DNA from: a virus
Reading direction: 5' to 3' (one strand)
Length of the DNA stretch: 59,145 nucleotides
IMG/VR virus record: IMGVR_UViG_3300022841_000020
Coordinates: 1 to 59,145 of that record
Shown here: positions 1 to 59,145 of the stretch, piece by piece
How positions within the stretch are numbered: the stretch's first letter is position 1
Layout: each line of letters opens with the position of its first letter
The notes under the pieces: generated by a model
The model's input: only the letters and a program-made list of their open reading frames with translations
What the model was told of the DNA's origin: nothing
Database searches by the model: none
Program-made: the position numbers and the translations under genes

Positions 1-49
1 TAAGTTTATGTATTGTTTAAATTGCATTTTTTATAAATAAATATTGTGA

Positions 50-187
50 CTATTTTTTTATAATTTTTTTAATCTTTCCGTTCTCGGTTCTAGCAAACCT
101 TGCTTTGGATGTTTCCATGGATGGAATGGCTGTACCAGAATAAGTTTTACCACCATAAACCCAACTTACTTTTTTACCTTTTTTCAT
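50..187 (-). CDS. small basic protein, unknown function (45 aa)
   Basis: A 45-residue reading frame whose ATG overlaps the TGA stop of the upstream 70-aa gene (ATGA junction), the usual sign of translational coupling. The protein is rich in Lys and Gly, with a central WVYGGKTYSGTA stretch and a Lys/Ile C-terminus, suggesting a small beta-barrel. I do not recognise a family. It is the last gene of the tail-fibre operon in this window; nothing is visible between it and the left edge. Confidence 0.5.
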   Translation of the reverse strand: MKKGKKVSWVYGGKTYSGTAIPSMETSKARFARTENGKIKKIIKK

Positions 188-396
188 ATATTTTCTGTAT
201 TTTTATGTATATCTATGTACTCGCCACCATGTCGCTCTATGAAGTTAATCATAGATTTTTCGTGAACGTAGGATGTTATTGGTCGACTAGTGCTAAATAC
301 TTGATTTTCTAATATCTTACCATAATTGAATATAGTGTTATCATCGTTTTTAGAAACGTAGTAAGGTTTATTTAGATCGCTGTGATTGTATATCAT
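184..396 (-). CDS. hypothetical protein (70 aa)
   Basis: Small soluble protein starting about 15 bases after the BspA-like gene and coupled by ATGA to the next small gene. No signal peptide, membrane segment or known motif is visible. Its place at the end of the late operon, after the tail-fibre genes, suggests a late accessory role, but this rests on context only. Confidence 0.5.
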   Translation of the reverse strand: MIYNHSDLNKPYYVSKNDDNTIFNYGKILENQVFSTSRPITSYVHEKSMINFIERHGGEYIDIHKNTENI

Positions 397-411
397 ATCT
401 TTATTTTTTAT

Positions 412-2067
412 TTAGGCTTGACCCCCATCTGTAATAGACCAATTATATGTATTTATTAAAACATTTCTACCAGATTGTCCAGAACTATTGTATTTTATTG
501 TTCCAGCACTAAATGGTACGTCTTGTTGTAAACTAAGTCGAGACCAATCCCTATAACAGTCGGCTAAGTTTTGTGCTGACATGTTAGATTGTTCCAAAAA
601 CATGTGCATGGTAGTAATATTACTTACATCCCAATTATTGAGGGGTTGGTTAAATGCTTGTGCGTTATAAAACATTGTAGTCATATTTTCAACACCACTT
701 ACATCCCAATTATTAATGTTCTGGTTAAATAATTTAGCACTTAAAAACGTTTCCTCCATCTGTGTAGCATTGCTAGTATTCCAATTGTTAAGTGGCTGAT
801 TAAACGCAAACGCATTAAGAAACATAGCCCTAATATTTGTAACATTGCTTACATCCCAATTGTTTAAAGGTTTATTAAATTGAAATGCACTCGTGAACAC
901 AGCGTACATGCTAGTTACATTGCTAGTGTTCCAATTTGTTGTATCTGGATTTGCTAATGAACCACCTCGAAACATACAATCCATAGAGGTTACTTGACTT
1001 AGATTTGGTATGTCTGTTGCAGTCACTAACATGTTTTTACATCCAAAAAAAGCACCTTCAAAACTAGACCAAACAATATTACCCCATTGTTTTATATCTT
1101 TGACTTTCTCGTCATCTCCAGAATTGTTGAACTTTATTCTGCTAAATCCATTGACTGCCTTGGGAAATATATGCAGATCGTAAACCCCCGCATTTGTAAA
1201 GGTTATAGTAGCTTCATCGCTTAAATTATTGAAGGTTTCAATAACATTACCACCTTGTTTGGCTAATATATCATAATCCCCTTCAGCACCTGTGAACTGA
1301 AATTGATTATTGTTTGATGTTCCGTTTTTTGTAGAATCAATTTGAATAGTAAGTGTTGGTATTAATCCACCGTCAATTATAGACCAATTATAAGTATTAA
1401 TTAATATATCCCTACCAACTTGACCCGAACTATTATATTTTGTTGTGCCTGCATGAAACGATATGTTTTGTTTAAGGCTAAGTTGTGACCAATTTTCATA
1501 GCATGCTGTTAGGTTCTCTACTGATAGGTTTGCACCCTCCAACATGCTGTCCATACTATTAATGTTATTTATATTCCAATTTCTCATATTTGGATTTGCA
1601 TTTGTTGCAAACAAAAACATAAAATCCATGCTAGTGCAAATGCCTAAATTGGGTATATCTATTGCATTAACTTCCATATTTTCACAATCAAAAAAAGCTT
1701 GTGAAAAAGTAGACCAAAGAATACCACCCCATTGCTTTATATCTGTAATTTTAAGTTTATCCCCACGATTATTAAATTCAATGCGATTAAACCCATTAAC
1801 CCTTTTTGCTTTTACCTCTAAAATATAAACACCAGAACCGTTGTTAAATGTGATAGTTTCCTCACCAGATAAATCTCTAAAGGTTTGCACTACTATACCG
1901 TTCTGTTTTGCTACCACGTCATAATTCCCTTGTGCTCCTGTAAACTGAAATTGGTCTGAATTACTACCAGCTTTTGAGGTGTCTACTTCTATAATAAAGG
2001 CGTCTGTATTGCCACCGCCCCCAACAAACCTGTGCTTATTTAGCCCAAGACCCATTCCTAAGTTCAT
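412..2067 (-). CDS. BspA-like (DUF285) repeat tail-spike or adhesin protein
   Basis: A 551-residue protein of two related modules (about residues 20-230 and 240-551). Each starts with a beta-rich domain (QFQFTGA..YD..AKQ.G..V.TF..LS) and ends in 'SSGQ.GR..LINTYNWSI.DGG'. Between them lie DUF285/BspA-type leucine-rich repeats, recognised by recurring 'NWDVSNVT.M..MF..A..FNQPLNNW'; module two has about five repeats, module one fewer. The family mediates surface adhesion in Bacteroidota. In a phage, beside the fibre gene, it most likely forms a receptor-binding spike. The N-terminus has a Gly-rich hinge and no signal peptide, which fits virion attachment rather than secretion. Confidence 0.75.
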   Translation of the reverse strand: MNLGMGLGLNKHRFVGGGGNTDAFIIEVDTSKAGSNSDQFQFTGAQGNYDVVAKQNGIVVQTFRDLSGEETITFNNGSGVYILEVKAKRVNGFNRIEFNNRGDKLKITDIKQWGGILWSTFSQAFFDCENMEVNAIDIPNLGICTSMDFMFLFATNANPNMRNWNINNINSMDSMLEGANLSVENLTACYENWSQLSLKQNISFHAGTTKYNSSGQVGRDILINTYNWSIIDGGLIPTLTIQIDSTKNGTSNNNQFQFTGAEGDYDILAKQGGNVIETFNNLSDEATITFTNAGVYDLHIFPKAVNGFSRIKFNNSGDDEKVKDIKQWGNIVWSSFEGAFFGCKNMLVTATDIPNLSQVTSMDCMFRGGSLANPDTTNWNTSNVTSMYAVFTSAFQFNKPLNNWDVSNVTNIRAMFLNAFAFNQPLNNWNTSNATQMEETFLSAKLFNQNINNWDVSGVENMTTMFYNAQAFNQPLNNWDVSNITTMHMFLEQSNMSAQNLADCYRDWSRLSLQQDVPFSAGTIKYNSSGQSGRNVLINTYNWSITDGGQA

Positions 2068-2073
2068 ACTAAT

Positions 2074-2364
2074 TTATTTTGTAGGGTAACAAGCTAAGAT
2101 GCCAACTACCTCTGTGATTTTATAAAAAGAACCAGATATAATATCGCCTTTGTCTAAGTTCCAAGTAAAATCTTTGTCATACTCTCCCATTAGCTTGCAA
2201 GCAAAAGAGCTATTGTCTTCACCTGATTTAATAAATGCAAAATTTACTTTAGCATCATTTACTTTAGTAGAGCTATCCTCTCCGGTTAAAAGTTTTACAA
2301 TTCCGTACTGTCCTGTTGTGGCTTTATGATATACGTCTGGACTTCCTATTGAATTTGGTTTCAT
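2074..2364 (-). CDS. hypothetical tail-associated protein (96 aa)
   Basis: A 96-residue protein of mixed alpha/beta character ending six bases before the BspA-like gene. The N-terminal segment (about residues 10-30, YHKATTGQYGIVKLLTGED) resembles the short repeats near the ends of phage tail fibres. No catalytic motif. Its location between two fibre genes suggests a small structural or assembly part of the fibre. Function not established. Confidence 0.55.
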   Translation of the reverse strand: MKPNSIGSPDVYHKATTGQYGIVKLLTGEDSSTKVNDAKVNFAFIKSGEDNSSFACKLMGEYDKDFTWNLDKGDIISGSFYKITEVVGILACYPTK

Positions 2365-2392
2365 TGTGTTTTTTTATTGTAATTAATTATTT

Positions 2393-2473
2393 TTATGCTG
2401 GGTTATAATCATTTAAAGTCCAATTATAAGTGTTAATTAATATACTCCTCGCTGATGCTGTTATCCCGTTCAT
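2393..2473 (-). pseudogene. 26-codon remnant of a BspA-like protein C-terminus
   Basis: A short frame beginning two bases after the fibre gene stop. It encodes SARSILINTYNWTLNDYNPA near its end, clearly related to the GR..LINTYNWSI.DGG ends of both modules of the neighbouring 551-aa protein. It is probably the tail left from a lost third BspA-like gene or module after recombination. It may still be translated, since it has its own ATG immediately after the fibre stop. Confidence 0.4.
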
Positions 2474-2474
2474 A

Positions 2475-4556
2475 CTATGCTCTTTTTAGTCTACCAATTA
2501 CTGCTACTTCATTTGTGTCTACCACTTCTAACTCCACAAAACTGTATTGATCATCTGGTACTGCTAATTCATCAGCTGGAAACCTCAAGGTTACCCCACT
2601 TTCCCCCGTTATGGTTACCGTACCTGAACCCCATTGGCTAAGTACAAACTTAGTTCCTATTGGCGTGTTTAACTTAATTACTGCACTTACTGCACTAGAA
2701 GAAGTGAATAATGGTGCAACTGTTTTATTACTTGTTTGGAACAAATAGCTAGTTGCTGATGTTTTTGTTTTTACGTTGGTTATTAGGTTTTCTGTTATAT
2801 GTACATCTCCTTTTAAATATGTATTCTCAATATCGTCGTTTCCTAACACTACTGTATTCGAACCTTCTCCTGTTGCATCGTTTCCGATAACAATTTCATT
2901 TGTTGAGTCTTCTTGTTTTGATTTAGTTTGTGATCCTATAAATACACTATCATTGCTGTTTCTGTTTAGTCCTCCAGCACCTATACCAAGAGCGGTGTTA
3001 TTACTTCCTGTTGTGTTTGAACTTAAAGCACTTACTCCATTAGCGGTGTTAGCACCTCCTGTTGTGTTTGAACTTAAAGCATTTACTCCATTAGCGGTGT
3101 TAGCACCTCCTGTTGTGTTTGAACTTAAAGCACTTACTCCATTAGCGGTGTTAGAACCTCCTGTTGTGTTTGCACCTAAAGCACTTACTCCATTAGCGGT
3201 ATTAGCAAATCCTGTTGTGTTTAAACGTAAAGCATTTACTCCATTAGCGGTGTTAGCACCTCCTGTTGTGTTTGAACTTAAAGCACTTACTCCATTAGCG
3301 GTGTTAGCACCTCCTGTTGTGTTTGAACTTAAAGCATTTTTTCCATAAGCAGTGTTACTTTCTATGCCTGCTTTACCACTATTCCAAATAGTCTTATCTA
3401 TATTATCAAATTCTAGATGTGGTATGGATTTATCATCATTTAAAGCCACTCTAGTTTGTAACTTTCTTAATGCTGTGAAAATTGAATCACTTGATGACAA
3501 ATTAGAAGACGAGCCAAATGGCGTAAAACTAGTCAGTACTGTAGCTAAAACTCTTGCTACAGTAAAATAAAGATTATTAGAGCCTTCAGTTAAATCATTT
3601 GTGCTTGCAATTAATCCATTTGTTATTTGCAAGTAATTTGAGCCAGTCCATCTATACTGCTTATCCGTATCTAAAGTAATGTATATTTTGCCTGTTTCAC
3701 CTGCACTTGGAAAGCCTGACAAACTAGCAAATTCTAAAATATCATCTACATAAGACGGTAATTGATTTGATGGTACTGTGCCACCAAATAAAGAAGCGTA
3801 ACCATTTGCAGAACCTTTCTCACTTTTTAATTCATACGGACTTAAATCTTGATCTCCAGTATTTTCTCCGCTTGTTTTAGATAATCTTGTAATGGAAGCG
3901 TCTTCGATTAAACTACTTCCGGTTAACTTGCCCACCTTTAGAGCTAAAGCCTCTTTTGCGTCTTCACTTAATGGTTTTTCTAAATCGGAAGTGTTATTAA
4001 CAGAACCTAATCCTAGGTCGTCCTTAGTAGTTCCGTGAGGGTTGGTTCCATCGTCTAAAACTAATTTACTGTGTAGATTTGGTATAAAATCTAAGGATAA
4101 TTCATAAATTTGTTCATTCTCAAAGCTAGAAATTAACTCAGAGCTAGTGATAAGTATTTTTACATAATTATTTTCCAGTATAGCCTCTTCTGATAAAAAA
4201 GAACTTATATTTTCATTAGATTGAGTTTTAAATAAAATTTCTCTGTCTCCGCTATTTATAAAATCAATTAAAGTTTGAGAATTGTTTTCTTGTAAAAGAT
4301 TAAGTATATTCAATCTAATTTCAGTAATTTCATTTTCTTCTTCAATTATTGTAAAATAACCAGCTTTTTTTTCATCAATATCTTGCGTATTTCCGTCTGC
4401 AAACTTATAGCCACTAACAAACAAGAGTTGACCAGGCAGAATCTCATTTATAATGTCATAGGCACTAAATAAAGAATCTTTATCTTGTATGTCAAATCCA
4501 TACAAGCATGCTCCTGCTGAGAATACTCTTTTAGTAGCTTTGTTGGCTAAAGGCAT
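2475..4556 (-). CDS. tail fibre with trimeric-adhesin-like head repeats
   Basis: A 693-residue fibre. Roughly residues 1-170 are a unique, probably virion-attaching domain. A typical phage-fibre segment follows (LGSVNNTSDLEKPLSEDA, about 185-205), then a Tyr/Trp segment 'TLDTDKQYRWTG' (about 300). Next come seven near-identical 17-residue repeats NTTGGANTANGVSALSS (about 400-525), then YadA-head-like 'DSVFIGS..TNEIVIGNDA.G.GSNTVVLGN'. The last 90 residues are a beta-rich tip. Such repeats form trimeric left-handed coils. No S74 chaperone motif is visible, so folding may depend on the small neighbouring proteins. A late-type -7 element lies 38 bases before the start. Confidence 0.8.
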   Translation of the reverse strand: MPLANKATKRVFSAGACLYGFDIQDKDSLFSAYDIINEILPGQLLFVSGYKFADGNTQDIDEKKAGYFTIIEEENEITEIRLNILNLLQENNSQTLIDFINSGDREILFKTQSNENISSFLSEEAILENNYVKILITSSELISSFENEQIYELSLDFIPNLHSKLVLDDGTNPHGTTKDDLGLGSVNNTSDLEKPLSEDAKEALALKVGKLTGSSLIEDASITRLSKTSGENTGDQDLSPYELKSEKGSANGYASLFGGTVPSNQLPSYVDDILEFASLSGFPSAGETGKIYITLDTDKQYRWTGSNYLQITNGLIASTNDLTEGSNNLYFTVARVLATVLTSFTPFGSSSNLSSSDSIFTALRKLQTRVALNDDKSIPHLEFDNIDKTIWNSGKAGIESNTAYGKNALSSNTTGGANTANGVSALSSNTTGGANTANGVNALRLNTTGFANTANGVSALGANTTGGSNTANGVSALSSNTTGGANTANGVNALSSNTTGGANTANGVSALSSNTTGSNNTALGIGAGGLNRNSNDSVFIGSQTKSKQEDSTNEIVIGNDATGEGSNTVVLGNDDIENTYLKGDVHITENLITNVKTKTSATSYLFQTSNKTVAPLFTSSSAVSAVIKLNTPIGTKFVLSQWGSGTVTITGESGVTLRFPADELAVPDDQYSFVELEVVDTNEVAVIGRLKRA
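2990..3350 (-). repeat. 51-bp tandem repeat inside the fibre gene (7 copies)
   Basis: Seven in-frame 51-bp units, each giving 17 residues ending NGV[SN]AL. Several copies are almost identical at the DNA level, with variant third positions and a divergent central copy. Such identity favours copy-number change by slippage or recombination, which would lengthen or shorten the fibre. Confidence 0.85.
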
Positions 4557-4593
4557 AATTATATTTTTAATAGTTTAAAACTATAAAGTAATA

Positions 4594-4601
4594 CAAAAAT
4601 A
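4594..4601 (-). promoter_or_regulatory. late-type -7 element for the fibre operon
   Basis: Reads TATTTTTGTATTAC on the minus strand: TAnnTTTG followed by TATTA, the extended form shared with other late-gene starts in this window. No convincing TTG at -33. It lies 38 bases upstream of the 693-aa fibre start. Confidence 0.55.
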
Positions 4602-4634
4602 TAAATTATATCTATACTAAATGAACATTAAACT

Positions 4635-4642
4635 TATATTTG
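4635..4642 (+). promoter_or_regulatory. -7 element for the winged-helix gene
   Basis: TATATTTG, 18 bases before the ATG at 4660, divergent from the fibre promoter. It lacks the TATTA extension, so it resembles host-type rather than late phage promoters. Confidence 0.45.
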
Positions 4643-4659
4643 ATATAAATTTTTAGTTT

Positions 4660-5280
4660 ATGAATAAGACAAAATCGAAAATAGTTGGTGTAGCCAAACA
4701 AGTTTTAAGTGAGAAAACAATTTCCGTAGTAAAAGAGCATAAGGCTGATGTAAAACTTTCTAGCACAAACGAATACGCTAAGGCTAAATACTCTAGTAAA
4801 AACGAAAAACAAAAATTAATCTTTACTTCTGGAAAAGATCTTCTTCAATACAACATTGTAGTTCGGCCATACATACTTCGAAAGCATAGAATAAAAAATA
4901 ATTTTGAGCTTGATATTTTGCTTTATCTTTTTCCAATACAGTATTTTTCAAGACGAGATTTTAAAGTTTTACCTACAATCAATGAAGGCTATCACTTGAC
5001 TACTTTAATCGATTTAAATTATATTGAAGTAGTGGTTCATCACCACAAGGGAGCAAATAGTAACCTTTACGGATTAACTGAGCGCGCCAAAAAGATTGTA
5101 AAAGACTACTATGAATATTTATCTGGAGAAAAAACAGTCAATCCTTCAAGTTACACAAACCCATTTGCAGATAGTGACGCTAGTAAAGTTGATGGCCTTC
5201 GCCAAAAATTACTAAATAAACTCACTAAGCAAACTAAAACACAGCCCAGCTTATTTAGAAAAAGCCTTTACGATTTCTAA
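4660..5280 (+). CDS. winged-helix DNA-binding regulator (206 aa)
   Basis: A 206-residue basic protein. Residues about 80-155 look like a winged helix: helices FELDILLYLFP and SRRDFKVLP, a helix leading to a beta-wing (LIDLNYIEVVVHHHKGANSNLYGLTERAKKIV), as in MarR/PadR-like proteins. The first 60 residues are Lys-rich and probably disordered. It is a monocistronic plus-strand gene between two minus-strand operons, with its own -7 element and a terminator immediately after its stop. The shared divergent promoter region with the tail-fibre operon suggests a transcription regulator, possibly of late genes; that role is inference. Confidence 0.6.
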   Translation: MNKTKSKIVGVAKQVLSEKTISVVKEHKADVKLSSTNEYAKAKYSSKNEKQKLIFTSGKDLLQYNIVVRPYILRKHRIKNNFELDILLYLFPIQYFSRRDFKVLPTINEGYHLTTLIDLNYIEVVVHHHKGANSNLYGLTERAKKIVKDYYEYLSGEKTVNPSSYTNPFADSDASKVDGLRQKLLNKLTKQTKTQPSLFRKSLYDF

Positions 5281-5283
5281 TAA

Positions 5284-5318
5284 AAAAAGCCCTTTACATT
5301 TCTGCAAAGGGCTTTACC
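5284..5318. terminator. bidirectional intrinsic terminator
   Basis: Ten-bp perfect stem AAAGCCCTTT / AAAGGGCTTT (5286-5295 with 5306-5315). On the minus strand it is followed by a run of seven T, so it mainly ends the methyltransferase-GroES transcript; it can also end the winged-helix transcript. Confidence 0.8.
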
Positions 5319-5334
5319 TGTCGGGTAATTAAAC

Positions 5335-5604
5335 TTATAAACCTACATCAGATACAAGCATTATAACATCTTGATCTTCTCTTAAAAATACACACTCGCT
5401 TCCACGAACAGTATCGTATTGAGCCGTATTAGAGTTGTATTCAATAACTTGACCTATTTGATAGTATTTTACTTTTGGGCCAACCAATACAATTTCTGCC
5501 CTATTTTTTTTCAAGTCAATTTTTTCTGACACTATTATTCCTGACTCAGTTTTTCTATCTGAAGTAATTATCTCAGCTAATATTCGGTTTCCAATTAGTT
5601 TCAT
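5335..5604 (-). CDS. groES-like: GroES-like co-chaperonin
   Basis: An 89-residue protein spanning the GroES fold: N-terminal strand 'MKLIGNRILAEII', mobile-loop region 'TESGIIVSEK', central 'AEIVLVGPKV', and C-terminal 'ECVFLREDQDVIMLV', matching the family pattern of DRVLV..GGI..P..VVAVG..ILKEDDILA. Slightly shorter than the usual 95 residues. The family caps GroEL; T4 gp31 is the precedent for a phage co-chaperonin needed for capsid folding. It is last in its operon, followed by a terminator. A second, tandem GroES-like protein is encoded at 57764-58390. Confidence 0.8.
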   Translation of the reverse strand: MKLIGNRILAEIITSDRKTESGIIVSEKIDLKKNRAEIVLVGPKVKYYQIGQVIEYNSNTAQYDTVRGSECVFLREDQDVIMLVSDVGL

Positions 5605-5610
5605 AAATAT

Positions 5611-6051
5611 CTACTTTGTTAGGTCTACTAAAGTAAGTTCTGTTCTAGGAACAAACCCGTATATCTTTTTACTTTTAACTTCACATACTCTGGCATCGTC
5701 TGTAAAAACAATACCATTCATAGCATCAAATAATCCTTTCATTAAATTATCCGTAAGGTCTGGCTTAGTTTCTTTATAAATTTGCTCTCCTGATTCCAAA
5801 AGAGCTATCTTTTTTTTACTCCAACTTTTCAAAGGAGCAAATACAAAAAGGACTTCTACACCAACAGCATCATTGTAAGGAACAAATCCTAATGGTATTT
5901 GTGATTTAACATCAAAGGCTATATTTCTTTCGTTATCTTTTACTGATTTTTTCTGATAAGATTGAACAAATTGACTTGGCCCTTTACCAGCAATACGAAA
6001 TCTAGCTGACTGTTTTGATTGTGGTGTTCCCAAAATTTTAAGCTTTATCAT
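5611..6051 (-). CDS. rusA-like: RusA-like Holliday-junction resolvase
   Basis: A 146-residue protein with the RusA pattern: N-terminal 'ILGTPQSKQSARFR', a middle 'FVFAPLKSWSKKK', and the key acidic stretch 'KPDLTDNLMKGLFDAMNGIVFTDD' split here as KPDLTDNLMK and DAMNG..FTDD, then V..SKKIYG. The Asp residues coordinate metal. The family cuts four-way junctions as dimers, resolving recombination and replication intermediates before packaging. It overlaps the upstream gene by four bases, so it is translationally coupled. Confidence 0.85.
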   Translation of the reverse strand: MIKLKILGTPQSKQSARFRIAGKGPSQFVQSYQKKSVKDNERNIAFDVKSQIPLGFVPYNDAVGVEVLFVFAPLKSWSKKKIALLESGEQIYKETKPDLTDNLMKGLFDAMNGIVFTDDARVCEVKSKKIYGFVPRTELTLVDLTK

Positions 6052-6767
6052 TTCCCAGGCTTTATAAATTGAACTTCTTGGCTTCTAAATGATTTAGAAT
6101 CTTCAAAATACTTCTCAGTAAACTTGGCGAAAAATGGATAGTCTTCTAAGGGTAACTTTGCAACATTGCTAACCAGCTCCTCCATGACTCTCATCATGTT
6201 TTGAAGCATCACTGGGTCTACTTTGTAAAGATTATTAAAATGCCTCTCAGCGATTCTCATGGCTTGCTTATTAGATTTGGCTAATAGGTTTCTAAAGTAA
6301 CCATCTCCAATTTCTTCCGTATCTAAGTCTTCATCTACCTCAATCAATAACTCAGCGATCATGACGTGCTTCAAAACCTTTTGGGTAACATTTAGTATGT
6401 GATCTGAATAAACGCTGTCCCACTTAGCTACCTCGTGCTCGTTTACCTGAAGCCACTCCCCGTTAACTAAGCCTTGTCTAATGTTTTTTAAAGAAAAGCT
6501 ATTCATTTTGTTCTTTTTGCTAACTAAAAAAACAAGGTCTTTACTTCTAGTGTTTTCTGTAATCAAAAATATAGCACCGTTTTTATGCTTGATATAATTG
6601 TCTACTCTGTCTTTTGCTGATTTTTCTTCAGTTATATTTTCCTTAGCTTTTTTCATTTGTTTTGTTTGATATGTTGTGTAACAAGAATGACAAAAAAATA
6701 AATCACTCTCACCTAATCGAATGCTATCCTCTGAGTCAATAGTATTTTCGCAGTAGTGGCATTGCAT
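6048..6767 (-). CDS. zinc-finger-containing protein, unknown function (239 aa)
   Basis: Begins with a two-pair Cys motif (C3-x2-C6 and C26-x2-C29: MQCHYCEN...FFCHSCYTTY), a probable zinc ribbon, then a Lys-rich helix, a mixed central domain and a helical C-terminus. It overlaps rusA by four bases and follows the KTSC gene. Such N-terminal zinc ribbons occur in phage DNA-metabolism proteins, but I recognise no family for the rest. Confidence 0.6.
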   Translation of the reverse strand: MQCHYCENTIDSEDSIRLGESDLFFCHSCYTTYQTKQMKKAKENITEEKSAKDRVDNYIKHKNGAIFLITENTRSKDLVFLVSKKNKMNSFSLKNIRQGLVNGEWLQVNEHEVAKWDSVYSDHILNVTQKVLKHVMIAELLIEVDEDLDTEEIGDGYFRNLLAKSNKQAMRIAERHFNNLYKVDPVMLQNMMRVMEELVSNVAKLPLEDYPFFAKFTEKYFEDSKSFRSQEVQFIKPGK

Positions 6768-6775
6768 TAATCTAT

Positions 6776-7015
6776 CTATTTAGCATTAAACGCCTTACCT
6801 TCAAACACTTTTCTAACATTGGCGTGGTAATATTTACCAACGCTTTCTGACGCCATCAATTCAATATGAGTCTCTTTGTTTACCGGGTTGTAAGAATATG
6901 CCTTATCTCCGTTTTTGAATCTTACATACAAAGTTTCTGAAGGGCCGTCATAAGCAATCTCCTTAATCTGAGAACTCTTGACTGATTTGAATATTAGTTT
7001 AGGCGCTGTCTGCAT
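6776..7015 (-). CDS. KTSC-domain protein (79 aa)
   Basis: Matches the KTSC domain pattern: V.SSQIKEIAYD, LYVRFKNG..YSYNPV, then ASESVGKYYHANV. KTSC is a small domain seen alone in phage genomes or joined to lysyl-tRNA synthetases; its function is not established, though nucleic-acid binding is often proposed. It overlaps the upstream 198-aa gene by 17 bases. Confidence 0.7.
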   Translation of the reverse strand: MQTAPKLIFKSVKSSQIKEIAYDGPSETLYVRFKNGDKAYSYNPVNKETHIELMASESVGKYYHANVRKVFEGKAFNAK

Positions 7016-7595
7016 TGTTTGGTTGATTTATTTGGCTTGTATTAGATTCGTAATGAAAATTAGAAACGTGTTCTTTAGGCTCTATCTTGTGATTTGTGTC
7101 AACTAAAAAAAACTCCTTATCAGAGTTGGAAGAAAAATTCCTGAGCACGTCAATGTTTATTTTTAATGCAAGAACAATATTGGATAGCTCATTATAGCTA
7201 GAGTTATCTTGATGCATTTTAATAAGCTTATCGATGTTTAGAAATATAGCCTGAGTAGTATTTATCTTGTTTCTATCAGGCTCACTCATTAGCTGTCTAT
7301 GAATACAGGTTGAATGAAGATTATCCCATAAGTCCTCTACTGTAAAGCTCCTATAGCTGTTTTCTTTCCCAAAGCCATAATCGTACATAAAATGCCTAAT
7401 AGACTCCTCAGCTCGTTTGCTATCATTAAATCCAAAAGCCATAACACTTATCATGCAATCCACTAAACTTCCGTTGTTGTACATTGAACTTTCTTCTAAT
7501 CCCAGTACTTTAGCTAATGATTTTGAATGAAGCTCATCATAATTGTATTGAGCTTCCAAAGCATTCATAATCTTAATAAAATTTTGTTTAGTCAT
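6999..7595 (-). CDS. hypothetical phage protein (198 aa)
   Basis: Mostly helical. The N-terminus 'MTKQNFIKIMNALEAQY' and the 'FGF..S...EESIRHFMYDYGFG' region resemble small early proteins common in Bacteroidota and Firmicutes phages, without a known function. The C-terminal 50 residues are polar and probably disordered. It lies immediately downstream of a methyltransferase in the same operon. Confidence 0.6.
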   Translation of the reverse strand: MTKQNFIKIMNALEAQYNYDELHSKSLAKVLGLEESSMYNNGSLVDCMISVMAFGFNDSKRAEESIRHFMYDYGFGKENSYRSFTVEDLWDNLHSTCIHRQLMSEPDRNKINTTQAIFLNIDKLIKMHQDNSSYNELSNIVLALKINIDVLRNFSSNSDKEFFLVDTNHKIEPKEHVSNFHYESNTSQINQPNNADSA

Positions 7596-7607
7596 GCGTC
7601 TTTAAAA

Positions 7608-8411
7608 TTAAGTTGTTGTTTCATTAAAGTTGAATTCCTCTAATTTTTGTCTTTTACTTTTTTCTATCCTATCTTGAGCTATATTAAAATAGGTTTCGTC
7701 CTTTTCAATACCTATTCCGTTTCGGTTTAGATTTTTACAAGCCAGCATAGTTGAGCCACTACCCATCGTAAAATCTAAAACCGTCTCGCCTTCTTTGGTG
7801 TAGGTTTTTATTAAATATTCCATTAAAGAAACTGGTTTTTGTGTTGGGTGTGATGCTCCTACATTGTGAACACTTGCAAAATTTAAAATTGAATGAGGGT
7901 AGTTTGTAAAATCTACTTTAAACTCTTTCTTTCGTGAAGGTCTATTCCCTAAAGTCAAAGATCCACTACCATTAGGTTTAGGTCTTTTGTGTATCTTGTT
8001 TATTTTTAATAATCCTTGTGGATAGTAAATCATTCTTTTGTCTTTTAGCTGTGTCTTATGTCCTATTTTAGCATAACTAAAAACGCTTATAATTTCGTGT
8101 TTCTTCATAGGCATATTTTTAGAATGCATTAATCCACTAGGTCTACTTTTTAGCCAAACCCAATCGTATTTATAATTCTTAATATTTGACATTCTTAAAG
8201 CAGAACTAAAAGGCTCCGACCCAAATAAAACAATAGCCCCGTTAGGTTTAATTATTCGATTAAGTTGCTCCCACATAGGCTCAAAAGGTATTATACTATC
8301 CCATTTGCAAGCAGTTGTTCCGTATGGTGGGTCTGTGATAATTGCATCTACCGAAACGCTTTCAATGGTTTTCATCACCTCTAAACAATCTCCAAATCTT
8401 AAATCTATCAT
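7608..8411 (-). CDS. orphan DNA methyltransferase (DPPY type)
   Basis: A 267-residue beta-class amino-methyltransferase. Catalytic motif IV 'DAIITDPPYGTT' is near residue 27; 'HPTQKPVSLMEYLI' and the AdoMet-binding motif I 'VLDFTMGSGSTMLA' are near 190-215. The DPPY tetrad methylates exocyclic amino groups, usually adenine N6. No restriction endonuclease is adjacent, so the likely role is protecting phage DNA. Its first residues (MIDLRFGDCLEVMKT) and the whole leader are nearly identical to the next upstream methyltransferase, indicating duplication and domain replacement. Confidence 0.88.
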   Translation of the reverse strand: MIDLRFGDCLEVMKTIESVSVDAIITDPPYGTTACKWDSIIPFEPMWEQLNRIIKPNGAIVLFGSEPFSSALRMSNIKNYKYDWVWLKSRPSGLMHSKNMPMKKHEIISVFSYAKIGHKTQLKDKRMIYYPQGLLKINKIHKRPKPNGSGSLTLGNRPSRKKEFKVDFTNYPHSILNFASVHNVGASHPTQKPVSLMEYLIKTYTKEGETVLDFTMGSGSTMLACKNLNRNGIGIEKDETYFNIAQDRIEKSKRQKLEEFNFNETTT

Positions 8412-8500
8412 GGCTATTTTTTATTAATTAGATAAATCGGTTATTCCGATTTATCTTAGTGACGTTCCTTTAAATTTCATAGTTTTAGTTTTAAAACATT
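8368..8500 (-). repeat. 133-bp leader repeat, copy 1
   Basis: Nearly identical to 9104-9236. It covers the last codon and stop of the upstream methyltransferase, a nine-codon mini-frame (MKFKGTSLR, stop inside the hairpin), an AAAGGAA purine block, a perfect 10-bp hairpin GATAAATCGG/CCGATTTATC (8431-8455), and the first 14-15 codons of the downstream methyltransferase. Confidence 0.9.
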
Positions 8501-9147
8501 GTTGGTTCTGTATTTTCTATTCTCTTTTTACTCATATCTAAATAAACTTTTTTAAGCTCTATGCCTATAAATTTTCTATTTAATTTAATACAAGCTATTG
8601 CTGTTGTTCCATATCCTAAAAAACAATCTAGTATTATTTCCCCTTCATTTGTGAAGTTTTTAATAAAATGTTCAGCAACTTCATATTTCATAACCGCCTT
8701 ATGTTCTTTTGGCATTGATGAATTAACAGATGTTGTAATAATATTTTTAGTATAAGTTTTATTACTTTTTAAAGGCTTATCCCCTAATATTAAAAAATAC
8801 TCAACGCTATTAGTAATTGCCTTTCCTCCTGCTGGCATTGGGTTTGATTTTTCCCAAATATGAATGTCTACTATTTTATTAGAAAAATGTCCTATAATAT
8901 TATATACATCTTTTCTATTGTAATAATTAGCCTGTATATTATAAATAACATGATTCTTAGTAACTCGTAAAAGTTCATTTATTACTTTTACATTCATACC
9001 AAACCAATCTACATTTACATCGTTAAATTCTTTATACTTATCGTTTCTTTTTCTGTTATAAGGTGGTGAAGTAAAAGAGGTGTCTATGCTTTTATCTTCT
9101 AGTGTTTTCATCACCTCTAAACAATCCCCTAATCTTAAATCTATCAT
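8491..9147 (-). CDS. orphan DNA methyltransferase (SPPY type)
   Basis: A 218-residue beta-class methyltransferase with motif IV 'TSPPYN' near residue 30 and motif I 'IILDCFLGYGTTAIA' near 170, followed by 'NRKFIGIEL'. SPPY is more typical of cytosine-N4 enzymes, so the target may differ from its neighbours. The enzyme is short, with a small target-recognition region of about 100 residues. The leader and first codons are duplicated in the 267-aa gene downstream. Confidence 0.83.
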   Translation of the reverse strand: MIDLRLGDCLEVMKTLEDKSIDTSFTSPPYNRKRNDKYKEFNDVNVDWFGMNVKVINELLRVTKNHVIYNIQANYYNRKDVYNIIGHFSNKIVDIHIWEKSNPMPAGGKAITNSVEYFLILGDKPLKSNKTYTKNIITTSVNSSMPKEHKAVMKYEVAEHFIKNFTNEGEIILDCFLGYGTTAIACIKLNRKFIGIELKKVYLDMSKKRIENTEPTMF

Positions 9148-9236
9148 GGCTATTTTTTATTAATTAGATAAATCGGTTATTCCGATTTATCTTAGTGACG
9201 TTCCTTTAAATTTCATAGTTTTAGTTTTAAAACATT
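9104..9236 (-). repeat. 133-bp leader repeat, copy 2
   Basis: Second copy of the element at 8368-8500, with the same hairpin at 9167-9191 and the same mini-frame. Differences are confined to a few bases within the coding end. A shorter related stretch (TTAAAGGAAGATCGCTAAG on the minus strand) also lies before the third methyltransferase. Confidence 0.9.
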
Positions 9237-9871
9237 ATTAATTGTTGCTGGTGTTGCTTAAGTCTTTTGTTGCCGTCATTAAAATAGTCTGTGTCTAGTT
9301 CACAAGTTACCAAGTCAAATCCTAAATTATGACATGCTATATCTAAACTTGCTGAACCTCTGTGAGTGTCAAGTATCTTATTCCCTTCTTTTGCATAGTT
9401 CATTAATAACCACTCATAAAGTTTAACAGGTTTTTGAGTTGGGTGTATTCTAACCTCTTTGTTTTTCATGTTTTGTTGCAACATTCCATTCCATCTAAAT
9501 TTGAAATTTCTTACCGCAGACTTAAAACTAGTATAAGCTAATTCACTATCGGCAAAATCTCCAGTATTATCTTTATCCCAGACTATCCAACAGCTACTAT
9601 CAAATGGTATTTTACTTATAAAATGATTTGCACCGAATATAATTTGATTTTTAGAAACTCTTTTTAACTCTGTGAAAAAACATACATCGGTAGGTTTTTT
9701 ATCCCAGTTTTTAGATGCGTATAGAGTAGGTTTTGCTTTTGAAACTCTAGAATGATTTTTAGCACCGTCTTCACCAATACCATAAGGAGGATCAACAATA
9801 GCCAAATCAAAGTAATCATCTGGATAACGCGCCATCATAATCATGTTATCTTCGTTTGTTGCTGTTATCAT
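9227..9871 (-). CDS. orphan DNA methyltransferase (DPPYG type)
   Basis: A 214-residue beta-class enzyme with motif IV 'LAIVDPPYGIG' near residue 28, 'HPTQKPVKLYEWLL' near 143, and a motif I variant 'ILDTHRGSASLDIA' near 165, in which the usual DPF/G.GS is DTHRGSAS. Probably adenine-N6 specific. First gene of the minus-strand operon that runs to the GroES gene; a full -33/-7 promoter lies 69 bases upstream. Confidence 0.83.
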   Translation of the reverse strand: MITATNEDNMIMMARYPDDYFDLAIVDPPYGIGEDGAKNHSRVSKAKPTLYASKNWDKKPTDVCFFTELKRVSKNQIIFGANHFISKIPFDSSCWIVWDKDNTGDFADSELAYTSFKSAVRNFKFRWNGMLQQNMKNKEVRIHPTQKPVKLYEWLLMNYAKEGNKILDTHRGSASLDIACHNLGFDLVTCELDTDYFNDGNKRLKQHQQQLIMF

Positions 9872-9939
9872 GATTTCTATTTTCTTAGCGATCTTCCTTT
9901 AAGTTACGTGTTACCGTTTGATTAAGTATCAATCCAATA

Positions 9940-9969
9940 CAAATCTAATATAAGTTTTCAAAAATACAA
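9940..9969 (-). promoter_or_regulatory. promoter of methyltransferase-RusA-GroES operon
   Basis: On the minus strand TTG (9967-9969), 19-bp spacer, TAGATTTG (9940-9947), followed by TATTG. This is a good match to the Bacteroidota consensus, and the only late-type extended element here with a -33 box at canonical spacing. Confidence 0.65.
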
Positions 9970-10295
9970 TATCAAAACCTACTTTTTATTATCCTTGACC
10001 TTTTTTGGATCATTCCATATTTACCAAAATATATCGGTAAAGTGACATTGACATAAGCCTCTTTAAGGCCATCAAAAGCTTCTATACTACGAGTATAATT
10101 AGGGGTTTCATTATTTTTTTATAACTTTTAAAAATCAGTAACATATATGATAGGAGATGATTAATTAATAGGAGATAATTAATTAGACTAGGTTGATTTA
10201 AATTAAGGTTGAACTAATTTTTTCCTCTTTTTTTTATCCTAAAAAACAATTTTGCTTAATCTCGTTTAATGCTAATCTAGTAGAAGTAACTAAAA
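9970..10295. other. non-coding stretch between convergent-free operons
   Basis: About 325 bases with no credible gene. It holds poly-T tracts and a direct repeat 'ATAGGAGATGATTAATT / ATAGGAGATAATTAATT' near 10150-10182 of unknown meaning. No terminator of the strong hairpin-T type is visible. Confidence 0.4.
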
Positions 10296-10718
10296 CTACT
10301 CATTATCGTTCTTCACGTACTTAGGAGCCTTTAAACTGTAAAACTTATTTACATACCTCGGGTTTAAAATAAACCACCTAGAGTCTAAAGTAGCTACCAA
10401 ATATTCCAGCTCCACAAACTTTCTAATAGCCTCACAAAATACTGGCCTACTACATATATCGACATACTCATTAGAAACTAAATGAACACACCCACTATTA
10501 AATACATTGTCACTTCTCTTTACCCTAGAGATAATTGCCACCATTAATTTAACCTCACTACCACTGCACTCTAATACCAATCCCTCCATCAAAAGATTGC
10601 TCATTCCAAACTTACCAGCATTGCTACTATACTTGTAACGCCACTTAATACCATCATAAACCCTATGCCTTTTATCCAGAAAATAATTCTCTATCATATC
10701 CATGCATTTTTTTTTCAT
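10296..10718 (-). CDS. winged-helix protein, possibly RepL-like replication protein
   Basis: The frame opens at a TTG at 10742, but the ATG at 10718 is the likelier start (140 aa). The C-terminal half has a winged-helix pattern: 'GCVHLVSNEYVDICSRPVF' helix-turn-helix, a recognition helix 'EAIRKFVELEYLV', then 'SRWFILNPRYVNKFY', which recalls the 'tyr..iNP' ending of RepL/plasmid Rep domains. Two 21-bp direct repeats lie 40-100 bases upstream, which would fit an iteron-binding Rep or an autoregulator. The assignment to replication is inference. Confidence 0.5.
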   Translation of the reverse strand: MKKKCMDMIENYFLDKRHRVYDGIKWRYKYSSNAGKFGMSNLLMEGLVLECSGSEVKLMVAIISRVKRSDNVFNSGCVHLVSNEYVDICSRPVFCEAIRKFVELEYLVATLDSRWFILNPRYVNKFYSLKAPKYVKNDNE

Positions 10719-10756
10719 AATCCAAATATTATCCGTAAGCAAAATGAATTCCTAAA

Positions 10757-10819
10757 TGTAAATTAAATTGACAGTTAGTGTATTTCAATATTCATAAGTG
10801 TAAAATAAATTGACAGTTA
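10757..10819. repeat. pair of 21-bp iteron-like repeats
   Basis: TGTAAATTAAATTGACAGTTA (10757-10777) and the same with one change (10799-10819), starting 42 bp apart, about four helical turns. They sit just upstream of the winged-helix gene. They could be operator or origin iterons. Confidence 0.6.
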
Positions 10820-11555
10820 TGACTTTGATTAACTATCTGTAAATCAATTAATCACAATCTTTTTACTGGGCTTAGAAGCATTTCAATATATATTGTTACT
10901 ATGAAGAAAGTGATTGTGCGCGTTTCTTATTCCCGTACAAAGAAAATATAAATATATTACACTACCAAAATTTCAGTATAAACTACTTATACGATAAGGT
11001 TCTGGGGATGGAATACTATATATGCGCAGCCGGGCGCACGAAGGAAAACCCGAATGTTAGACCCACGGGGCCTGATCCTAGTAGTGAAATCTTGAGATTT
11101 TCAGCTTTTTTTTGCTAAACTATTTCCTAAATCGTAGCCCTAACTACTACCTAATCTCAACAGGATAACAGCCCAAACCCCTTAAACCCTTGCTATTGCT
11201 GGTAAAATTATAATTGTTAGCCTAGTTTTCCCGACATCTTCCCGACAGTATCAAAACCCCTAGTTAATTGTCGAGATCTCGCCAACAAATCTTGAAGGAC
11301 CTAAACCAAGTTGAAAAGCTTTTGAAGCTGCAACCGTAAAACGTTCACACACTCAGGCGTTCAGTTCAATCCTTTACCTTTCCCCTCCTTCACCTTAAAA
11401 TTATTTAACCCCTTATATGTTAACATTTATCTTATTATTATATTTTCATCTCAATAAATAAAAATAAACCCTTGTAAACCCTTATAAACAGTACGTTATA
11501 AATAAAACTTATAGTTTGACTATAAAAATGTGCAAAATTTCAATGGGTTATAGTA
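10820..11555. other. long non-coding region, possible origin or attachment region
   Basis: No gene on either strand. Contents: a GC-rich island (about 11020-11085) with hairpin TGCGC/GCGCA (11023-11038) in otherwise AT-rich DNA; a tandem TTCCCGACA pair (11228-11247); decamers TAAACCCTTG at 11183-11192 and 11465-11474, and TAAACCCTTA at 11475-11484. The mix of short repeats suits a replication origin or recombinase arm sites, but nothing proves either. Confidence 0.45.
11228..11247. promoter_or_regulatory. tandem TTCCCGACA site (left copy)
   Basis: Two 9-bp TTCCCGACA motifs whose starts are 11 bp apart, the same arrangement as at 17972-17991 and 18167-18186. No gene start is near, so it may be a protein-binding site (repressor or integrase arm) rather than a leader RNA motif. 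Confidence 0.5.
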
Positions 11556-11585
11556 TTGTTATACCATTTATAGTGTGTACATTTG
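11556..11585 (+). promoter_or_regulatory. promoter of the accessory operon with overlapping operator
   Basis: TTG (11556-11558), 19-bp spacer, TACATTTG (11578-11585): an excellent Bacteroidota promoter. An inverted repeat GTGTG...CACAC overlaps the -7 box, a likely operator. The transcript would have a leader of about 220 bases before the first gene at 11814. Confidence 0.75.
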
Positions 11586-11755
11586 TCCACACGATAGAAA
11601 GAAGCCCACTATATATAGGGTATGAAATCCAGTAAGTTCATTGACATATTTATTTAATTCTGAGTTAGGGCGGTCCTAAACTGTGATGTACTACGATACA
11701 TTGATAAAACGGTTAGGGGCTTAGACTTATAAGGAATTAGATAAGACTTAAGACA

Positions 11756-11816
11756 AGCCTGCAGGACGTAGAGAATATTGCTGCAGGCATCTAACTTAAA
11801 TAAATTAATTATTATG
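11756..11816 (+). repeat. leader repeat with GCCTGCAG hairpin, copy 1
   Basis: About 60 bases ending at an ATG, nearly identical to 13143-13202. It holds a perfect 8-bp inverted repeat GCCTGCAG/CTGCAGGC (11757-11764 with 11781-11788) and the AT-rich run before the start codon. Confidence 0.85.
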
Positions 11817-11954
11817 AATGAATTAGCTAAAAAGATTTGCGAGTACAACGGACAATCAGGAACAACCAAGCAAATAGAAAAATGTATCAAAACATTTTCG
11901 GGAAGTCTTGAGCTTATGCAACAATTTGCAAAAGGTAGAATTAAGAACGCCTAA
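11814..11954 (+). CDS. small helical protein (46 aa)
   Basis: ATG lies at the end of the repeated leader. The 46-residue protein is helical, with two Cys (C9, C24) and a basic end (FAKGRIKNA); about residues 15-46 look like a single helix pair. Unknown family. Its leader is shared with the 165-aa gene at 13200, so the two may be co-regulated. Confidence 0.55.
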   Translation: MNELAKKICEYNGQSGTTKQIEKCIKTFSGSLELMQQFAKGRIKNA

Positions 11955-11968
11955 ACAACCACTAAACG

Positions 11969-11994
11969 CTTCGGGCCATTGGTTTGGCCCGAAG
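11969..11994 (+). promoter_or_regulatory. leader hairpin before 12012 gene
   Basis: Perfect 10-bp stem CTTCGGGCCA/TGGCCCGAAG with a six-base loop, ending 17 bases before the ATG and without a T run. It therefore looks like a translational or RNA-stability element, not a terminator. Confidence 0.6.
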
Positions 11995-12011
11995 TAACTA
12001 AATAAATAATC

Positions 12012-12197
12012 ATGAATAAAACTATTAAGTACTACCAACCGACAGTCTATTTTTTGTACTGGAATGATTTTTTTCAATTTTCAACAAATGATAGACAGAA
12101 AATAAGGAATTATATTAATGATAATATTTTCAATTCTTCAGTGTATAGAATAGATTCCAATATAGGAGAAAAAAACATAAATCAAAAAACATTTTAA
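12012..12197 (+). CDS. hypothetical protein (61 aa)
   Basis: Small aromatic-rich protein (YYQPTVYFLYWNDFFQF near the N-terminus) with a polar second half. It follows a strong hairpin and lies in the accessory operon. No recognised domain; not clearly membrane-inserted, because the aromatic stretch is interrupted by polar residues. Confidence 0.45.
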   Translation: MNKTIKYYQPTVYFLYWNDFFQFSTNDRQKIRNYINDNIFNSSVYRIDSNIGEKNINQKTF

Positions 12198-12218
12198 ACC
12201 CCAAATAAATTAAACACT

Positions 12219-12503
12219 ATGAAAACAGGACCCAACGCGCCATATGACCCTAAAATAATCATAACAGGCACAAACGCGTCAAACAAGAATTTCGCTAAAA
12301 CCCCTTCAGGATATACCCACACGCCAACGGGCGCAACTCTTGAGATATACCTAAGCAAAGGAGAGGAGGACGACCAAGGGAACATATTAGAACAAAATTT
12401 ATATCATGTTTTAGATTTTGACGGTGAGCAAATATCATGCGATTATGACGACTATGAGCAAGGCAAACACGCAATTTTGGACCATTACGAAATTGAAGAA
12501 TAA
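12219..12503 (+). CDS. hypothetical acidic protein (94 aa)
   Basis: Begins MKTGPNAPYDPKIIITG and ends in a strongly acidic stretch (CDYDDYEQGKHAILDHYEIEE). High acidity is common in antirestriction and DNA-mimic proteins, and the next gene is ArdA-like, but a DNA-mimic role here is only a suggestion. It starts 21 bases after the previous stop. Confidence 0.5.
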   Translation: MKTGPNAPYDPKIIITGTNASNKNFAKTPSGYTHTPTGATLEIYLSKGEEDDQGNILEQNLYHVLDFDGEQISCDYDDYEQGKHAILDHYEIEE

Positions 12504-12548
12504 ACAACCAACACGGGAAACAATACCAACCATTTTAAAACTAAAATT

Positions 12549-13133
12549 ATGAAAACAGTAAAAACAGAAGCAAGAATTTTTCTTACTGATTACGCAAGCT
12601 ATAACAACGGAAGCCAATTTGAGTTTGGCCATTGGGTGGATTTAGGCGATTTCGAAGACGCTGAGGAATTCAGCGAATATATAATCATTCACCTTCAAGA
12701 ATGCGACGAAAAAAGCCCAATAGATGAATACACTAAGAGAGAGGAGCCAATGTTCACAGATTTTGAAGGTTTTCCGGATTCATTATACAGCGAATCTTTG
12801 AGCGTTGATGACCTTCAGAAAATTTTTAATTATATCGATTTGGAATTTCCTGATGAAGATAATTTTGAAGACTGGATTCAATTACACAATGAATTTTGTC
12901 AAGAGCATAGCAGCGGAGCCGGAGAAATTTTTGAGAACGACGATGAATTTTTTGATAGGTTTTTCACAAAGCCACAGGACGCTGTGAGAGCTAGTTTCTA
13001 TGGCGATTATAGATTCATGGATGACTATGTAAAATTCGACGGGTACGGGAACCTTGAAAGCTTTGATACTCACAGACTAGATAGAGCTATTGATCAAAAC
13101 GAGATTATCAATTGGATATTAGAAAGTCTATAA
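12549..13133 (+). CDS. ardA-like: ArdA-like antirestriction protein
   Basis: A 194-residue, strongly acidic protein. The N-terminus 'ARIFLTDYASYNNGSQFEFG' followed by HWVDLGDFEDAEEF matches the ArdA domain-1 pattern (LTDLAAYN.G...GEWIDL), and 'PMFTDFEGFPDSLY' matches the 'D.EGF' segment. ArdA mimics bent B-DNA and blocks type I restriction enzymes. The C-terminal half differs from classical ArdA (GDYRFMDDYVKFDGYGNLES), so this may be a variant family. Co-occurrence with three orphan methyltransferases supports a role against host restriction. Confidence 0.65.
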   Translation: MKTVKTEARIFLTDYASYNNGSQFEFGHWVDLGDFEDAEEFSEYIIIHLQECDEKSPIDEYTKREEPMFTDFEGFPDSLYSESLSVDDLQKIFNYIDLEFPDEDNFEDWIQLHNEFCQEHSSGAGEIFENDDEFFDRFFTKPQDAVRASFYGDYRFMDDYVKFDGYGNLESFDTHRLDRAIDQNEIINWILESL

Positions 13134-13142
13134 ATTAAAAAC

Positions 13143-13202
13143 AGCCTGCAGGACGTAGAGAATATTGCTGCAGGCATCTAACTAAATAAATTAATTATTA
13201 TG
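13143..13202 (+). repeat. leader repeat with GCCTGCAG hairpin, copy 2
   Basis: Second copy of the 11756-11816 leader, shorter by one T. It again ends at the start codon. Conservation of both hairpin arms and the loop in non-coding DNA indicates selection or recent duplication. Confidence 0.85.
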
Positions 13203-13697
13203 GGAAATTACACATTAAGCACTTGTGAAAAATTAATAAACAAGTATGTAAACGAATACGACGCATTGCCAGAGGTAGTAAAAACCATTTTAAGCACCTT
13301 TGATTATAATAACGATTTATACAAAGAATGTGTAAAGATCGAAACCAAGTTAGCTAGCATAAATTACCAGTGTAATTATGGTTTAAGCGGTGAAATTTAT
13401 GATGTTAAGCCCCTTGTCAAATTTTCTAAATTCTTTGAGGTTGACGGATATTGGAAGGACGACAAAACAAGCTTCAGAGACGCTTTATTTTCTGTAGATG
13501 TTCCAGATATAGAGGCTGAAAAAATCAGCGATACAACCCTAATCAATGGCGTAATGGATTTAGATATTTCTCATTACGGCCTTGACGAATCAGAAATTAA
13601 GAGACTAATAGAAGAGGGGGCGGAGAACGATCAACTGGATTTTGTGATCACGGCTTACAAGCCTTTTTTTCCTAAAATAATTACTAGAAACCGTTAG
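13200..13697 (+). CDS. hypothetical protein (165 aa)
   Basis: A 165-residue acidic protein. The N-terminal 30 residues are helical (STCEKLINKYVNEYDALPEV), the middle beta-rich. I recognise no family. It is preceded by the duplicated leader and lies just after the ArdA-like gene, so it is a candidate anti-defence gene by association only. Confidence 0.5.
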   Translation: MGNYTLSTCEKLINKYVNEYDALPEVVKTILSTFDYNNDLYKECVKIETKLASINYQCNYGLSGEIYDVKPLVKFSKFFEVDGYWKDDKTSFRDALFSVDVPDIEAEKISDTTLINGVMDLDISHYGLDESEIKRLIEEGAENDQLDFVITAYKPFFPKIITRNR

Positions 13698-13747
13698 AGC
13701 GGTTAAAAATAGGTGTTAAGCTCTAAGCGTGGAGGGTTCGCCCTCCA
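13694..13747 (+). promoter_or_regulatory. two leader hairpins before 13775
   Basis: First stem TTAGAGC/GCTCTAA (13694-13700 with 13720-13726). Second TGGAGGG-TTCG-CCCTCCA (13730-13747), an ultrastable UUCG tetraloop. No T run follows, and the next ATG is 28 bases downstream. Confidence 0.6.
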
Positions 13748-13774
13748 GTCACATTAATTTTAAAATCACGGGAA

Positions 13775-13960
13775 ATGCACAAAAAATTCAACAAAAAACT
13801 TATGGAAAACTTCTTTCATAAACCAAGACGTTACCGGGGTAAAAAGACCCCAGAGAACGACAATTTAGGGAACCTAATGCAAAACTATCATTTCAGTATT
13901 GCAATACAGGAGAACAGTTCACAACTCAAGATCCAAGGCTTTATTTTATGGATCAACTAA
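13775..13960 (+). CDS. hypothetical small basic protein (61 aa)
   Basis: Starts after the UUCG hairpin; an inner ATG at 13802 gives a shorter form. Basic N-terminus (HKKFNKKLMENFFHKPRRYRGKK) and no known motif. Its end overlaps the upstream extension of the RadC-like frame. Coding status is uncertain and rests mainly on context. Confidence 0.35.
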   Translation: MHKKFNKKLMENFFHKPRRYRGKKTPENDNLGNLMQNYHFSIAIQENSSQLKIQGFILWIN

Positions 13961-13977
13961 TTTTAAAAAGCAAACCA

Positions 13978-14430
13978 ATGAAAACCTACAAAAAACAAAT
14001 CAGCCAATATTCACTCAAGAAAAACAAAACTGATATTAATTCTATCAAAATAAAGTGCAGCAAAGATGCCCAGAAATACGCAAGGCAATTTTATTTTGAT
14101 GATATAGATATTTTCGAAAGCTTTTTTGTCATCATGCTCAATAATGCCAATAATACTATTGGTTATGTGAAAATAAGCCAAGGAGGTATCACAGGCACTT
14201 TAGTTGATATTAGAATAGTGGCGAAGTATTGCGTTGATTCTTTGGCCGTATCTTGTATTTTGGTGCATAATCACCCTAGCGGCATAATAAAGCCGAGTCA
14301 ATCAGATAAGGAAATTACTATTAAGCTAAAAAAAGGACTGGATTTATTAGATGTGAAAATCCTTGATCACATAATTTTGTCACCCAAAGAAGATGAATAT
14401 TTCAGCTTCGGTGATGAAAATTTAATGTAA
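13978..14430 (+). CDS. radC-like: RadC/JAB-domain protein
   Basis: The frame opens at 13948, but MKTYKK at 13978 is the likelier start (150 aa). It contains the JAB/MPN metal-binding signature HNHPSG...S.SD (about residues 99-111), followed by 'LLDVKILDHIILSPKEDEYFSF', as in RadC-family proteins. These are frequent on mobile elements. Despite the name, a DNA-repair role is doubtful; a metalloprotease-like or anti-defence role has been proposed. It lies within the accessory operon. Confidence 0.8.
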   Translation: MKTYKKQISQYSLKKNKTDINSIKIKCSKDAQKYARQFYFDDIDIFESFFVIMLNNANNTIGYVKISQGGITGTLVDIRIVAKYCVDSLAVSCILVHNHPSGIIKPSQSDKEITIKLKKGLDLLDVKILDHIILSPKEDEYFSFGDENLM

Positions 14431-14469
14431 AACTATATATTTAATAATCAAAATCAAAAATTAGAAAAC

Positions 14470-14820
14470 ATGGGAATTCAAAATTTAAACTTCGAAAAAA
14501 ACTTTTTTGCAAACGTAGAAATTAAAGATCTTGAAAAATTAGGGTGGGAATTTGATCCTACTTATGAAAGTGTTGCAAATGCAAAGGATATTTCAGAAGA
14601 AGAAGCGAAGGCATGGGAAAATGAAAATTATCACGTTCAAATAAAAGTAGATGAAGACGGCAATACTCTATGGAGAACGGTTAACACAATTAAAGGTAAT
14701 AGTGGAATAGATGAAGGTTCAGACAGTGAAGAAACGGGAGATAATGAGCAAACAATCCTAGATCTTAAAAAACTTCACGAAGAAGGCAAGCTTTGGAATG
14801 AGGGAAATTTCATAGTATAA
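14470..14820 (+). CDS. hypothetical acidic protein (116 aa)
   Basis: A 116-residue acidic protein with Glu/Asp-rich helices (about residues 25-45) and a low-complexity acidic linker (DEGSDSEETGDNEQ, about 80-93). No recognised domain. The high acidity resembles its neighbours in this operon, so DNA-mimic or anti-defence functions are possible but unsupported. Confidence 0.5.
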   Translation: MGIQNLNFEKNFFANVEIKDLEKLGWEFDPTYESVANAKDISEEEAKAWENENYHVQIKVDEDGNTLWRTVNTIKGNSGIDEGSDSEETGDNEQTILDLKKLHEEGKLWNEGNFIV

Positions 14821-14834
14821 TATTATTAACAACC

Positions 14835-14878
14835 AGCGGAAGCCTAAGAAGCCATACGAGATCGCGACTCGTTCCGCT
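14835..14878 (+). promoter_or_regulatory. leader hairpin before 14902
   Basis: Bulged stem: AGCGGAA (14835-14841) with TTCCGCT (14872-14878), and inner ACGAG (14856-14860) with CTCGT. It ends 23 bases before the ATG, again without a T run. Confidence 0.5.
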
Positions 14879-14901
14879 ACTAATTTTAAAACTTAGAAAC
14901 A

Positions 14902-15120
14902 ATGAAAGTCACATTAAAAGAAGTATTCGAGAGCGGTAGCTGGATAATTACTAAGATTATCCAAGGTAGTGGACAACATAGAATAGATGCCAAGCGTAGA
15001 TTTCCAATATCGGATAAGAGTAGCTTCTTCAGCGAATGGGGTTCGGCTAAATATTTAGAGCGATTATCTTTTGAAAATTACAGTAAAAAACTCAGCGAAT
15101 TTAATTGTTATCAATATTAA
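14902..15120 (+). CDS. hypothetical protein (72 aa)
   Basis: Small mixed-charge protein; residues 10-30 (SGSWIITKIIQGSGQHRID) suggest a beta-hairpin. It ends two bases before a tiny membrane-protein gene and is preceded by a bulged hairpin. No family recognised. Confidence 0.5.
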   Translation: MKVTLKEVFESGSWIITKIIQGSGQHRIDAKRRFPISDKSSFFSEWGSAKYLERLSFENYSKKLSEFNCYQY

Positions 15121-15122
15121 CC

Positions 15123-15203
15123 ATGAAACCAGAAACTAAAAAAGATGTCTTATATTGGAGCATTATTATAATGCTAGGAGCCACAGTGATAATTTTATTA
15201 TAA
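15123..15203 (+). CDS. single-span membrane microprotein (26 aa)
   Basis: Starts two bases after the previous stop. A short charged N-terminus (MKPETKKDVL) is followed by one hydrophobic helix (YWSIIIMLGATVIILL) ending at the stop, so it would span the inner membrane with its N-terminus inside. Such microproteins are common before HTH genes in mobile elements; function unknown. Confidence 0.45.
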   Translation: MKPETKKDVLYWSIIIMLGATVIILL

Positions 15204-15214
15204 AAAAAAGGGGA

Positions 15215-15463
15215 ATGTCAGAAACAGAATATTCGGAAATAGAAAAAAATGATACAGATTTGGTTCAAAAAGTAGCTGCTCTAATAAGAACAAGGCGCGA
15301 AGAACTAGGAATGGGTCAAGTCCTTCTCTCACAATTAAGTGGAGTAGAAAGAGGTAATATTAGTAGGCTGGAGAGAGGTAAGCGCCCAGGACTCACCTTT
15401 GGTATAATTGTAAAATTATTCACTGCTTTAAAAATTGATTTTGCTGAGATTGACGATTTGTAA
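15215..15463 (+). CDS. XRE-family helix-turn-helix regulator (82 aa)
   Basis: The frame runs back to 15155, but the ATG at 15215, preceded by a purine-rich AAAAGGGGA, is the likely start. The core (residues 15-80) has the HTH_3 pattern: 'IRTRREELGMGQVLLSQLSGV' (given here only as landmarks IRTRREELGM and LLSQLSGV), recognition 'ERGNISRLERGKRPGLTF', then 'IVKLFTALKID'. It probably regulates the accessory operon, of which it is the last gene. A terminator follows directly. Confidence 0.8.
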   Translation: MSETEYSEIEKNDTDLVQKVAALIRTRREELGMGQVLLSQLSGVERGNISRLERGKRPGLTFGIIVKLFTALKIDFAEIDDL

Positions 15464-15479
15464 ATTAAAAAACCCATTA

Positions 15480-15518
15480 AAAAAAAGGCCCTCCGATTAT
15501 TCGGTAGGGCCTTTTTTA
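15480..15518. terminator. bidirectional terminator between XRE gene and lysogeny module
   Basis: AAAAAGGCCCT-CCGA-loop-TCGG-T-AGGGCCTTTTTT, a long near-perfect stem with A and T runs on both sides. The last codons of the minus-strand 135-aa gene lie within the stem. Confidence 0.88.
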
Positions 15519-15904
15519 ATGCTCAATAATTTGTTAAGCATGACTTCAATGCGATTTAGCTGTTCAGGAATAACAGATATTTTATTAAAATCTATTAATG
15601 CAGGAGGAATTTCGCTCTTTGGCAATGCAATATTTAATAAATTTGCTTGAGCCTGAAGATCACCGCCAGTCAAGAGCACCGGTAGATGTCCAAATTTTAG
15701 AAAATTCATGTTTACGTTTGGAAAGGTATTGACGATACGTTCCTTAATTCCCCGACTCAAGCTATTTCTGCCCTTAAGAACATGAGGTATTGTTGATGGT
15801 GAATTATAATCTAGCTTTGTGTTAAGGCTATTTGGGTTATAGTCAAGAGCATTAAGTACCTCTTCCAAAATTTGTGCGTCTGTTAATCCCGATTCTTTTT
15901 TCAT
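15497..15904 (-). CDS. HTH protein related to Bacteroidota phage repressor N-termini
   Basis: A 135-residue protein. Residues 20-80 follow the pattern of repressor-type DNA-binding domains of Bacteroidota prophages: 'NSLNTKLDYNSPSTIPHVLKG' (abbreviated), 'NSLSRGIKERIVNTFPNVNM.FL..GH.PVL'. It has no S24 peptidase half, so it resembles a truncated or single-domain repressor. The C-terminal 30 residues form an amphipathic helix for oligomerisation. Located beside the integrase; it may act as lysogeny regulator or antirepressor. Confidence 0.6.
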   Translation of the reverse strand: MKKESGLTDAQILEEVLNALDYNPNSLNTKLDYNSPSTIPHVLKGRNSLSRGIKERIVNTFPNVNMNFLKFGHLPVLLTGGDLQAQANLLNIALPKSEIPPALIDFNKISVIPEQLNRIEVMLNKLLSIKKGPTE

Positions 15905-15922
15905 TTTTTCTATTGTTTAGAT

Positions 15923-17209
15923 TTATTCGTATTTAGTGTTCCAGTATTTTTTAAGCTCATCCGCTGACTCAGTTTTTGTTCTTTTGATGTAGTGGAGCAT
16001 CATATCTTCTTTTGCCCATCCACAAATATTCATGAGGTCCCTATTGGAAATATGCCCGTGTAAATTAGAAACAAAACTTCGCCTACAAATATGAGAACTT
16101 ACAAGCTTGTATTTCTTGTGAAGACCATAAACTTTTCGCTTATATTTAGTTTTCGAATCTACTAAAACTATCCCTCCTTTGATTTGCTGGTCAATCTCAG
16201 CAAGCATACAAATAACTTTGATTTGCTCGTTAAAATGTGGGTCGCTTGTTTTAACTGGAAGATTGCCATGTCTTTTTTTAATTACCTGCTTTACTTGGGG
16301 ATGAAGAGGAATTGTTACCCATACGCCTGTCTTTTGAGTTTTGATTCTAATATAGTCTCCATCAATATTGCTGATGTCCAGATTTTTATTAAAATCACTG
16401 ATACGAAGCCCAGTCCATAGTCCAATAATAGCGTTGTCTCTGATGTTATCGAGACTCAGATCATTACTTAGGTCTAAATTGTACACAGCATCAATTTCCT
16501 TCTCGTTAAGATATGGGTGATCAATTTCTTCTTGGTTTTTTTCAACGAAAACTCTATCCTGATAAGTTGGATCTGTCTTTATACCTTCGGTTTTAGCTCT
16601 TGAGATAAAGAATTTAGCTCTAGCTATCTGCCTTCTAGTAGTATTCGAAGCATAATCTTTGCTAGTCATGAATGTGGTGAATTGATCCAGTATTTCGCTG
16701 CCTATGTCTTGAATTTTATGAGCCTTTTGACCTTCGAAAGATTTCCAAATTTTTAAGAAGGATTGGTATTGCATCAAAACACTTCTAGAAATAATTTTAT
16801 TTTTATCTGTTTTCCATGTAGGAGCCTTATTTTCTATCCACCAAAGTCCAAAATCAGAATAATAAACGTAATGTTTCTCAATTGAAAGACGTTTCTCTTG
16901 CTTTGGGCGATTAAAAAATGAGCTCACAGCTTCATTTAACCAATTCTTGTCTATAATGTCACCAAGCATAAAAGAATCGTTGTAAGCCTCTAAAACGCCT
17001 ATCTTAAGTCTTTCAAATTTAGCCTGCTTTTTTACCCTGTCTGTTATTGACAAGAGGTTTTTGTAATTGGATTTTTTACTATCCCATTTCATAGGATCAA
17101 TACTTAAATTAGTTGAGCATGTAATATCGAAGCTCCTGCCGCTAATCAATCGAATGTATAATGTTGAAGGGTTTTTAGTACCTCTGATCAGTAGTTTTAT
17201 TGTTGCCAT
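15923..17209 (-). CDS. int: tyrosine recombinase / phage integrase
   Basis: A 428-residue integrase of the Bacteroidota type with N-terminal arm-binding and SAM-like core-binding regions (about 1-215) and a catalytic domain (about 220-420). Catalytic residues visible: Arg in 'GLWTGLRISDF', Lys in 'IRIKTQKTG', His-x-x-Arg in 'SSHICRRSF', Trp in 'ICGWAKEDM', and the nucleophile Tyr in 'MLHYIKRTK'. It performs site-specific integration and, with a directionality factor, excision. A GTCGGGAA motif sits immediately before the ATG. Two small genes lie just upstream in the same direction. Confidence 0.93.
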   Translation of the reverse strand: MATIKLLIRGTKNPSTLYIRLISGRSFDITCSTNLSIDPMKWDSKKSNYKNLLSITDRVKKQAKFERLKIGVLEAYNDSFMLGDIIDKNWLNEAVSSFFNRPKQEKRLSIEKHYVYYSDFGLWWIENKAPTWKTDKNKIISRSVLMQYQSFLKIWKSFEGQKAHKIQDIGSEILDQFTTFMTSKDYASNTTRRQIARAKFFISRAKTEGIKTDPTYQDRVFVEKNQEEIDHPYLNEKEIDAVYNLDLSNDLSLDNIRDNAIIGLWTGLRISDFNKNLDISNIDGDYIRIKTQKTGVWVTIPLHPQVKQVIKKRHGNLPVKTSDPHFNEQIKVICMLAEIDQQIKGGIVLVDSKTKYKRKVYGLHKKYKLVSSHICRRSFVSNLHGHISNRDLMNICGWAKEDMMLHYIKRTKTESADELKKYWNTKYE

Positions 17210-17232
17210 TTTTCCCGACTTTTTAATAATTA

Positions 17233-17361
17233 TTACTTCCTTATTTCGTCAATCTCGTAACCTGTTATTTCTGTAAATCGACGTTTAATATCTGGTTTCA
17301 ATTCTCTTTTTTCAAAATCTGAATTCTCAGCATTAATTTTTATTGTTATTGTTATCTCCAT
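17233..17361 (-). CDS. small basic protein upstream of integrase (42 aa)
   Basis: A 42-residue frame starting MEITITIKIN and ending ITGYEIDEIRK, 23 bases before the integrase start. It is charged and could fold as a beta-hairpin plus helix. Position between regulator genes and integrase, in the same orientation, makes an integrase cofactor or directionality factor conceivable, but there is no motif evidence. Confidence 0.45.
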   Translation of the reverse strand: MEITITIKINAENSDFEKRELKPDIKRRFTEITGYEIDEIRK

Positions 17362-17369
17362 TTCTATTT

Positions 17370-17564
17370 TTAGGTTTTAACGGGTTTAGGTAAATATTCC
17401 TTTGCTATATAAGTCATACAAATTTCACTACAAACATCATCGTCTGGCATATTGCCAACAGCTATTATTTCACGGAATCTTAAGCCTCTAATAGTTCTAT
17501 AACTTTCATACAAAAAGCTGTCTTCTATACAAAAATGATCGTGATTGTGAGATTTTGTTATCAT
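17370..17564 (-). CDS. small His/Cys-containing protein (64 aa)
   Basis: The open frame extends to 17645 through a hairpin terminator, so the ATG at 17564 is preferred. It has clustered possible metal ligands (SHNHDHFC near residue 5 and DDDVCSEIC near 45). Unknown family. It lies between the 102-aa gene and the integrase. Confidence 0.45.
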   Translation of the reverse strand: MITKSHNHDHFCIEDSFLYESYRTIRGLRFREIIAVGNMPDDDVCSEICMTYIAKEYLPKPVKT

Positions 17565-17590
17565 GGTCAAATGTTCTTTAATTAAAAATA

Positions 17591-17624
17591 GTGTGTTGGA
17601 GTTGTAAAAACAACGCCAACACAC
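17591..17624 (-). terminator. hairpin after the 102-aa gene
   Basis: Nearly perfect 14-bp stem: GTGTGTTGG + GTTGT with ACAAC + CCAACACAC. On the minus strand it is followed by TATTTTTAATT, so it can terminate the upstream transcript, about 20 bases after the stop at 17645. Confidence 0.65.
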
Positions 17625-17644
17625 ACAATTAGTTATATAAAACA

Positions 17645-17953
17645 CTAATGTAGTTCTTCAATGGCATCCCATTTTGAGCATACCAGAGATATTCCTTCAC
17701 CCATCTTTAAACAAATCCAAGCTTTATTTTTATCACCAGACTGTCTGCTCAATTCCTCGTCAGTTAGTGTACAGTATTTAAACTCTTTGTTCATAAATAA
17801 GATGCCGTAATCGGTATTATAAAACTTGTGACCTAAAATATTTATTGCACCTATATCATCTATTAAATAAACTGGTTTTGTAAAATAATCAGCTCCGTTA
17901 CCATGGTTTGATGATGAAACCTTTTTAATTGTTTTTTGTGTTTGCTTACTCAT
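17645..17953 (-). CDS. hypothetical protein (102 aa) of the lysogeny region
   Basis: The frame opens at 18001, but that extension is the tandem TGTCGGGAA site, so the ATG at 17953 (MSKQTQKTIKK) is preferred. The protein has a basic N-terminus and a beta-rich middle (GAINILGHKFYNTDYGILFMNK). No family recognised. A TACTTTTG -7 element lies 68 bases upstream, placing the tandem motif in the leader RNA. Confidence 0.5.
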   Translation of the reverse strand: MSKQTQKTIKKVSSSNHGNGADYFTKPVYLIDDIGAINILGHKFYNTDYGILFMNKEFKYCTLTDEELSRQSGDKNKAWICLKMGEGISLVCSKWDAIEELH

Positions 17954-17971
17954 AATATAATTGTTTATTGT

Positions 17972-17991
17972 TTCCCGACATATTCCCGACA
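17972..17991 (-). promoter_or_regulatory. tandem TGTCGGGAA site in leader
   Basis: Minus-strand TGTCGGGAA twice, 11 bp start to start (17972-17980, 17983-17991), 19-38 bases before the ATG of the 102-aa gene and downstream of its -7 element. It could be an operator acting as a roadblock or an RNA site. Confidence 0.55.
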
Positions 17992-18020
17992 CGTTTATCA
18001 TGCATTGATATGTAATACAG

Positions 18021-18028
18021 CAAAAGTA
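18021..18028 (-). promoter_or_regulatory. -7 element for the 102-aa gene
   Basis: TACTTTTG on the minus strand, with a TTG 22 bp further upstream, a slightly long spacer. Transcription would start near 18014. Confidence 0.45.
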
Positions 18029-18121
18029 GCTATAATAATTATATAAAAATCAATTTGATATAAAAATAAATATAAATAAGGTATAAATCCTAACTCCTTA
18101 TGGGATTAAATATTGACTTCT

Positions 18122-18149
18122 AAAACCCCTGATAACACAAGGGTTTTTT
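18122..18149. terminator. terminator after the repressor gene
   Basis: AAAACCCCT-loop-AAGGGTTTTTT, about 40 bases after the repressor stop. A weak T run is also present on the minus strand, so it can end the repressor transcript. Confidence 0.6.
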
Positions 18150-18166
18150 GATTTTTATACTTAATT

Positions 18167-18186
18167 TTCCCGATATCTTCCCGACA
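18167..18186. promoter_or_regulatory. tandem TTCCCGA(C/T)A site after repressor gene
   Basis: Third copy of the tandem 9-bp motif with 11-bp spacing (18167-18175 with one change, 18178-18186), ending three bases before the repressor stop codon. Confidence 0.5.
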
Positions 18187-18188
18187 AA

Positions 18189-18842
18189 TTATCTTCTCCT
18201 TGATCTTTTCATTCCAATCACATTAAACAAGGCAACCACATCTTTAAGATTTATAGTGTAGTCTTCATATAAATTATTTAAACTATGAAGAGTTATTTCT
18301 CCATTCTTTATATTGTGATCTTTAATTCTCTTCACAACTATTCCAAGCTCTTTATGGGCAATTACAAAGTCCCAGGCGTTTATATGTAACTTGTTCTGCC
18401 AATTCTGATTTTGGATCTCTCTGCATAATAAGATATCCTTATCTAAAATAGCCTCAAAAGGATTTGAATTGTTCATGCTATCCCCCTCAACTTCAAAACA
18501 AAAATAATTGCCTTTATATTCTTTCTCGACCTCCCATGGTATTTTTGGTAAATCCTCTATATACTGTGCATCTCCCCATCCATTAATAAAACCTGCTTGC
18601 ACCCGGCTACCAATTAAGGGAACCATTTTAACTAATTCGAAATCTTTTAAACTTGCTTTTGAATTGTCATTTTCAAAAGCCTCCTTATACATATTGTCAA
18701 GTATTTTACTTTTTGTTTTAGGGATCACGCCTCCCTTTTCGTAACTGATTACAGTAATTTTTGAAACTCCAATGTTTTCAGCAAACTCACTCTGAGTCTG
18801 TTTTAGAGCTTTTCTGATGTCCTTCACTTGTTTGTTGTCCAT
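18189..18842 (-). CDS. cI-like: CI/LexA-type phage repressor (HTH + S24 peptidase)
   Basis: A 217-residue protein with an N-terminal HTH_3 domain (residues 5-50; 'TQSEFAENIGVSKITVISYEKG' in short: SEFAENIGVSKITV) and a C-terminal S24 self-cleavage domain. Visible landmarks: Ala-Gly cleavage site 'VQAGFING' (about 80), catalytic Ser in 'EVEGDSMNN' (about 118) and Lys in 'GIVVKRI' (about 167). It should hold the lytic promoter silent and be inactivated by RecA-promoted autocleavage after DNA damage. Divergent from the early operon; operators lie in between. Confidence 0.9.
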   Translation of the reverse strand: MDNKQVKDIRKALKQTQSEFAENIGVSKITVISYEKGGVIPKTKSKILDNMYKEAFENDNSKASLKDFELVKMVPLIGSRVQAGFINGWGDAQYIEDLPKIPWEVEKEYKGNYFCFEVEGDSMNNSNPFEAILDKDILLCREIQNQNWQNKLHINAWDFVIAHKELGIVVKRIKDHNIKNGEITLHSLNNLYEDYTINLKDVVALFNVIGMKRSRRR

Positions 18843-18870
18843 AACTTAGATTAATTTTAAATAGCAAAAA

Positions 18871-18990
18871 AAAAGTATTATATTTTACTTTTTCATATAT
18901 ATAAGGTAAAATAATTTACTACTTTTGACCTATTCTTATATGAACTTATATATAATATTATAAATGTAGTATAAAATTTGATTAATACTA
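18871..18990. promoter_or_regulatory. repressor operators between divergent promoters
   Basis: Two 14-bp dyads, GTATTATATTTTAC (18875-18888, flanked by AAAA/TTTT arms) and GTAAAATAATTTAC (18906-18919), 31 bp apart. A third weaker dyad TAGTAT...ATACTA lies at 18967-18990. The second dyad directly abuts the early -7 box, so occupancy would block early transcription. Confidence 0.65.
18920..18927 (+). promoter_or_regulatory. early lytic promoter -7 element
   Basis: TACTTTTG immediately after the second operator. No clear TTG at -33. The first ATG of the early operon is at 19008, giving a leader of about 75 bases. Confidence 0.55.
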
Positions 18991-19007
18991 GTAAATATAA
19001 AAAAACA

Positions 19008-19247
19008 ATGTTAATTCTTAGAGAGTCGAAAAATATGAGTATTGACCTTAATATTAAATGTTTTCAAAAGATAAGTCCTGTTGCTGATGCCTTAAAATTA
19101 ACCGATTGGATATTTGCTTTCATATTCATTATATGCCTCATTTACATTGCTTTATATATATATAGGCTGTATTGTACAATGTATAAATCTCCAAAAAAAC
19201 AATCTAAATGGCTTGAAGATAGGTTTATAGAAGGTGAGGAAAAATAA
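19008..19247 (+). CDS. single-span membrane protein, first early gene (79 aa)
   Basis: The frame opens with TTG at 18978, but ATG at 19008 is preferred (an inner ATG at 19035 is also possible). One hydrophobic helix (about residues 38-60: DWIFAFIFIICLIYIALYIY) is followed by a basic then acidic cytoplasmic tail. First gene of the lytic operon under repressor control, so it could act on the host membrane or in exclusion; function unknown. Confidence 0.55.
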   Translation: MLILRESKNMSIDLNIKCFQKISPVADALKLTDWIFAFIFIICLIYIALYIYRLYCTMYKSPKKQSKWLEDRFIEGEEK

Positions 19248-19275
19248 AATAATAATCAACAAATAAGCGCAAAAT

Positions 19276-21288
19276 ATGCAAATTAAACTACAATCGTTAC
19301 ACTTAGTATATTTCAAGGGGTGTAATGACTTCAAAATCAATTTTTTAAACGACATAACTACGGTTCGTGGTGATAATGGGACACGAAAGAGTACAATATT
19401 TGACTCCTTCTCATGGTTATTTTTCGGAAAAGACAGCAATAATGCCAGTGATACCAAGTTTAGCATTAAAACGATTAACACAGATACAGGTAAAATAATT
19501 CACAGACTAGATCATAGCGTTGAAGGTGTTTTCTTAATAAATGGTGAAAAAACCACAGTCAAAAGACAATTACAAGAGAAGTGGACCAAAAAAAAAGGCG
19601 CGTTAGAGAAGGTTTACACGGGGAATGTTACAAATTATTACTGGAATGAGGTTCCTCTTTCTCAGACAGAATATCAAAATAAAATAAATCAATTTATTAG
19701 TGAAGACGTTTTTAAACTCATAACCAACCCTTATTCCTTCAATTCACTTAACTGGGAGAGGCAAAGAGAAATACTTACAGAATTAGTTGGTGGCATTTCT
19801 GATCAATCTATCGTAAGAGGTAATGTTGATTTTGCGGATTTACTTTCAAAGTTAACCAATAAGACTTTTGACGAGTACAAGAAGCAAATGAAATTCACGC
19901 TTAAACGTCTTAAGAGCGATAAAGATGGGATTCCTTCTCGTATTGACGAGCAATTAAGAGGTAGACCGAATCCTTTAGATTTTAAATCTATTGAATCTGA
20001 AATTGAGAAAAACCAAAAATCCCTAGAAACACTTGATGAAAACATTTCTCAAGTCAATAAATCCGCTGATGCTCTTCATAAAGAATATGATGGTTTTAGA
20101 AAACAGAAGTCTGATCTTAATTTAAAGAATAGCGATATCTTTTTTGAAGTCCAAAAGAAAGTACAACAGAATTTATCAAAACAAGTTAATCCTGGTGATG
20201 CCGTTATTTTAAAAATAAATGACAATAATCTGAATATTGAAAAATTTGACAGAGTTATTGTGAAATTGGAAAATCAAATTGAATTAGACAAAGCTTCTAT
20301 TGAAACAGTCATTGCGAAAAGAAAAGTCAAATCAAATGAATGGGATCAAGAAAACGCCTTAGAATTAAAGTTTGAAGATGGTGATTTTGCTTGTCCAACG
20401 TGTAAAAGATCTTTAGAGGTCGAGAACCAGGAAACCGAGAGAGAGAAAATGCACTTGGATTTCATTAAGGACAAGCAAAGTGCTATCGCTTCTATTAACA
20501 GAGAGGGTTTAGCTCTTAAGAATCAACAGGAAACTCTTCAAATTGACATAGATCAAACTGAAAAGAGAATTGTAGATGGCAAAAAAGCCTTAAAAAGCCT
20601 TAAAAACACTGCAATAAATCTTCAATGTGAATTAGAAGTAATAGAAAGCAATTCCACTCCTGCTCCAGACAAAGACGAGGAAGTTAAAAATCTTATTGAT
20701 GTTCATGCAGAATACAACGGTAATTTAAAAATTATTGCTGCGCTGGATGAATCATTATTAGACCAAAAAGATGTTGACGTCTCTTCTCATAAGGAAACTA
20801 GAAATCAAGTATTACAAACTATTAACTACCTTAAAATAAGCCTTAGCCAAAGAGCTAAAATAGCAGAAATAGATAATCGTGTTGCAGAGCTTGAAGATGA
20901 GGAAAAAGAAAATTCTCAACTTATTGCTTCAGCCGAAAAAGAACTTCACACTATTCAAGAGTTTGAAATTGCTAGAATGACACTCACAGAAGGTATAATC
21001 AACGACAAGTTTGAGAAAGTAAAATTTAAAATGTTCACTGAATTGGTGGACGGAACAAAAGTTCCTTCTTGTTTATGCTTATTCAAAGGAGTTCCTTTTC
21101 ATTCAGTAAACTCAGCAGGACAAATTGAAGCTGGATTGGATATTATAAACACATTGTGTGATTACTACAACACTCAGTCCGTGATCTTCATTGATGGCGC
21201 TGAGAGCATTACGGAAATACCAAGTACAAAAAGTCAACAAATTCGCCTTCTCGTAGAGAAAGGCACTAACCCCTTAGTAGTAGAATAA
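19276..21288 (+). CDS. sbcC-like: SbcC/Rad50-like ATPase
   Basis: A 670-residue SMC/Rad50-type ATPase. N-terminal 'LQSLHLVYFKGC' and a P-loop GDNGTRKST (about residue 34), long coiled coils (230-330 and 390-560) with a zinc hook CPTC (about 375), and a C-terminal half with degenerate signature 'VNSAGQIEAGLDII' and Walker B 'SVIFIDGAES'. The P-loop has Arg where the third Gly of GxxGxGK is expected (codon CGA instead of GGA), which should impair ATP binding if real. Family members tether DNA ends and work with a nuclease. First large gene of the recombination operon. Confidence 0.78.
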   Translation: MQIKLQSLHLVYFKGCNDFKINFLNDITTVRGDNGTRKSTIFDSFSWLFFGKDSNNASDTKFSIKTINTDTGKIIHRLDHSVEGVFLINGEKTTVKRQLQEKWTKKKGALEKVYTGNVTNYYWNEVPLSQTEYQNKINQFISEDVFKLITNPYSFNSLNWERQREILTELVGGISDQSIVRGNVDFADLLSKLTNKTFDEYKKQMKFTLKRLKSDKDGIPSRIDEQLRGRPNPLDFKSIESEIEKNQKSLETLDENISQVNKSADALHKEYDGFRKQKSDLNLKNSDIFFEVQKKVQQNLSKQVNPGDAVILKINDNNLNIEKFDRVIVKLENQIELDKASIETVIAKRKVKSNEWDQENALELKFEDGDFACPTCKRSLEVENQETEREKMHLDFIKDKQSAIASINREGLALKNQQETLQIDIDQTEKRIVDGKKALKSLKNTAINLQCELEVIESNSTPAPDKDEEVKNLIDVHAEYNGNLKIIAALDESLLDQKDVDVSSHKETRNQVLQTINYLKISLSQRAKIAEIDNRVAELEDEEKENSQLIASAEKELHTIQEFEIARMTLTEGIINDKFEKVKFKMFTELVDGTKVPSCLCLFKGVPFHSVNSAGQIEAGLDIINTLCDYYNTQSVIFIDGAESITEIPSTKSQQIRLLVEKGTNPLVVE

Positions 21289-21290
21289 AT

Positions 21291-21653
21291 ATGGAAGTAA
21301 AAATTAATGAATTGAGAGATTTCTGTTTTAATCAGTCAAAGGAAGCTGGATGGCACACCAATTTGGAAACGGGAGAACTATTAGACAGAAATAAAGGTGA
21401 AATGCTTTGCCTTGTGCATAGTGAAATTTCAGAAGCAATGGAAGGTGAACGTAAAAACCTAATGGATGATCATTTGCCAGAGAGACCAATGGCAGAAGTG
21501 GAGCTTGCAGATGCAGTAATTCGAATTATGGATTATGCAGGCCGATTTAATTATGACATAGGAGGAGCTATAATAGATAAGCTTACTTACAACAGATTAA
21601 GACCTGATCACAAAATAGAAAATCGATTAAAAGAAACTGGTAAGAAATTTTAA
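21291..21653 (+). CDS. mazG-like: MazG-like nucleotide pyrophosphohydrolase
   Basis: A 120-residue all-alpha NTP pyrophosphatase-like protein. The metal-binding E-x-x-E...E-x-x-D pattern is visible as 'HSEISEAMEGERK' (about 44) and 'MAEVELADAVIRIMDYAG' (about 70). Phage MazG-like enzymes hydrolyse (d)NTPs or lower (p)ppGpp, keeping the host productive. It starts two bases after the ATPase gene, so it is tightly coupled. Confidence 0.8.
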   Translation: MEVKINELRDFCFNQSKEAGWHTNLETGELLDRNKGEMLCLVHSEISEAMEGERKNLMDDHLPERPMAEVELADAVIRIMDYAGRFNYDIGGAIIDKLTYNRLRPDHKIENRLKETGKKF

Positions 21654-21662
21654 TAAGAGAAT

Positions 21663-21848
21663 ATGACTTACGAAGATTTAATCACAGTAGAAGAGGAAAC
21701 TAAAAGATTTCTAAAAAAACTAGATGCAGCGAAGACTCGTATAGAGAATGATTGCTATGCATTAATGTCAGGAACCAAAGAAACTGGGGCAGTCAAGAGA
21801 GATGCACTAGACTTAAAAATGGAATTAACAAAAATCACTCAATACTAA
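21663..21848 (+). CDS. small helical protein (61 aa)
   Basis: A 61-residue, almost fully helical protein (TYEDLITVEEETKRFLKKL...) located 9 bases after mazG and 6 before recT. Its tight spacing supports coding. It could be a small partner of the recombination proteins; no motif recognised. Confidence 0.6.
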   Translation: MTYEDLITVEEETKRFLKKLDAAKTRIENDCYALMSGTKETGAVKRDALDLKMELTKITQY

Positions 21849-21854
21849 ATAACT

Positions 21855-22757
21855 ATGGCCACAGAAACAAAAAAAACAAGTACAGAAGTTATAAAGGCTT
21901 CAAAAAAACAGTCTGAAATTACAAATATTGTACTTAAAAGAGTTGAAGCTTTTCAAAAATCTGGAGAGTTAAGACTTCCCAAGAATTACAGCCCTGAAAA
22001 TGCTTTAAAAGCAGCTCAGTTATTATTGTCAGAGCAAAAAGATAGAAACGGTAAATCTGTTCTAGAGTCTTGTACTCGAACAAGTATTGCAAGTGCTTTG
22101 CTTAAAACAGTTGTCTGGGGATTGGCTCCACATAAAGGACAGGTTTATTACATTCCATACGGATCTAAGCTAGAGTGTAGTATCTCATATACTGGAAATA
22201 TTGCGATTGCTAAGCGTTATGGTAATTTAAAAAGCATAAAGGCAAATTGCATTATGGAAGGTGATGACTTCGAATTTGAAATTGATAGCAAAACAGGGCT
22301 AAGAAAAATAATTAAGCACTCCCAAACTTTGGAAAGTGTTGGAAGTGAAGTCATAAGAGGAGCTTATGCAATTATTGAATTGAACGATGGAACTTTTGAT
22401 GTTGAGATTATGAGTTTTTCACAGATACAAAAGTCTTGGCAACAAGGAGCCACAAAGGGAGATAGCCCAGCTCATAGAAAGTTTGCTGATCAAATGTCGC
22501 TAAAAACAGTCTTGAATAGGGCTTGTAAACTTCTTATAAGAACAAGTGACGATCAAGTTTTATACGAAGATGATGATAATAAGGACTTGGACCGAACCAA
22601 AGAGGACGTAAACCAAGAAATTAAGGACAATGCTAATCAAGATTTTATTGACATTGATTTTGAAGAGGAAGAAACTGAAATCACACCAGATCCTACTGAA
22701 GAAAAAACTCAACATGATGCTGATAATCAATTAGAAAGTAAAGAAAAATTATTTTAA
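21855..22757 (+). CDS. recT: RecT single-strand annealing protein
   Basis: A 300-residue RecT-family protein. Landmarks: 'NALKAAQLLLSEQK' (about 58), 'LLKTVVWGLAPHKGQVYYIPYG' (shortened: VVWGLAPHKGQ, about 95), 'LECSISYTGNIAIAKR' (about 112), 'VIRGAYAIIELNDG' and 'KFADQMSLKTVLNRACKLL' (about 213). The C-terminal 60 residues are acidic and disordered. It anneals complementary strands in phage recombination and replication; the exonuclease partner is probably the next gene. Confidence 0.92.
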   Translation: MATETKKTSTEVIKASKKQSEITNIVLKRVEAFQKSGELRLPKNYSPENALKAAQLLLSEQKDRNGKSVLESCTRTSIASALLKTVVWGLAPHKGQVYYIPYGSKLECSISYTGNIAIAKRYGNLKSIKANCIMEGDDFEFEIDSKTGLRKIIKHSQTLESVGSEVIRGAYAIIELNDGTFDVEIMSFSQIQKSWQQGATKGDSPAHRKFADQMSLKTVLNRACKLLIRTSDDQVLYEDDDNKDLDRTKEDVNQEIKDNANQDFIDIDFEEEETEITPDPTEEKTQHDADNQLESKEKLF

Positions 22758-22760
22758 TCT

Positions 22761-23495
22761 ATGGAACTAAAAGTTATCGGCTCTGGAAGTCAAGGCAATT
22801 CCTACATCTTAACTAATGGTACAAACGTATTGTTAATTGAACTTGGAGTGAATTTCAAACGCATCAAAAAAGCATTAGATTTTAATATATTGAATGTAGA
22901 TGGGGCCTTAGTGTCCCACATACATTCTGATCACTCTAAAGCTATCAAAGATGCGATTGAATGTGGAATTGACGTTTACTCTGGAGCTGAAACTATTGAA
23001 GCAACAGGCTTAAAAAATCACAGGCTAAAAATCGTAAAGGCAAAAAAATCCTACACGATAGGCTCCTTTAAAGTGATGCCATTCGAATTACGTCATGACG
23101 TTGCTTGCTTTGGATTCATAATTAAGCACCAGGACTGCGGTAACGTTGTTTTTATTACAGATACTTATTATTCCCCATTTAGATTTAAAGACGTCAACCA
23201 GTGGATTATTGAGGCTAATTACAGTCAAAGCATACTAGATGGAAAGGAGGGTTACGGCAATCAAAATGATTTTCTGAGAAATAGAGTAATAAGCAGCCAT
23301 TTATCCATTGAAAATTGCTCAAGCTTATTAGATGCAAACGATTTAAGCACCACAAACAATATTGTGCTTACTCATTTATCAGACAGAAATAGTAATGCGA
23401 CTGAGTTTAAGGAAACAATACAAAATCAAACCGGTAAAACTGTAAGTGTAGCAGAAACCGGACTAACAATAAATTTTAAAAAAAGACCTTTTTAA
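22761..23495 (+). CDS. metallo-beta-lactamase-fold nuclease-like protein
   Basis: A 244-residue MBL-fold hydrolase of the YycJ type. Zinc ligands visible: HIHSDH (about residue 53), His in 'ELRHDVACFGF' (about 113), Asp in 'VFITDTYY' (about 132) and His in 'VLTHLSDRN' (about 210). In phages such proteins lie next to recT, where an exonuclease is usually encoded. It starts three bases after recT and overlaps the next gene by one base. Confidence 0.85.
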   Translation: MELKVIGSGSQGNSYILTNGTNVLLIELGVNFKRIKKALDFNILNVDGALVSHIHSDHSKAIKDAIECGIDVYSGAETIEATGLKNHRLKIVKAKKSYTIGSFKVMPFELRHDVACFGFIIKHQDCGNVVFITDTYYSPFRFKDVNQWIIEANYSQSILDGKEGYGNQNDFLRNRVISSHLSIENCSSLLDANDLSTTNNIVLTHLSDRNSNATEFKETIQNQTGKTVSVAETGLTINFKKRPF

Positions 23496-23812
23496 TGTTA
23501 CAAATAAAAGCGAGCGATTTAGTAGAAATTGATGAAGAGTTTATAAATCGAGTTTCCAATCGACTTAAGGAAATTCAAGATAAAAAAGAATTAGAAAACC
23601 CCTACTATTCAACAAATGAGGTCGGTGAAATTTTGAAAGTAACAAGACTTACGGTGGTGAGGTATATAAACTCGTATTTAAATCCTAACAAATACCCACT
23701 AACACAGAGATTAAAAGCTGTAAAAGCTGGAAAGTCTTGGTTAATTAGAAAATCAGACTTAGAAATTTACCTTAGAAATCCAAAAAATCCAGATTATAAT
23801 GAGCAAAAATAG
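23495..23812 (+). CDS. excisionase-like helix-turn-helix protein (105 aa)
   Basis: Residues about 35-100 form a MerR/excisionase-type winged helix: 'YYSTNEVGEILKVTRLTVVRYI' (landmarks STNEVGEILKVTR, TVVRYI) and 'AGKSWLIRKSDLEIYLRN'. Its TAATG start overlaps the MBL gene stop. Excisionase (HTH_17) domains may act as recombination directionality factors or as regulators; placement in the early operon fits an Xis role, but this is inferred. Confidence 0.7.
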   Translation: MLQIKASDLVEIDEEFINRVSNRLKEIQDKKELENPYYSTNEVGEILKVTRLTVVRYINSYLNPNKYPLTQRLKAVKAGKSWLIRKSDLEIYLRNPKNPDYNEQK

Positions 23813-24215
23813 ATTCCTCATAATTAACGAACTGAATACTGAAATAATTAATAAGCTAGAATCATTAGGATTTAATAAACTTCCAAATTGTTTGAGTAAA
23901 CCTTATGCAAATTTGAAAAAGACTATAGTTGACATAGAGGTTAAAACGTTCTGGTGTCTTGACAAAGTGTGTTTTGAAAACTCAATAGTTACTATAAAAA
24001 ACCAATTCCAAGAAAATATATTACAATTGAATATTAATGATTTAGCTGTTAATATGGAAATACAAGAAGCAACGGAAATATTAAAAAATCACAATGAGTG
24101 GCGAAGATTTCAAGCGGTAAACGATATGCCAACGGAATCAGATCCTAAAATGTGTAAACCTAGAGATTTAGGGATAGCTATTGATACGGTAGTAAGTCAT
24201 TTTGAAAAGAAATAA
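23799..24215 (+). CDS. phage early protein with HNEWRR C-terminal motif (138 aa)
   Basis: Overlaps the preceding gene by 14 bases. The last 45 residues (ATEILKNHNEWRRFQ...PRDLGIAIDTVVSHFEK) match a short C-terminal motif found on many phage early proteins of unknown function. The N-terminal half is unrecognised. Probably part of replication or recombination by context. Confidence 0.6.
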   Translation: MSKNRFLIINELNTEIINKLESLGFNKLPNCLSKPYANLKKTIVDIEVKTFWCLDKVCFENSIVTIKNQFQENILQLNINDLAVNMEIQEATEILKNHNEWRRFQAVNDMPTESDPKMCKPRDLGIAIDTVVSHFEKK

Positions 24216-24221
24216 ACCATA

Positions 24222-24237
24222 TTCCTGATGTCAGGAA
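24222..24237 (+). promoter_or_regulatory. hairpin before the SSB gene
   Basis: TTCCTG-ATGT-CAGGAA, a perfect 6-bp stem, 24 bases before the SSB-like ATG. No T run, so it may modulate translation, perhaps as an SSB autoregulatory site. Confidence 0.4.
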
Positions 24238-24260
24238 CTTGGTAAAAACCCAATAAACCA

Positions 24261-24638
24261 ATGGAAATAAAAGGAACATTAAAAGTAGTAGGAGAAACGA
24301 AATCTTATGGAGGAAATGGATTTCAAAAACGTGAAATCGTAGTTACTATAGATGATAAATTTCCCCAAGACATACTTATAGAATTCGTAAAAGATAAATG
24401 CCAAATATTAGATAATTACGCAGAAGGGCAACAAGTTGTTGTTGGCGTAAATCTTAAAGGCAGAGAGTGGGAAAGTCCTCAAGGAGAGATCAAGTATTTC
24501 AATAGTATTGAAGGTTGGAGGATAGGATTACAAGAAGGCCAACAAAAACCTACTCCACAGCCCTATAAAGAGCCAGAGTACCCCAACGAACCTAATTTAC
24601 CAATAGATGAGGAAGAGGAAGATGATCTTCCCTTTTAA
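24261..24638 (+). CDS. ssb-like: DUF3127 single-strand DNA-binding protein
   Basis: A 125-residue OB-fold protein of the DUF3127 family: 'MEIKGTLKVVGETKSYGGNGFQKR' (landmarks KGTLKVVGET, GGNGFQKREIVV), then 'EFVKDKCQILDNYAEGQQVVV..NLKGREW'. It ends in an acidic tip EEEEDDLPF, equivalent to the DDDIPF tail by which SSB recruits partners. It should coat single strands in phage replication and recombination with RecT. Confidence 0.85.
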   Translation: MEIKGTLKVVGETKSYGGNGFQKREIVVTIDDKFPQDILIEFVKDKCQILDNYAEGQQVVVGVNLKGREWESPQGEIKYFNSIEGWRIGLQEGQQKPTPQPYKEPEYPNEPNLPIDEEEEDDLPF

Positions 24639-24688
24639 AATGATGTAAAAACAGTATAATTAAATTATTAATTTCAAAAAGCAATGAG

Positions 24689-24886
24689 ATGAATTATAAA
24701 TGCAAACAAGATCCCTTTTTTATGATAGTACCGCATCTTTCGATTCCTAATGTTCATTTTATATTTAGAAAGCTAAGCCCCACAGCATATTTAGAGATAG
24801 AATTTGAAATTAAAAATAGATTGATATACACGGATAGTAGGTTGACGGATTCTGAAAATAAATTTATTTCAAAAAATTTGATTTAA
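24689..24886 (+). CDS. hypothetical protein (65 aa)
   Basis: Small protein with a beta-rich middle (NVHFIFRKLSPTAYLEIEFEI). It is followed by the putative small RNA promoter. No family recognised. Confidence 0.45.
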   Translation: MNYKCKQDPFFMIVPHLSIPNVHFIFRKLSPTAYLEIEFEIKNRLIYTDSRLTDSENKFISKNLI

Positions 24887-24924
24887 TTATTATACTAAAG
24901 TCTTACTATATTATATTTTATTTA

Positions 24925-24932
24925 TATATTTG
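24925..24932 (+). promoter_or_regulatory. -7 element of the putative small RNA
   Basis: TATATTTG whose expected start point (about 24938) coincides with the 5' arm of the RNA closing stem. No good -33 box. Confidence 0.5.
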
Positions 24933-24937
24933 ATTTA

Positions 24938-25053
24938 GCAAGAGATCAAAATAAAAAATATTTATCAGGGGTAAAACCCGAATAATCGCTCGTACTCCTC
25001 CTCTTGATCTCTTGCCGGATTCAAAAAAAGTACGGGCTTTTTTGGTTTTGAAT
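24938..25053 (+). ncRNA. putative small RNA with 12-bp closing stem and own terminator
   Basis: Perfect 12-bp inverted repeat GCAAGAGATCAA (24938-24949) with TTGATCTCTTGC (25004-25015) encloses 54 bases holding a GGGT-AAA-ACCC hairpin (24969-24979) and a pyrimidine-rich CTCCTCCTC stretch. An intrinsic terminator follows at once (25019-25053: ATTCAAAAAAAG / CTTTTTTGGTTTTGAAT). A -7 box sits directly upstream. No reading frame of any length fits. The architecture (promoter, 5'-3' paired ends, terminator) indicates an independent RNA of about 115 bases. It could instead be a leader attenuator for the replication gene at 25267. Confidence 0.62.
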
Positions 25054-25266
25054 ATTAACGGAACCTCGCAATACTAAGTTTATTATTCCTAGTAAAATAA
25101 CATAGGTTTTAAAAAAAATAGCATGAAGACTAACGTAGTAATGAAGAGGGAAAAGTAGAACCAAGTTTTCTTGTTTCTACAACTAAGGCTACATAAAGAC
25201 CTTTAATGAACTCCAAGAACAACTTAGAGTTTTATACAGAAATAAGTATAATAAAATATCAGCATA
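25054..25266. other. non-coding stretch before the replication initiator
   Basis: About 210 bases after the RNA terminator without a credible gene; only very short frames. It may serve as the leader of the DnaD-like gene or contain the origin, but I see no repeats that show this. Confidence 0.4.
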
Positions 25267-26127
25267 ATGAGCAAAGGATGGATAAAGCTTCACAGAAACC
25301 TAATTGATTGGGAATGGTATGATGACATAAATGCTAGAGTATTATTAATACATCTTCTCCTTTCAGTCAATTACGAGGATAAAAAATGGAAGGGAAATTT
25401 AGTCGAAAAAGGAACAATGGTTCTTAGCTGGAGCACACTTTCTTCAGGTTGTGGCCTTTCAGTCAAGAAATGTAGGACTGCTATGAGTAAACTAGAAGAT
25501 AGCGGTGAAGTGACAAGGTTAGCGACAAGCAAATTTCAGGTGGTAAGGCTAGTAAAATGGGATAAACTACAACAAATAGATGAGGCAGAGGGCAAGCCAG
25601 TAGACAAGCAAACGGACAAGCTGAGGGCAGACAAAGGGCAGGCTGAGGGCAGACAAAGGGCAACAACTAAAGAAACTAATAAACTAAAGAATATAAGAAG
25701 TAAAGAAACTAAGAATATTCTTTTGTCCGAAGTAAAAACTTCGGACTTAGTGGATTTAGAGATTACATATTTTGAAATAGCAAAAGCGTTTAAAGAATTA
25801 TTTATTAAAAATATTTCAGAAAACGGAGGTTCAAATCAAAACCAAAAAAACGCTAAGTACAAAAATTACACAGAGCCAATCCGATTGATGATGGAGAAAG
25901 ATGGAGTGACCAGAGATCAAATAATAAAAGTTTGGAAATTCTTAGGCAGCCAAGAAGGAGATTTTTGGAAATCTAATATTCTATCAACCCAAAAATTAAG
26001 AGAAAAATTTTCACAATTAATAATAAAAGCTAATCAAAATGAAAACAGGGATAACAGCAAAAAGTTCGGAAATCAATCAAGTGTCAAAGGAACGTTCAGC
26101 ATTATTGATTCGCTCGTTAGCGACTAA
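25267..26127 (+). CDS. DnaD-like replication initiator / replisome organiser
   Basis: A 286-residue protein. Residues 1-105 are a winged-helix domain typical of phage replisome organisers: 'GWIKLHRNLIDWEWYDD', 'LLIHLLLSVNYEDKKWKG', 'GTMVLSWSTLS', 'GLSVKKCRTAMSKLEDSGEV'. A Gln/Lys-rich linker follows (115-155), then a C-terminal domain (170-265) ending 'GDFWKSNILSTQKLREKFSQLI', as in DnaD/DnaB-like loader-recruiting domains. It probably binds the phage origin and brings in the host helicase. No phage helicase or polymerase is seen in the window. Confidence 0.75.
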   Translation: MSKGWIKLHRNLIDWEWYDDINARVLLIHLLLSVNYEDKKWKGNLVEKGTMVLSWSTLSSGCGLSVKKCRTAMSKLEDSGEVTRLATSKFQVVRLVKWDKLQQIDEAEGKPVDKQTDKLRADKGQAEGRQRATTKETNKLKNIRSKETKNILLSEVKTSDLVDLEITYFEIAKAFKELFIKNISENGGSNQNQKNAKYKNYTEPIRLMMEKDGVTRDQIIKVWKFLGSQEGDFWKSNILSTQKLREKFSQLIIKANQNENRDNSKKFGNQSSVKGTFSIIDSLVSD

Positions 26128-26149
26128 TGATTTTGATTGTTTTTTAGAA

Positions 26150-26827
26150 ATGGAAAGAAGCACTACAGTTGCCGAAGCTATTTCAGGAAGTTCTTTAAAA
26201 AGCCTTATTAAATCAATTAGCAGAAGAGATGTTATTAAATCAATTTCATTTCTTATAAATCGCTTTAATGAAAACTTTAATGCTAGTGGAAAGTTTACTG
26301 ATATGCAAATCGCAACAGTATCAATGGATTTATTCGACATATTCCAATTTGAATCTCTAGAAGACGTGATGCTGATGTTTAAATACGCTCGTCAAGGCAA
26401 AATTGGAGACGGAAAGGATTTTAAGCTTGATAGCCAGACGATATTTCATAAATGGGTGCCAGAGTACCTTGAGCTTAAAGCAAGCGAAAGAGAGCTATCT
26501 CACAACAAGAAAAAGGGGGAATTGTCGGGAATGTCAAACTTTAATTGGGATAAAGAAAACTTAGACAAGTTTGAGGTTTCTGAAAAAGAACAGTTAGCTG
26601 GTAAAAACTTTGGAAGCCGGGTAAAAGAAATATTTACTACTGAGCACCTTGAAAAACCAAAACTAGATCAAGTTCTTAAGCCTGATTTTTACGAAAGAGC
26701 CAAAGCTGATGTTGTAAACCAAAGCACCAAAAACTTACAAGTTTATCTAAATGCTGAAAAGAAGTCGGTCGTACCGGATGAATCAATGATTAAAATTGTT
26801 GAAACAGAATTGAAATCTAGAAAATGA
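26150..26827 (+). CDS. phage replication-associated protein, unknown family (225 aa)
   Basis: The frame opens at 26039 inside the previous gene, but ATG 26150, 22 bases after its stop, is preferred; the longer form would overlap by 89 bases. The central segment 'LINRFNENFNASGKFTDMQIATVSMDLFDIFQFESLEDV' (landmarks GKFTDMQIATVSMDL, MLMFKYARQGKIG) and 'IFHKWVPEYLELKASERE' recall a family of Bacteroidota phage proteins downstream of DnaD-like genes, probably loader or accessory proteins. The C-terminus is helical and charged. Confidence 0.55.
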   Translation: MERSTTVAEAISGSSLKSLIKSISRRDVIKSISFLINRFNENFNASGKFTDMQIATVSMDLFDIFQFESLEDVMLMFKYARQGKIGDGKDFKLDSQTIFHKWVPEYLELKASERELSHNKKKGELSGMSNFNWDKENLDKFEVSEKEQLAGKNFGSRVKEIFTTEHLEKPKLDQVLKPDFYERAKADVVNQSTKNLQVYLNAEKKSVVPDESMIKIVETELKSRK

Positions 26828-26901
26828 AAAAACTATTTAAAATATTATATAAAGAATTACAAAAATGGGGAGAGGCTGCTGTCTGGGCTAAAAGAAATTA
26901 A
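26824..26901 (+). CDS. microprotein coupled by ATGA (25 aa)
   Basis: ATG overlaps the preceding TGA. The 25 residues (MKKLFKILYKELQKWGEAAV...) form a basic amphipathic helix. Translational coupling supports expression; function unknown. Confidence 0.4.
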   Translation: MKKLFKILYKELQKWGEAAVWAKRN

Positions 26902-26954
26902 AAAAAGGGAAGGGGAAAACTTTATAGAGTATTCAATAAATTAAAATTACAATC

Positions 26955-27326
26955 ATGAAAACAGAAAAATTAGAACACATCAAAATACTTTTATTGCAGG
27001 GTGCAAAACTTATGGATATAACAAGAGATCTTAACACTTGCTCTAATACGATTCATAAAGTAATAAAAGATAATGGCTTAGAAGCCTTCAGGAAGCAGGT
27101 AACAAGAGATTTTAAAGTAAAGAACGCAACTAAACAACACACTAAGGCAATGCAACATAAGATAGAGCAAGGTCTTAAAAGATTAAATCGTGAAACATTA
27201 GGTAACCAAGTAGATAAGCAAAAAAGGCTTGACGAAAAAGTTCAAGCCCTTAATTATAAAAATTGTAGCGATTATATCTCACAGCATGGAGCTATGAGCT
27301 TTAGAAATAACATATTAAGAAAGTAA
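26955..27326 (+). CDS. helix-turn-helix protein (123 aa)
   Basis: Residues 1-45 form an HTH of the resolvase/homeodomain-like type: 'HIKILLLQGAKLMDITRDLNTCSNTIHKVIKDNGL' (landmarks LLLQGAKLMDIT, NTIHKVIKDNGL). The remainder is basic and helical. Possibly a regulator at the end of the early operon, a typical site for a late-gene activator; that role is inference. Confidence 0.6.
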   Translation: MKTEKLEHIKILLLQGAKLMDITRDLNTCSNTIHKVIKDNGLEAFRKQVTRDFKVKNATKQHTKAMQHKIEQGLKRLNRETLGNQVDKQKRLDEKVQALNYKNCSDYISQHGAMSFRNNILRK

Positions 27327-27342
27327 TTAATAACTGCAAACT

Positions 27343-27711
27343 ATGAGCTACGAAGACGAAACATTAATAAGACTTAGACGACAATATTCAAAAGATGAAA
27401 CAGTCGCAGCGCTAAGCAAAAAGCTATCAGAAGCAGGCGTAAAAAATGGAATGTTACAAAGCGAGATAGACGAACTTAAGTATTTACTGCAAGAGTCCGA
27501 CAACTTACTTAAGCTAAGCAATAAAGAAAATAAGAAGCTTAAAAATAAGATAGATGAGGCAGGCGAAAATTTTGAAGAGACTTTGTTATGTAAATTACAA
27601 AAAGGTAAAATTAAAAATTATGAAGAAAATTTTGAACGTAAAAAGATTGAAAACAAAAAGCTACGCAGAAAAATAACTGACTTAAATTCAGAAATACTAA
27701 CTTTAAAATAG
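27343..27711 (+). CDS. coiled-coil protein (122 aa)
   Basis: Almost entirely heptad-repeat coiled coil (residues 15-120; ALSKKL..EIDELKYLLQESDNLLKL..). Last gene of the plus-strand early operon, converging with the 2654-aa gene 15 bases downstream. No terminator hairpin is obvious in the gap. Function unknown. Confidence 0.55.
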   Translation: MSYEDETLIRLRRQYSKDETVAALSKKLSEAGVKNGMLQSEIDELKYLLQESDNLLKLSNKENKKLKNKIDEAGENFEETLLCKLQKGKIKNYEENFERKKIENKKLRRKITDLNSEILTLK

Positions 27712-27726
27712 AAGCTATTGAATGGT

Positions 27727-30700
27727 TTATTTATCTTTCTTAATCTTATCCATAAGCTTGGTATATTCCTCAATAGTTTCATCGTCAAAAATATTCATTT
27801 TTAGCATTTGATCGAACACCTTATCATTTTTGGCTGATCCGTCAAAAACATTACCGTAATATTGAACAATTTTTAAAGCACGAGCCTCACGATCATTCTC
27901 AAAGGCAAGTCCAATAACGTAACGGTCAATATCTTTGTATTTAGCAATACTTTTTATCTTGCTCTCAACCCTCTCAAGCTCTTTTGGAGCATATCCTTTT
28001 AAAGCTTCTATAAATGCAGGAACAGAAATTTCGTCATTATAGAAGCTACTTGCTAACGCCTCTACGTCAATTTCTCGATAGGCGTTTTCTATTTTGATAT
28101 TTTTCAGATCACTTTGTATCGGTCTTAATCTATTTACTTGTCTGTTAAATACACTTGTATGGCTTATGAGTCGTTTATTAAAAGATTTTAGTAAATCGTT
28201 TCCTAAGTCAGATCCAATTTTACTAATGTCTTTATCATCAGTTGCAGCGGCATCTGCTCCAGCATATAATCCTCCAATAAAAGGATTTGTGCTTGGCGTA
28301 GTAATTAAGCTTTCAATAGATCCTTTTAATCTGGAAGGAGATAAATGAGTACTACGCCCTATCTGTTTGTAAAAACCATCTATGTTTTTATCTTTTGCAC
28401 CTTCCATTTCTGGTATGTCTTGGTTTTGATCAAAAGTTAAAGGTTGATTTCTATAAAAATCATATCCAGTAGTATAAGTCAATGCGGCTTTTGCGGTAGG
28501 TATTTTAGCAAGGTTAGCAGTTAAAGAAGTTATATCAATTGGTATAATATTGTTTTGAATTGCGGTCCATGCTTCAGCGTAATTTATTTTAGAATCCTTA
28601 CGCTCTTTACCAACAATTTGATTTATTAATTGCGTGTAAACATTATCAGCAATATTAAGAATAGGAGCTAATTGCTGATTTTTTGCAATTTTCCAGATAC
28701 GGTATTCGCCATCTTCATTTTTTGTGCCATCTACAATATTAAAATACTGAATACGTTGATACCTACTTACCCCTTCCATAGCCTCAAGCCATATCTCAAT
28801 AGGAGATTTATCTTTATCTTCTTCGTCTTTATTTTTAGCAATTAAAGCTAAAGATCCAACTACGGCTGATCCACTTAAAATAACTCCAGCTTGTAGAATT
28901 TTTGAAGTAATTTTTTGAGGATTTTTCTTAAAAGCATCAGCAGCTACACGGCTACCTTGTGTAGCTGTATTTATATAAGGAACGAAAGCTTCTAAGTCTT
29001 TTGTTACAGCACCGCCCTGATTAAAGTCTAATAAACTACGTGCCTCTGCTACTGCTCGCATATAAATTGCATCTTTTTCTTCTTGGCTTTTAACTTCTGA
29101 AATGGACTTTAATCCTTTTAAGTCTAACTGGTTTTTTATAGTTCTTTTAAATAATGCCATTCTAAACATTATTTCACTGTAATTCGAAAGCTTCCTTAAA
29201 GTCACAGCTTTGAAAAGAGAGCCACCAATAGCCTTAACTCTTGGAGTGATAAGTCTATCTAAGGCCTTAGCAAGCACAGTATCTTTTTTTAATCGACCTT
29301 GAGTACTTAAAAAAGCCATGTCTCCACCATAATAAATATAGTTATCAAGCATATTAGAACTGTCCATATTATAATTTCCCTTAGACTTTCTAATTTCATT
29401 TATGGCTATGAAAGTATCTTTAGAAACTTGAACCATCGCTTTAAGAACATTTGAAGAGTATTGATCACTAAATACAACATTAAAGATAAAGTCACGAGGT
29501 ATGTTTACTAACGCAAACGCTGGGTTGTTTCCAGTTGCAATACCCTTTAATAAAGCTGAACCACTTACATAACTAAAACCTTCTTTTGATCTTGAATTTA
29601 AAAAGCCAGATAAATTATCAAACCAACTATTATGTAATTCTTCTTCAATAAAAAACTCATTACGAATACCATCTACATAGTAAAATGCTTTTTTAAAGTT
29701 AGAAGGTGTTTTTTTAAATTTTCGCTCGTAAATAAATTCAGGAACCATTCCATCAATTACAGTTTGCTCTGTGTTTTCCTTCTTCTTAATTATAGGATTG
29801 TCTTTAATTTTTCTATTAAGCTCTATAAAATACTCATAAAAACGCTCATCTTCTACAGTCCATTCTTTGCGGTTAGAAAGATTTTTCTTAAGAGCATCAA
29901 AACGTTTTTTAGCAGCAGGAAATTCTTTAGTCATAAATACCTTATTGACAGTATTCATAGCCATAGCTCTTTGTCTTGATACAATTGAAGTAGACAATAA
30001 CCATTCTGAATTACGAACTAAGTTACCGGAACTCCCTTCATTTAGATTCTTAATTTGATTTTGAGACAAACCACCAGTATCACTTTTTTCAGTTTGCGCC
30101 GCACCTAATGAAACATTGCCTTCAAAGTCTGTAATGTGCTGAAGAAATAAGCGAGGTTGATAATCTAATCCACTTAAATCATCATATACTTTTTGACTTA
30201 TTAATCCATTATTACGCATTTCATCAAGCAAACTTTTATACGTATCAAAATAAATTTTAGCACGGTTTTCTAAATCTTTATATTTTTTAGTACCTATCTT
30301 CTGTTCTGCTGAATTAAGATATTTTTGAGCTATTATTCCATTCACAAATCCAGGATGCTTAACGGTAGGAAGTCCTTTAGCTGATCTATTTTTATCAATG
30401 GCAATAAATCGCTTAAGTTGTATAATTTTATCAAGCAATACGCGATCTGCATTACTCATGGGGCTAAATTCAACTTCAAAACCTCCTTTTACTTTGATTT
30501 TAATTCTGTCTGTGTAAATATCAGAATAAGCTTTATCAAAAATACGCCTAGCCTTCCCTGAAGCACCATGGCTATTTACCATAGCGTCTTTGGTTTGCTG
30601 AGCGCCAGCCTCGTCAACTAATTTTTTTGAAAGAAACTGACGATCAGTTATTTTTTCTATAAGCTTTCTGACTACCTTTCTCCTTACTGCTTTACGAGGT

Positions 30701-33700
30701 TGTTTGTTTTCAAAAGCTGCATCAGCTTCGTCAAAGTTATTTTCCACAAAATCAAAAGCCTCTTCATCTGTCATTGAGGCTTCTGCGACTGCTTTTTTAA
30801 TAGTGTCCGTAGTGATTTCTCTCTGCTCTTTTTTAGTTAGAGACTTATACCAATCTGTAGATTTAATGTAATTAAGACCTTCCTCTAGGGCTAAAGCTGC
30901 TTTCTTTCCTGCTTTGTATGCTACTTTTACTACTTGTATAGCTTTTATTGCAATAGCAACAGGAAGATTTATTCCAAGAGTACCATCTCCAAAATCTTTT
31001 AATTGCTTTTCGGCATCTTCTAATCCCTTGAGGAACGGATCTTCAAATAATCCACCTTGATTGCTTCCAGCATTAGTGTATTTACCTTTTTTCTGGAAAA
31101 TTTCCTGTAATTTTTTACGCTCAAACCTTAAGTCTTGATCAATTTTATCTAAAACTTTATTAGAGGTTTTAGAAATTTGGTCATAATCTGAGCTGTTTGG
31201 ATTTATATATTGTGGATCAGCCGGGTTGTTAAGCCGTTCTTTAATTTCCGTCTTTCTTTTTTCTAAATTCGAAATTTTATTTTTCTGATTTTCTACATCT
31301 TTATCATACTGCGTTTCACCTTCGGATTTATTTTTAAAGCGCGCAATGTTTAGAGGTTTTTTAGGATCAAAAAACATTTCGCCTGTAATAGCAGTTATCT
31401 TACTTAGAAAATCTGCCTTGCTTCTAAATCTTTTTGACTGATTTTTATTATTTAAAAAGCTGAAAAGTTCTCTTTCATGTGCATTAGTAAGTTGTTTATT
31501 GCGTTTTCTGGAAGAGCCTATCCAATCTGAAATTTTCTCTATTTCACGTTGATTTTGAACGTCAGTAGATTTTTCAAAAGCCTTTAAAGCTTGCACTACA
31601 AGTCCTTTAGGATTTAAAAAAGAAAGACTTTCTATAAATGTTTTGTTTCTTCCTTCCTTATTTTTAAAAGCATCTAGGTCAGCTTTACTATCGCCATTTT
31701 CCCGTTTTTTTCTAAGAGTATTTGCACGTTCCAATGGAGTTTCCATTGTTCTATTGGCATTAGCCTCTTCAATAGCAAATTTTATAGCTTGTTTTTCATT
31801 AAAATCACTTGTTCTATCAACGATTTTAACGTCTGATCTTCCTGCTAATTTAGCGCCTGCTAGTCTATGGTGTCCACTAAGAACATAAGCCTTATTGTCT
31901 TTAGGGTCAGTCCATATATGAATAGGATCTTGGTCTGCATCTTTGAAATTTTCTCCTATTTCATTGACCTTATCTTCGTTTAGACCATTTCTTCCTTGGA
32001 ATCGTTTTTCATCCGTTGATATTTCGGAAATGGATTTACGCTTTACATCTAAAGCGTCATCAATCTTTTCTTGAACTTGTCCTAGCTTTTCTTCTGTTTG
32101 AGGCTCTGTAAGTGATTCTGTAGTCTCTGCTTCACTTTCAATAGCCGCGACATCTGGTTCTTGCTCAGCGTTGTCTTTTTCTGTGAGTTTTTCATTTGCG
32201 TTTTGATTTTCTGCTATATCATCAACAATAATTATTTCTTCTTTTACTTCAACCTTTCCTTCACTTGGTTTAGGCTTAGCGGAGGGCTGTACTGAACTAT
32301 CTTTCTCTTTTGCTGCATCTTTATCATCTGTAGGTCGAATGTCTGCATCAGTAGCAGTATCTCCTTGCGTTTGTGCTTCATTGGATATCTTATCTAATCC
32401 TCTATTGTTTTGAGCGTTTTTAAGGTTTGCCTTACGGGCCTGTCTTTCATACTCTATTTGATCTTGGCTACTTGTTCGAGTATTTTTAGCCTTTCTTTTA
32501 TCGGCAAATTGTTTAGCTTTTTCTCTAGCAATTGATTTTTCTGTAAGCCTATCTGCTTCTGCTTGTTGTTCTGCGCTACTGTTTTCATAAAATTCCTTTA
32601 ATCTAGTTTGATATGCTATTTCTTCGGCAACTCTACCTCTAAAAGTTCTTTTATTTCCTTTTGAATTCTCTAAAGTTACTGAATAATTACCGCTTTTAGT
32701 TTTAACTATTGCTGTTGATGGCGTACTAAGGTTATTATTAAAAACTTCTCCATCAATAGTTACTTGATTTTGGTCAGAAATAGAAACTGAAACCTCTTTT
32801 TCTCTTAGAATTCCAAATTCATTTAATTTAGATTCTGAGATTTCATCTTTATTACCTAAATCAATTATGCTGTTGTCACTACTAAAGACAACTCTTTGTC
32901 CATCAATAATAATAAACCCTGTTTTGCCATCTTTAACATAAGGATATCCGTCTTCAATAGTTTCAGAAATAGTAGTATTACCTCCTAAATTATCGTTTTG
33001 CTCTTGAATCAAAGCCTGTTTTACAGCTTGAGCTGCTTCTTGCGCTGCTTGAGCCGATTCTCTCGCTTCTTTCGCTATCTTTTGTTCCTCTAATACATCT
33101 TCTTGGTTGGCATCTTCTTCTTCGGTGTTGATTTCTTCATCATTGGCTTCTTGGCTACTTTCTTCATTTGATTCTTCATTGTTTTCTGGGTTTTGATTTA
33201 TTTGTGTTTCTGTATTTACTTCTGTATTATCACTTTCTTGTCGTTCAAAAATAGATATAGCACGTTCAGTAATCTCTTGATCGGTTATTTGGAAGTCCTT
33301 AACCCCTTCAGCTTCGTACTCAGCAATTATCTCGTTTTGGGATTCATCTTTTAGCCTTAGTGATTCTTCCTCTGTTAGAAGGTCTAAAAAGCTCTCCTTT
33401 TTTTCATCGACAACCATTTGCTTGCCTTCTAATATTTCATTTCTATCCTTTTCTAAACCATTAAATTCATCCAAAAGGTCTTTTAAAATTTCAGTTCTTT
33501 GTTCCTGAGATAAAGATTTGTCTTCATTAATTAATTTTGCCTGTACCTGAAGGAAAGCTTGATTTTTTGTAATGCCATTAACTTTATTGTAGGCTGCTTC
33601 GCTTAAATTCGAAGTGGAGCTTTGAGCTTTCTGAATTAATTTATCATTACTAGCGTTGGCTTCTTTTATTTTACCTTCTAAAATGTTTCTTGTGGATTGA

Positions 33701-35691
33701 TTTCCTGCGTTATTAAATGCCTTTTGAAGCTTAATAACTTTTAAATAGCCGTTCTTTATTTCTTCAATTTGACTCTTAGGCATAAAAGGCTTAATCAATT
33801 CTCCTGTTATTTTGCCACCACCAATAATCAAAGGACTGCTTGCAAGAGTGGAGAATGTAGTTTTATCCAGGTTGTCTGTTAGTAAAACATCTTTTTTATC
33901 TAAAGCAAATCTATCTAATAAGTTTTGAGAAAAAGTTGTGGCGTTTTCGGTAAGAACTTCTACGCCGTTGTCTTTAAAAAATTGCTTAGTAAATCCTAAA
34001 GCTCCTTTGTTCAGTAATGCTCTATTGGCACTAGAACTAACGGATCGTCTTAATATTCGAGAAGTAGGTAGTTCGCCCAAAACACCCTCAACAGCACCGT
34101 AACCAAAGGGTATTGATATCTCTTGTAATAAAGAATAATTTGCGGGATTAATACCTGATTCTTCAGACTTCATTTCTGAAAACTTACCACCTCCTGTTGA
34201 TATTCCAAGAGCGGTTATACCTGCGGTAGCTGAAAATGGATTCATTATAGTTGCTAAGATTGGAGCTTGTGTAACTGTCTCTTGAGCTATGAAATAACCA
34301 ACGTCTTCAAGTCCAGTTATATTATCGTATTCCATTCTAGGACGAAAGTTTTGTGCAACTTCCTGAGTCATTTTTTTAGTCTCCTCGGCAGACATAGCCA
34401 TTTCATCAGACGCTATTTGATCGGATTTGTTACCTGTAATAGCTGCCTTTATGTTTAAGGCATAAGCAAACGCTCCTTGAGATCCAGCAACTACCAAATC
34501 TCCTGTTGACATAGCTATTTGAGCCTTCATGTTGTCTACAAAGCCGTAATTACGTTTTATCAAATCTATAGCCTCGGTAGTTTCTATTTTTTTATCTTGG
34601 TTTTGTTCCAGCTTTTCTTCAAACTCTTTATACTTATCATTAAGATTAGTGACAATCTGACTTCTTAATTCAAAGTTTTGTGCGTATGTTTCGCTAAAAC
34701 CTTCAGGCAATTCCTCGCCCTCTTTATTCATTTGCCTAATAAAATCTTCATTGGAATTTACTCTACTAGCCACTCTTGTTAATTTCTCAAAATCAATTTC
34801 AAGATCAATCACAGCAGCTTTTTCTTCCATTTCAACTGTTTTATAGTTGAATACCTGGTTGACATTTAACTCTTCCCTGTCTTTCTCAGAAAGAGATCCA
34901 ATATAATCTATCGTTCTTCTCTTCCTAAGCGCATCTGTTTCATCTTTGATGGTGATTTGCTTTATGGCAGCATCTATATTTTCTGGAGTTTGCTCTTTCT
35001 TTTCTTTTTCTAAAAACTTAATAGCCTTCTCTTGCTTTTCTTCCCTGTAAGATGGGAATTTAATATCCGGACCTAATCCAAGCGTGGCTACCGCTCCAAT
35101 TTTACTTAAAACATTTACAGCTCCTTGTGTGAATTTTTCGAAAGTAGAACCGTCTAGTTTTTCTTGAGCATCCCTTTCGATTTGTTGTGCATCTTCAGGC
35201 CTTACAGATGTAGCCCTTTCATAGTTATCTATGTTAGCAAATACTGTATCTCTTTCCGCTAAATTATTTTGAAGCTGACTTAATTCAGCCTCTTTAAAAT
35301 CGAGGTCTGATACCCTTTCCTCTGGTGTAGGTTTTGGATTTTGGGCGTTAGGTACGGAAGTAGCCAATGAACCATCCTGAGTCGGAGGTATTGGGGTTTC
35401 TTGTTCCAAATCCGAAGCAGTTTGTGAAGAAATAGAATCGCCTTTTTTTTTTATTTGGTCTTCTAATTCAAAAGTCTTATCTACAACTAGCTGAGCAAAA
35501 CGATCACCGTATTTTTTTTCAAGAACTGATTCTATCTCAAAAGTACCATTAGGTGTTTTATATACATTTTCATTTATTAAAGAAAAAGTATTAGCATTTA
35601 CTAAAGAGTCAAATTTAGTTCCGTACTTTTCTTTTAAATCTTTTTCGGAAACAATTTTACCATTAGGTGTTTTGTACTTAGGATCTGGCAT
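27727..35691 (-). CDS. giant polyvalent internal virion / ejected protein (2654 aa)
   Basis: Starts with two tandem 38-residue repeats (YKTPNGK...LKEKYG..F..LV and YKTPNGT...LEKKYGDRFAQLV; residues 5-80). A helical region (130-800) follows, then a Glu/Gln-rich linker (800-1200), a ParB/Srx-like domain (about 1215-1330: 'DEDKV..IGENF', 'YVLSGHHRLAGAKLAG', 'IKFAIEEANANR') and a C-terminal region (about 2050-2350) with 'NNPAFALVNIPRDFIFNVVF', typical of 'large polyvalent protein' LPD38-like segments. Such proteins are packaged in the capsid and injected with the DNA. In crAss-like phages large cargo proteins occupy this place. First of the ejection genes by size; the ParB-like domain might act on host or phage DNA at entry. 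Confidence 0.7.
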   Translation of the reverse strand: MPDPKYKTPNGKIVSEKDLKEKYGTKFDSLVNANTFSLINENVYKTPNGTFEIESVLEKKYGDRFAQLVVDKTFELEDQIKKKGDSISSQTASDLEQETPIPPTQDGSLATSVPNAQNPKPTPEERVSDLDFKEAELSQLQNNLAERDTVFANIDNYERATSVRPEDAQQIERDAQEKLDGSTFEKFTQGAVNVLSKIGAVATLGLGPDIKFPSYREEKQEKAIKFLEKEKKEQTPENIDAAIKQITIKDETDALRKRRTIDYIGSLSEKDREELNVNQVFNYKTVEMEEKAAVIDLEIDFEKLTRVASRVNSNEDFIRQMNKEGEELPEGFSETYAQNFELRSQIVTNLNDKYKEFEEKLEQNQDKKIETTEAIDLIKRNYGFVDNMKAQIAMSTGDLVVAGSQGAFAYALNIKAAITGNKSDQIASDEMAMSAEETKKMTQEVAQNFRPRMEYDNITGLEDVGYFIAQETVTQAPILATIMNPFSATAGITALGISTGGGKFSEMKSEESGINPANYSLLQEISIPFGYGAVEGVLGELPTSRILRRSVSSSANRALLNKGALGFTKQFFKDNGVEVLTENATTFSQNLLDRFALDKKDVLLTDNLDKTTFSTLASSPLIIGGGKITGELIKPFMPKSQIEEIKNGYLKVIKLQKAFNNAGNQSTRNILEGKIKEANASNDKLIQKAQSSTSNLSEAAYNKVNGITKNQAFLQVQAKLINEDKSLSQEQRTEILKDLLDEFNGLEKDRNEILEGKQMVVDEKKESFLDLLTEEESLRLKDESQNEIIAEYEAEGVKDFQITDQEITERAISIFERQESDNTEVNTETQINQNPENNEESNEESSQEANDEEINTEEEDANQEDVLEEQKIAKEARESAQAAQEAAQAVKQALIQEQNDNLGGNTTISETIEDGYPYVKDGKTGFIIIDGQRVVFSSDNSIIDLGNKDEISESKLNEFGILREKEVSVSISDQNQVTIDGEVFNNNLSTPSTAIVKTKSGNYSVTLENSKGNKRTFRGRVAEEIAYQTRLKEFYENSSAEQQAEADRLTEKSIAREKAKQFADKRKAKNTRTSSQDQIEYERQARKANLKNAQNNRGLDKISNEAQTQGDTATDADIRPTDDKDAAKEKDSSVQPSAKPKPSEGKVEVKEEIIIVDDIAENQNANEKLTEKDNAEQEPDVAAIESEAETTESLTEPQTEEKLGQVQEKIDDALDVKRKSISEISTDEKRFQGRNGLNEDKVNEIGENFKDADQDPIHIWTDPKDNKAYVLSGHHRLAGAKLAGRSDVKIVDRTSDFNEKQAIKFAIEEANANRTMETPLERANTLRKKRENGDSKADLDAFKNKEGRNKTFIESLSFLNPKGLVVQALKAFEKSTDVQNQREIEKISDWIGSSRKRNKQLTNAHERELFSFLNNKNQSKRFRSKADFLSKITAITGEMFFDPKKPLNIARFKNKSEGETQYDKDVENQKNKISNLEKRKTEIKERLNNPADPQYINPNSSDYDQISKTSNKVLDKIDQDLRFERKKLQEIFQKKGKYTNAGSNQGGLFEDPFLKGLEDAEKQLKDFGDGTLGINLPVAIAIKAIQVVKVAYKAGKKAALALEEGLNYIKSTDWYKSLTKKEQREITTDTIKKAVAEASMTDEEAFDFVENNFDEADAAFENKQPRKAVRRKVVRKLIEKITDRQFLSKKLVDEAGAQQTKDAMVNSHGASGKARRIFDKAYSDIYTDRIKIKVKGGFEVEFSPMSNADRVLLDKIIQLKRFIAIDKNRSAKGLPTVKHPGFVNGIIAQKYLNSAEQKIGTKKYKDLENRAKIYFDTYKSLLDEMRNNGLISQKVYDDLSGLDYQPRLFLQHITDFEGNVSLGAAQTEKSDTGGLSQNQIKNLNEGSSGNLVRNSEWLLSTSIVSRQRAMAMNTVNKVFMTKEFPAAKKRFDALKKNLSNRKEWTVEDERFYEYFIELNRKIKDNPIIKKKENTEQTVIDGMVPEFIYERKFKKTPSNFKKAFYYVDGIRNEFFIEEELHNSWFDNLSGFLNSRSKEGFSYVSGSALLKGIATGNNPAFALVNIPRDFIFNVVFSDQYSSNVLKAMVQVSKDTFIAINEIRKSKGNYNMDSSNMLDNYIYYGGDMAFLSTQGRLKKDTVLAKALDRLITPRVKAIGGSLFKAVTLRKLSNYSEIMFRMALFKRTIKNQLDLKGLKSISEVKSQEEKDAIYMRAVAEARSLLDFNQGGAVTKDLEAFVPYINTATQGSRVAADAFKKNPQKITSKILQAGVILSGSAVVGSLALIAKNKDEEDKDKSPIEIWLEAMEGVSRYQRIQYFNIVDGTKNEDGEYRIWKIAKNQQLAPILNIADNVYTQLINQIVGKERKDSKINYAEAWTAIQNNIIPIDITSLTANLAKIPTAKAALTYTTGYDFYRNQPLTFDQNQDIPEMEGAKDKNIDGFYKQIGRSTHLSPSRLKGSIESLITTPSTNPFIGGLYAGADAAATDDKDISKIGSDLGNDLLKSFNKRLISHTSVFNRQVNRLRPIQSDLKNIKIENAYREIDVEALASSFYNDEISVPAFIEALKGYAPKELERVESKIKSIAKYKDIDRYVIGLAFENDREARALKIVQYYGNVFDGSAKNDKVFDQMLKMNIFDDETIEEYTKLMDKIKKDK

Positions 35692-35695
35692 ATTT

Positions 35696-37222
35696 TTAAT
35701 TTATTGGAACTCCATATTCGTCTACTTTAGCTTCTTCTTTCTCTGGTCTTCCGTCTGGAAATATTCTGTTATTTAATTCTTCTATACCACCAAAATAACT
35801 ACCAACCTCAGATTGATCTTCTATCGGTATTGTAAGTACTTTTCTCTTATTTTGAGCACCAGTAGAAAGTCTGTCAAGTTGTAGGTTAAACTTTTTAATA
35901 TCAGCATCCATCTTGTTGTTGATAGTTTTATCAGTAGTAGCTTCTTTAATTTCTCTAGATTTTATTATCTTCTCCAACAAGCTTTCTTCTTCAGCTTTAA
36001 ATGTTGAGCTCTTCACATCTTGATAAGAAATATCAATTATCAAATTATCATCGCTATCGTAAGTGGCATTTTTTACCGTAGCATTTGTGATAACTTCATC
36101 CCCATCACGAACTGCATCAAGAACAACTCCTGACCCTTGGAATCCAACACTCTTAGCTCCTAGAGCAATATTTTCAAAAAGGCTTCCATAAACTTGTTTA
36201 GAAGGTGTTACTGCCTGAGTGAATTTTACAGTGCTTCCACCTTCTCCTGAAAGTCTTGCTTCTCTAGCTGCGGAAGTTCCGCCCGAATTATCTATTGTAT
36301 TTTTCTCAGTAGAGTTGCTTCTTAAATTTACATCTTGAATAAAGGCGTTTTTTACTTTTAGCAAATCATCTTCGGTTGCTCTCTGTACAGATATTCCTGA
36401 TTCCACGAAAGCACTTATAGCGTAGGGGCTAAACTTTCCTTCACCGTCAACGGTAAACATCTTATCTGCTGCTGTTGTTACGAATTCCTTTTTTATTCCT
36501 ATGGTTTCTTGTGTACCAAAACCAAATTGAGTAATTTTTTCCTGTTCTATTGTGCCTGCGTCTTCTGCTACAGTTTTGGCAATAGTTTCAAAGTTGTATC
36601 TTTTAACGGGAGTAAAACTTGCTTGGCCACTTTGGTATTGATCATAAGAAACAACGTCTAAAAAACTATCATCATCTATATCAGTAAAAGCACCAACTGG
36701 ATTAAATTGATCATCTAGCCCAAGCTTAATACTTTTCCACCCATCTTTATAACGCTTTTCATGTTCTACGTCTCTCCAAACATCTTCTTTTTCTACAGCA
36801 GCTAAATAAGCATTGTATTCTTGGGTTCCTGCTTTTGTAAAAGCTAACAATTTCTCAGGAAGTTGTTGCAAGTTGTCTAGTCCTAGTTTAGCTTTAATGT
36901 AGGCTTCGCTAGAAGGATCTGAATTCTCAAGAGTTTGTAAAAGTGGTAAGTATTGATCGGTAGCTTTTGCGAGCAACCTGGCGTTCGCTTCGTTCAAAGA
37001 TGAAGAACCGGTATCGTAATTATTTAAAGGCTTAATGTTTTTGTCGTAAAAATCTCGCTTAGCTTTTTTTGCAGATTCATCACGTTGAAATTGCATCTGA
37101 TCATTAATACGATCTTCCTGTCTTCGATTAGCCGCGTCATTGTTCCAGAATTGTATATCACGAGAAAGCCCTTGAGTTGGCTGTAATTTCTGGAATGCTG
37201 CGTAATTACCTTTCTTTGCCAT
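35696..37222 (-). CDS. probable internal virion (cargo) protein (508 aa)
   Basis: Helical N-terminus rich in Asn/Gln/Arg (about 20-70) and a mixed acidic C-terminal half with a Gly/Ser-rich middle (about 300-345). No enzyme motif. It precedes the giant polyvalent gene by four bases. Start supported by a late-type -7 element (TAAATTTGTATTT) 29 bases upstream. The organisation matches the internal or cargo proteins of podoviruses. Confidence 0.55.
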   Translation of the reverse strand: MAKKGNYAAFQKLQPTQGLSRDIQFWNNDAANRRQEDRINDQMQFQRDESAKKAKRDFYDKNIKPLNNYDTGSSSLNEANARLLAKATDQYLPLLQTLENSDPSSEAYIKAKLGLDNLQQLPEKLLAFTKAGTQEYNAYLAAVEKEDVWRDVEHEKRYKDGWKSIKLGLDDQFNPVGAFTDIDDDSFLDVVSYDQYQSGQASFTPVKRYNFETIAKTVAEDAGTIEQEKITQFGFGTQETIGIKKEFVTTAADKMFTVDGEGKFSPYAISAFVESGISVQRATEDDLLKVKNAFIQDVNLRSNSTEKNTIDNSGGTSAAREARLSGEGGSTVKFTQAVTPSKQVYGSLFENIALGAKSVGFQGSGVVLDAVRDGDEVITNATVKNATYDSDDNLIIDISYQDVKSSTFKAEEESLLEKIIKSREIKEATTDKTINNKMDADIKKFNLQLDRLSTGAQNKRKVLTIPIEDQSEVGSYFGGIEELNNRIFPDGRPEKEEAKVDEYGVPIN

Positions 37223-37250
37223 TTTCTATAATAAAAATCTATAATAAATA

Positions 37251-37258
37251 CAAATTTA
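37251..37258 (-). promoter_or_regulatory. late-type -7 element for cargo genes
   Basis: Minus strand TAAATTTGTATTTATTATAG; 29 bases from the ATG at 37222. No TTG at -33. Confidence 0.6.
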
Positions 37259-37333
37259 ATAGAAAAATAGTATCATAATAATTATATCTAGTATAATTTA
37301 AAGAAAATAATTTATTATATGGGTATTGTATGT

Positions 37334-37621
37334 TTAATTCACTCTAACTCGCACGTCAACATCTCTTTGACCCCGATTCATTTTAACAAGCTTATTGTCA
37401 TAAAAGTAGTAGAACATAACGTTTTCAGCATTGTAACCGTAAATGACCCTATAAATAGCCCATCCACTATCCATACTAACAAGCTCTTGATATTTAGCCT
37501 CATTAATAAATTCATTTATAGTCATGCCGGTCCATATCTGTGGAGCTTTCATAGCAACGCATGAGCTAAAAAGAATTAAAGTTAAAGATAACACAACCAA
37601 TTTTTGTAATAAAGTTTTCAT
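37334..37621 (-). CDS. small lipoprotein, SmpA/BamE-like fold (95 aa)
   Basis: The frame begins at 37633, but ATG 37621 gives an ideal signal peptide (MKTLLQKLVVLSLTLILFSSC) with lipobox LFSSC, so Cys21 would be lipidated. The mature part 'IWTGMTINEFINEAK', 'YRVIYGYNAENVMFYYFYDNKLV' follows the SmpA/OmlA pattern (G-T..E.......YYF.NGKL). It lies within the ejection-protein operon; a TGTCGGGAA motif overlaps the upstream ATG. A superinfection-exclusion lipoprotein or a cell-entry factor is plausible; neither is proven. Confidence 0.6.
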   Translation of the reverse strand: MKTLLQKLVVLSLTLILFSSCVAMKAPQIWTGMTINEFINEAKYQELVSMDSGWAIYRVIYGYNAENVMFYYFYDNKLVKMNRGQRDVDVRVRVN

Positions 37622-37668
37622 AGTTCCCGACATTTTAAGTTTTTACGCTAAGTTAAGTTAAAAATAAA

Positions 37669-38388
37669 TTACACTCCAAATTGTTTAGGAGCAGCAGCAT
37701 CGTATAGTCTTCGTTCCTCTTGTTGTCTAAAAAAGTCAGCTAAAGAATTACTTTCTATTGTACCCGTTCCAGGCATCATTGAACCGACAGGAGCAATCAT
37801 AGGAGACATATTAATAGGTTGTAATTTTAATTCGTTAACGCTCTTAGTCTTCGGAGTTTCACCTCCTCCTTCAATCATTCCAGTAAAACCAGAACCTATT
37901 AATCCAGCACTATTAAAAGCACCGCTTATACCAGATTGTATATTTTGTTGTCCTACGGCCATTTGTTGCCCTATTCCTGCTAAGTCCTGATTATCTCTAT
38001 TTTCTTGCATTCCTTGAATTCTTCCTTCGTCTCCTGCAATTGCATAATTACGTCTCATCACTTGGTCATCTATGTCTAATTGATTCTGCCTTGCGCCTTG
38101 ATTACTCATGGACTGTATTCTTGGTAAAGCTCCAAAAACACCTCTTATCCCAGAACCTCTAGCGGCTTCTGTTAGATTTGCAGTAGTTTGGCTTGCATCT
38201 TCTCTCCTTAGATTAGAACCTAATAAAGAGATTGGCATATCTCTGTAAACATTTTCAAGGTCTTGTCTTTCAAAATCGTTTAAGGCAGAATTAGCTTCCC
38301 TTTCTTGTCTCATTCCTTGAGCTACTTGCAAGCCTGATGCTGCTAAAGCGGCACCACCCATTATTAAAGTACTCGTTGCTATTGCCAT
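37669..38388 (-). CDS. probable internal virion protein with hydrophobic N-terminus (239 aa)
   Basis: Hydrophobic alanine-rich N-terminus (TSTLIMGGAALAASGLQVA, about 6-25), then a helical Gln/Asn/Arg-rich region ending in Gly/Met-rich low complexity. It resembles small podovirus ejection proteins (T7 gp14-like in architecture, not in sequence). It has its own late-type promoter 29 bases upstream. Confidence 0.5.
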   Translation of the reverse strand: MAIATSTLIMGGAALAASGLQVAQGMRQEREANSALNDFERQDLENVYRDMPISLLGSNLRREDASQTTANLTEAARGSGIRGVFGALPRIQSMSNQGARQNQLDIDDQVMRRNYAIAGDEGRIQGMQENRDNQDLAGIGQQMAVGQQNIQSGISGAFNSAGLIGSGFTGMIEGGGETPKTKSVNELKLQPINMSPMIAPVGSMMPGTGTIESNSLADFFRQQEERRLYDAAAPKQFGV

Positions 38389-38416
38389 TTTTATTAGTTT
38401 AAAATTATACTTAATA

Positions 38417-38424
38417 CAAATTTA
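38417..38424 (-). promoter_or_regulatory. late-type -7 element
   Basis: TAAATTTGTATTAAGTATAA on the minus strand, 29 bases before the ATG at 38388. Confidence 0.6.
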
Positions 38425-38889
38425 GTATAATAAAAATAGAATTAAACACTGGTATCTATATAAAAAAGATATATTTTGAATCCGACACTACTGATTTAAA
38501 TTATAGAACACACAAAAATTAAATAAGTAATGCTAAATTTTGAAGTTTTCTCTCAAGCTTATTACGCCTATAAATAAAAATTAGAATACCAAAATTAAAT
38601 TGTATGTTTGCTTTGCGAAACAAATTTAACTTGGAGTATTCCAAAAAAAAAAATATATCTAAAATTAATAACTGCTTAGGCGTAGTTCTCTCGATTCTAT
38701 TTACTCCGGTATTAGTTTGTTTCGCAACAAAGAGAGAGCTACGCTCTTTTATTTATTAATTTTAAATTTATTCCTAATGCGAAACAAGGGAAAAAGTCAA
38801 GCTCCGACAAAAAACGAGCAACACTTCAGCGTGATAGACCACCAGACCACCACACAAAAAACTTTTACTAACACTAAAACCGAAAACTT
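38425..38889. other. non-coding structured region upstream of the Rha-type gene
   Basis: About 465 bases without a gene. It holds three TGCGAAACAA-type motifs, a long imperfect dyad and an interleaved second dyad (see the separate entry), then AC-rich DNA before the Rha start. No TAnnTTTG plus-strand promoter was found. Confidence 0.5.
38612..38750 (+). ncRNA. pseudoknot-like structured element with terminator
   Basis: Arms A TTTGCGAAACAAA (38612-38624) and B GGAGTA (38633-38638) pair with B' TACTCC (38702-38707) and A' TTTGTTTCGCAA (38716-38727). Inside the loop, C GCGTAGTTCTCTC (38680-38692) pairs with C' GAGAGAGCTACGC (38732-38744), outside the first stem, giving an H-type pseudoknot. C' can also form a GAGC-TAC-GCTCTTTT terminator-like hairpin. 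A further TGCGAAACAA lies at 38778-38787. This suggests a switchable leader RNA or a DNA element; strand and transcription are unproven. Confidence 0.42.
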
Positions 38890-39504
38890 ATGAATGAGTT
38901 AGAAAACAACAGTGGAAAAATGACAAGTTTAGAAATTGCTGAGCTTTCAGGAAAAAGACACGGAGATGTACTTCGAGCAATAGAAAAAATGCAAATATCT
39001 TGGGTTAAAGTAGCACAACGTAATTTTTCGTTATCCTCTTACATCAATGAAAACAATAGAGCAATGCCAATGTACTCACTTTCAAAAACGGAAACTTTAT
39101 ACATTGCTACCAAATTTAACGACGAAGCAAGAGCAAGGTTAATTCTTAGATGGGAAGCTTTGGAAATTGAAAAGCAAAAGCCACTATCTCAAATAGATTT
39201 AATCATACAATCTGCACAACGATTAAAAGCGATTGAGGAAAAGGAAATCGAACAAGATAAACGTATTCGATTATTAGAAGCAAAAGTGGTAACAATTCCT
39301 GAATATTTTACAATTGCAGGGTATGGTACTTTAAACGGTGTTAGTGTTAATATCAAGTTAGCAAGTAGATTAGGGCGTGAAGCTTCTAAAATATGCAAGG
39401 ATAAAAACCTATTAACAGATACAACTCCCGATCCAAGATTTGGTAAAGTAAAAATGTACCCAAAAATAGTGCTAGACCAAGTATTTAATACCGTGCCTTT
39501 GTAG
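38890..39504 (+). CDS. rha-like: Rha-family phage regulatory protein
   Basis: A 204-residue protein. The N-terminal domain (1-100) matches pRha: 'MTSLEIAELSGKRHGDVLRAIEKM' (landmarks TSLEIAELSGKRH, VLRAIEKM), 'YSLSKTETLYIATKFNDEARARLI'. A coiled-coil linker follows, then a C-terminal KilA/ANT-like domain (135-204). Rha proteins are regulators often borne by temperate phages. It is a plus-strand gene within the minus-strand virion module, with a long structured leader and its own terminator: a moron cassette. Confidence 0.8.
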   Translation: MNELENNSGKMTSLEIAELSGKRHGDVLRAIEKMQISWVKVAQRNFSLSSYINENNRAMPMYSLSKTETLYIATKFNDEARARLILRWEALEIEKQKPLSQIDLIIQSAQRLKAIEEKEIEQDKRIRLLEAKVVTIPEYFTIAGYGTLNGVSVNIKLASRLGREASKICKDKNLLTDTTPDPRFGKVKMYPKIVLDQVFNTVPL

Positions 39505-39519
39505 GTAAATAAATATATT

Positions 39520-39552
39520 AAAAAGCCTCAAGTTAATTCTTGAGGCTTTTTT
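39520..39552. terminator. bidirectional terminator
   Basis: AAAAGCCTCAAG-TTAATT-CTTGAGGCTTTTTT, a 12-bp perfect stem serving the Rha-type gene and the converging GNAT-end transcript. Confidence 0.88.
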
Positions 39553-39566
39553 CCATTTAAACAAAC

Positions 39567-39980
39567 TTAAAGAGTTTTTACCATTTCGCATGTACCCGTA
39601 CTTCCTGTAATAAAACCACAATCTTCAAAACGGTTCCTTAATGAAGAATTTTTAAGGCTTGTAAATAAAAAGGTTTTGCCCATTCCTTTACAAATTTCCG
39701 AAATTGTATTTATTAAAAGATTTAGAGATTCCTTTCTTAATTCTCTATCTTTAATATCAAAATTAGCTACAATATATTCGACAATGGCTCCCTTGGGAAC
39801 AGTCGTGTTTATAATAAATCCAGCACATATTTCTTTATCACCATCTTGTATCATTACACCTTGAAGCTCACCGTTAACCTGTGGCAAGTAGTCAAGCCCT
39901 GGAGGGGGGAATCTGCTGTCTTTCCACCATTTTACAAGAGTAGGATAGTTGTCGTTTTTTAATACTCTAGCTTCTATCAT
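39567..39980 (-). CDS. GNAT-fold acetyltransferase-like protein (137 aa)
   Basis: Resembles phage GNAT proteins found in virion operons: N-terminal 'LVKWWKDSRFPPPGLDYLPQVNG', a beta strand 'CAGFIINTTVPKGAIVEYIVAN', helix 'ESLNLLINTISEICKGMG' and 'LRNRFEDCGFI'. The acetyl-CoA loop is poorly conserved. ATG overlaps the stop of the upstream gene. Related proteins may modify virion or host proteins; the substrate is unknown. Confidence 0.6.
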   Translation of the reverse strand: MIEARVLKNDNYPTLVKWWKDSRFPPPGLDYLPQVNGELQGVMIQDGDKEICAGFIINTTVPKGAIVEYIVANFDIKDRELRKESLNLLINTISEICKGMGKTFLFTSLKNSSLRNRFEDCGFITGSTGTCEMVKTL

Positions 39981-40708
39981 ACGCCTGTTTTTATTGCATT
40001 AGTATTGATTGCAAAAAGCTCAGCCTGACCAGTAGATTCCAATTCAAGAGTTACCTCCATGTAGTAACCGTTTATTTCAGCTCCTTCAATTCTTGAAACT
40101 TTTTTTATAAAGCAAAAAGATCCTTGCAGTAGAGTTAATTTTTTTGAAATAGAATTTAAGGTTATGGTAGTTTTTGTGTGACTATCTATAATTCCTATGA
40201 ATTCAGATTGATTATCTACTACTTGAAATAAAGCATCACCGTTGTTTGTGTTATCCGGTACCTTACCTACTGTTATAATTAAATTATTTACAGTATTAAT
40301 ATTTCCTATACCTTGTGTATTACCTCCTTGTTTAATTTCAGTAGACTCTTCTTGTCTTAGAAAAGCAAACTCTCTGCTTCCTTGAGTCACAAATTCTGAG
40401 GTCCTAACCGTTGTTTTTACAAAGTTGGTCTCTATTGTAGCTTTCCATTTCGCATCACCTTCTAATATTAAGTTCTTAAAAATCTTATCGCTATCAGGAA
40501 CGTCATTAAATACCGTCTTTATTTTTGCAGTAAATTGTTCCCCATAGAAATTACATTTAACATCATTATCCTTGTCATTATGCAAATAAAGCTGACCATT
40601 TTTTAAGGTGAAAAACCTGTTATTTAAGCTTGTCATTCCACCAGGAGTAAACGGAGATTCCCCCGTCCATCCTTTGTTTTTTTCGGAAAAATTTAATGTC
40701 TGTGCCAT
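39977..40708 (-). CDS. tail/muzzle-associated structural protein (243 aa)
   Basis: Begins 'MAQTLNFSEKNKGWTGESPF', followed by 'LNNRFFTLKNGQLYLHND', 'NFYGEQFTAKIKTVFNDVPDSDKIFKNLILEGD'. The same pattern (KGW...SLNN.FYTF..G.LY.H...FYG....FN..P...K.F..L..EG) occurs in large tail-stabilisation proteins of crAss-like and related phages. Here it is a separate gene just after the 1678-aa protein, so it probably completes that structure. Recall of the family pattern is from memory. Confidence 0.6.
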   Translation of the reverse strand: MAQTLNFSEKNKGWTGESPFTPGGMTSLNNRFFTLKNGQLYLHNDKDNDVKCNFYGEQFTAKIKTVFNDVPDSDKIFKNLILEGDAKWKATIETNFVKTTVRTSEFVTQGSREFAFLRQEESTEIKQGGNTQGIGNINTVNNLIITVGKVPDNTNNGDALFQVVDNQSEFIGIIDSHTKTTITLNSISKKLTLLQGSFCFIKKVSRIEGAEINGYYMEVTLELESTGQAELFAINTNAIKTGV

Positions 40709-40709
40709 T

Positions 40710-43700
40710 TTAATTATTTGTAGGGCAAATACCTGTGAAATCCCACGCTGTATTTCCTATTGGTGCTGTAATAATAAGTTTTACCGTAGTTGGTGATGCT
40801 GTTGTTTTGTTAAACGTTATGACTCCTTGCCCATCGGTAGGTTCTGTTGTTCCATTAGCAATATCAGATTGCTGTATATTTATGTTCCTAGTTTCTCCAG
40901 TGTCTTCAAAAGTAGTTCCGTTATAAGATTTTACTGGTAAATCATTTTTATCTCCTAAAAGTCCTGAATACGTAGGAGGATTGCCTGAAATAAAATCACC
41001 TACATACTTAGAATCCGCTACTATAACACCGTCATATTCAAGCTGAAATCTATCAGGAAAATTTCGTGCGTTATAGCTTATACCTGTGCTGCCTGTGCCA
41101 GTACCTAGAACAATTATAACTTCGTAAATACCCTCATTTCCGCTTGCATTAATTCCATTCTGACAACTTACCCCAACTGAGATATCTACTTTAGCAATAT
41201 TACTTTCACTAAATCCATCGCTAAGTTTGTAAGTAAAGCTGTCTTCAAAATTATTACTGTTGTCATGAGTATAATTTATTGTTTTATTAGTAAGTAAAGC
41301 AATACTACCAAAACTAGGCTGATTTACAATTATTACAGTTAAAGGAAGAGAATTTGGATTTATGTCGTTTGATAAAACATTTATATTTTTTAAATCACCT
41401 TTGTTAATATCTAACGAATCATCAACTGCTGTAGGAGGATTTGAAGTAATGTTTATAGTAACTTTAGCGTTCTCGCTTTGAATTACACCATTTGATAATC
41501 TGTAAAAGAAAACGTCAGATTGAAGAGTGCTTCCAGTATGTGTGTATTTTATTGTATTATTATTATTTAATTCTACATTACCGAATTGCGGCTGAGACAT
41601 AATCAAAACCTCAATACTTGAAGATTGAACTCCTGTATCATTATAAAGAACATCTAAATCGCTTTCAGATCTAGCAAGCTTATCAAAAATATCATTTACA
41701 GCAATTAGTGGTGGGTTTTTGTCTTGATAATCCCATATAAGATATAGGTTTTCGGTTCTATTTATACGGGTAAAATCAAAACTTATTTGATCTATAAAGC
41801 TATTGATGGAAACCTGGGTCCGTGTTGTTTCAGGAAATGTTGCATCAGCTAAAATATCATTTATATTAGATTCATTATACCCTTGGGAGCTTACCAAGTA
41901 GCCAAGTCTATTCTCTCTGTTAGCGTGAAAAATGCCAGTAGTACTAGAATCTTTAAAGGCTTGAATATTTACAGACTTTCCTCTTTCTGGAAATCTTGAA
42001 TTCCCCTCTAATCCTTCTTGAACTTCAAATTTGCTAACAAAAAATTCTTCAAACAAGTGATCTTCACTAAAAAAAGATGCAGCTCCCCATTTATATCTAT
42101 TTATAATTGTCGTGCCTATATCGCTTTGGTCGGCTAAAACTATACTTATGACTTTCATTGGAATACCAAGAGGACAAATATTAGTAACTTGAATTGTTGC
42201 GGTATCGCTCACTGGTGTAATTGTAACCTGAATTGTATTTTTAGTTAAATCGGTTCTGGGAATTTCTAAACTAGAGGACTCTGTTACGCCATTATCGCTG
42301 TAAGTAACGCCATCGTAAACAGCAGAAACATCAACTTCTCCATTAGTTACCTCAGTATTTAGGACTGTTTCTCCCAAAAGAAAATTTATGTTTAGTACAA
42401 ATGTGAATGCTTCGGTAATTGTTTTTTGAATAACATTTCCACAAAAAGCATTAAGATTTTTAGATATTTCATCTTCTATACTAATCACGTACTTTTTAAA
42501 ATAAGCATCATATCCCCCTATCTTTCTGGAAGTAGGATTTTCTATAAAAAGATTTCTAAAATGAGAAGACATTCCGTAATTAATTTCAGTAACCCCATCT
42601 GCGGATAACCTCATTGGAACTCCTCTTCTAGTATTCACCCAATTTACTCTATCTCCGTCAACCGCTAAGCTTTCCGGATTCTTACCTATTCCGTTATTTC
42701 CTGCGTATGGAATATATTTTCCAAGTATTTCAGGTATTGTTGCTAATACACCTTGGCCGTTAGCCATTGATAATAAATCCTTTCCAAAGAGGACGTAGCC
42801 AGTTTTTTCTTCTTGAAGCACTAAAAGGTTTCCTTCTCTGGATAAAGTCCTCTGTATGCTTCCGTGCTGCTTATCTATCTCTTTAAAATTAGCATTACTT
42901 AAGTTAAATTCATTTAATCCGTTTATGTTGGTGCTTTCTATGTAAGGTTTTCCGTAAGTGTGATCTGCAAATCTTCTTATCTCTCGATACTCTTCTACAC
43001 TAGTTGATGAAGGTCTTGTATCAATGCTTAAATAATTCGTGTTAAATTCATCTCTTATTCTAAAGCTTTCAATACCGTTTCCTTGCGTGTAGCAATTAAA
43101 AAAGTCCATCTCAACTATTGCTGGGCTATCTGTAGAAAAATCTTGATTTTGAACGTTACCTTTGTGTTGGCCGTCTACCACATCAAAGCACTGTTCTGTT
43201 TCGAAAAATATATCTGAGTCGGCTTGTTTTGGAAGTGTCTCAAAAACGTAAACACCACTACCTATGCGAACAGTTATTTTAGCTTGTATTCTTCCTTTTC
43301 TATTTTTTGTTCCTCCAGAAAGCAAGCCTTTAACTTCTAAGCGTAATCTTCCGTCATCAACGGAGTTAGCAACTCTTAAAAGATTTAAATTAGGTAAGTA
43401 GTCATAATCAAATTCACCTGAGCCATCATCAGCTAAGAGTGAATTTCTACTAAAGATGACCTCTTTAAACCAACCCTCTAAATCTTCGTAATTTCTTTTT
43501 GCAAAAAACTGAGTATCATAAGTGATGTTTTTAAATCCATCATCATAATTTCTAGAGCTGTTAAAGAATAAAGTTATTGAAGTTCCTGAAGGTATTGCAA
43601 GTTCCGAAGCTTCTGGTGTAACCTCACTAAACAGCTCAAGATAAGTTAATGGAAAACGATTCTGGCTACTTACCTCTGGAGCCTCGCTTACTCTTACATC

Positions 43701-45746
43701 AAAATCGCCTCTATTCATAGAGAATCCTTTTGGCATTATTTTCATGTACACCCCTCTTCTTTCTATTATGTCATTTTCGTCTTCATCTTGATTATATAAA
43801 ATAAAATCCTCTTCTTTAACTTCAATTTCCAAAACCTTAATTTTAATAGGATCAGTCATTATTATTTCGCCAGCTTTTTTAATTATTAAAAAATCACCGA
43901 CAGAAACCTTATCCTTGTTATTACCTTCAAGCTTGCAAAACGTATAGAAATCTTCTGAATAAAATTCAGTAACATACAATGTTTGGTAGGCAGGCGGATT
44001 TGATTTTACCACAAGCTTATATCGATCAGCCCAATAAGGAGCTGGACCAGTAATTGTTGTGACTAATTTATTCTGAAAAGAAGAGAAAGCTTGGGGGATA
44101 AATATAGTATTGCTTTTGGAAGTCAAAACACTACTTCTTCTTCCGTATTTATCCATATAAACCTTTCCAACTTCATAATTTCTATTGGTCTTAGCTGTAC
44201 CAGAATTAATATCATTGGTAATCGAAAAGCTAGTTCCTGCAGTAAATGTTAATGAAACAGTTATTAACCTGTCGTTATCATCACTATCTTTAAAAACTAA
44301 TGGGTTAAGAAATAATGAAGCAACACCTCCAGCGGTACCTTTAAATATTCTAGGAGGGCCTTGAAGCACTAGGTTAGAAGGCGGGCTGTAGCCTCCCTGT
44401 TCATTATAGTTTAGTTGAAAGTCTGAATTTATAATATCAATAAATACACCAAAAGACGAGCTATTAAATAAGTCAGCTAAGTTTGCATAATCAGATTCAA
44501 GAGTGTGAAAAAACGTGTTATTGTAACCAGGTACACCGTTGATATCGGTTTCTATACTTACAACCATTATTAAACCTTTTTCTAGCGAATACTGGTTAGG
44601 ATTTGTTATGTTAATTCTTCTTATTTCTGCAAAAGAAATATCCAAGTTATTACCACTTTCTAAGGCTTGTGTTTTTACAGAAACAGTATAATCAATATTA
44701 ATTGGAACACCTTCGCTATCCTCTATATTATAACCTTCCACATAATTACTAAAAACTGGAATGTTTTCTAATAAGGATAAAGCTTTAGCAAGTCTAGGGA
44801 CGTTATCAAAAGACCTAAATAGCTGATCGCTAGGTAGAGGGGTAATAGTTTTGTTGTTGGAAAACAAAAAGCTCTTTGTTTGATTGTCTCCCCATCCGTT
44901 TTTGCTTTTGCTAAAAGTTTCAATGATCATCAAAGAATTACTTAAAGTTTCTTTTACTAAGAGTTGGATTTCTGTGACTTGTTTTTCTCCAGTATTAAAT
45001 TCAATTTTGGCAGCATTAAAAGAATTTATCATTCCTAAATTATCTAAAGTAAAATAATCTAAGTCAAAGGGTTGTGGAGTAAAGTTGTAATTACTAAAAT
45101 CAGAAGGTGCGCTATATTCGCCATCAAGATATCTAAATCTATAGGAAAATAGAAAAAATCTTTCTTCATTATTATTGCCTCCGTCCAAGGTGTAAGTCGG
45201 TGTTATTTTTGGAGCTTTTCTTGGCGGTTTTTTTATAAGTAAGATATCCTCTTCTACGAACCCATTTACACCATAGGTTTTAGCCCTCTCGATGTTTATG
45301 CATATCGGTTGCATATTATCATCAGTAAACAAAAGAAGGTCGCTCTTGACCTGTTGAGTGTTGACTTTAACAATTCCTGTAATAAGATGATCTTTGTGAA
45401 GAGAAAAAACACGGGAGCCTTCTTCTCTAGTATCTCCTAGAACCAATGATTGTACTTTATTGAGATCATCCCATTCGAATAAAAAACTTCCTAAATCAGA
45501 AAGAACTAACCAGTATATTTTTTTTCGAAATTCATCTGAAAAATTACCCATGTCTAGAGGATTGTCTCCCACGTCATAGCTAGTTAGTTTCTTGTTGGAA
45601 AGCATGACTTCTATAGCCCCCATATCATCCCCTTCACTATTGATAACTTCAACTCCAAAAGCATCTCTATACTCTCCTTTTGGCATCAATCTTATGTCTG
45701 CATCTTTATTAAGACGGCCCTTTACAAAGTTTTGCTTAAATATCAT
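40710..45746 (-). CDS. crAss-like tail stabilisation / muzzle protein with cadherin-like repeats (1678 aa)
   Basis: The N-terminus 'NFVKGRLNKDADIRLMPKGEYRDA' (landmarks GRLNKDADIRLMPKG, YRDAFGVEV) matches the hallmark start of crAss-like stabilisation proteins. A long beta-rich body follows (to about 1340). Then come two bacterial Ig/cadherin-like 'Big_9' repeats (about 1345-1435 and 1436-1525; 'AVDDSLDINKGDLKNINVL..DIN', 'SFTYKLSDG'), and a C-terminal 150-residue domain (YNARNFPDRFQLEYDG). It overlaps the ring-protein gene by four bases. The Ig-like and C-terminal domains probably contact host surface glycans. Confidence 0.75.
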   Translation of the reverse strand: MIFKQNFVKGRLNKDADIRLMPKGEYRDAFGVEVINSEGDDMGAIEVMLSNKKLTSYDVGDNPLDMGNFSDEFRKKIYWLVLSDLGSFLFEWDDLNKVQSLVLGDTREEGSRVFSLHKDHLITGIVKVNTQQVKSDLLLFTDDNMQPICINIERAKTYGVNGFVEEDILLIKKPPRKAPKITPTYTLDGGNNNEERFFLFSYRFRYLDGEYSAPSDFSNYNFTPQPFDLDYFTLDNLGMINSFNAAKIEFNTGEKQVTEIQLLVKETLSNSLMIIETFSKSKNGWGDNQTKSFLFSNNKTITPLPSDQLFRSFDNVPRLAKALSLLENIPVFSNYVEGYNIEDSEGVPINIDYTVSVKTQALESGNNLDISFAEIRRINITNPNQYSLEKGLIMVVSIETDINGVPGYNNTFFHTLESDYANLADLFNSSSFGVFIDIINSDFQLNYNEQGGYSPPSNLVLQGPPRIFKGTAGGVASLFLNPLVFKDSDDNDRLITVSLTFTAGTSFSITNDINSGTAKTNRNYEVGKVYMDKYGRRSSVLTSKSNTIFIPQAFSSFQNKLVTTITGPAPYWADRYKLVVKSNPPAYQTLYVTEFYSEDFYTFCKLEGNNKDKVSVGDFLIIKKAGEIIMTDPIKIKVLEIEVKEEDFILYNQDEDENDIIERRGVYMKIMPKGFSMNRGDFDVRVSEAPEVSSQNRFPLTYLELFSEVTPEASELAIPSGTSITLFFNSSRNYDDGFKNITYDTQFFAKRNYEDLEGWFKEVIFSRNSLLADDGSGEFDYDYLPNLNLLRVANSVDDGRLRLEVKGLLSGGTKNRKGRIQAKITVRIGSGVYVFETLPKQADSDIFFETEQCFDVVDGQHKGNVQNQDFSTDSPAIVEMDFFNCYTQGNGIESFRIRDEFNTNYLSIDTRPSSTSVEEYREIRRFADHTYGKPYIESTNINGLNEFNLSNANFKEIDKQHGSIQRTLSREGNLLVLQEEKTGYVLFGKDLLSMANGQGVLATIPEILGKYIPYAGNNGIGKNPESLAVDGDRVNWVNTRRGVPMRLSADGVTEINYGMSSHFRNLFIENPTSRKIGGYDAYFKKYVISIEDEISKNLNAFCGNVIQKTITEAFTFVLNINFLLGETVLNTEVTNGEVDVSAVYDGVTYSDNGVTESSSLEIPRTDLTKNTIQVTITPVSDTATIQVTNICPLGIPMKVISIVLADQSDIGTTIINRYKWGAASFFSEDHLFEEFFVSKFEVQEGLEGNSRFPERGKSVNIQAFKDSSTTGIFHANRENRLGYLVSSQGYNESNINDILADATFPETTRTQVSINSFIDQISFDFTRINRTENLYLIWDYQDKNPPLIAVNDIFDKLARSESDLDVLYNDTGVQSSSIEVLIMSQPQFGNVELNNNNTIKYTHTGSTLQSDVFFYRLSNGVIQSENAKVTINITSNPPTAVDDSLDINKGDLKNINVLSNDINPNSLPLTVIIVNQPSFGSIALLTNKTINYTHDNSNNFEDSFTYKLSDGFSESNIAKVDISVGVSCQNGINASGNEGIYEVIIVLGTGTGSTGISYNARNFPDRFQLEYDGVIVADSKYVGDFISGNPPTYSGLLGDKNDLPVKSYNGTTFEDTGETRNINIQQSDIANGTTEPTDGQGVITFNKTTASPTTVKLIITAPIGNTAWDFTGICPTNN

Positions 45747-46558
45747 TTTGGCATAGAATTAATTTCACGACCTATTGTTAAAAAATCGAAATTTAGAGAA
45801 GCAATTAAAGCTTTGTGTCTTTCGGTGTTGTACCTATTTCTAGCTGAGGACTTATCGTACTGATTTGCATTTCTTCTTGTTGATATAATTTCAGAAATCG
45901 CAAACCACCTTATAGCGTCTTGCAGGTCTCTATGAACTTTTATTTCCTCTTCTCTTATATTTTCAAGATCCAATCCGTCTGATAAGTATTCAATAACAAC
46001 ATCTTGATCTTCAAGGTTACTGCTAAAATGGATAGTACCTCTTTCCCCGTTCACTTTAAACTCTCCATATTTCGACAAAAGAGAAGTGTCTTGTGTAGTT
46101 TCAAACGTGTGTCTAATATGTGGTATTTGATAGGCGTTTGCCATATCTGTTGTTAGCAACTCTCCTTCGTGATTAAAAAGAATCTCACGCTTATAGTTTT
46201 GAAGATATCCGGATGCTGTATTTATTTTGTTGTTGATATTCAAAGGTTGTAAACGTCCTTCTTCATTAATTACAGAAACCCTAATCCAATTAACATAGTT
46301 TTGTGGTAGAGCAAAATACAAGTTAGATCCAACGGTTAATTGCGCTACATTAAACATTTTTTGAGTAGCATTATTTACTACTCGAATACCTGTTTTTAAT
46401 TTTCTTACAATTTGGCTCCTTTTTGTATTAGCCAAAAAACTATCAGTATCAGTCGTATCAGCAAGCATATCATCTACTAAATCCTTAAGAGTAATGTATT
46501 GGTATTTGCCCCAATTTTTCTTATCAGCATAGTAGTCTGAAGGTTTTTGTATGGCCAT
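45743..46558 (-). CDS. crAss-like ring / tail-connector protein (271 aa)
   Basis: Contains 'SDYYADKKNWGKYQYITLKDLV', 'SQIVRKLKTGIRVVNNAT' and 'YFALPQNYVNWIRVSVINEEGRL', matching the pattern of crAss-like ring proteins (LP.DYV.YVRIS...E.G.L.P). Such proteins stack below the portal and link it to the tail. Position between the 229-aa connector gene and the muzzle gene agrees. Confidence 0.7.
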   Translation of the reverse strand: MAIQKPSDYYADKKNWGKYQYITLKDLVDDMLADTTDTDSFLANTKRSQIVRKLKTGIRVVNNATQKMFNVAQLTVGSNLYFALPQNYVNWIRVSVINEEGRLQPLNINNKINTASGYLQNYKREILFNHEGELLTTDMANAYQIPHIRHTFETTQDTSLLSKYGEFKVNGERGTIHFSSNLEDQDVVIEYLSDGLDLENIREEEIKVHRDLQDAIRWFAISEIISTRRNANQYDKSSARNRYNTERHKALIASLNFDFLTIGREINSMPK

Positions 46559-46560
46559 AA

Positions 46561-47250
46561 TTAAGAAGCGTTATCTTGGTTAAAATCTATACTCTCTTGT
46601 TGCATGGTGTATGATAGTAAATCCGTCTCTTTAAGATTTACACCAAACGCCATAAGGACTCGTCTTACTATTTCATCTTCTTCGCTAGAGTGGATATCTG
46701 CATCTTGGAAGTTATCATCATCGGGGTTAAATAGCTCCACATCATTTACACTTGTATAAGTCCATTTTGGATATTTTATGTTTCTCAAATAGGATATCCT
46801 TACTTTGCTACCGTCTTGAATTGGAGCAATCAATATGCTTTTTCCAATGATTGTGTAGACTGGATATTGAGTAGTGGCTAAGCTTTTTTGAATATTAAAT
46901 TCCCTTCTGTTTCTGCAAAACTCTAAAGTTCCACCTTCTACTATTTCAGACTCATCTAGGTATCTCCAATCGGAAGGAAGTTCTATACGACTGCCTTCTA
47001 CGGTAATTGGTTCTGATTCTTCAAGGTAGTGTAATATCTTTTCGCTGTAAGTGTCTGGTATGTTAGCAATTCCTCCACTAATTACACCCCTGTTTTCTCT
47101 TACAATTAATCTATTTAAGTCATAAAAGTATTCTTCATTACGGGACTGTATGGAATTATGTAGAGCAAGCTCAAACTTTGATGGGGTAAAGCTCCCTCTT
47201 ACCTGAGTGTTTATAAAGAATTCTACCTTCTTTTTAATTCGATCTATCAT
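46561..47250 (-). CDS. head-tail connector / ring protein (229 aa)
   Basis: Pattern 'VEFFINTQVRGSFTPSKFELALHNSIQ' at the N-terminus, 'LPSDWRYLDE', 'YPVYTIIGKSILIAPIQDGSKVRISYLRN..YPKWTY' and 'VRRVLMAFGVNL' follows connector proteins of crAss-like and other flavobacterial podoviruses. It starts the late tail operon from its own late-type promoter and ends two bases before the next ring gene. Confidence 0.65.
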   Translation of the reverse strand: MIDRIKKKVEFFINTQVRGSFTPSKFELALHNSIQSRNEEYFYDLNRLIVRENRGVISGGIANIPDTYSEKILHYLEESEPITVEGSRIELPSDWRYLDESEIVEGGTLEFCRNRREFNIQKSLATTQYPVYTIIGKSILIAPIQDGSKVRISYLRNIKYPKWTYTSVNDVELFNPDDDNFQDADIHSSEEDEIVRRVLMAFGVNLKETDLLSYTMQQESIDFNQDNAS

Positions 47251-47279
47251 TTTGCTATAAGTAAAATTTATATCTAATA

Positions 47280-47287
47280 CAAAAATA
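47280..47287 (-). promoter_or_regulatory. late-type -7 element for the connector-muzzle operon
   Basis: TATTTTTGTATTAGATATAA on the minus strand, 30 bases before ATG 47250. Confidence 0.6.
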
Positions 47288-47348
47288 ATAGATTTAAAGT
47301 GTTATTTTAGTATAAATATTACATAAATCAAATATATATTTACGGCCA

Positions 47349-47555
47349 TTGAATGATCTAGAAAAAAAAGTACTCAAAGAGGTTTCGGACTACCACGATA
47401 AAACAAACGGGAAGTGTGGTATAAGTGCCATGCTAATTGCAGAAAAACTCAACATAAGCTTTTCAGAATTAAAGCAAACACTAAACAATCTCAATGACAA
47501 AAAAGCCTTTACTATTAGGAAAGGAATTAACAGCATACTAATATTTAAAAAATGA
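47349..47555 (+). CDS. small winged-helix protein (68 aa)
   Basis: Only a TTG start is visible; no ATG in frame upstream. The 68 residues have a winged-helix pattern ('SDYHDKTNGKCGISAMLIAEKLNISFSELKQTLNNL', landmarks ISAMLIAEKLNIS, LKQTLNNLND, and wing 'AFTIRKGINSILIF'). First gene of a plus-strand island in the late region; probably regulates the island. Confidence 0.55.
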   Translation: MNDLEKKVLKEVSDYHDKTNGKCGISAMLIAEKLNISFSELKQTLNNLNDKKAFTIRKGINSILIFKK

Positions 47556-47788
47556 TATCACAAGAAAAATTGCAAGAAAGCACACATTTTAATTCTCTGG
47601 ATCATATCCAAAAACAAATGATATTGAAAAAGGACAATAGAGAGAAAATTTCTCTAGGATTAATAATGAGTGAACTAAGAAGCTTTGATTTTTGGCTTGA
47701 AAAATGCCAACCCTCGGATCGCGTTAAAACAATAGTGGAAGAATTAATTAATAAAAAAACAGATGGGAGGATTAGCGAGAATTTGTAA
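47552..47788 (+). CDS. hypothetical protein (78 aa)
   Basis: Overlaps the preceding gene by four bases. Helical, charged, no known motif. Part of the moron island. Confidence 0.5.
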   Translation: MISQEKLQESTHFNSLDHIQKQMILKKDNREKISLGLIMSELRSFDFWLEKCQPSDRVKTIVEELINKKTDGRISENL

Positions 47789-47921
47789 GATGTACGGCTC
47801 CATGGAAGTGGCTGACGCAAATGGAAAAAAGGTAACTTGGGTTTGGGATTATGTGAATGATAAAGCAAGGGTGAAAACTGAAATGACTTTAAGTGAGAAA
47901 GCAAAATGGTTAGGGAAATAA
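47763..47921 (+). CDS. small conserved phage protein (52 aa)
   Basis: Frame overlapping the end of the previous gene by 26 bases: 'MGGLARICKMYGSMEV', 'KVTWVWDYVNDKARVKTEM', 'SEKAKWLG'. The 'CKMYGSM....G....WVWDY......E.EM...E...S.KAKW' pattern is familiar from small proteins of many Bacteroidota phages, where it often lies close to PP-loop or DNA-metabolism genes. Function unknown. Confidence 0.6.
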   Translation: MGGLARICKMYGSMEVADANGKKVTWVWDYVNDKARVKTEMTLSEKAKWLGK

Positions 47922-47935
47922 TAGAAAGTAAGTGT

Positions 47936-48772
47936 ATGAAAACAGTAAATAGTTTGAGTGGTGGTAAAACAAGTAGTTATTTAGCTATGCACTATCCAGC
48001 GGATTATAATTTGTATGCCTTAGTGTGTAATGACGATAAAGAATGTGCGCACCCGGATAAAAAAGTAATGCAATTAGTAAATGATAAACTTGAAAAATAC
48101 AGCTCAAGATTTGGAGAATGTATTGGAACTCCTGAAAATTATTTAAACCTAAATGTTATTTTAGATTTAGAACAAAAATTAGGTAAAGAAATAATTTGGT
48201 TGCGTGATGAAAGTTTTGATTGGTGGATTAATTACAAAAAAGGACTACCAAAACACGACCAGAGATGGTGTACTGAATTAATGAAGTTAAAGCCAATATT
48301 TGAATGGTGCTATTTATATACCGACTTACCTGTAAAAATGAGAATTGGATATAGACTTGATGAAGCAGAACGAAAAGATAGATTAACAACTAAATATGAA
48401 CTTCCAATAAGTTGCAATACTTATGGACAAAAAAGACAAAATTGGCATAGAGATGTTGAGTGGCGTGTTGGTGATTTTCCTCTTATTGATGATAAAATAT
48501 TGCACTATAACATATATTTATGGGCATTAAAGAGTGGATTAGTATTTCCTAAAGATAGCAATTGCCAGATGTGTTTTCACAAAGAACCACAGCAATTGAG
48601 AAAAAACTTTGAAGACGCGCCAAAAGTTATGAATTGGGCTAAGATCAAAGAAAAAGAAACCAATAAGAGATTTAAGACAAATTTAAAAATGGAAAAAATA
48701 GAAAAAATAGGATTACAAAAAGACTTTGTTTTTGGTACTGGTAGTGGTTGTAGTTCTGAATGTAGCGATTAA
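47936..48772 (+). CDS. PP-loop ATPase, PAPS-reductase-like
   Basis: The frame opens at 47906, but ATG 47936 avoids overlap with the previous gene (278 aa). PP-loop 'NSLSGGKTSSYLAM' sits at residues 4-17. Other conserved segments: 'LVCNDDKECAHPD' (about 35), 'RWCTELMKLKPIFEW' (about 118), 'RIGYRLDEAERK', and C-terminal paired cysteines 'NCQMCFHKEPQQLR' (about 215). This follows the phage branch of the phosphoadenosine-phosphosulfate-reductase/DndC-like PP-loop family, which adenylates a substrate for sulphur or nitrogen insertion. It has no adjacent partner enzyme, so the substrate is unknown. Confidence 0.75.
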   Translation: MKTVNSLSGGKTSSYLAMHYPADYNLYALVCNDDKECAHPDKKVMQLVNDKLEKYSSRFGECIGTPENYLNLNVILDLEQKLGKEIIWLRDESFDWWINYKKGLPKHDQRWCTELMKLKPIFEWCYLYTDLPVKMRIGYRLDEAERKDRLTTKYELPISCNTYGQKRQNWHRDVEWRVGDFPLIDDKILHYNIYLWALKSGLVFPKDSNCQMCFHKEPQQLRKNFEDAPKVMNWAKIKEKETNKRFKTNLKMEKIEKIGLQKDFVFGTGSGCSSECSD

Positions 48773-48830
48773 TTTAAGTAAATTAATAATCTAAAACCCC
48801 CGAATTAGTCGGAATTAAAAAACAAAAATT

Positions 48831-48980
48831 ATGTGTATAAGAACATCACATCAATCAGTATGGGTAGAAGCTGAGCAAACTGAGCAAGGTTTATGGGTAA
48901 CAAAAAAAGAGGACCCTTTATTGCTAAAGGGTCCTAGCGTCGGGAAACGCACAACCAGCAGAACTGGAAGGTATTGTTAG
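48831..48980 (+). CDS. hypothetical small protein (49 aa)
   Basis: ATG follows an A-rich 'AACAAAAATT' leader common to plus-strand genes here. The coding region runs through the hairpin at 48910-48937 and stops exactly where the minus-strand 319-aa gene stops. N-terminal 'MCIRTSHQSVWVEAEQTEQG' looks protein-like; the second half is dictated by the terminator, so coding is uncertain. Confidence 0.35.
   Translation: MCIRTSHQSVWVEAEQTEQGLWVTKKEDPLLLKGPSVGKRTTSRTGRYC
48908..48937 (-). terminator. terminator of the capsid-319 aa transcript
   Basis: GGACCCTTT-loop-AAAGGGTCC perfect stem followed on the minus strand by CTTTTTTTG. About 45 bases after the stop of the 319-aa gene. Confidence 0.8.
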
Positions 48981-49940
48981 TTAGTCCAGTTTAGGACCTT
49001 CTGCTATTTTTTCTTTTATCCATTCCAAATCGTTTTTCTTGTTGATTGGAACTGGCTTATTAAAATCATCTTCGTACTCTTCACGAGCTTCTTTTAAGTC
49101 AAGATCATCGCCTTCTTTAGACTGATGCAAATCTACACTATCTTCGTCTTTATTTGCAAGTATGCTTTGGATTTCTTCACTAGCTGTATAGTCTTTTTTG
49201 AGCTCGTAACTTCTAGTTATTTTCTCTCCAATTTCTTGAAGAGTAAGCTTTGCACTTTCATCCTTACCAGATAAGAATTGACCTAGCTTGCTGATGGGGT
49301 CTTGCCCTGCCGCAATGCTTATCAATGATCTACCTGTATCGGCCCAGCTAATTCCAGTATTAGTAGGGTTTATTAATAGAACACCTCTTAGAACAGCTAA
49401 AGCAGCTACAGTCTTTGGTGCGTAATCTGGCTGTTTCATTTCCTCTAACACCTTCTCAGGATCGTCCATAGCGAATTGCTTGAGTTGACTTTCAATAAGC
49501 TTGTCGCTTTGAGAAATCACATAAGCTCCTAATAAGACAAAAGCACGAGCTTTCATTTCCTCAGAATCCTTGCTGCTTACAGCCTCATAAGCTTTAAATC
49601 TTAGCTCCATCAAATCAATATTTTGACTTGCAGTTACGTCATGGTCAACTTTATTAAAATGAATTCTATTCCATGGGTGCTTTGTTAGGATTTCGACTAA
49701 AACTTTGTTAGCGCTGTCAACTTGTAAAGCACCGTCTTCAAACCAAACCCCTGGGGCTTCTTGATCACCTTGATGATCTTCTTTGAAAATACTTTCTTGA
49801 CCGGGTATGTATTCTATATTTCTTAATCCCAATGATTTTTTACCATCAAACTTTTCAAGCATGATGTTTTTAATAGGTAGCTGCCACGATGCAGGCCTTC
49901 TGCTTTTTGTTAATTCGTAATTTAATTTTGTTTTTGCCAT
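48981..49940 (-). CDS. virion protein downstream of the capsid gene (319 aa)
   Basis: N-terminal 'RPASWQLPIKNIMLEKFDGKKSLG' and a helical middle, ending in an acidic C-terminus. No recognised enzyme. The place between capsid and connector genes is that of head decoration or head-completion proteins in crAss-like phages. It follows a strong terminator after the capsid gene, so it may be less expressed. Confidence 0.5.
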   Translation of the reverse strand: MAKTKLNYELTKSRRPASWQLPIKNIMLEKFDGKKSLGLRNIEYIPGQESIFKEDHQGDQEAPGVWFEDGALQVDSANKVLVEILTKHPWNRIHFNKVDHDVTASQNIDLMELRFKAYEAVSSKDSEEMKARAFVLLGAYVISQSDKLIESQLKQFAMDDPEKVLEEMKQPDYAPKTVAALAVLRGVLLINPTNTGISWADTGRSLISIAAGQDPISKLGQFLSGKDESAKLTLQEIGEKITRSYELKKDYTASEEIQSILANKDEDSVDLHQSKEGDDLDLKEAREEYEDDFNKPVPINKKNDLEWIKEKIAEGPKLD

Positions 49941-49965
49941 TTCCGCTTGCTTTTTTATTGTTATT

Positions 49966-49999
49966 AAAAAAAAAAGGGCTGATATTTCAACCCCTTTTT
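49966..49999 (-). terminator. terminator after the major capsid gene
   Basis: AAAAAGGG / CCCTTTTTTTTTT stem with a run of ten T on the minus strand, 14 bases after the capsid stop. Confidence 0.85.
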
Positions 50000-50012
50000 A
50001 GTTTATTATACT

Positions 50013-51344
50013 TTAGTAGACTGCTGACCCCCTTCCCACTAAGAAGTTGTTGGCTCCTGCTACTTGATTCAAACACTCAGTTGTGTAGTGAGCACTTTGA
50101 GCATCCAATACTTGTGGCGTACCGTTTGGACCAAACAACTTAAGCTCGCGCTTTCTGTTGTAGGACTCATCACCTCTGTATCGTACACTTAAAAATGGTG
50201 TAGACACTGTGTTTCCATTTTCGTAAATACTTGTATTACCGTTAGGTATCATCAAGTAAGCAAGACCAGTTGCACGGAATTTTGTACTACCCATTAATGA
50301 GGGGTTATCTAAAATTTCTAAAGGCTGGAAAAAGAAAGTAATGCCATCAATAAACACATCACTAAAGCCAAGAGCCATAGACATATCACGGCTGTTGTTA
50401 AATGCACCATAGTTTCCACCACCTGAATAGTGAGCGTTTACACCTGAAAGCATTCTACGAAAATTAGCTCCTTGTTTGTGATCATGCCATACGTTGTAAG
50501 AGTTACAACCACCACCTTGCTGCTTAAGTCTTCTTACTACTTCAGAAAGCTCCTCAATAGTTTCTATATATTCGTTAGCAATGTTTCCTCTTTCTTCAAT
50601 TTGAGGAATAACACCTTTCATTCCTCGGTTTTCACCACTAGCTTTACGCTCATGAAAAAGCTGAGTAAACTCTACTTTGTTATCAAATAACGTAGATGTT
50701 CTCATCATCTCATAGTTGTGCCACTTAGGACCTTCTGGAGTTTGAATCCATGTCTTAGTGATCATATCAGAAGCATTAATTTCGTAATACTCTTTTACAA
50801 TATGAGTAAAGTTATCATAAATGGTTGGGTCCCACCTTCTGCTAGTTGTAAAGTTCGCCTCTCCTTTAGCCCAAGAGTTAGTAAAATCAATAAGTATGTC
50901 AACACTATTTGCAAAGTCAAATGCTTCACCTCTTGTTACCGCAGTAAAAACTTTAGTAGATGTAATTGCTGTAACTTCTGCCTGCCATTCAGCAACACCA
51001 TCGGTAATAAGAATAATATCCTTAACACGCGCATTGTGCGGAGTTGGAGAAGTAAAAACATTTCCTGAAGTGGTTACGTTTTTTACAGCATTATGAAGTC
51101 TTCCTTCCTCTGAGTGTGATATTTTATCGGCAGCATAAGTGCTTTCGTTCCCAATAAGCTCAGTTAGCTTAAGGATTTTTCCCTTTCCGTAAGCGCTGTG
51201 AAGCTGCGGAATAAGCTCAGGAGCAAATTTCTGAGCGTATGTATAATCGTCTATGAAGTTTTCAGCAGTAGCATTTACACCTCCTGGTGCATCAATTACC
51301 GCTGGGCCCCCTGATAAGTTACCGTCTAATAAATCAAAAGCCAT
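50013..51344 (-). CDS. mcp: major capsid protein (HK97-fold, crAss-like)
   Basis: A 443-residue protein with the features of crAss-like major capsid proteins: 'DDYTYAQKFAPELIPQLHSAYGKGKI' at the N-terminus, 'DNFTHIVKEYYEINASDMITKT', a Gly-rich 'RRLKQQGGGCNSYNVWHD' region and 'TGLAYLMIPNG....PFLSVRYRG'. It is encoded between a scaffold-like gene and two head genes, and is bounded by terminators, consistent with high expression. HK97 fold is assumed from family membership. Confidence 0.78.
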   Translation of the reverse strand: MAFDLLDGNLSGGPAVIDAPGGVNATAENFIDDYTYAQKFAPELIPQLHSAYGKGKILKLTELIGNESTYAADKISHSEEGRLHNAVKNVTTSGNVFTSPTPHNARVKDIILITDGVAEWQAEVTAITSTKVFTAVTRGEAFDFANSVDILIDFTNSWAKGEANFTTSRRWDPTIYDNFTHIVKEYYEINASDMITKTWIQTPEGPKWHNYEMMRTSTLFDNKVEFTQLFHERKASGENRGMKGVIPQIEERGNIANEYIETIEELSEVVRRLKQQGGGCNSYNVWHDHKQGANFRRMLSGVNAHYSGGGNYGAFNNSRDMSMALGFSDVFIDGITFFFQPLEILDNPSLMGSTKFRATGLAYLMIPNGNTSIYENGNTVSTPFLSVRYRGDESYNRKRELKLFGPNGTPQVLDAQSAHYTTECLNQVAGANNFLVGRGSAVY

Positions 51345-51362
51345 TTTTTTATGTTTTAAAAG

Positions 51363-52505
51363 TTAAAATTGTTCTGGAGTAAGTCCTCCAAATCCCTTTC
51401 CTTTTTTTTGTCCTTTTGCATCTCTCCAATTCATAATTGAGTCTTTAGATCCTGAGTTTCCACTTCTAGGCATAGATTTAATTCTTGGAGTTGCGTTATG
51501 CTCAATAGCTGAAAAATCTTCCGCTTGTTGAGCTAACGCCTTGTGAACAATTGCGGTTATAGCTTTTTCCCTTTTTGCTGGATTAGCCCAGTACAAACCT
51601 TCTTGAAGTTTACCATAGTCTAATCCCTTATCGCCACCAAAAGCTTTTTGATAAAAACCGTCTATATCGAGTGCAGAGGAAGCCATATCACGCACTTCTT
51701 CTTTTGTGTACTCATAACTAACGTTCATCAATTTTTCAGTACCGTTATCATCAATTTTGATATCATAAGCAGAAACCTTGATTTTATCCGAGGAGTCTTC
51801 AATACTTTGTTGATATACTTTTTGTTGATCATATAATTTGTCATATTTTACTTTGGTCATTTGCTCTCCATTCTCAAGAGTGACCATTTCAACATCACCT
51901 TTCCTTTCGGCAGGTTTTTTGTACTTTTCTTTAAGATCTTGTTGAGACTTTAAATAATCAGATGAATAGTTTTTTAGCTTCATCTTATCTATTGGAGACA
52001 ATCTTTCAAAATCAGAAACATCTAATTTTAATTCCTCCTCCAAATAGTCATCTACGTTAGAGCTGTCTAAATAGCCGTCGCTCATTGCAATAGCCTTTTC
52101 TCTCGCTAGTTCTGCAAGATTTGTTTTACTGTAATCTCTATTGAGTGTTTTAAATTCTTCAAAACCCCTTTGAGTTTCTTTATTGTACTTTAAAAACTGT
52201 GAAGCCTCTTCAGATAAACCCTCAAAAGGATCTGCTAAAGACTCAGGATCTTTAAATAAATCATCAAGGCTTGCAAACTCTTTACCTCTTTTTTCTTTAA
52301 AGTATTTTAAAACAGCTTCATCGTTAATTTCGTTTACCGTTGGCTCTGGATCAATTGGCTTCGGATTAACTGGATCAACTAGATCAGGTGTATCAATTGG
52401 CTTAGGTTCTGGGTCTATGGTGTCAATAACTGGATCTATCGGTTTAGCGTTTGGAGCAGCTGTTTTCTCACTAAATGAATTTAAAAAACTTTTCCCGATC
52501 TCCAT
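51363..52505 (-). CDS. probable head scaffold protein (380 aa)
   Basis: The open frame reaches a TTG at 52535, but that codon lies inside the late -7 element (52533-52540), so ATG 52505 (MEIGKSFLNSF) is the real start. Residues 10-60 are a Pro/Asp repeat (PIDPVIDTIDPEPKPID...), the rest acidic and helical (70-340). Location just before the capsid gene and the disordered, helical acidic nature fit a scaffold. The C-terminus is basic (NWRDAKGQKKGKGFGG), as expected for capsid binding. Confidence 0.65.
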   Translation of the reverse strand: MEIGKSFLNSFSEKTAAPNAKPIDPVIDTIDPEPKPIDTPDLVDPVNPKPIDPEPTVNEINDEAVLKYFKEKRGKEFASLDDLFKDPESLADPFEGLSEEASQFLKYNKETQRGFEEFKTLNRDYSKTNLAELAREKAIAMSDGYLDSSNVDDYLEEELKLDVSDFERLSPIDKMKLKNYSSDYLKSQQDLKEKYKKPAERKGDVEMVTLENGEQMTKVKYDKLYDQQKVYQQSIEDSSDKIKVSAYDIKIDDNGTEKLMNVSYEYTKEEVRDMASSALDIDGFYQKAFGGDKGLDYGKLQEGLYWANPAKREKAITAIVHKALAQQAEDFSAIEHNATPRIKSMPRSGNSGSKDSIMNWRDAKGQKKGKGFGGLTPEQF

Positions 52506-52532
52506 AGTATTTGTTTTATCTATTATATAATA

Positions 52533-52569
52533 CAAAAGTATAAAATATAATGATATAAATACAAATATA
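52533..52569 (-). promoter_or_regulatory. tandem late-type -7 elements for scaffold-capsid operon
   Basis: Two extended elements on the minus strand: TACTTTTGTATTAT (from 52540) and TATATTTGTATTTA (from 52569). The nearer one is 28 bases before ATG 52505. Confidence 0.65.
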
Positions 52570-52614
52570 TTTATACTATATATATACTAAATTTTAATAA
52601 ATACACTTAAAAAA

Positions 52615-52660
52615 ATAGTAAAAAAGAAATCCCATTGACAATAATTTGCAAATGGGATTT
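52615..52660 (-). terminator. terminator after portal gene
   Basis: AAATCCCATT / AATGGGATTT stem (52627-52636 with 52651-52660) followed on the minus strand by CTTTTTT, 15 bases after the portal stop. Confidence 0.8.
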
Positions 52661-52674
52661 TTAAATTAAAAAAA

Positions 52675-55092
52675 TTACTCGATTCCTAAAAGTTTATTTA
52701 GATTAAAGTCTGGTTCAGTAAAGTCGAAAGATCCGGTGTCTTTTAATCTTTGATCTATTAGTACACTTTGTTGGCTGCTTTTAACATCTTGTCTATCGTC
52801 TTTAGCCTTCTCTTTCATTTCATCACGCTTCAAAATTGTCAACCCTTTGACTTGTTCCAAATAAACATCTTGTTCGAATTTTGACTGTCTCAATGGTTCT
52901 TCAATTTGCATCTTAGCTTGCAATTCCTTTAAAACTAACGCACTTTTTTGAGATTCATATTGAAGGTCAATCATTTTCTTTTGTTGATATGTGGTAATAT
53001 CTGCTTGCTGTTTAGCTTGAGCAGATTCAATATTATTTTTAGACTGAGTTTTATTATTAAATTCAGTTTCCTTCATTCTTTGCTTGATATTTTTACCTCT
53101 AACAAAATGCATATACTGTCTAGCTTGCTTCATGTTATTTCTGGCAATAGCCAATATCTCAGACTTATCAGAAACATCTATGCTTCCTTCTCTTAAAGAT
53201 ATCCCTAAGTCCTCTCTGAGTTCGTCCAGTTCTTCTTTTGCAGGAACCATTTCGAGTGTAAAGCCAAACTCATGAAGACTTCTATTTTCTAAGCTTTTAA
53301 TAGCTTCAATGTTTTCACGTCCTACCGCATCAGAAAGTGTTTTTCTTAAATGCTTAAGTCTTTCAAACTTAAAAATTCCTTTGGTTCTTGCGCTTATGGT
53401 TTCGCACACACGCTTATCAAACATTACTGAAGCATCAACAATATGTTTAGTTGCTGTGTTGTTGGATAATTGAATCATTTGATTTGTGCCAACAAGAGAT
53501 TGTGCTCCAACCGGATCTAATCCTGTAATGTCTTCAATCTGCTTGTAGTAGAAACTCCAAGAATTTAAAAGAGCACCTAGAGCACTGCCTTGTTGATTTG
53601 GCATTGGTCTAGCGGCATTTCCATCCTTCATGCCATCTTCGCCCATGTTCACTCTTTTTTTAAGAACAATACCTTTTACGTTTAGATAGGAAAGAGCTTT
53701 TTTAATATTTTCTTCTGGGTTTCCTTTAGCATCACTTATGAGTTCAGCCACTTGGTCCATATCAATTTCAATAAGATCTGGTTTTAGCTCAGCTACTAAA
53801 TGCTGTATTTTTAAGTGAATCCTTTGAAGTTGTTTACATAACGGAATTATGTTTTTAAGAAAACTTCTAAGTCTATTTCTGTAAATGTTAGTAGCCTGGA
53901 CGACAAATGGAGGTAAAACCTTGTTCATCTCATCCTTTGCTAAAAATTCACATTCTTGATAATTGTAGACAAATTCATCGCTACCAACTACATAGTTTCC
54001 CTCATACCAAGTATCAAAAACCTTAGATAGACGGCTGCTCTCGGAACCTTCAGGAACAACATAGCTATTATCTCTTAATGATACTTTCTTAGTCTGATTA
54101 TTTTTATCTAAATACCTTTTAAAGATAATTTTTTTATCGCTTTTGAAAGTAAACCTTAATATCTGGATTTTAATATCCAAGATGCTTTGCATTGGCGCAT
54201 GAGAAAAGTCAAAAGTTGTTTCATTAAATTTGTTTTGACCAGCGTAAAGTTTTGCTATTTTACGGCACTTAATATCATTATATCCGCTTTCTCTTCTAAA
54301 CTCATTTATGGTTATGGTATCAACATATCCAAAATAGAAAGCATCACTAAAGTCCTCCATTTCAGAAAAGCTATGTATGAACGCTCCTGGATCAACGTAT
54401 TCAGGAACAACTCCATTGTTTTCATCTGTATAAATTCTAGAAACTTGAAGACCAGTAATGACAGAATCCTTATCAGTCTTCTTTTTAGTTTGCTCCCATC
54501 TGTTTGTTTTTTTTGCAAAATTAATAAGTATCTCTTCTGATATTTCTTGCAAAGGCCTTTCTTTAATTTGGCTATAAAGATCAAGCTCGGCAATGTCTTG
54601 AGGAACAAATCCTTTTTCTGATAAATCTGGAAGACCAAGAGCTGCTGCTTTTTTAAGCATTGGGTTAGCAGCCATGTTAGTTTTATGCCTATCGTATTTT
54701 TTCTTTTTTTCAAGAGAAGAGAATCTATCTATTGACCTAACATCTACTCTATAAAACTCGCTACTTATACCGTTAGTAACTTTGTTTACAAACTTTTCAG
54801 AATAGTTTATAGGTGTAAAGTCTAGGTTATGCAAAGTTAAATCGTCAGGCTGTCTTGCTGTGTGGTTTTTATCTTCTTCTAAATTTTGCTCACCACGAAC
54901 ATAGAGTCTTAGTTCATCAATCTCTATATGTCTTTGGGTAAATAAACATTGATTATTAATCATACCACCACCAAACCATTCGGCTTGCATTGCAATAGCC
55001 CACTTTAAACCATAAGCAGGATCTTTCTTTTCTCCTTCTGAAGCTAATGGATCTGGTATTCCTATTACTTTTTTAGATTTTAAATCACTCAT
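52675..55092 (-). CDS. portal protein (crAss-like)
   Basis: An 805-residue portal. Segments recalled from crAss-like portals: 'LDFTPINYSEKFVNKVTNGISSEFYRVDV' (landmarks FVNKVTNGI), 'ERPLQEISEEILINFAKKTNRWEQ', 'VDPGAFIHSFSEMEDFSDAFYFGYV', 'DTWYEGNYVVGSDEFVYNYQEC', and 'GLDPVGAQSLVGTNQMIQLSNN'. The C-terminal 120 residues are a Gln-rich helix as in portal barrels. It overlaps the terminase stop by one base. Confidence 0.82.
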   Translation of the reverse strand: MSDLKSKKVIGIPDPLASEGEKKDPAYGLKWAIAMQAEWFGGGMINNQCLFTQRHIEIDELRLYVRGEQNLEEDKNHTARQPDDLTLHNLDFTPINYSEKFVNKVTNGISSEFYRVDVRSIDRFSSLEKKKKYDRHKTNMAANPMLKKAAALGLPDLSEKGFVPQDIAELDLYSQIKERPLQEISEEILINFAKKTNRWEQTKKKTDKDSVITGLQVSRIYTDENNGVVPEYVDPGAFIHSFSEMEDFSDAFYFGYVDTITINEFRRESGYNDIKCRKIAKLYAGQNKFNETTFDFSHAPMQSILDIKIQILRFTFKSDKKIIFKRYLDKNNQTKKVSLRDNSYVVPEGSESSRLSKVFDTWYEGNYVVGSDEFVYNYQECEFLAKDEMNKVLPPFVVQATNIYRNRLRSFLKNIIPLCKQLQRIHLKIQHLVAELKPDLIEIDMDQVAELISDAKGNPEENIKKALSYLNVKGIVLKKRVNMGEDGMKDGNAARPMPNQQGSALGALLNSWSFYYKQIEDITGLDPVGAQSLVGTNQMIQLSNNTATKHIVDASVMFDKRVCETISARTKGIFKFERLKHLRKTLSDAVGRENIEAIKSLENRSLHEFGFTLEMVPAKEELDELREDLGISLREGSIDVSDKSEILAIARNNMKQARQYMHFVRGKNIKQRMKETEFNNKTQSKNNIESAQAKQQADITTYQQKKMIDLQYESQKSALVLKELQAKMQIEEPLRQSKFEQDVYLEQVKGLTILKRDEMKEKAKDDRQDVKSSQQSVLIDQRLKDTGSFDFTEPDFNLNKLLGIE

Positions 55093-57425
55093 TACATGGC
55101 TATTTTAGAAACGGAACCGCTATTGTTATATGTAGTAAAAGGAACGGTCATTCGTCTTTGTTCAACATCTTTTCTTATTGTCCTTCTTTGGTTCCCAACG
55201 TCAGCTAAACTAGCTCCAATATATGCATCAAATTTAGTTCTATTACTTGTATCAACTTCCTTATACTGATATAAAGTTCGTGTAAATGGCATATCTCCCA
55301 TTTCACCCATTAACCGATTAGAATTATCCCTAGCAACACCAATTTGATCTTCTATGTAAGCTTCTGTAGCGTAAAATTGAGCTTCGCCAATTTTAGTGTC
55401 TTGTTGTGGAGCACCACCAAACTCCTGCTCAGTAGGGGATAAGCTACTCCATCCTTTTTTAAACGGATTATTCATACTAAAATGACGAAAACCCCATTCT
55501 TTTATATTAGCTAAAAATCTCTCGTTTGACAGCTCTGATAAAAAAGGTATGCTATAATAAATAGAAGCCATAATTACGTCTTCAAAAAACTGTTCGACTT
55601 TTTTAGGTCTATCTATGTATTCTAAAATTTGAGCATTATTTGGTAAGCTCTCGCACGTATGGGTTTTTGTTTTTAAGATTATAGCCCCGTTAGAGCCTCT
55701 TCCGTCTGCATTTTTACTCCTGTTATAAGGGTCAACCCCAAATGTACCAATGTGTTCTGCTAATGGAGAATTAGCTAGTATTCCTCCATTTTTGCGAACC
55801 ATTTCGTATTTATTCCTAAACTCTTTTGGAGGATGGCAGCCTAACTTAATAAAGAAACGCCCTTTTTCTGGGTCTGGATTCCACCGAACCGTTCCAAAGC
55901 GAATACCATCCACCCAAGAAAGATTTCCCCTCTCTACGCCTGCATTACCTTTCCAAGCTCCGCTTTCACTATTATATGTATCTTCTAGCTCCCATTTGTT
56001 ATGCTCAATCTGTTCATCTAGTTTAATCTCATTAAACTCACACTCACCACTTTCATTTCTAAAGGCATCCTGTACAGTGTCAGGATTTTGACGCATAAAT
56101 TCGTTTAAATCTTCTGGATCATTTTTAAGCGCTTCAATTGAGTTTGCTAAAAAGCTTATGGCTCCAGTTTCTACATAAACGCCTTCATCTGTTTTTACGG
56201 GTTTCTTAGGGTCTTCTAGTATTGAAAATCCATATTCATCAAACATACCCTCAAGGCAGTATTTTGAAGGAACAAATATTCTATAAAGTCCTGATTTTGT
56301 TTGTGCGTTAAGATCGCGCTCCCTGCAATCGCTTTGATCCCATATTTTTTTATACTCAGAACCTCCTTTTTTAAGTGAGTTTACAGTAGAGACAACCATA
56401 GATTTACCAGTGATTATAACTCCTTTTCTGTGTGAAGTTTTTACAATAGGCCAATATTTAGAAAAAGGAACGTCTTTTGGATATTTTCCAGATTCATCAA
56501 GAAGTGATCTAAAAATAGCATCACCATCCATTGCATTAATGTCGGTGTTGTGCCACTCAACCATTGTTCCAAGTCCGTTACCCATTGAGACTGAAGCTCC
56601 AACAGATTTACGTTTTGTAGTCTCTTCAAGGTTTAGTTTTTTCTTTGGTGTATTAGTTCCGTCCCATACAGGCCTAAAGAAAGAAGGAAGTCTTTTAAAA
56701 GCTGTAATGTATCGTCTAAATATCTTACTAGCATCATCTCCTTTTTTAGAGATCATTCCAAGCAATTTATCTTCGTGCAAAGTAGCTGCTTCTAGCATTT
56801 CAAATATCGCTAAAAGGGAAGCTCCCATACGTCTATTTTTCACATACTGCATTCCAAAACATCTTCTGTCAGCCTTGCAAGCTTCCCAAAATATCATAAG
56901 CTCACTTTGGATAACTCTAAAATTAGGGTGCTCAGCTATCTCCCTTACCCATTGAATACCAAACCAATAAGTACCGGTCATATAAATAGGCAATCCTTTG
57001 AGGTATATCCAAACGCCTTGCTCTCTATTTTTGTATTGCTCATCAATATAAGATTGATGCTTTTTAAATAACTTCTCCAAATAGGAGTCAATTTGATCTT
57101 GTTTTTTTTGAGCCGTTCCTGTAAATTTTGAGGTTATAGCATCTATGCTATTGTACTCTAATTCAGCAGGTTTTTTATCACGATAAAACTTTTGCTGAGA
57201 ATCAATTTTTTCATGATTAACTATATACTTTTTATTAGGCATTTCAGGCAGTCCAATCTTCAAGCCTTCGATTTCATAAACTTCGCCAAGCGTACCATCC
57301 TTGGAAATAATTACAACATCGTGTTCTTTGTTATAACCATAACTCCAAGACTTAAGATTATTTAAAATCTTTTTATCTTTATCTGTGATCTTTAGCTCTA
57401 CCTTATTTCCTAAGTAATGTATCAT
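55092..57425 (-). CDS. terL: terminase large subunit
   Basis: A 777-residue TerL. The ATPase domain has a variant Walker A 'KNRRMGASLLAI' (about 200, the K.RR.G.S form typical of crAss-like terminases) and Walker B 'AIFRSLLDESG' (about 310). The C-terminal nuclease has acidic residues in 'GTFGVDPYNRS' (about 563) and 'AYIGASLADVG' (about 744). It packages DNA into the prohead at the portal. Long for a TerL because of an N-terminal extension of about 130 residues. Confidence 0.88.
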   Translation of the reverse strand: MIHYLGNKVELKITDKDKKILNNLKSWSYGYNKEHDVVIISKDGTLGEVYEIEGLKIGLPEMPNKKYIVNHEKIDSQQKFYRDKKPAELEYNSIDAITSKFTGTAQKKQDQIDSYLEKLFKKHQSYIDEQYKNREQGVWIYLKGLPIYMTGTYWFGIQWVREIAEHPNFRVIQSELMIFWEACKADRRCFGMQYVKNRRMGASLLAIFEMLEAATLHEDKLLGMISKKGDDASKIFRRYITAFKRLPSFFRPVWDGTNTPKKKLNLEETTKRKSVGASVSMGNGLGTMVEWHNTDINAMDGDAIFRSLLDESGKYPKDVPFSKYWPIVKTSHRKGVIITGKSMVVSTVNSLKKGGSEYKKIWDQSDCRERDLNAQTKSGLYRIFVPSKYCLEGMFDEYGFSILEDPKKPVKTDEGVYVETGAISFLANSIEALKNDPEDLNEFMRQNPDTVQDAFRNESGECEFNEIKLDEQIEHNKWELEDTYNSESGAWKGNAGVERGNLSWVDGIRFGTVRWNPDPEKGRFFIKLGCHPPKEFRNKYEMVRKNGGILANSPLAEHIGTFGVDPYNRSKNADGRGSNGAIILKTKTHTCESLPNNAQILEYIDRPKKVEQFFEDVIMASIYYSIPFLSELSNERFLANIKEWGFRHFSMNNPFKKGWSSLSPTEQEFGGAPQQDTKIGEAQFYATEAYIEDQIGVARDNSNRLMGEMGDMPFTRTLYQYKEVDTSNRTKFDAYIGASLADVGNQRRTIRKDVEQRRMTVPFTTYNNSGSVSKIAM

Positions 57426-57767
57426 TTAGTTTCTGGCTCTTTTTTTAGTTGGGTGTAGATATCCTTCTTTTTCTTGTTTTTTCGCTTCAGTAGTATTGTC
57501 TTTTTCAGATTCCTGAGATTCTTTTACATGGTGCTCCAGGCTTTCTATTTTTGTTAGAAAAAGATCAACTTGATCCAAGGCAACACTTCTCTTTTTTATC
57601 TTCTCAAGCTTCTTTTGTTCACTTTCTTCTTTATCATCTTCGCTAATATCTTCCTGCTTGTTTTCATCAAAGATTTTAAACACATCGTCAATTAATGATT
57701 TGTATTTTTCAATCAAATTCAATGTTTTTTCCTTTCGATATTCTTTTACGTCAGCATCGTTTTTCAT
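57426..57767 (-). CDS. small coiled-coil protein upstream of terminase (113 aa)
   Basis: Highly charged, helical/coiled-coil (residues 5-90), ending 'GYLHPTKKRARN'. Adjacent upstream of terL, where a small terminase is usually encoded, but there is no HTH. It could be a TerS analogue or an assembly factor. It overlaps the GroES-like gene by four bases. Confidence 0.5.
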   Translation of the reverse strand: MKNDADVKEYRKEKTLNLIEKYKSLIDDVFKIFDENKQEDISEDDKEESEQKKLEKIKKRSVALDQVDLFLTKIESLEHHVKESQESEKDNTTEAKKQEKEGYLHPTKKRARN

Positions 57768-58390
57768 ACGGCTTCTTTTAAAAGCTTACCTAGAGCATGA
57801 TGATTCTTAATCCACATAAATTTCTGATCATTAATTGTAATATCAATAGCGGTAAATTCTTGATTATAAATTAAATCACCCTCATTAATTCCTTGATTTC
57901 TTGACTCTTTATTCGATATCATGACTCTAAGAACAGGGGTTTGATCGGTATTTTTTCTACTCATATCTGGAATAAATATGGAGCCTATCTTTTCTATCTT
58001 TTCCTCTTTTTCTTTTGGCTCATATTTTTCGCAAATAAGATTATCTCCAAATGCTTTAAATTCCGTTCCTTCTCCCACGGAGTAGCAAATAATTAATCGA
58101 GGATCAACTTTGTAGTGTTTTTTTTCTCTATTAACAAGGTTTTGATTTTGTTCTTCGCCATGTTTCTGGAACGTTTGGTTGTGCACAACAATACGATCTA
58201 CCAAAACTCTAAAGCCTGGCTTTATTTTTCCTTTATAATCCATAGGAACATTGATAACTTCGAAAACATTATTAGCGAGATCCTTGCCTGAAAAGTTTTT
58301 GTCAAGTTTTATTTCGACACCATTTTTAGTTTTAACACCACTCTTGTAACGCTCTGGTATATGTACTATGAAATCTTTGTGTGCTTGCAT
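57764..58390 (-). CDS. groES-like: tandem GroES-like co-chaperonin (208 aa)
   Basis: The C-terminal half (about 115-208) has the GroES pattern: 'FGDNLICEKYEPKEKEEKIEKIGSIFIPD', 'PVLRVMISN', 'EGDLIYNQEFTAIDITINDQKFMWIKNHHALG'. The N-terminal half (about 1-110) also reads as a diverged GroES unit ('KDFIVHIPERYKSG', 'FEVINVP..YKGKIKPGFRVLVDRIVVHN'). So it may be two fused GroES domains, as in plant Cpn20. It precedes the terminase and capsid genes, consistent with capsid folding on host GroEL. A single-domain GroES-like gene lies at 5335-5604. Confidence 0.65.
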   Translation of the reverse strand: MQAHKDFIVHIPERYKSGVKTKNGVEIKLDKNFSGKDLANNVFEVINVPMDYKGKIKPGFRVLVDRIVVHNQTFQKHGEEQNQNLVNREKKHYKVDPRLIICYSVGEGTEFKAFGDNLICEKYEPKEKEEKIEKIGSIFIPDMSRKNTDQTPVLRVMISNKESRNQGINEGDLIYNQEFTAIDITINDQKFMWIKNHHALGKLLKEAV

Positions 58391-58427
58391 TGCTTTATAA
58401 TTAGTTTGTAGTTATTATTATTTTATA

Positions 58428-58931
58428 TCAACGTTTTTTCTCAACGTCTGAGCTTCCAAAAAAGAAACCAAATATTCCCAACGCAACACCCTCAACTATT
58501 CCAATAAGATGTATAAATATCTCCTTGTTTGATTCAGGTATGTCTAAGAAAACTATTGAATAAACAACAAAAGCAAAGACTCCTAGTCCAATAAATCCAG
58601 ATACGTTGTACAACAAATCTTTTTTTCCAGATTTAGCAATTTCAACTTGTCTAGTCCTTGCTGCATTTCTGTCAGCAACTTGGATTTCGTATTCTTTAAT
58701 GTCTAATTCCAGCTCGGCTAAAAGCATATCTTTATCTATTTGAGAAATATCAGCAGAGTCACTTATCTTGTTAGCTAAGGTTCCTAAAGCTTTTACGCCG
58801 GTCAAACTCCCCGCAAGCTGTAAAAGTTCTGGAGCAAATTCTTTGCCTTGTTTGATTAACCAACGGAATCCATCGCCCACCTTAGATGTTCCGTTCTTTT
58901 CTTTGTAAGATTGTTTTTTTGGATCTACCAT
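58428..58931 (-). CDS. holin-like membrane protein (167 aa)
   Basis: A helical cytosolic N-terminus (about 1-105) with 'ELELDIKEYEIQVADRNAARTRQV', then two transmembrane helices (about 110-130 'VSGFIGLGVFAFVVYSIVFL' and 138-160 'IHLIGIVEGVALGIFGFFFG') ending 'FGSSDVEKKR'. The 'NR.AR......K......EG......FFFGSS' pattern is common to 2-3 TM phage holins. It overlaps the endolysin gene by seven bases: lysis cassette. Confidence 0.75.
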   Translation of the reverse strand: MVDPKKQSYKEKNGTSKVGDGFRWLIKQGKEFAPELLQLAGSLTGVKALGTLANKISDSADISQIDKDMLLAELELDIKEYEIQVADRNAARTRQVEIAKSGKKDLLYNVSGFIGLGVFAFVVYSIVFLDIPESNKEIFIHLIGIVEGVALGIFGFFFGSSDVEKKR

Positions 58932-59145
58932 GTTCTATTTCTGGATATGTCAATATGAATAAAATGCTCAGAAACATAATGCTTAAAGCCACCAATCCAT
59001 TTATTTTTTAAAAGGTTAGACAGATAAGTCATTTTTTCTTTGTCCTCAGTAGTTATATCATTTGCCTTAGACAAATGAGCGCTGTTACCGCTTCGTCCTT
59101 TGCTTAATTCATGTCTTAATGTACGTTTACCACAAGTAATAAAGA
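58925..59145 (-). CDS. endolysin, peptidase M15-like (partial, 5' end outside window)
   Basis: The last 72 codons of a minus-strand gene truncated by the window edge. Landmarks of M15 (D-Ala-D-Ala carboxypeptidase-like) zinc peptidases: 'RSGNSAHLSKANDI' (the S-H-x(6)-D motif) and 'GGFKHYVSEHFIHIDISRNRTW' in pieces (HFIHIDI with the third zinc His and the R...W end). It should cleave peptidoglycan stem peptides. Stop overlaps the holin start. Confidence 0.75.
   Translation of the reverse strand, partial: FITCGKRTLRHELSKGRSGNSAHLSKANDITTEDKEKMTYLSNLLKNKWIGGFKHYVSEHFIHIDISRNRTW

Follow-up and report, generated by a model that had tools for sequence, protein, structure and literature searches.

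The window analysed here, a DNA stretch of 59,145 nt (positions 1-59,145 of IMG/VR record IMGVR_UViG_3300022841_000020), contains at 24938-25053, on the + strand, a non-coding element that was originally predicted to be an independent small RNA within an early operon. The question raised by this locus is whether such an RNA acts on its own or controls the genes that follow it.

Most of the parts named in the original prediction are present (Table 1). The -7 box TATATTTG lies 5 nt ahead of position 24938, with no clear -33 element on inspection of the sequence, and the closing stem is indeed perfect, its arms GCAAGAGATCAA and TTGATCTCTTGC forming an exact 12-bp inverted repeat. The inner hairpin was also correctly recognized, and its GGG/CCC arms are invariant in three relatives. 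No ORF of at least 60 aa was found within the element by an ORF search, in line with the lack of coding potential first proposed, and the view that it resembles no nameable riboswitch agrees with Rfam 15, in which neither the window element nor the canonical members described below, from 11 loci, have a match above the gathering threshold. The terminator is real as well, but the better stem for it is S2, a 9-bp helix that runs straight into the U-tract and was missed at first reading. Of the two arms of S2, the 5' one falls within the loop closed by the 12-bp helix and the 3' one beyond it, so that the two helices cross, an arrangement that would amount to a pseudoknot or, if the helices do not coexist, to two alternative structures. 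The fold energy is -32.2 kcal/mol, whereas shuffled sequences give -19.8 (sd 3.1) and 0/200 of them are as good (z -3.99). In a model unable to represent pseudoknots, structures constrained to contain S2 are about 6 kcal/mol less stable than the nested optimum. This first copy is a real structured element. The pyrimidine stretch CCTCCTC, for which pairing with a purine-rich Shine-Dalgarno-like or anti-repressor target had been suggested, is present too, but it is one base shorter in relatives (CTCCTC); because the stretch is not conserved, the target-binding idea is rejected, and an anti-Shine-Dalgarno role is further unsupported since Bacteroidetes mRNAs naturally lack Shine-Dalgarno sequences (PMC6847099).

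Table 1. Features of the two leader copies in the window and of the genes next to them
Feature	Position	Strand	Basis or remark
-7 promoter box TATATTTG, first copy	24925..24932	+	Bacteroidota TAnnTTTG form; sequence, kept in L002 and L009
5' arm of the 12-bp long helix, equivalent of loop A	24938..24949	+	exact inverted repeat; covariation
A/U-rich linker with AAAAAATATTT, like the linker of canonical members	24954..24964	+	sequence
GGG/CCC hairpin in linker	24968..24979 (arms 24968-24970/24977-24979)	+	invariant in three relatives
5' arm of terminator stem S2, GCUCGUACU (GCTCGTACT)	24988..24996	+	relatives' pairing; crossing-helix search
CCTCCTC stretch, S2 internal loop	24997..25003	+	length not conserved
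3' arm of the 12-bp long helix, equivalent of loop B	25004..25015	+	exact inverted repeat; covariation
3' arm of terminator stem S2, AGUACGGGC (AGTACGGGC)	25029..25037	+	relatives' pairing; crossing-helix search
U-tract UUUUUU, expected 3' end of the attenuated RNA	25038..25043	+	sequence
DnaD-like helicase loader gene, first long ORF after the first copy	25267..26127	+	phrog_2514, E 1.4e-36
-7 box TATGTTTG, second copy	38603..38610	+	descriptor match
Second copy	38613..38755	+	helix 38613-38626/38714-38727 crossing S2 38680-38691/38733-38744, then U-rich tract
38-codon ORF, start 33 nt after second-copy S2	38777..38893	+	runs into Rha-type antirepressor gene at 38890

Near relatives from IMG/VR (loci L002-L005 and L009) retain the promoter box as well as the two helices. 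Compared with L002, the long helix shows two compensatory changes (C-G to G-C and G-C to A-U), the kind of change in homologues by which the original prediction had proposed to check the stem, as well as one C-G/U-G change and one gained pair, and S2 shows a U-G to C-G change. As this window set consists of three sequences from essentially two lineages and its covariation is matched by 58/500 shuffles, the covariation of the window element alone is suggestive only. The L009 element has a two-gene cassette (phrog_12688 and phrog_11501) about 60 nt downstream. This cassette is absent from the window, in which an 11-codon ORF begins 86 nt after S2 and the DnaD-like gene begins at 230 nt. The first-copy leader probably served the cassette still found in L009, genes that the window would have lost, and their absence would explain why this copy now stands upstream of the DnaD-like gene. 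The window and L009 also share a 165-nt block (window 25111-25276, L009:9853-10018; 96% identical), which lies directly ahead of a replication gene in both, the two genes being unrelated. This block has no long ORF, bears a GUAGAA..UUCUAC-type hairpin, and contains an 11-codon ORF (MKTNVVMKREK) in which the L009 differences are synonymous or start/stop variants.

The element is not alone in the window. A descriptor combining promoter, crossing helices and U-tract finds two matches in these 59 kb, with scores of 50.5 and 52.0, and since shuffles give 0.004 matches of at least 46 per 385 kb, the two high-scoring copies are not due to chance. In the L060 homologue of the second copy, the helix is kept through three both-sided (compensatory) changes, read by eye. 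The small ORF ahead of the Rha antirepressor gene has 38 codons in the window and about 104 in L060 (L060:1834-2148), as if it had been partly deleted in the window. Elsewhere in the window, a Pistol self-cleaving ribozyme is located at 13689-13753 (+; RF02679, 59.4 bits versus a gathering threshold of 34.5) and overlaps the end of the ORF 13200-13697.

The element's order of parts recurs, in unrelated sequence, in the gap before the replication genes of the Cellulophaga phages phi18:3, phi13:2 and phi19:3, which have in common with the window a gene module of RecT, a metallo-hydrolase, ssb (DUF3127 family) and replication genes. In the window, 22761-23495 (+) encodes a metallo-beta-lactamase-fold hydrolase (phrog_392) with a weak likeness, below the family cut-off, to the anti-Pycsar protein Apyc1. 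Descriptor 1, in which TAnnTTTG is followed by a helix and, crossing it, a stem with a U-tract at its end, gives 8 matches scoring at least 42 versus 0.03 expected from dinucleotide shuffles (385 kb), a count that comprises near-duplicates and the second window copy (38603-38755), and 14 matches of at least 40 versus 0.2 expected in a fresh sample of 78 loci (832 kb), nearly all fetched after descriptor 1, via the ssb gene. In the canonical form, a 5' hairpin H1 carries a loop A of 6-9 nt that is the exact complement of loop B, which is displayed by a hairpin H3 atop the terminator stem S2, thus making kissing loops. Descriptor 2, which describes this kissing-loop form without a promoter and was designed after the first matches were seen, and so is not independent of them, gives 17 matches of at least 58 versus 0.5 expected, and a stricter kissing descriptor with the promoter gives 20 matches in ssb-linked loci versus 0.17 expected.

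The kissing descriptor with promoter has no match in 736 kb of Bacteroidota genome DNA or in 288 kb of further phage DNA (Bacillus, Streptococcus and Marinitoga phages plus 14 IMG/VR loci with unchecked hosts), control DNA that is partly GC-rich and therefore has a lower chance of holding the promoter box. The stricter descriptor finds no promoter-bearing match of at least 46 in eight stretches of named Bacteroidota phages; its sensitivity is limited and it overlooks real members, as descriptor 1 finds phi18:3, phi13:2 and phi19:3. The single-family model R1 matches only close relatives and nothing in 395 Bacteroidota genomes, in which the sequence-structure model R2, based on canonical members, has one marginal match under strict filters that may miss members. 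Nucleotide BLAST in phages and plasmids returned nothing meaningful, and exact arm and core patterns, run against viral and genome collections, were abandoned after finding only near-identical phages or chance bacterial matches without the stem. Most class members have the promoter box TAnnTTT(G/A), and nearly all of the reported matches have the same orientation as the gene that follows. Across subfamilies, only the promoter and the A/U-rich linker are conserved, whereas loops and stems vary freely.

Because MAFFT places the 5' hairpins wrongly when all members are aligned together, covariation was counted in two orthologous sets. In the first (n=22), both-sided changes are found in 12/25 pairs, versus 4.0 (sd 1.1) in shuffles, with 0/500 shuffles as high and 0-2 in slid controls; 5/6 kissing-helix pairs and 3/3 H3 pairs show such changes. 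In the second (n=10), they are found in 13/27 pairs (0/500 shuffles; slid controls 0-4) and in 3/7 kissing-helix pairs. The predicted kissing helix varies while its pairing is kept. G-U states are frequent in the helices of these sets, and their occurrence in covarying helices favours an element that acts as RNA.

In our judgement, the first copy likely belongs to this class of kissing-loop leaders, as a divergent member by architecture and synteny. It has a TAnnTTT(G/A) box before the first arm, as does the second copy, the crossing A/B order, and S2 with its U-tract. It differs from the canonical members in its longer helix (12 bp), in its weak H1 and H3 candidates (UUUGAU/AUCAAA, which overlaps the -7 box, and UUGA/UCAA), both of which compete with the 12-bp helix, and in the result of R2, which has no match in the window, L002, L009 or L060 at E<=1. 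The GGG/CCC hairpin is not disqualifying, since some canonical members seem to carry an extra linker hairpin, noted by eye in L107, one L111 copy and the minus-strand L098 copy. As for an ATG within about 60 nt, one is found 33 nt after the second copy and about 60 nt after the element of L009, compared with 86 and 230 nt for the first copy.

No more than 30 nt separate the terminator from the ATG of the following ORF (at least 45 codons) in 79% of 24 members, versus 10% of 196 other terminator-like hairpins of the same loci, and the ATG-to-S2 spacing in the close-set members is 9-30 nt. The genes that follow encode DNA helicases, Erf annealing protein, helicase/primase, DNA methyltransferase, DnaD-like and DUF6291 proteins. 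When DUF6291, a replication-type gene, was used as an anchor, 80 IMG/VR loci were fetched, of which 78 had enough upstream DNA; the element is directly ahead of the ATG in at least 41 of these 78 under relaxed settings run without a null, and several more were recognized by eye. Three members have a spacer of 52-55 nt (L098:7798-7948, L107:7608-7756 and L028:489-642) and share a similar stretch between terminator and ATG (AGTTTACTGGAACTTAAAACCTTTATTTAT in L107), perhaps another control element. In the members with a spacing of 9-30 nt a further promoter would not fit, so that the genes rely on the leader promoter or on upstream transcription and, either way, on passage through the terminator.

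It is on this point that the original prediction is only partly upheld: a structured non-coding RNA of about 110 nt, equipped with a promoter-like box and a terminator of its own, stands, but its independence does not fit an ATG 9-30 nt away in 79% of members. A trans-acting small RNA, in which promoter, pseudoknot body and terminator produce a stable RNA of about 110 nt for other targets and the downstream gene is incidental, is unlikely. It would agree with the retention of the RNA in L009 despite different following genes, and it stays a rival mainly for the first copy, as the downstream gene of this copy is unusually far (next long ORF 230 nt off). Nevertheless, arms and loops vary freely with their pairing kept, and no stretch besides the A/U-rich linker is conserved for target binding. 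Less probable still is a plain terminator or RNA stabiliser, in which S2 would end upstream transcripts, the crossing helix would form a compact nuclease-resistant end, and no regulation would take place. S2 and the U-tract are plausible as an ordinary intrinsic terminator of the upstream ssb operon, but compensatory changes preserve the pairing of loop A with loop B, and the promoter expected to drive the next gene is located ahead of S2.

A cis-acting attenuating leader is the most parsimonious interpretation, and the element is probably a 5' leader RNA that attenuates phage early DNA-metabolism genes. Transcription would start just after the -7 box, and the first ~105 nt would fold into two mutually holding parts. 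In canonical members the upstream part would be a hairpin that carries loop A, and in the window just a 12-nt arm; the downstream part would be the terminator hairpin S2 presenting loop B, the exact complement of loop A. The A/B pairing, by kissing loops or, in the window, by a pseudoknot, would be coupled to a stem that leads into a U-tract close ahead of the start codon. At this tract RNA polymerase would frequently halt, giving the RNA of about 110 nt as an attenuated product, the 'small RNA'; readthrough to the gene would take place only if S2 did not form or were overcome. The loop-loop pairing would be part of this switch, or stabilise it, and a phage or host factor may release the leader and so time the DNA-metabolism genes. 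The terminated RNA may additionally act in its own right. A more speculative extension, which we hold with considerable doubt, is a regulon-wide timer, in which the repeated leaders of one phage, each with a terminator loop kissing an upstream hairpin, would be recognized, by their kissing shape and not by their sequence, by a phage or host factor that frees several early DNA-metabolism genes together.

The same leader could instead work on translation, as the U-tracts are short in some members: the kissing structure near the start codon, just 9-30 nt past S2, would govern ribosome entry, and the U-run would be an unstructured initiation region. The stretch after S2 is a terminator-type T-run and not A-rich, and we regard this explanation as improbable, slightly more so than the plain terminator. 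A signal in the DNA itself (cruciform, origin or protein site), to which inverted repeats near replication genes might point, is barely credible in view of the frequent G-U states, the RNA-like crossing order and U-tract, and the orientation of almost all matches with the next gene.

To our knowledge, the timing of genes in Bacteroidota phages is little understood, and a leader that recurs directly in front of genes for replication, recombination and helicases would offer a concrete control point for these phages, as well as aid the annotation of many phage contigs. No description of a kissing-loop leader was found in the open-access literature searched, in which attenuator work (PMC4878617 and PMC3753616) was listed, subscription papers being outside this coverage, and these leaders are apparently an undescribed RNA family in viruses of Bacteroidota. 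By analogy, they would work like antisense attenuators and terminator-type leaders, while belonging to no Rfam family. Type III toxin-antitoxin RNAs also place a pseudoknotted RNA and a terminator ahead of a gene, but in this class the downstream genes encode replication and recombination proteins; for the first copy this identity was discarded, the region having no tandem repeats and the next long gene being DnaD-like. The put sites of phage HK022 suppress distant terminators, and their RNAs resemble the leaders in that a pair of structured hairpins close behind an early promoter affects termination, whereas the second hairpin here is itself terminator-like. Terminator-type riboswitches, among them the purine class with its kissing P2/P3 loops, are likewise 5' leaders with loop-loop contacts coupled to transcription termination; no conserved multi-base ligand core was seen in the leaders, only the A/U-rich linker and the promoter being shared between subfamilies. 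In pT181-type plasmid antisense attenuators, the leader terminator of the rep gene is controlled by loop-loop pairing with a separate antisense RNA. A terminator in a replication-gene leader and loop-loop control are common to both, but the partner loop is there on a separate antisense RNA, whereas here both loops are in one transcript. The kissing-loop leader would be a natural, self-contained case of kissing-loop-coupled termination.
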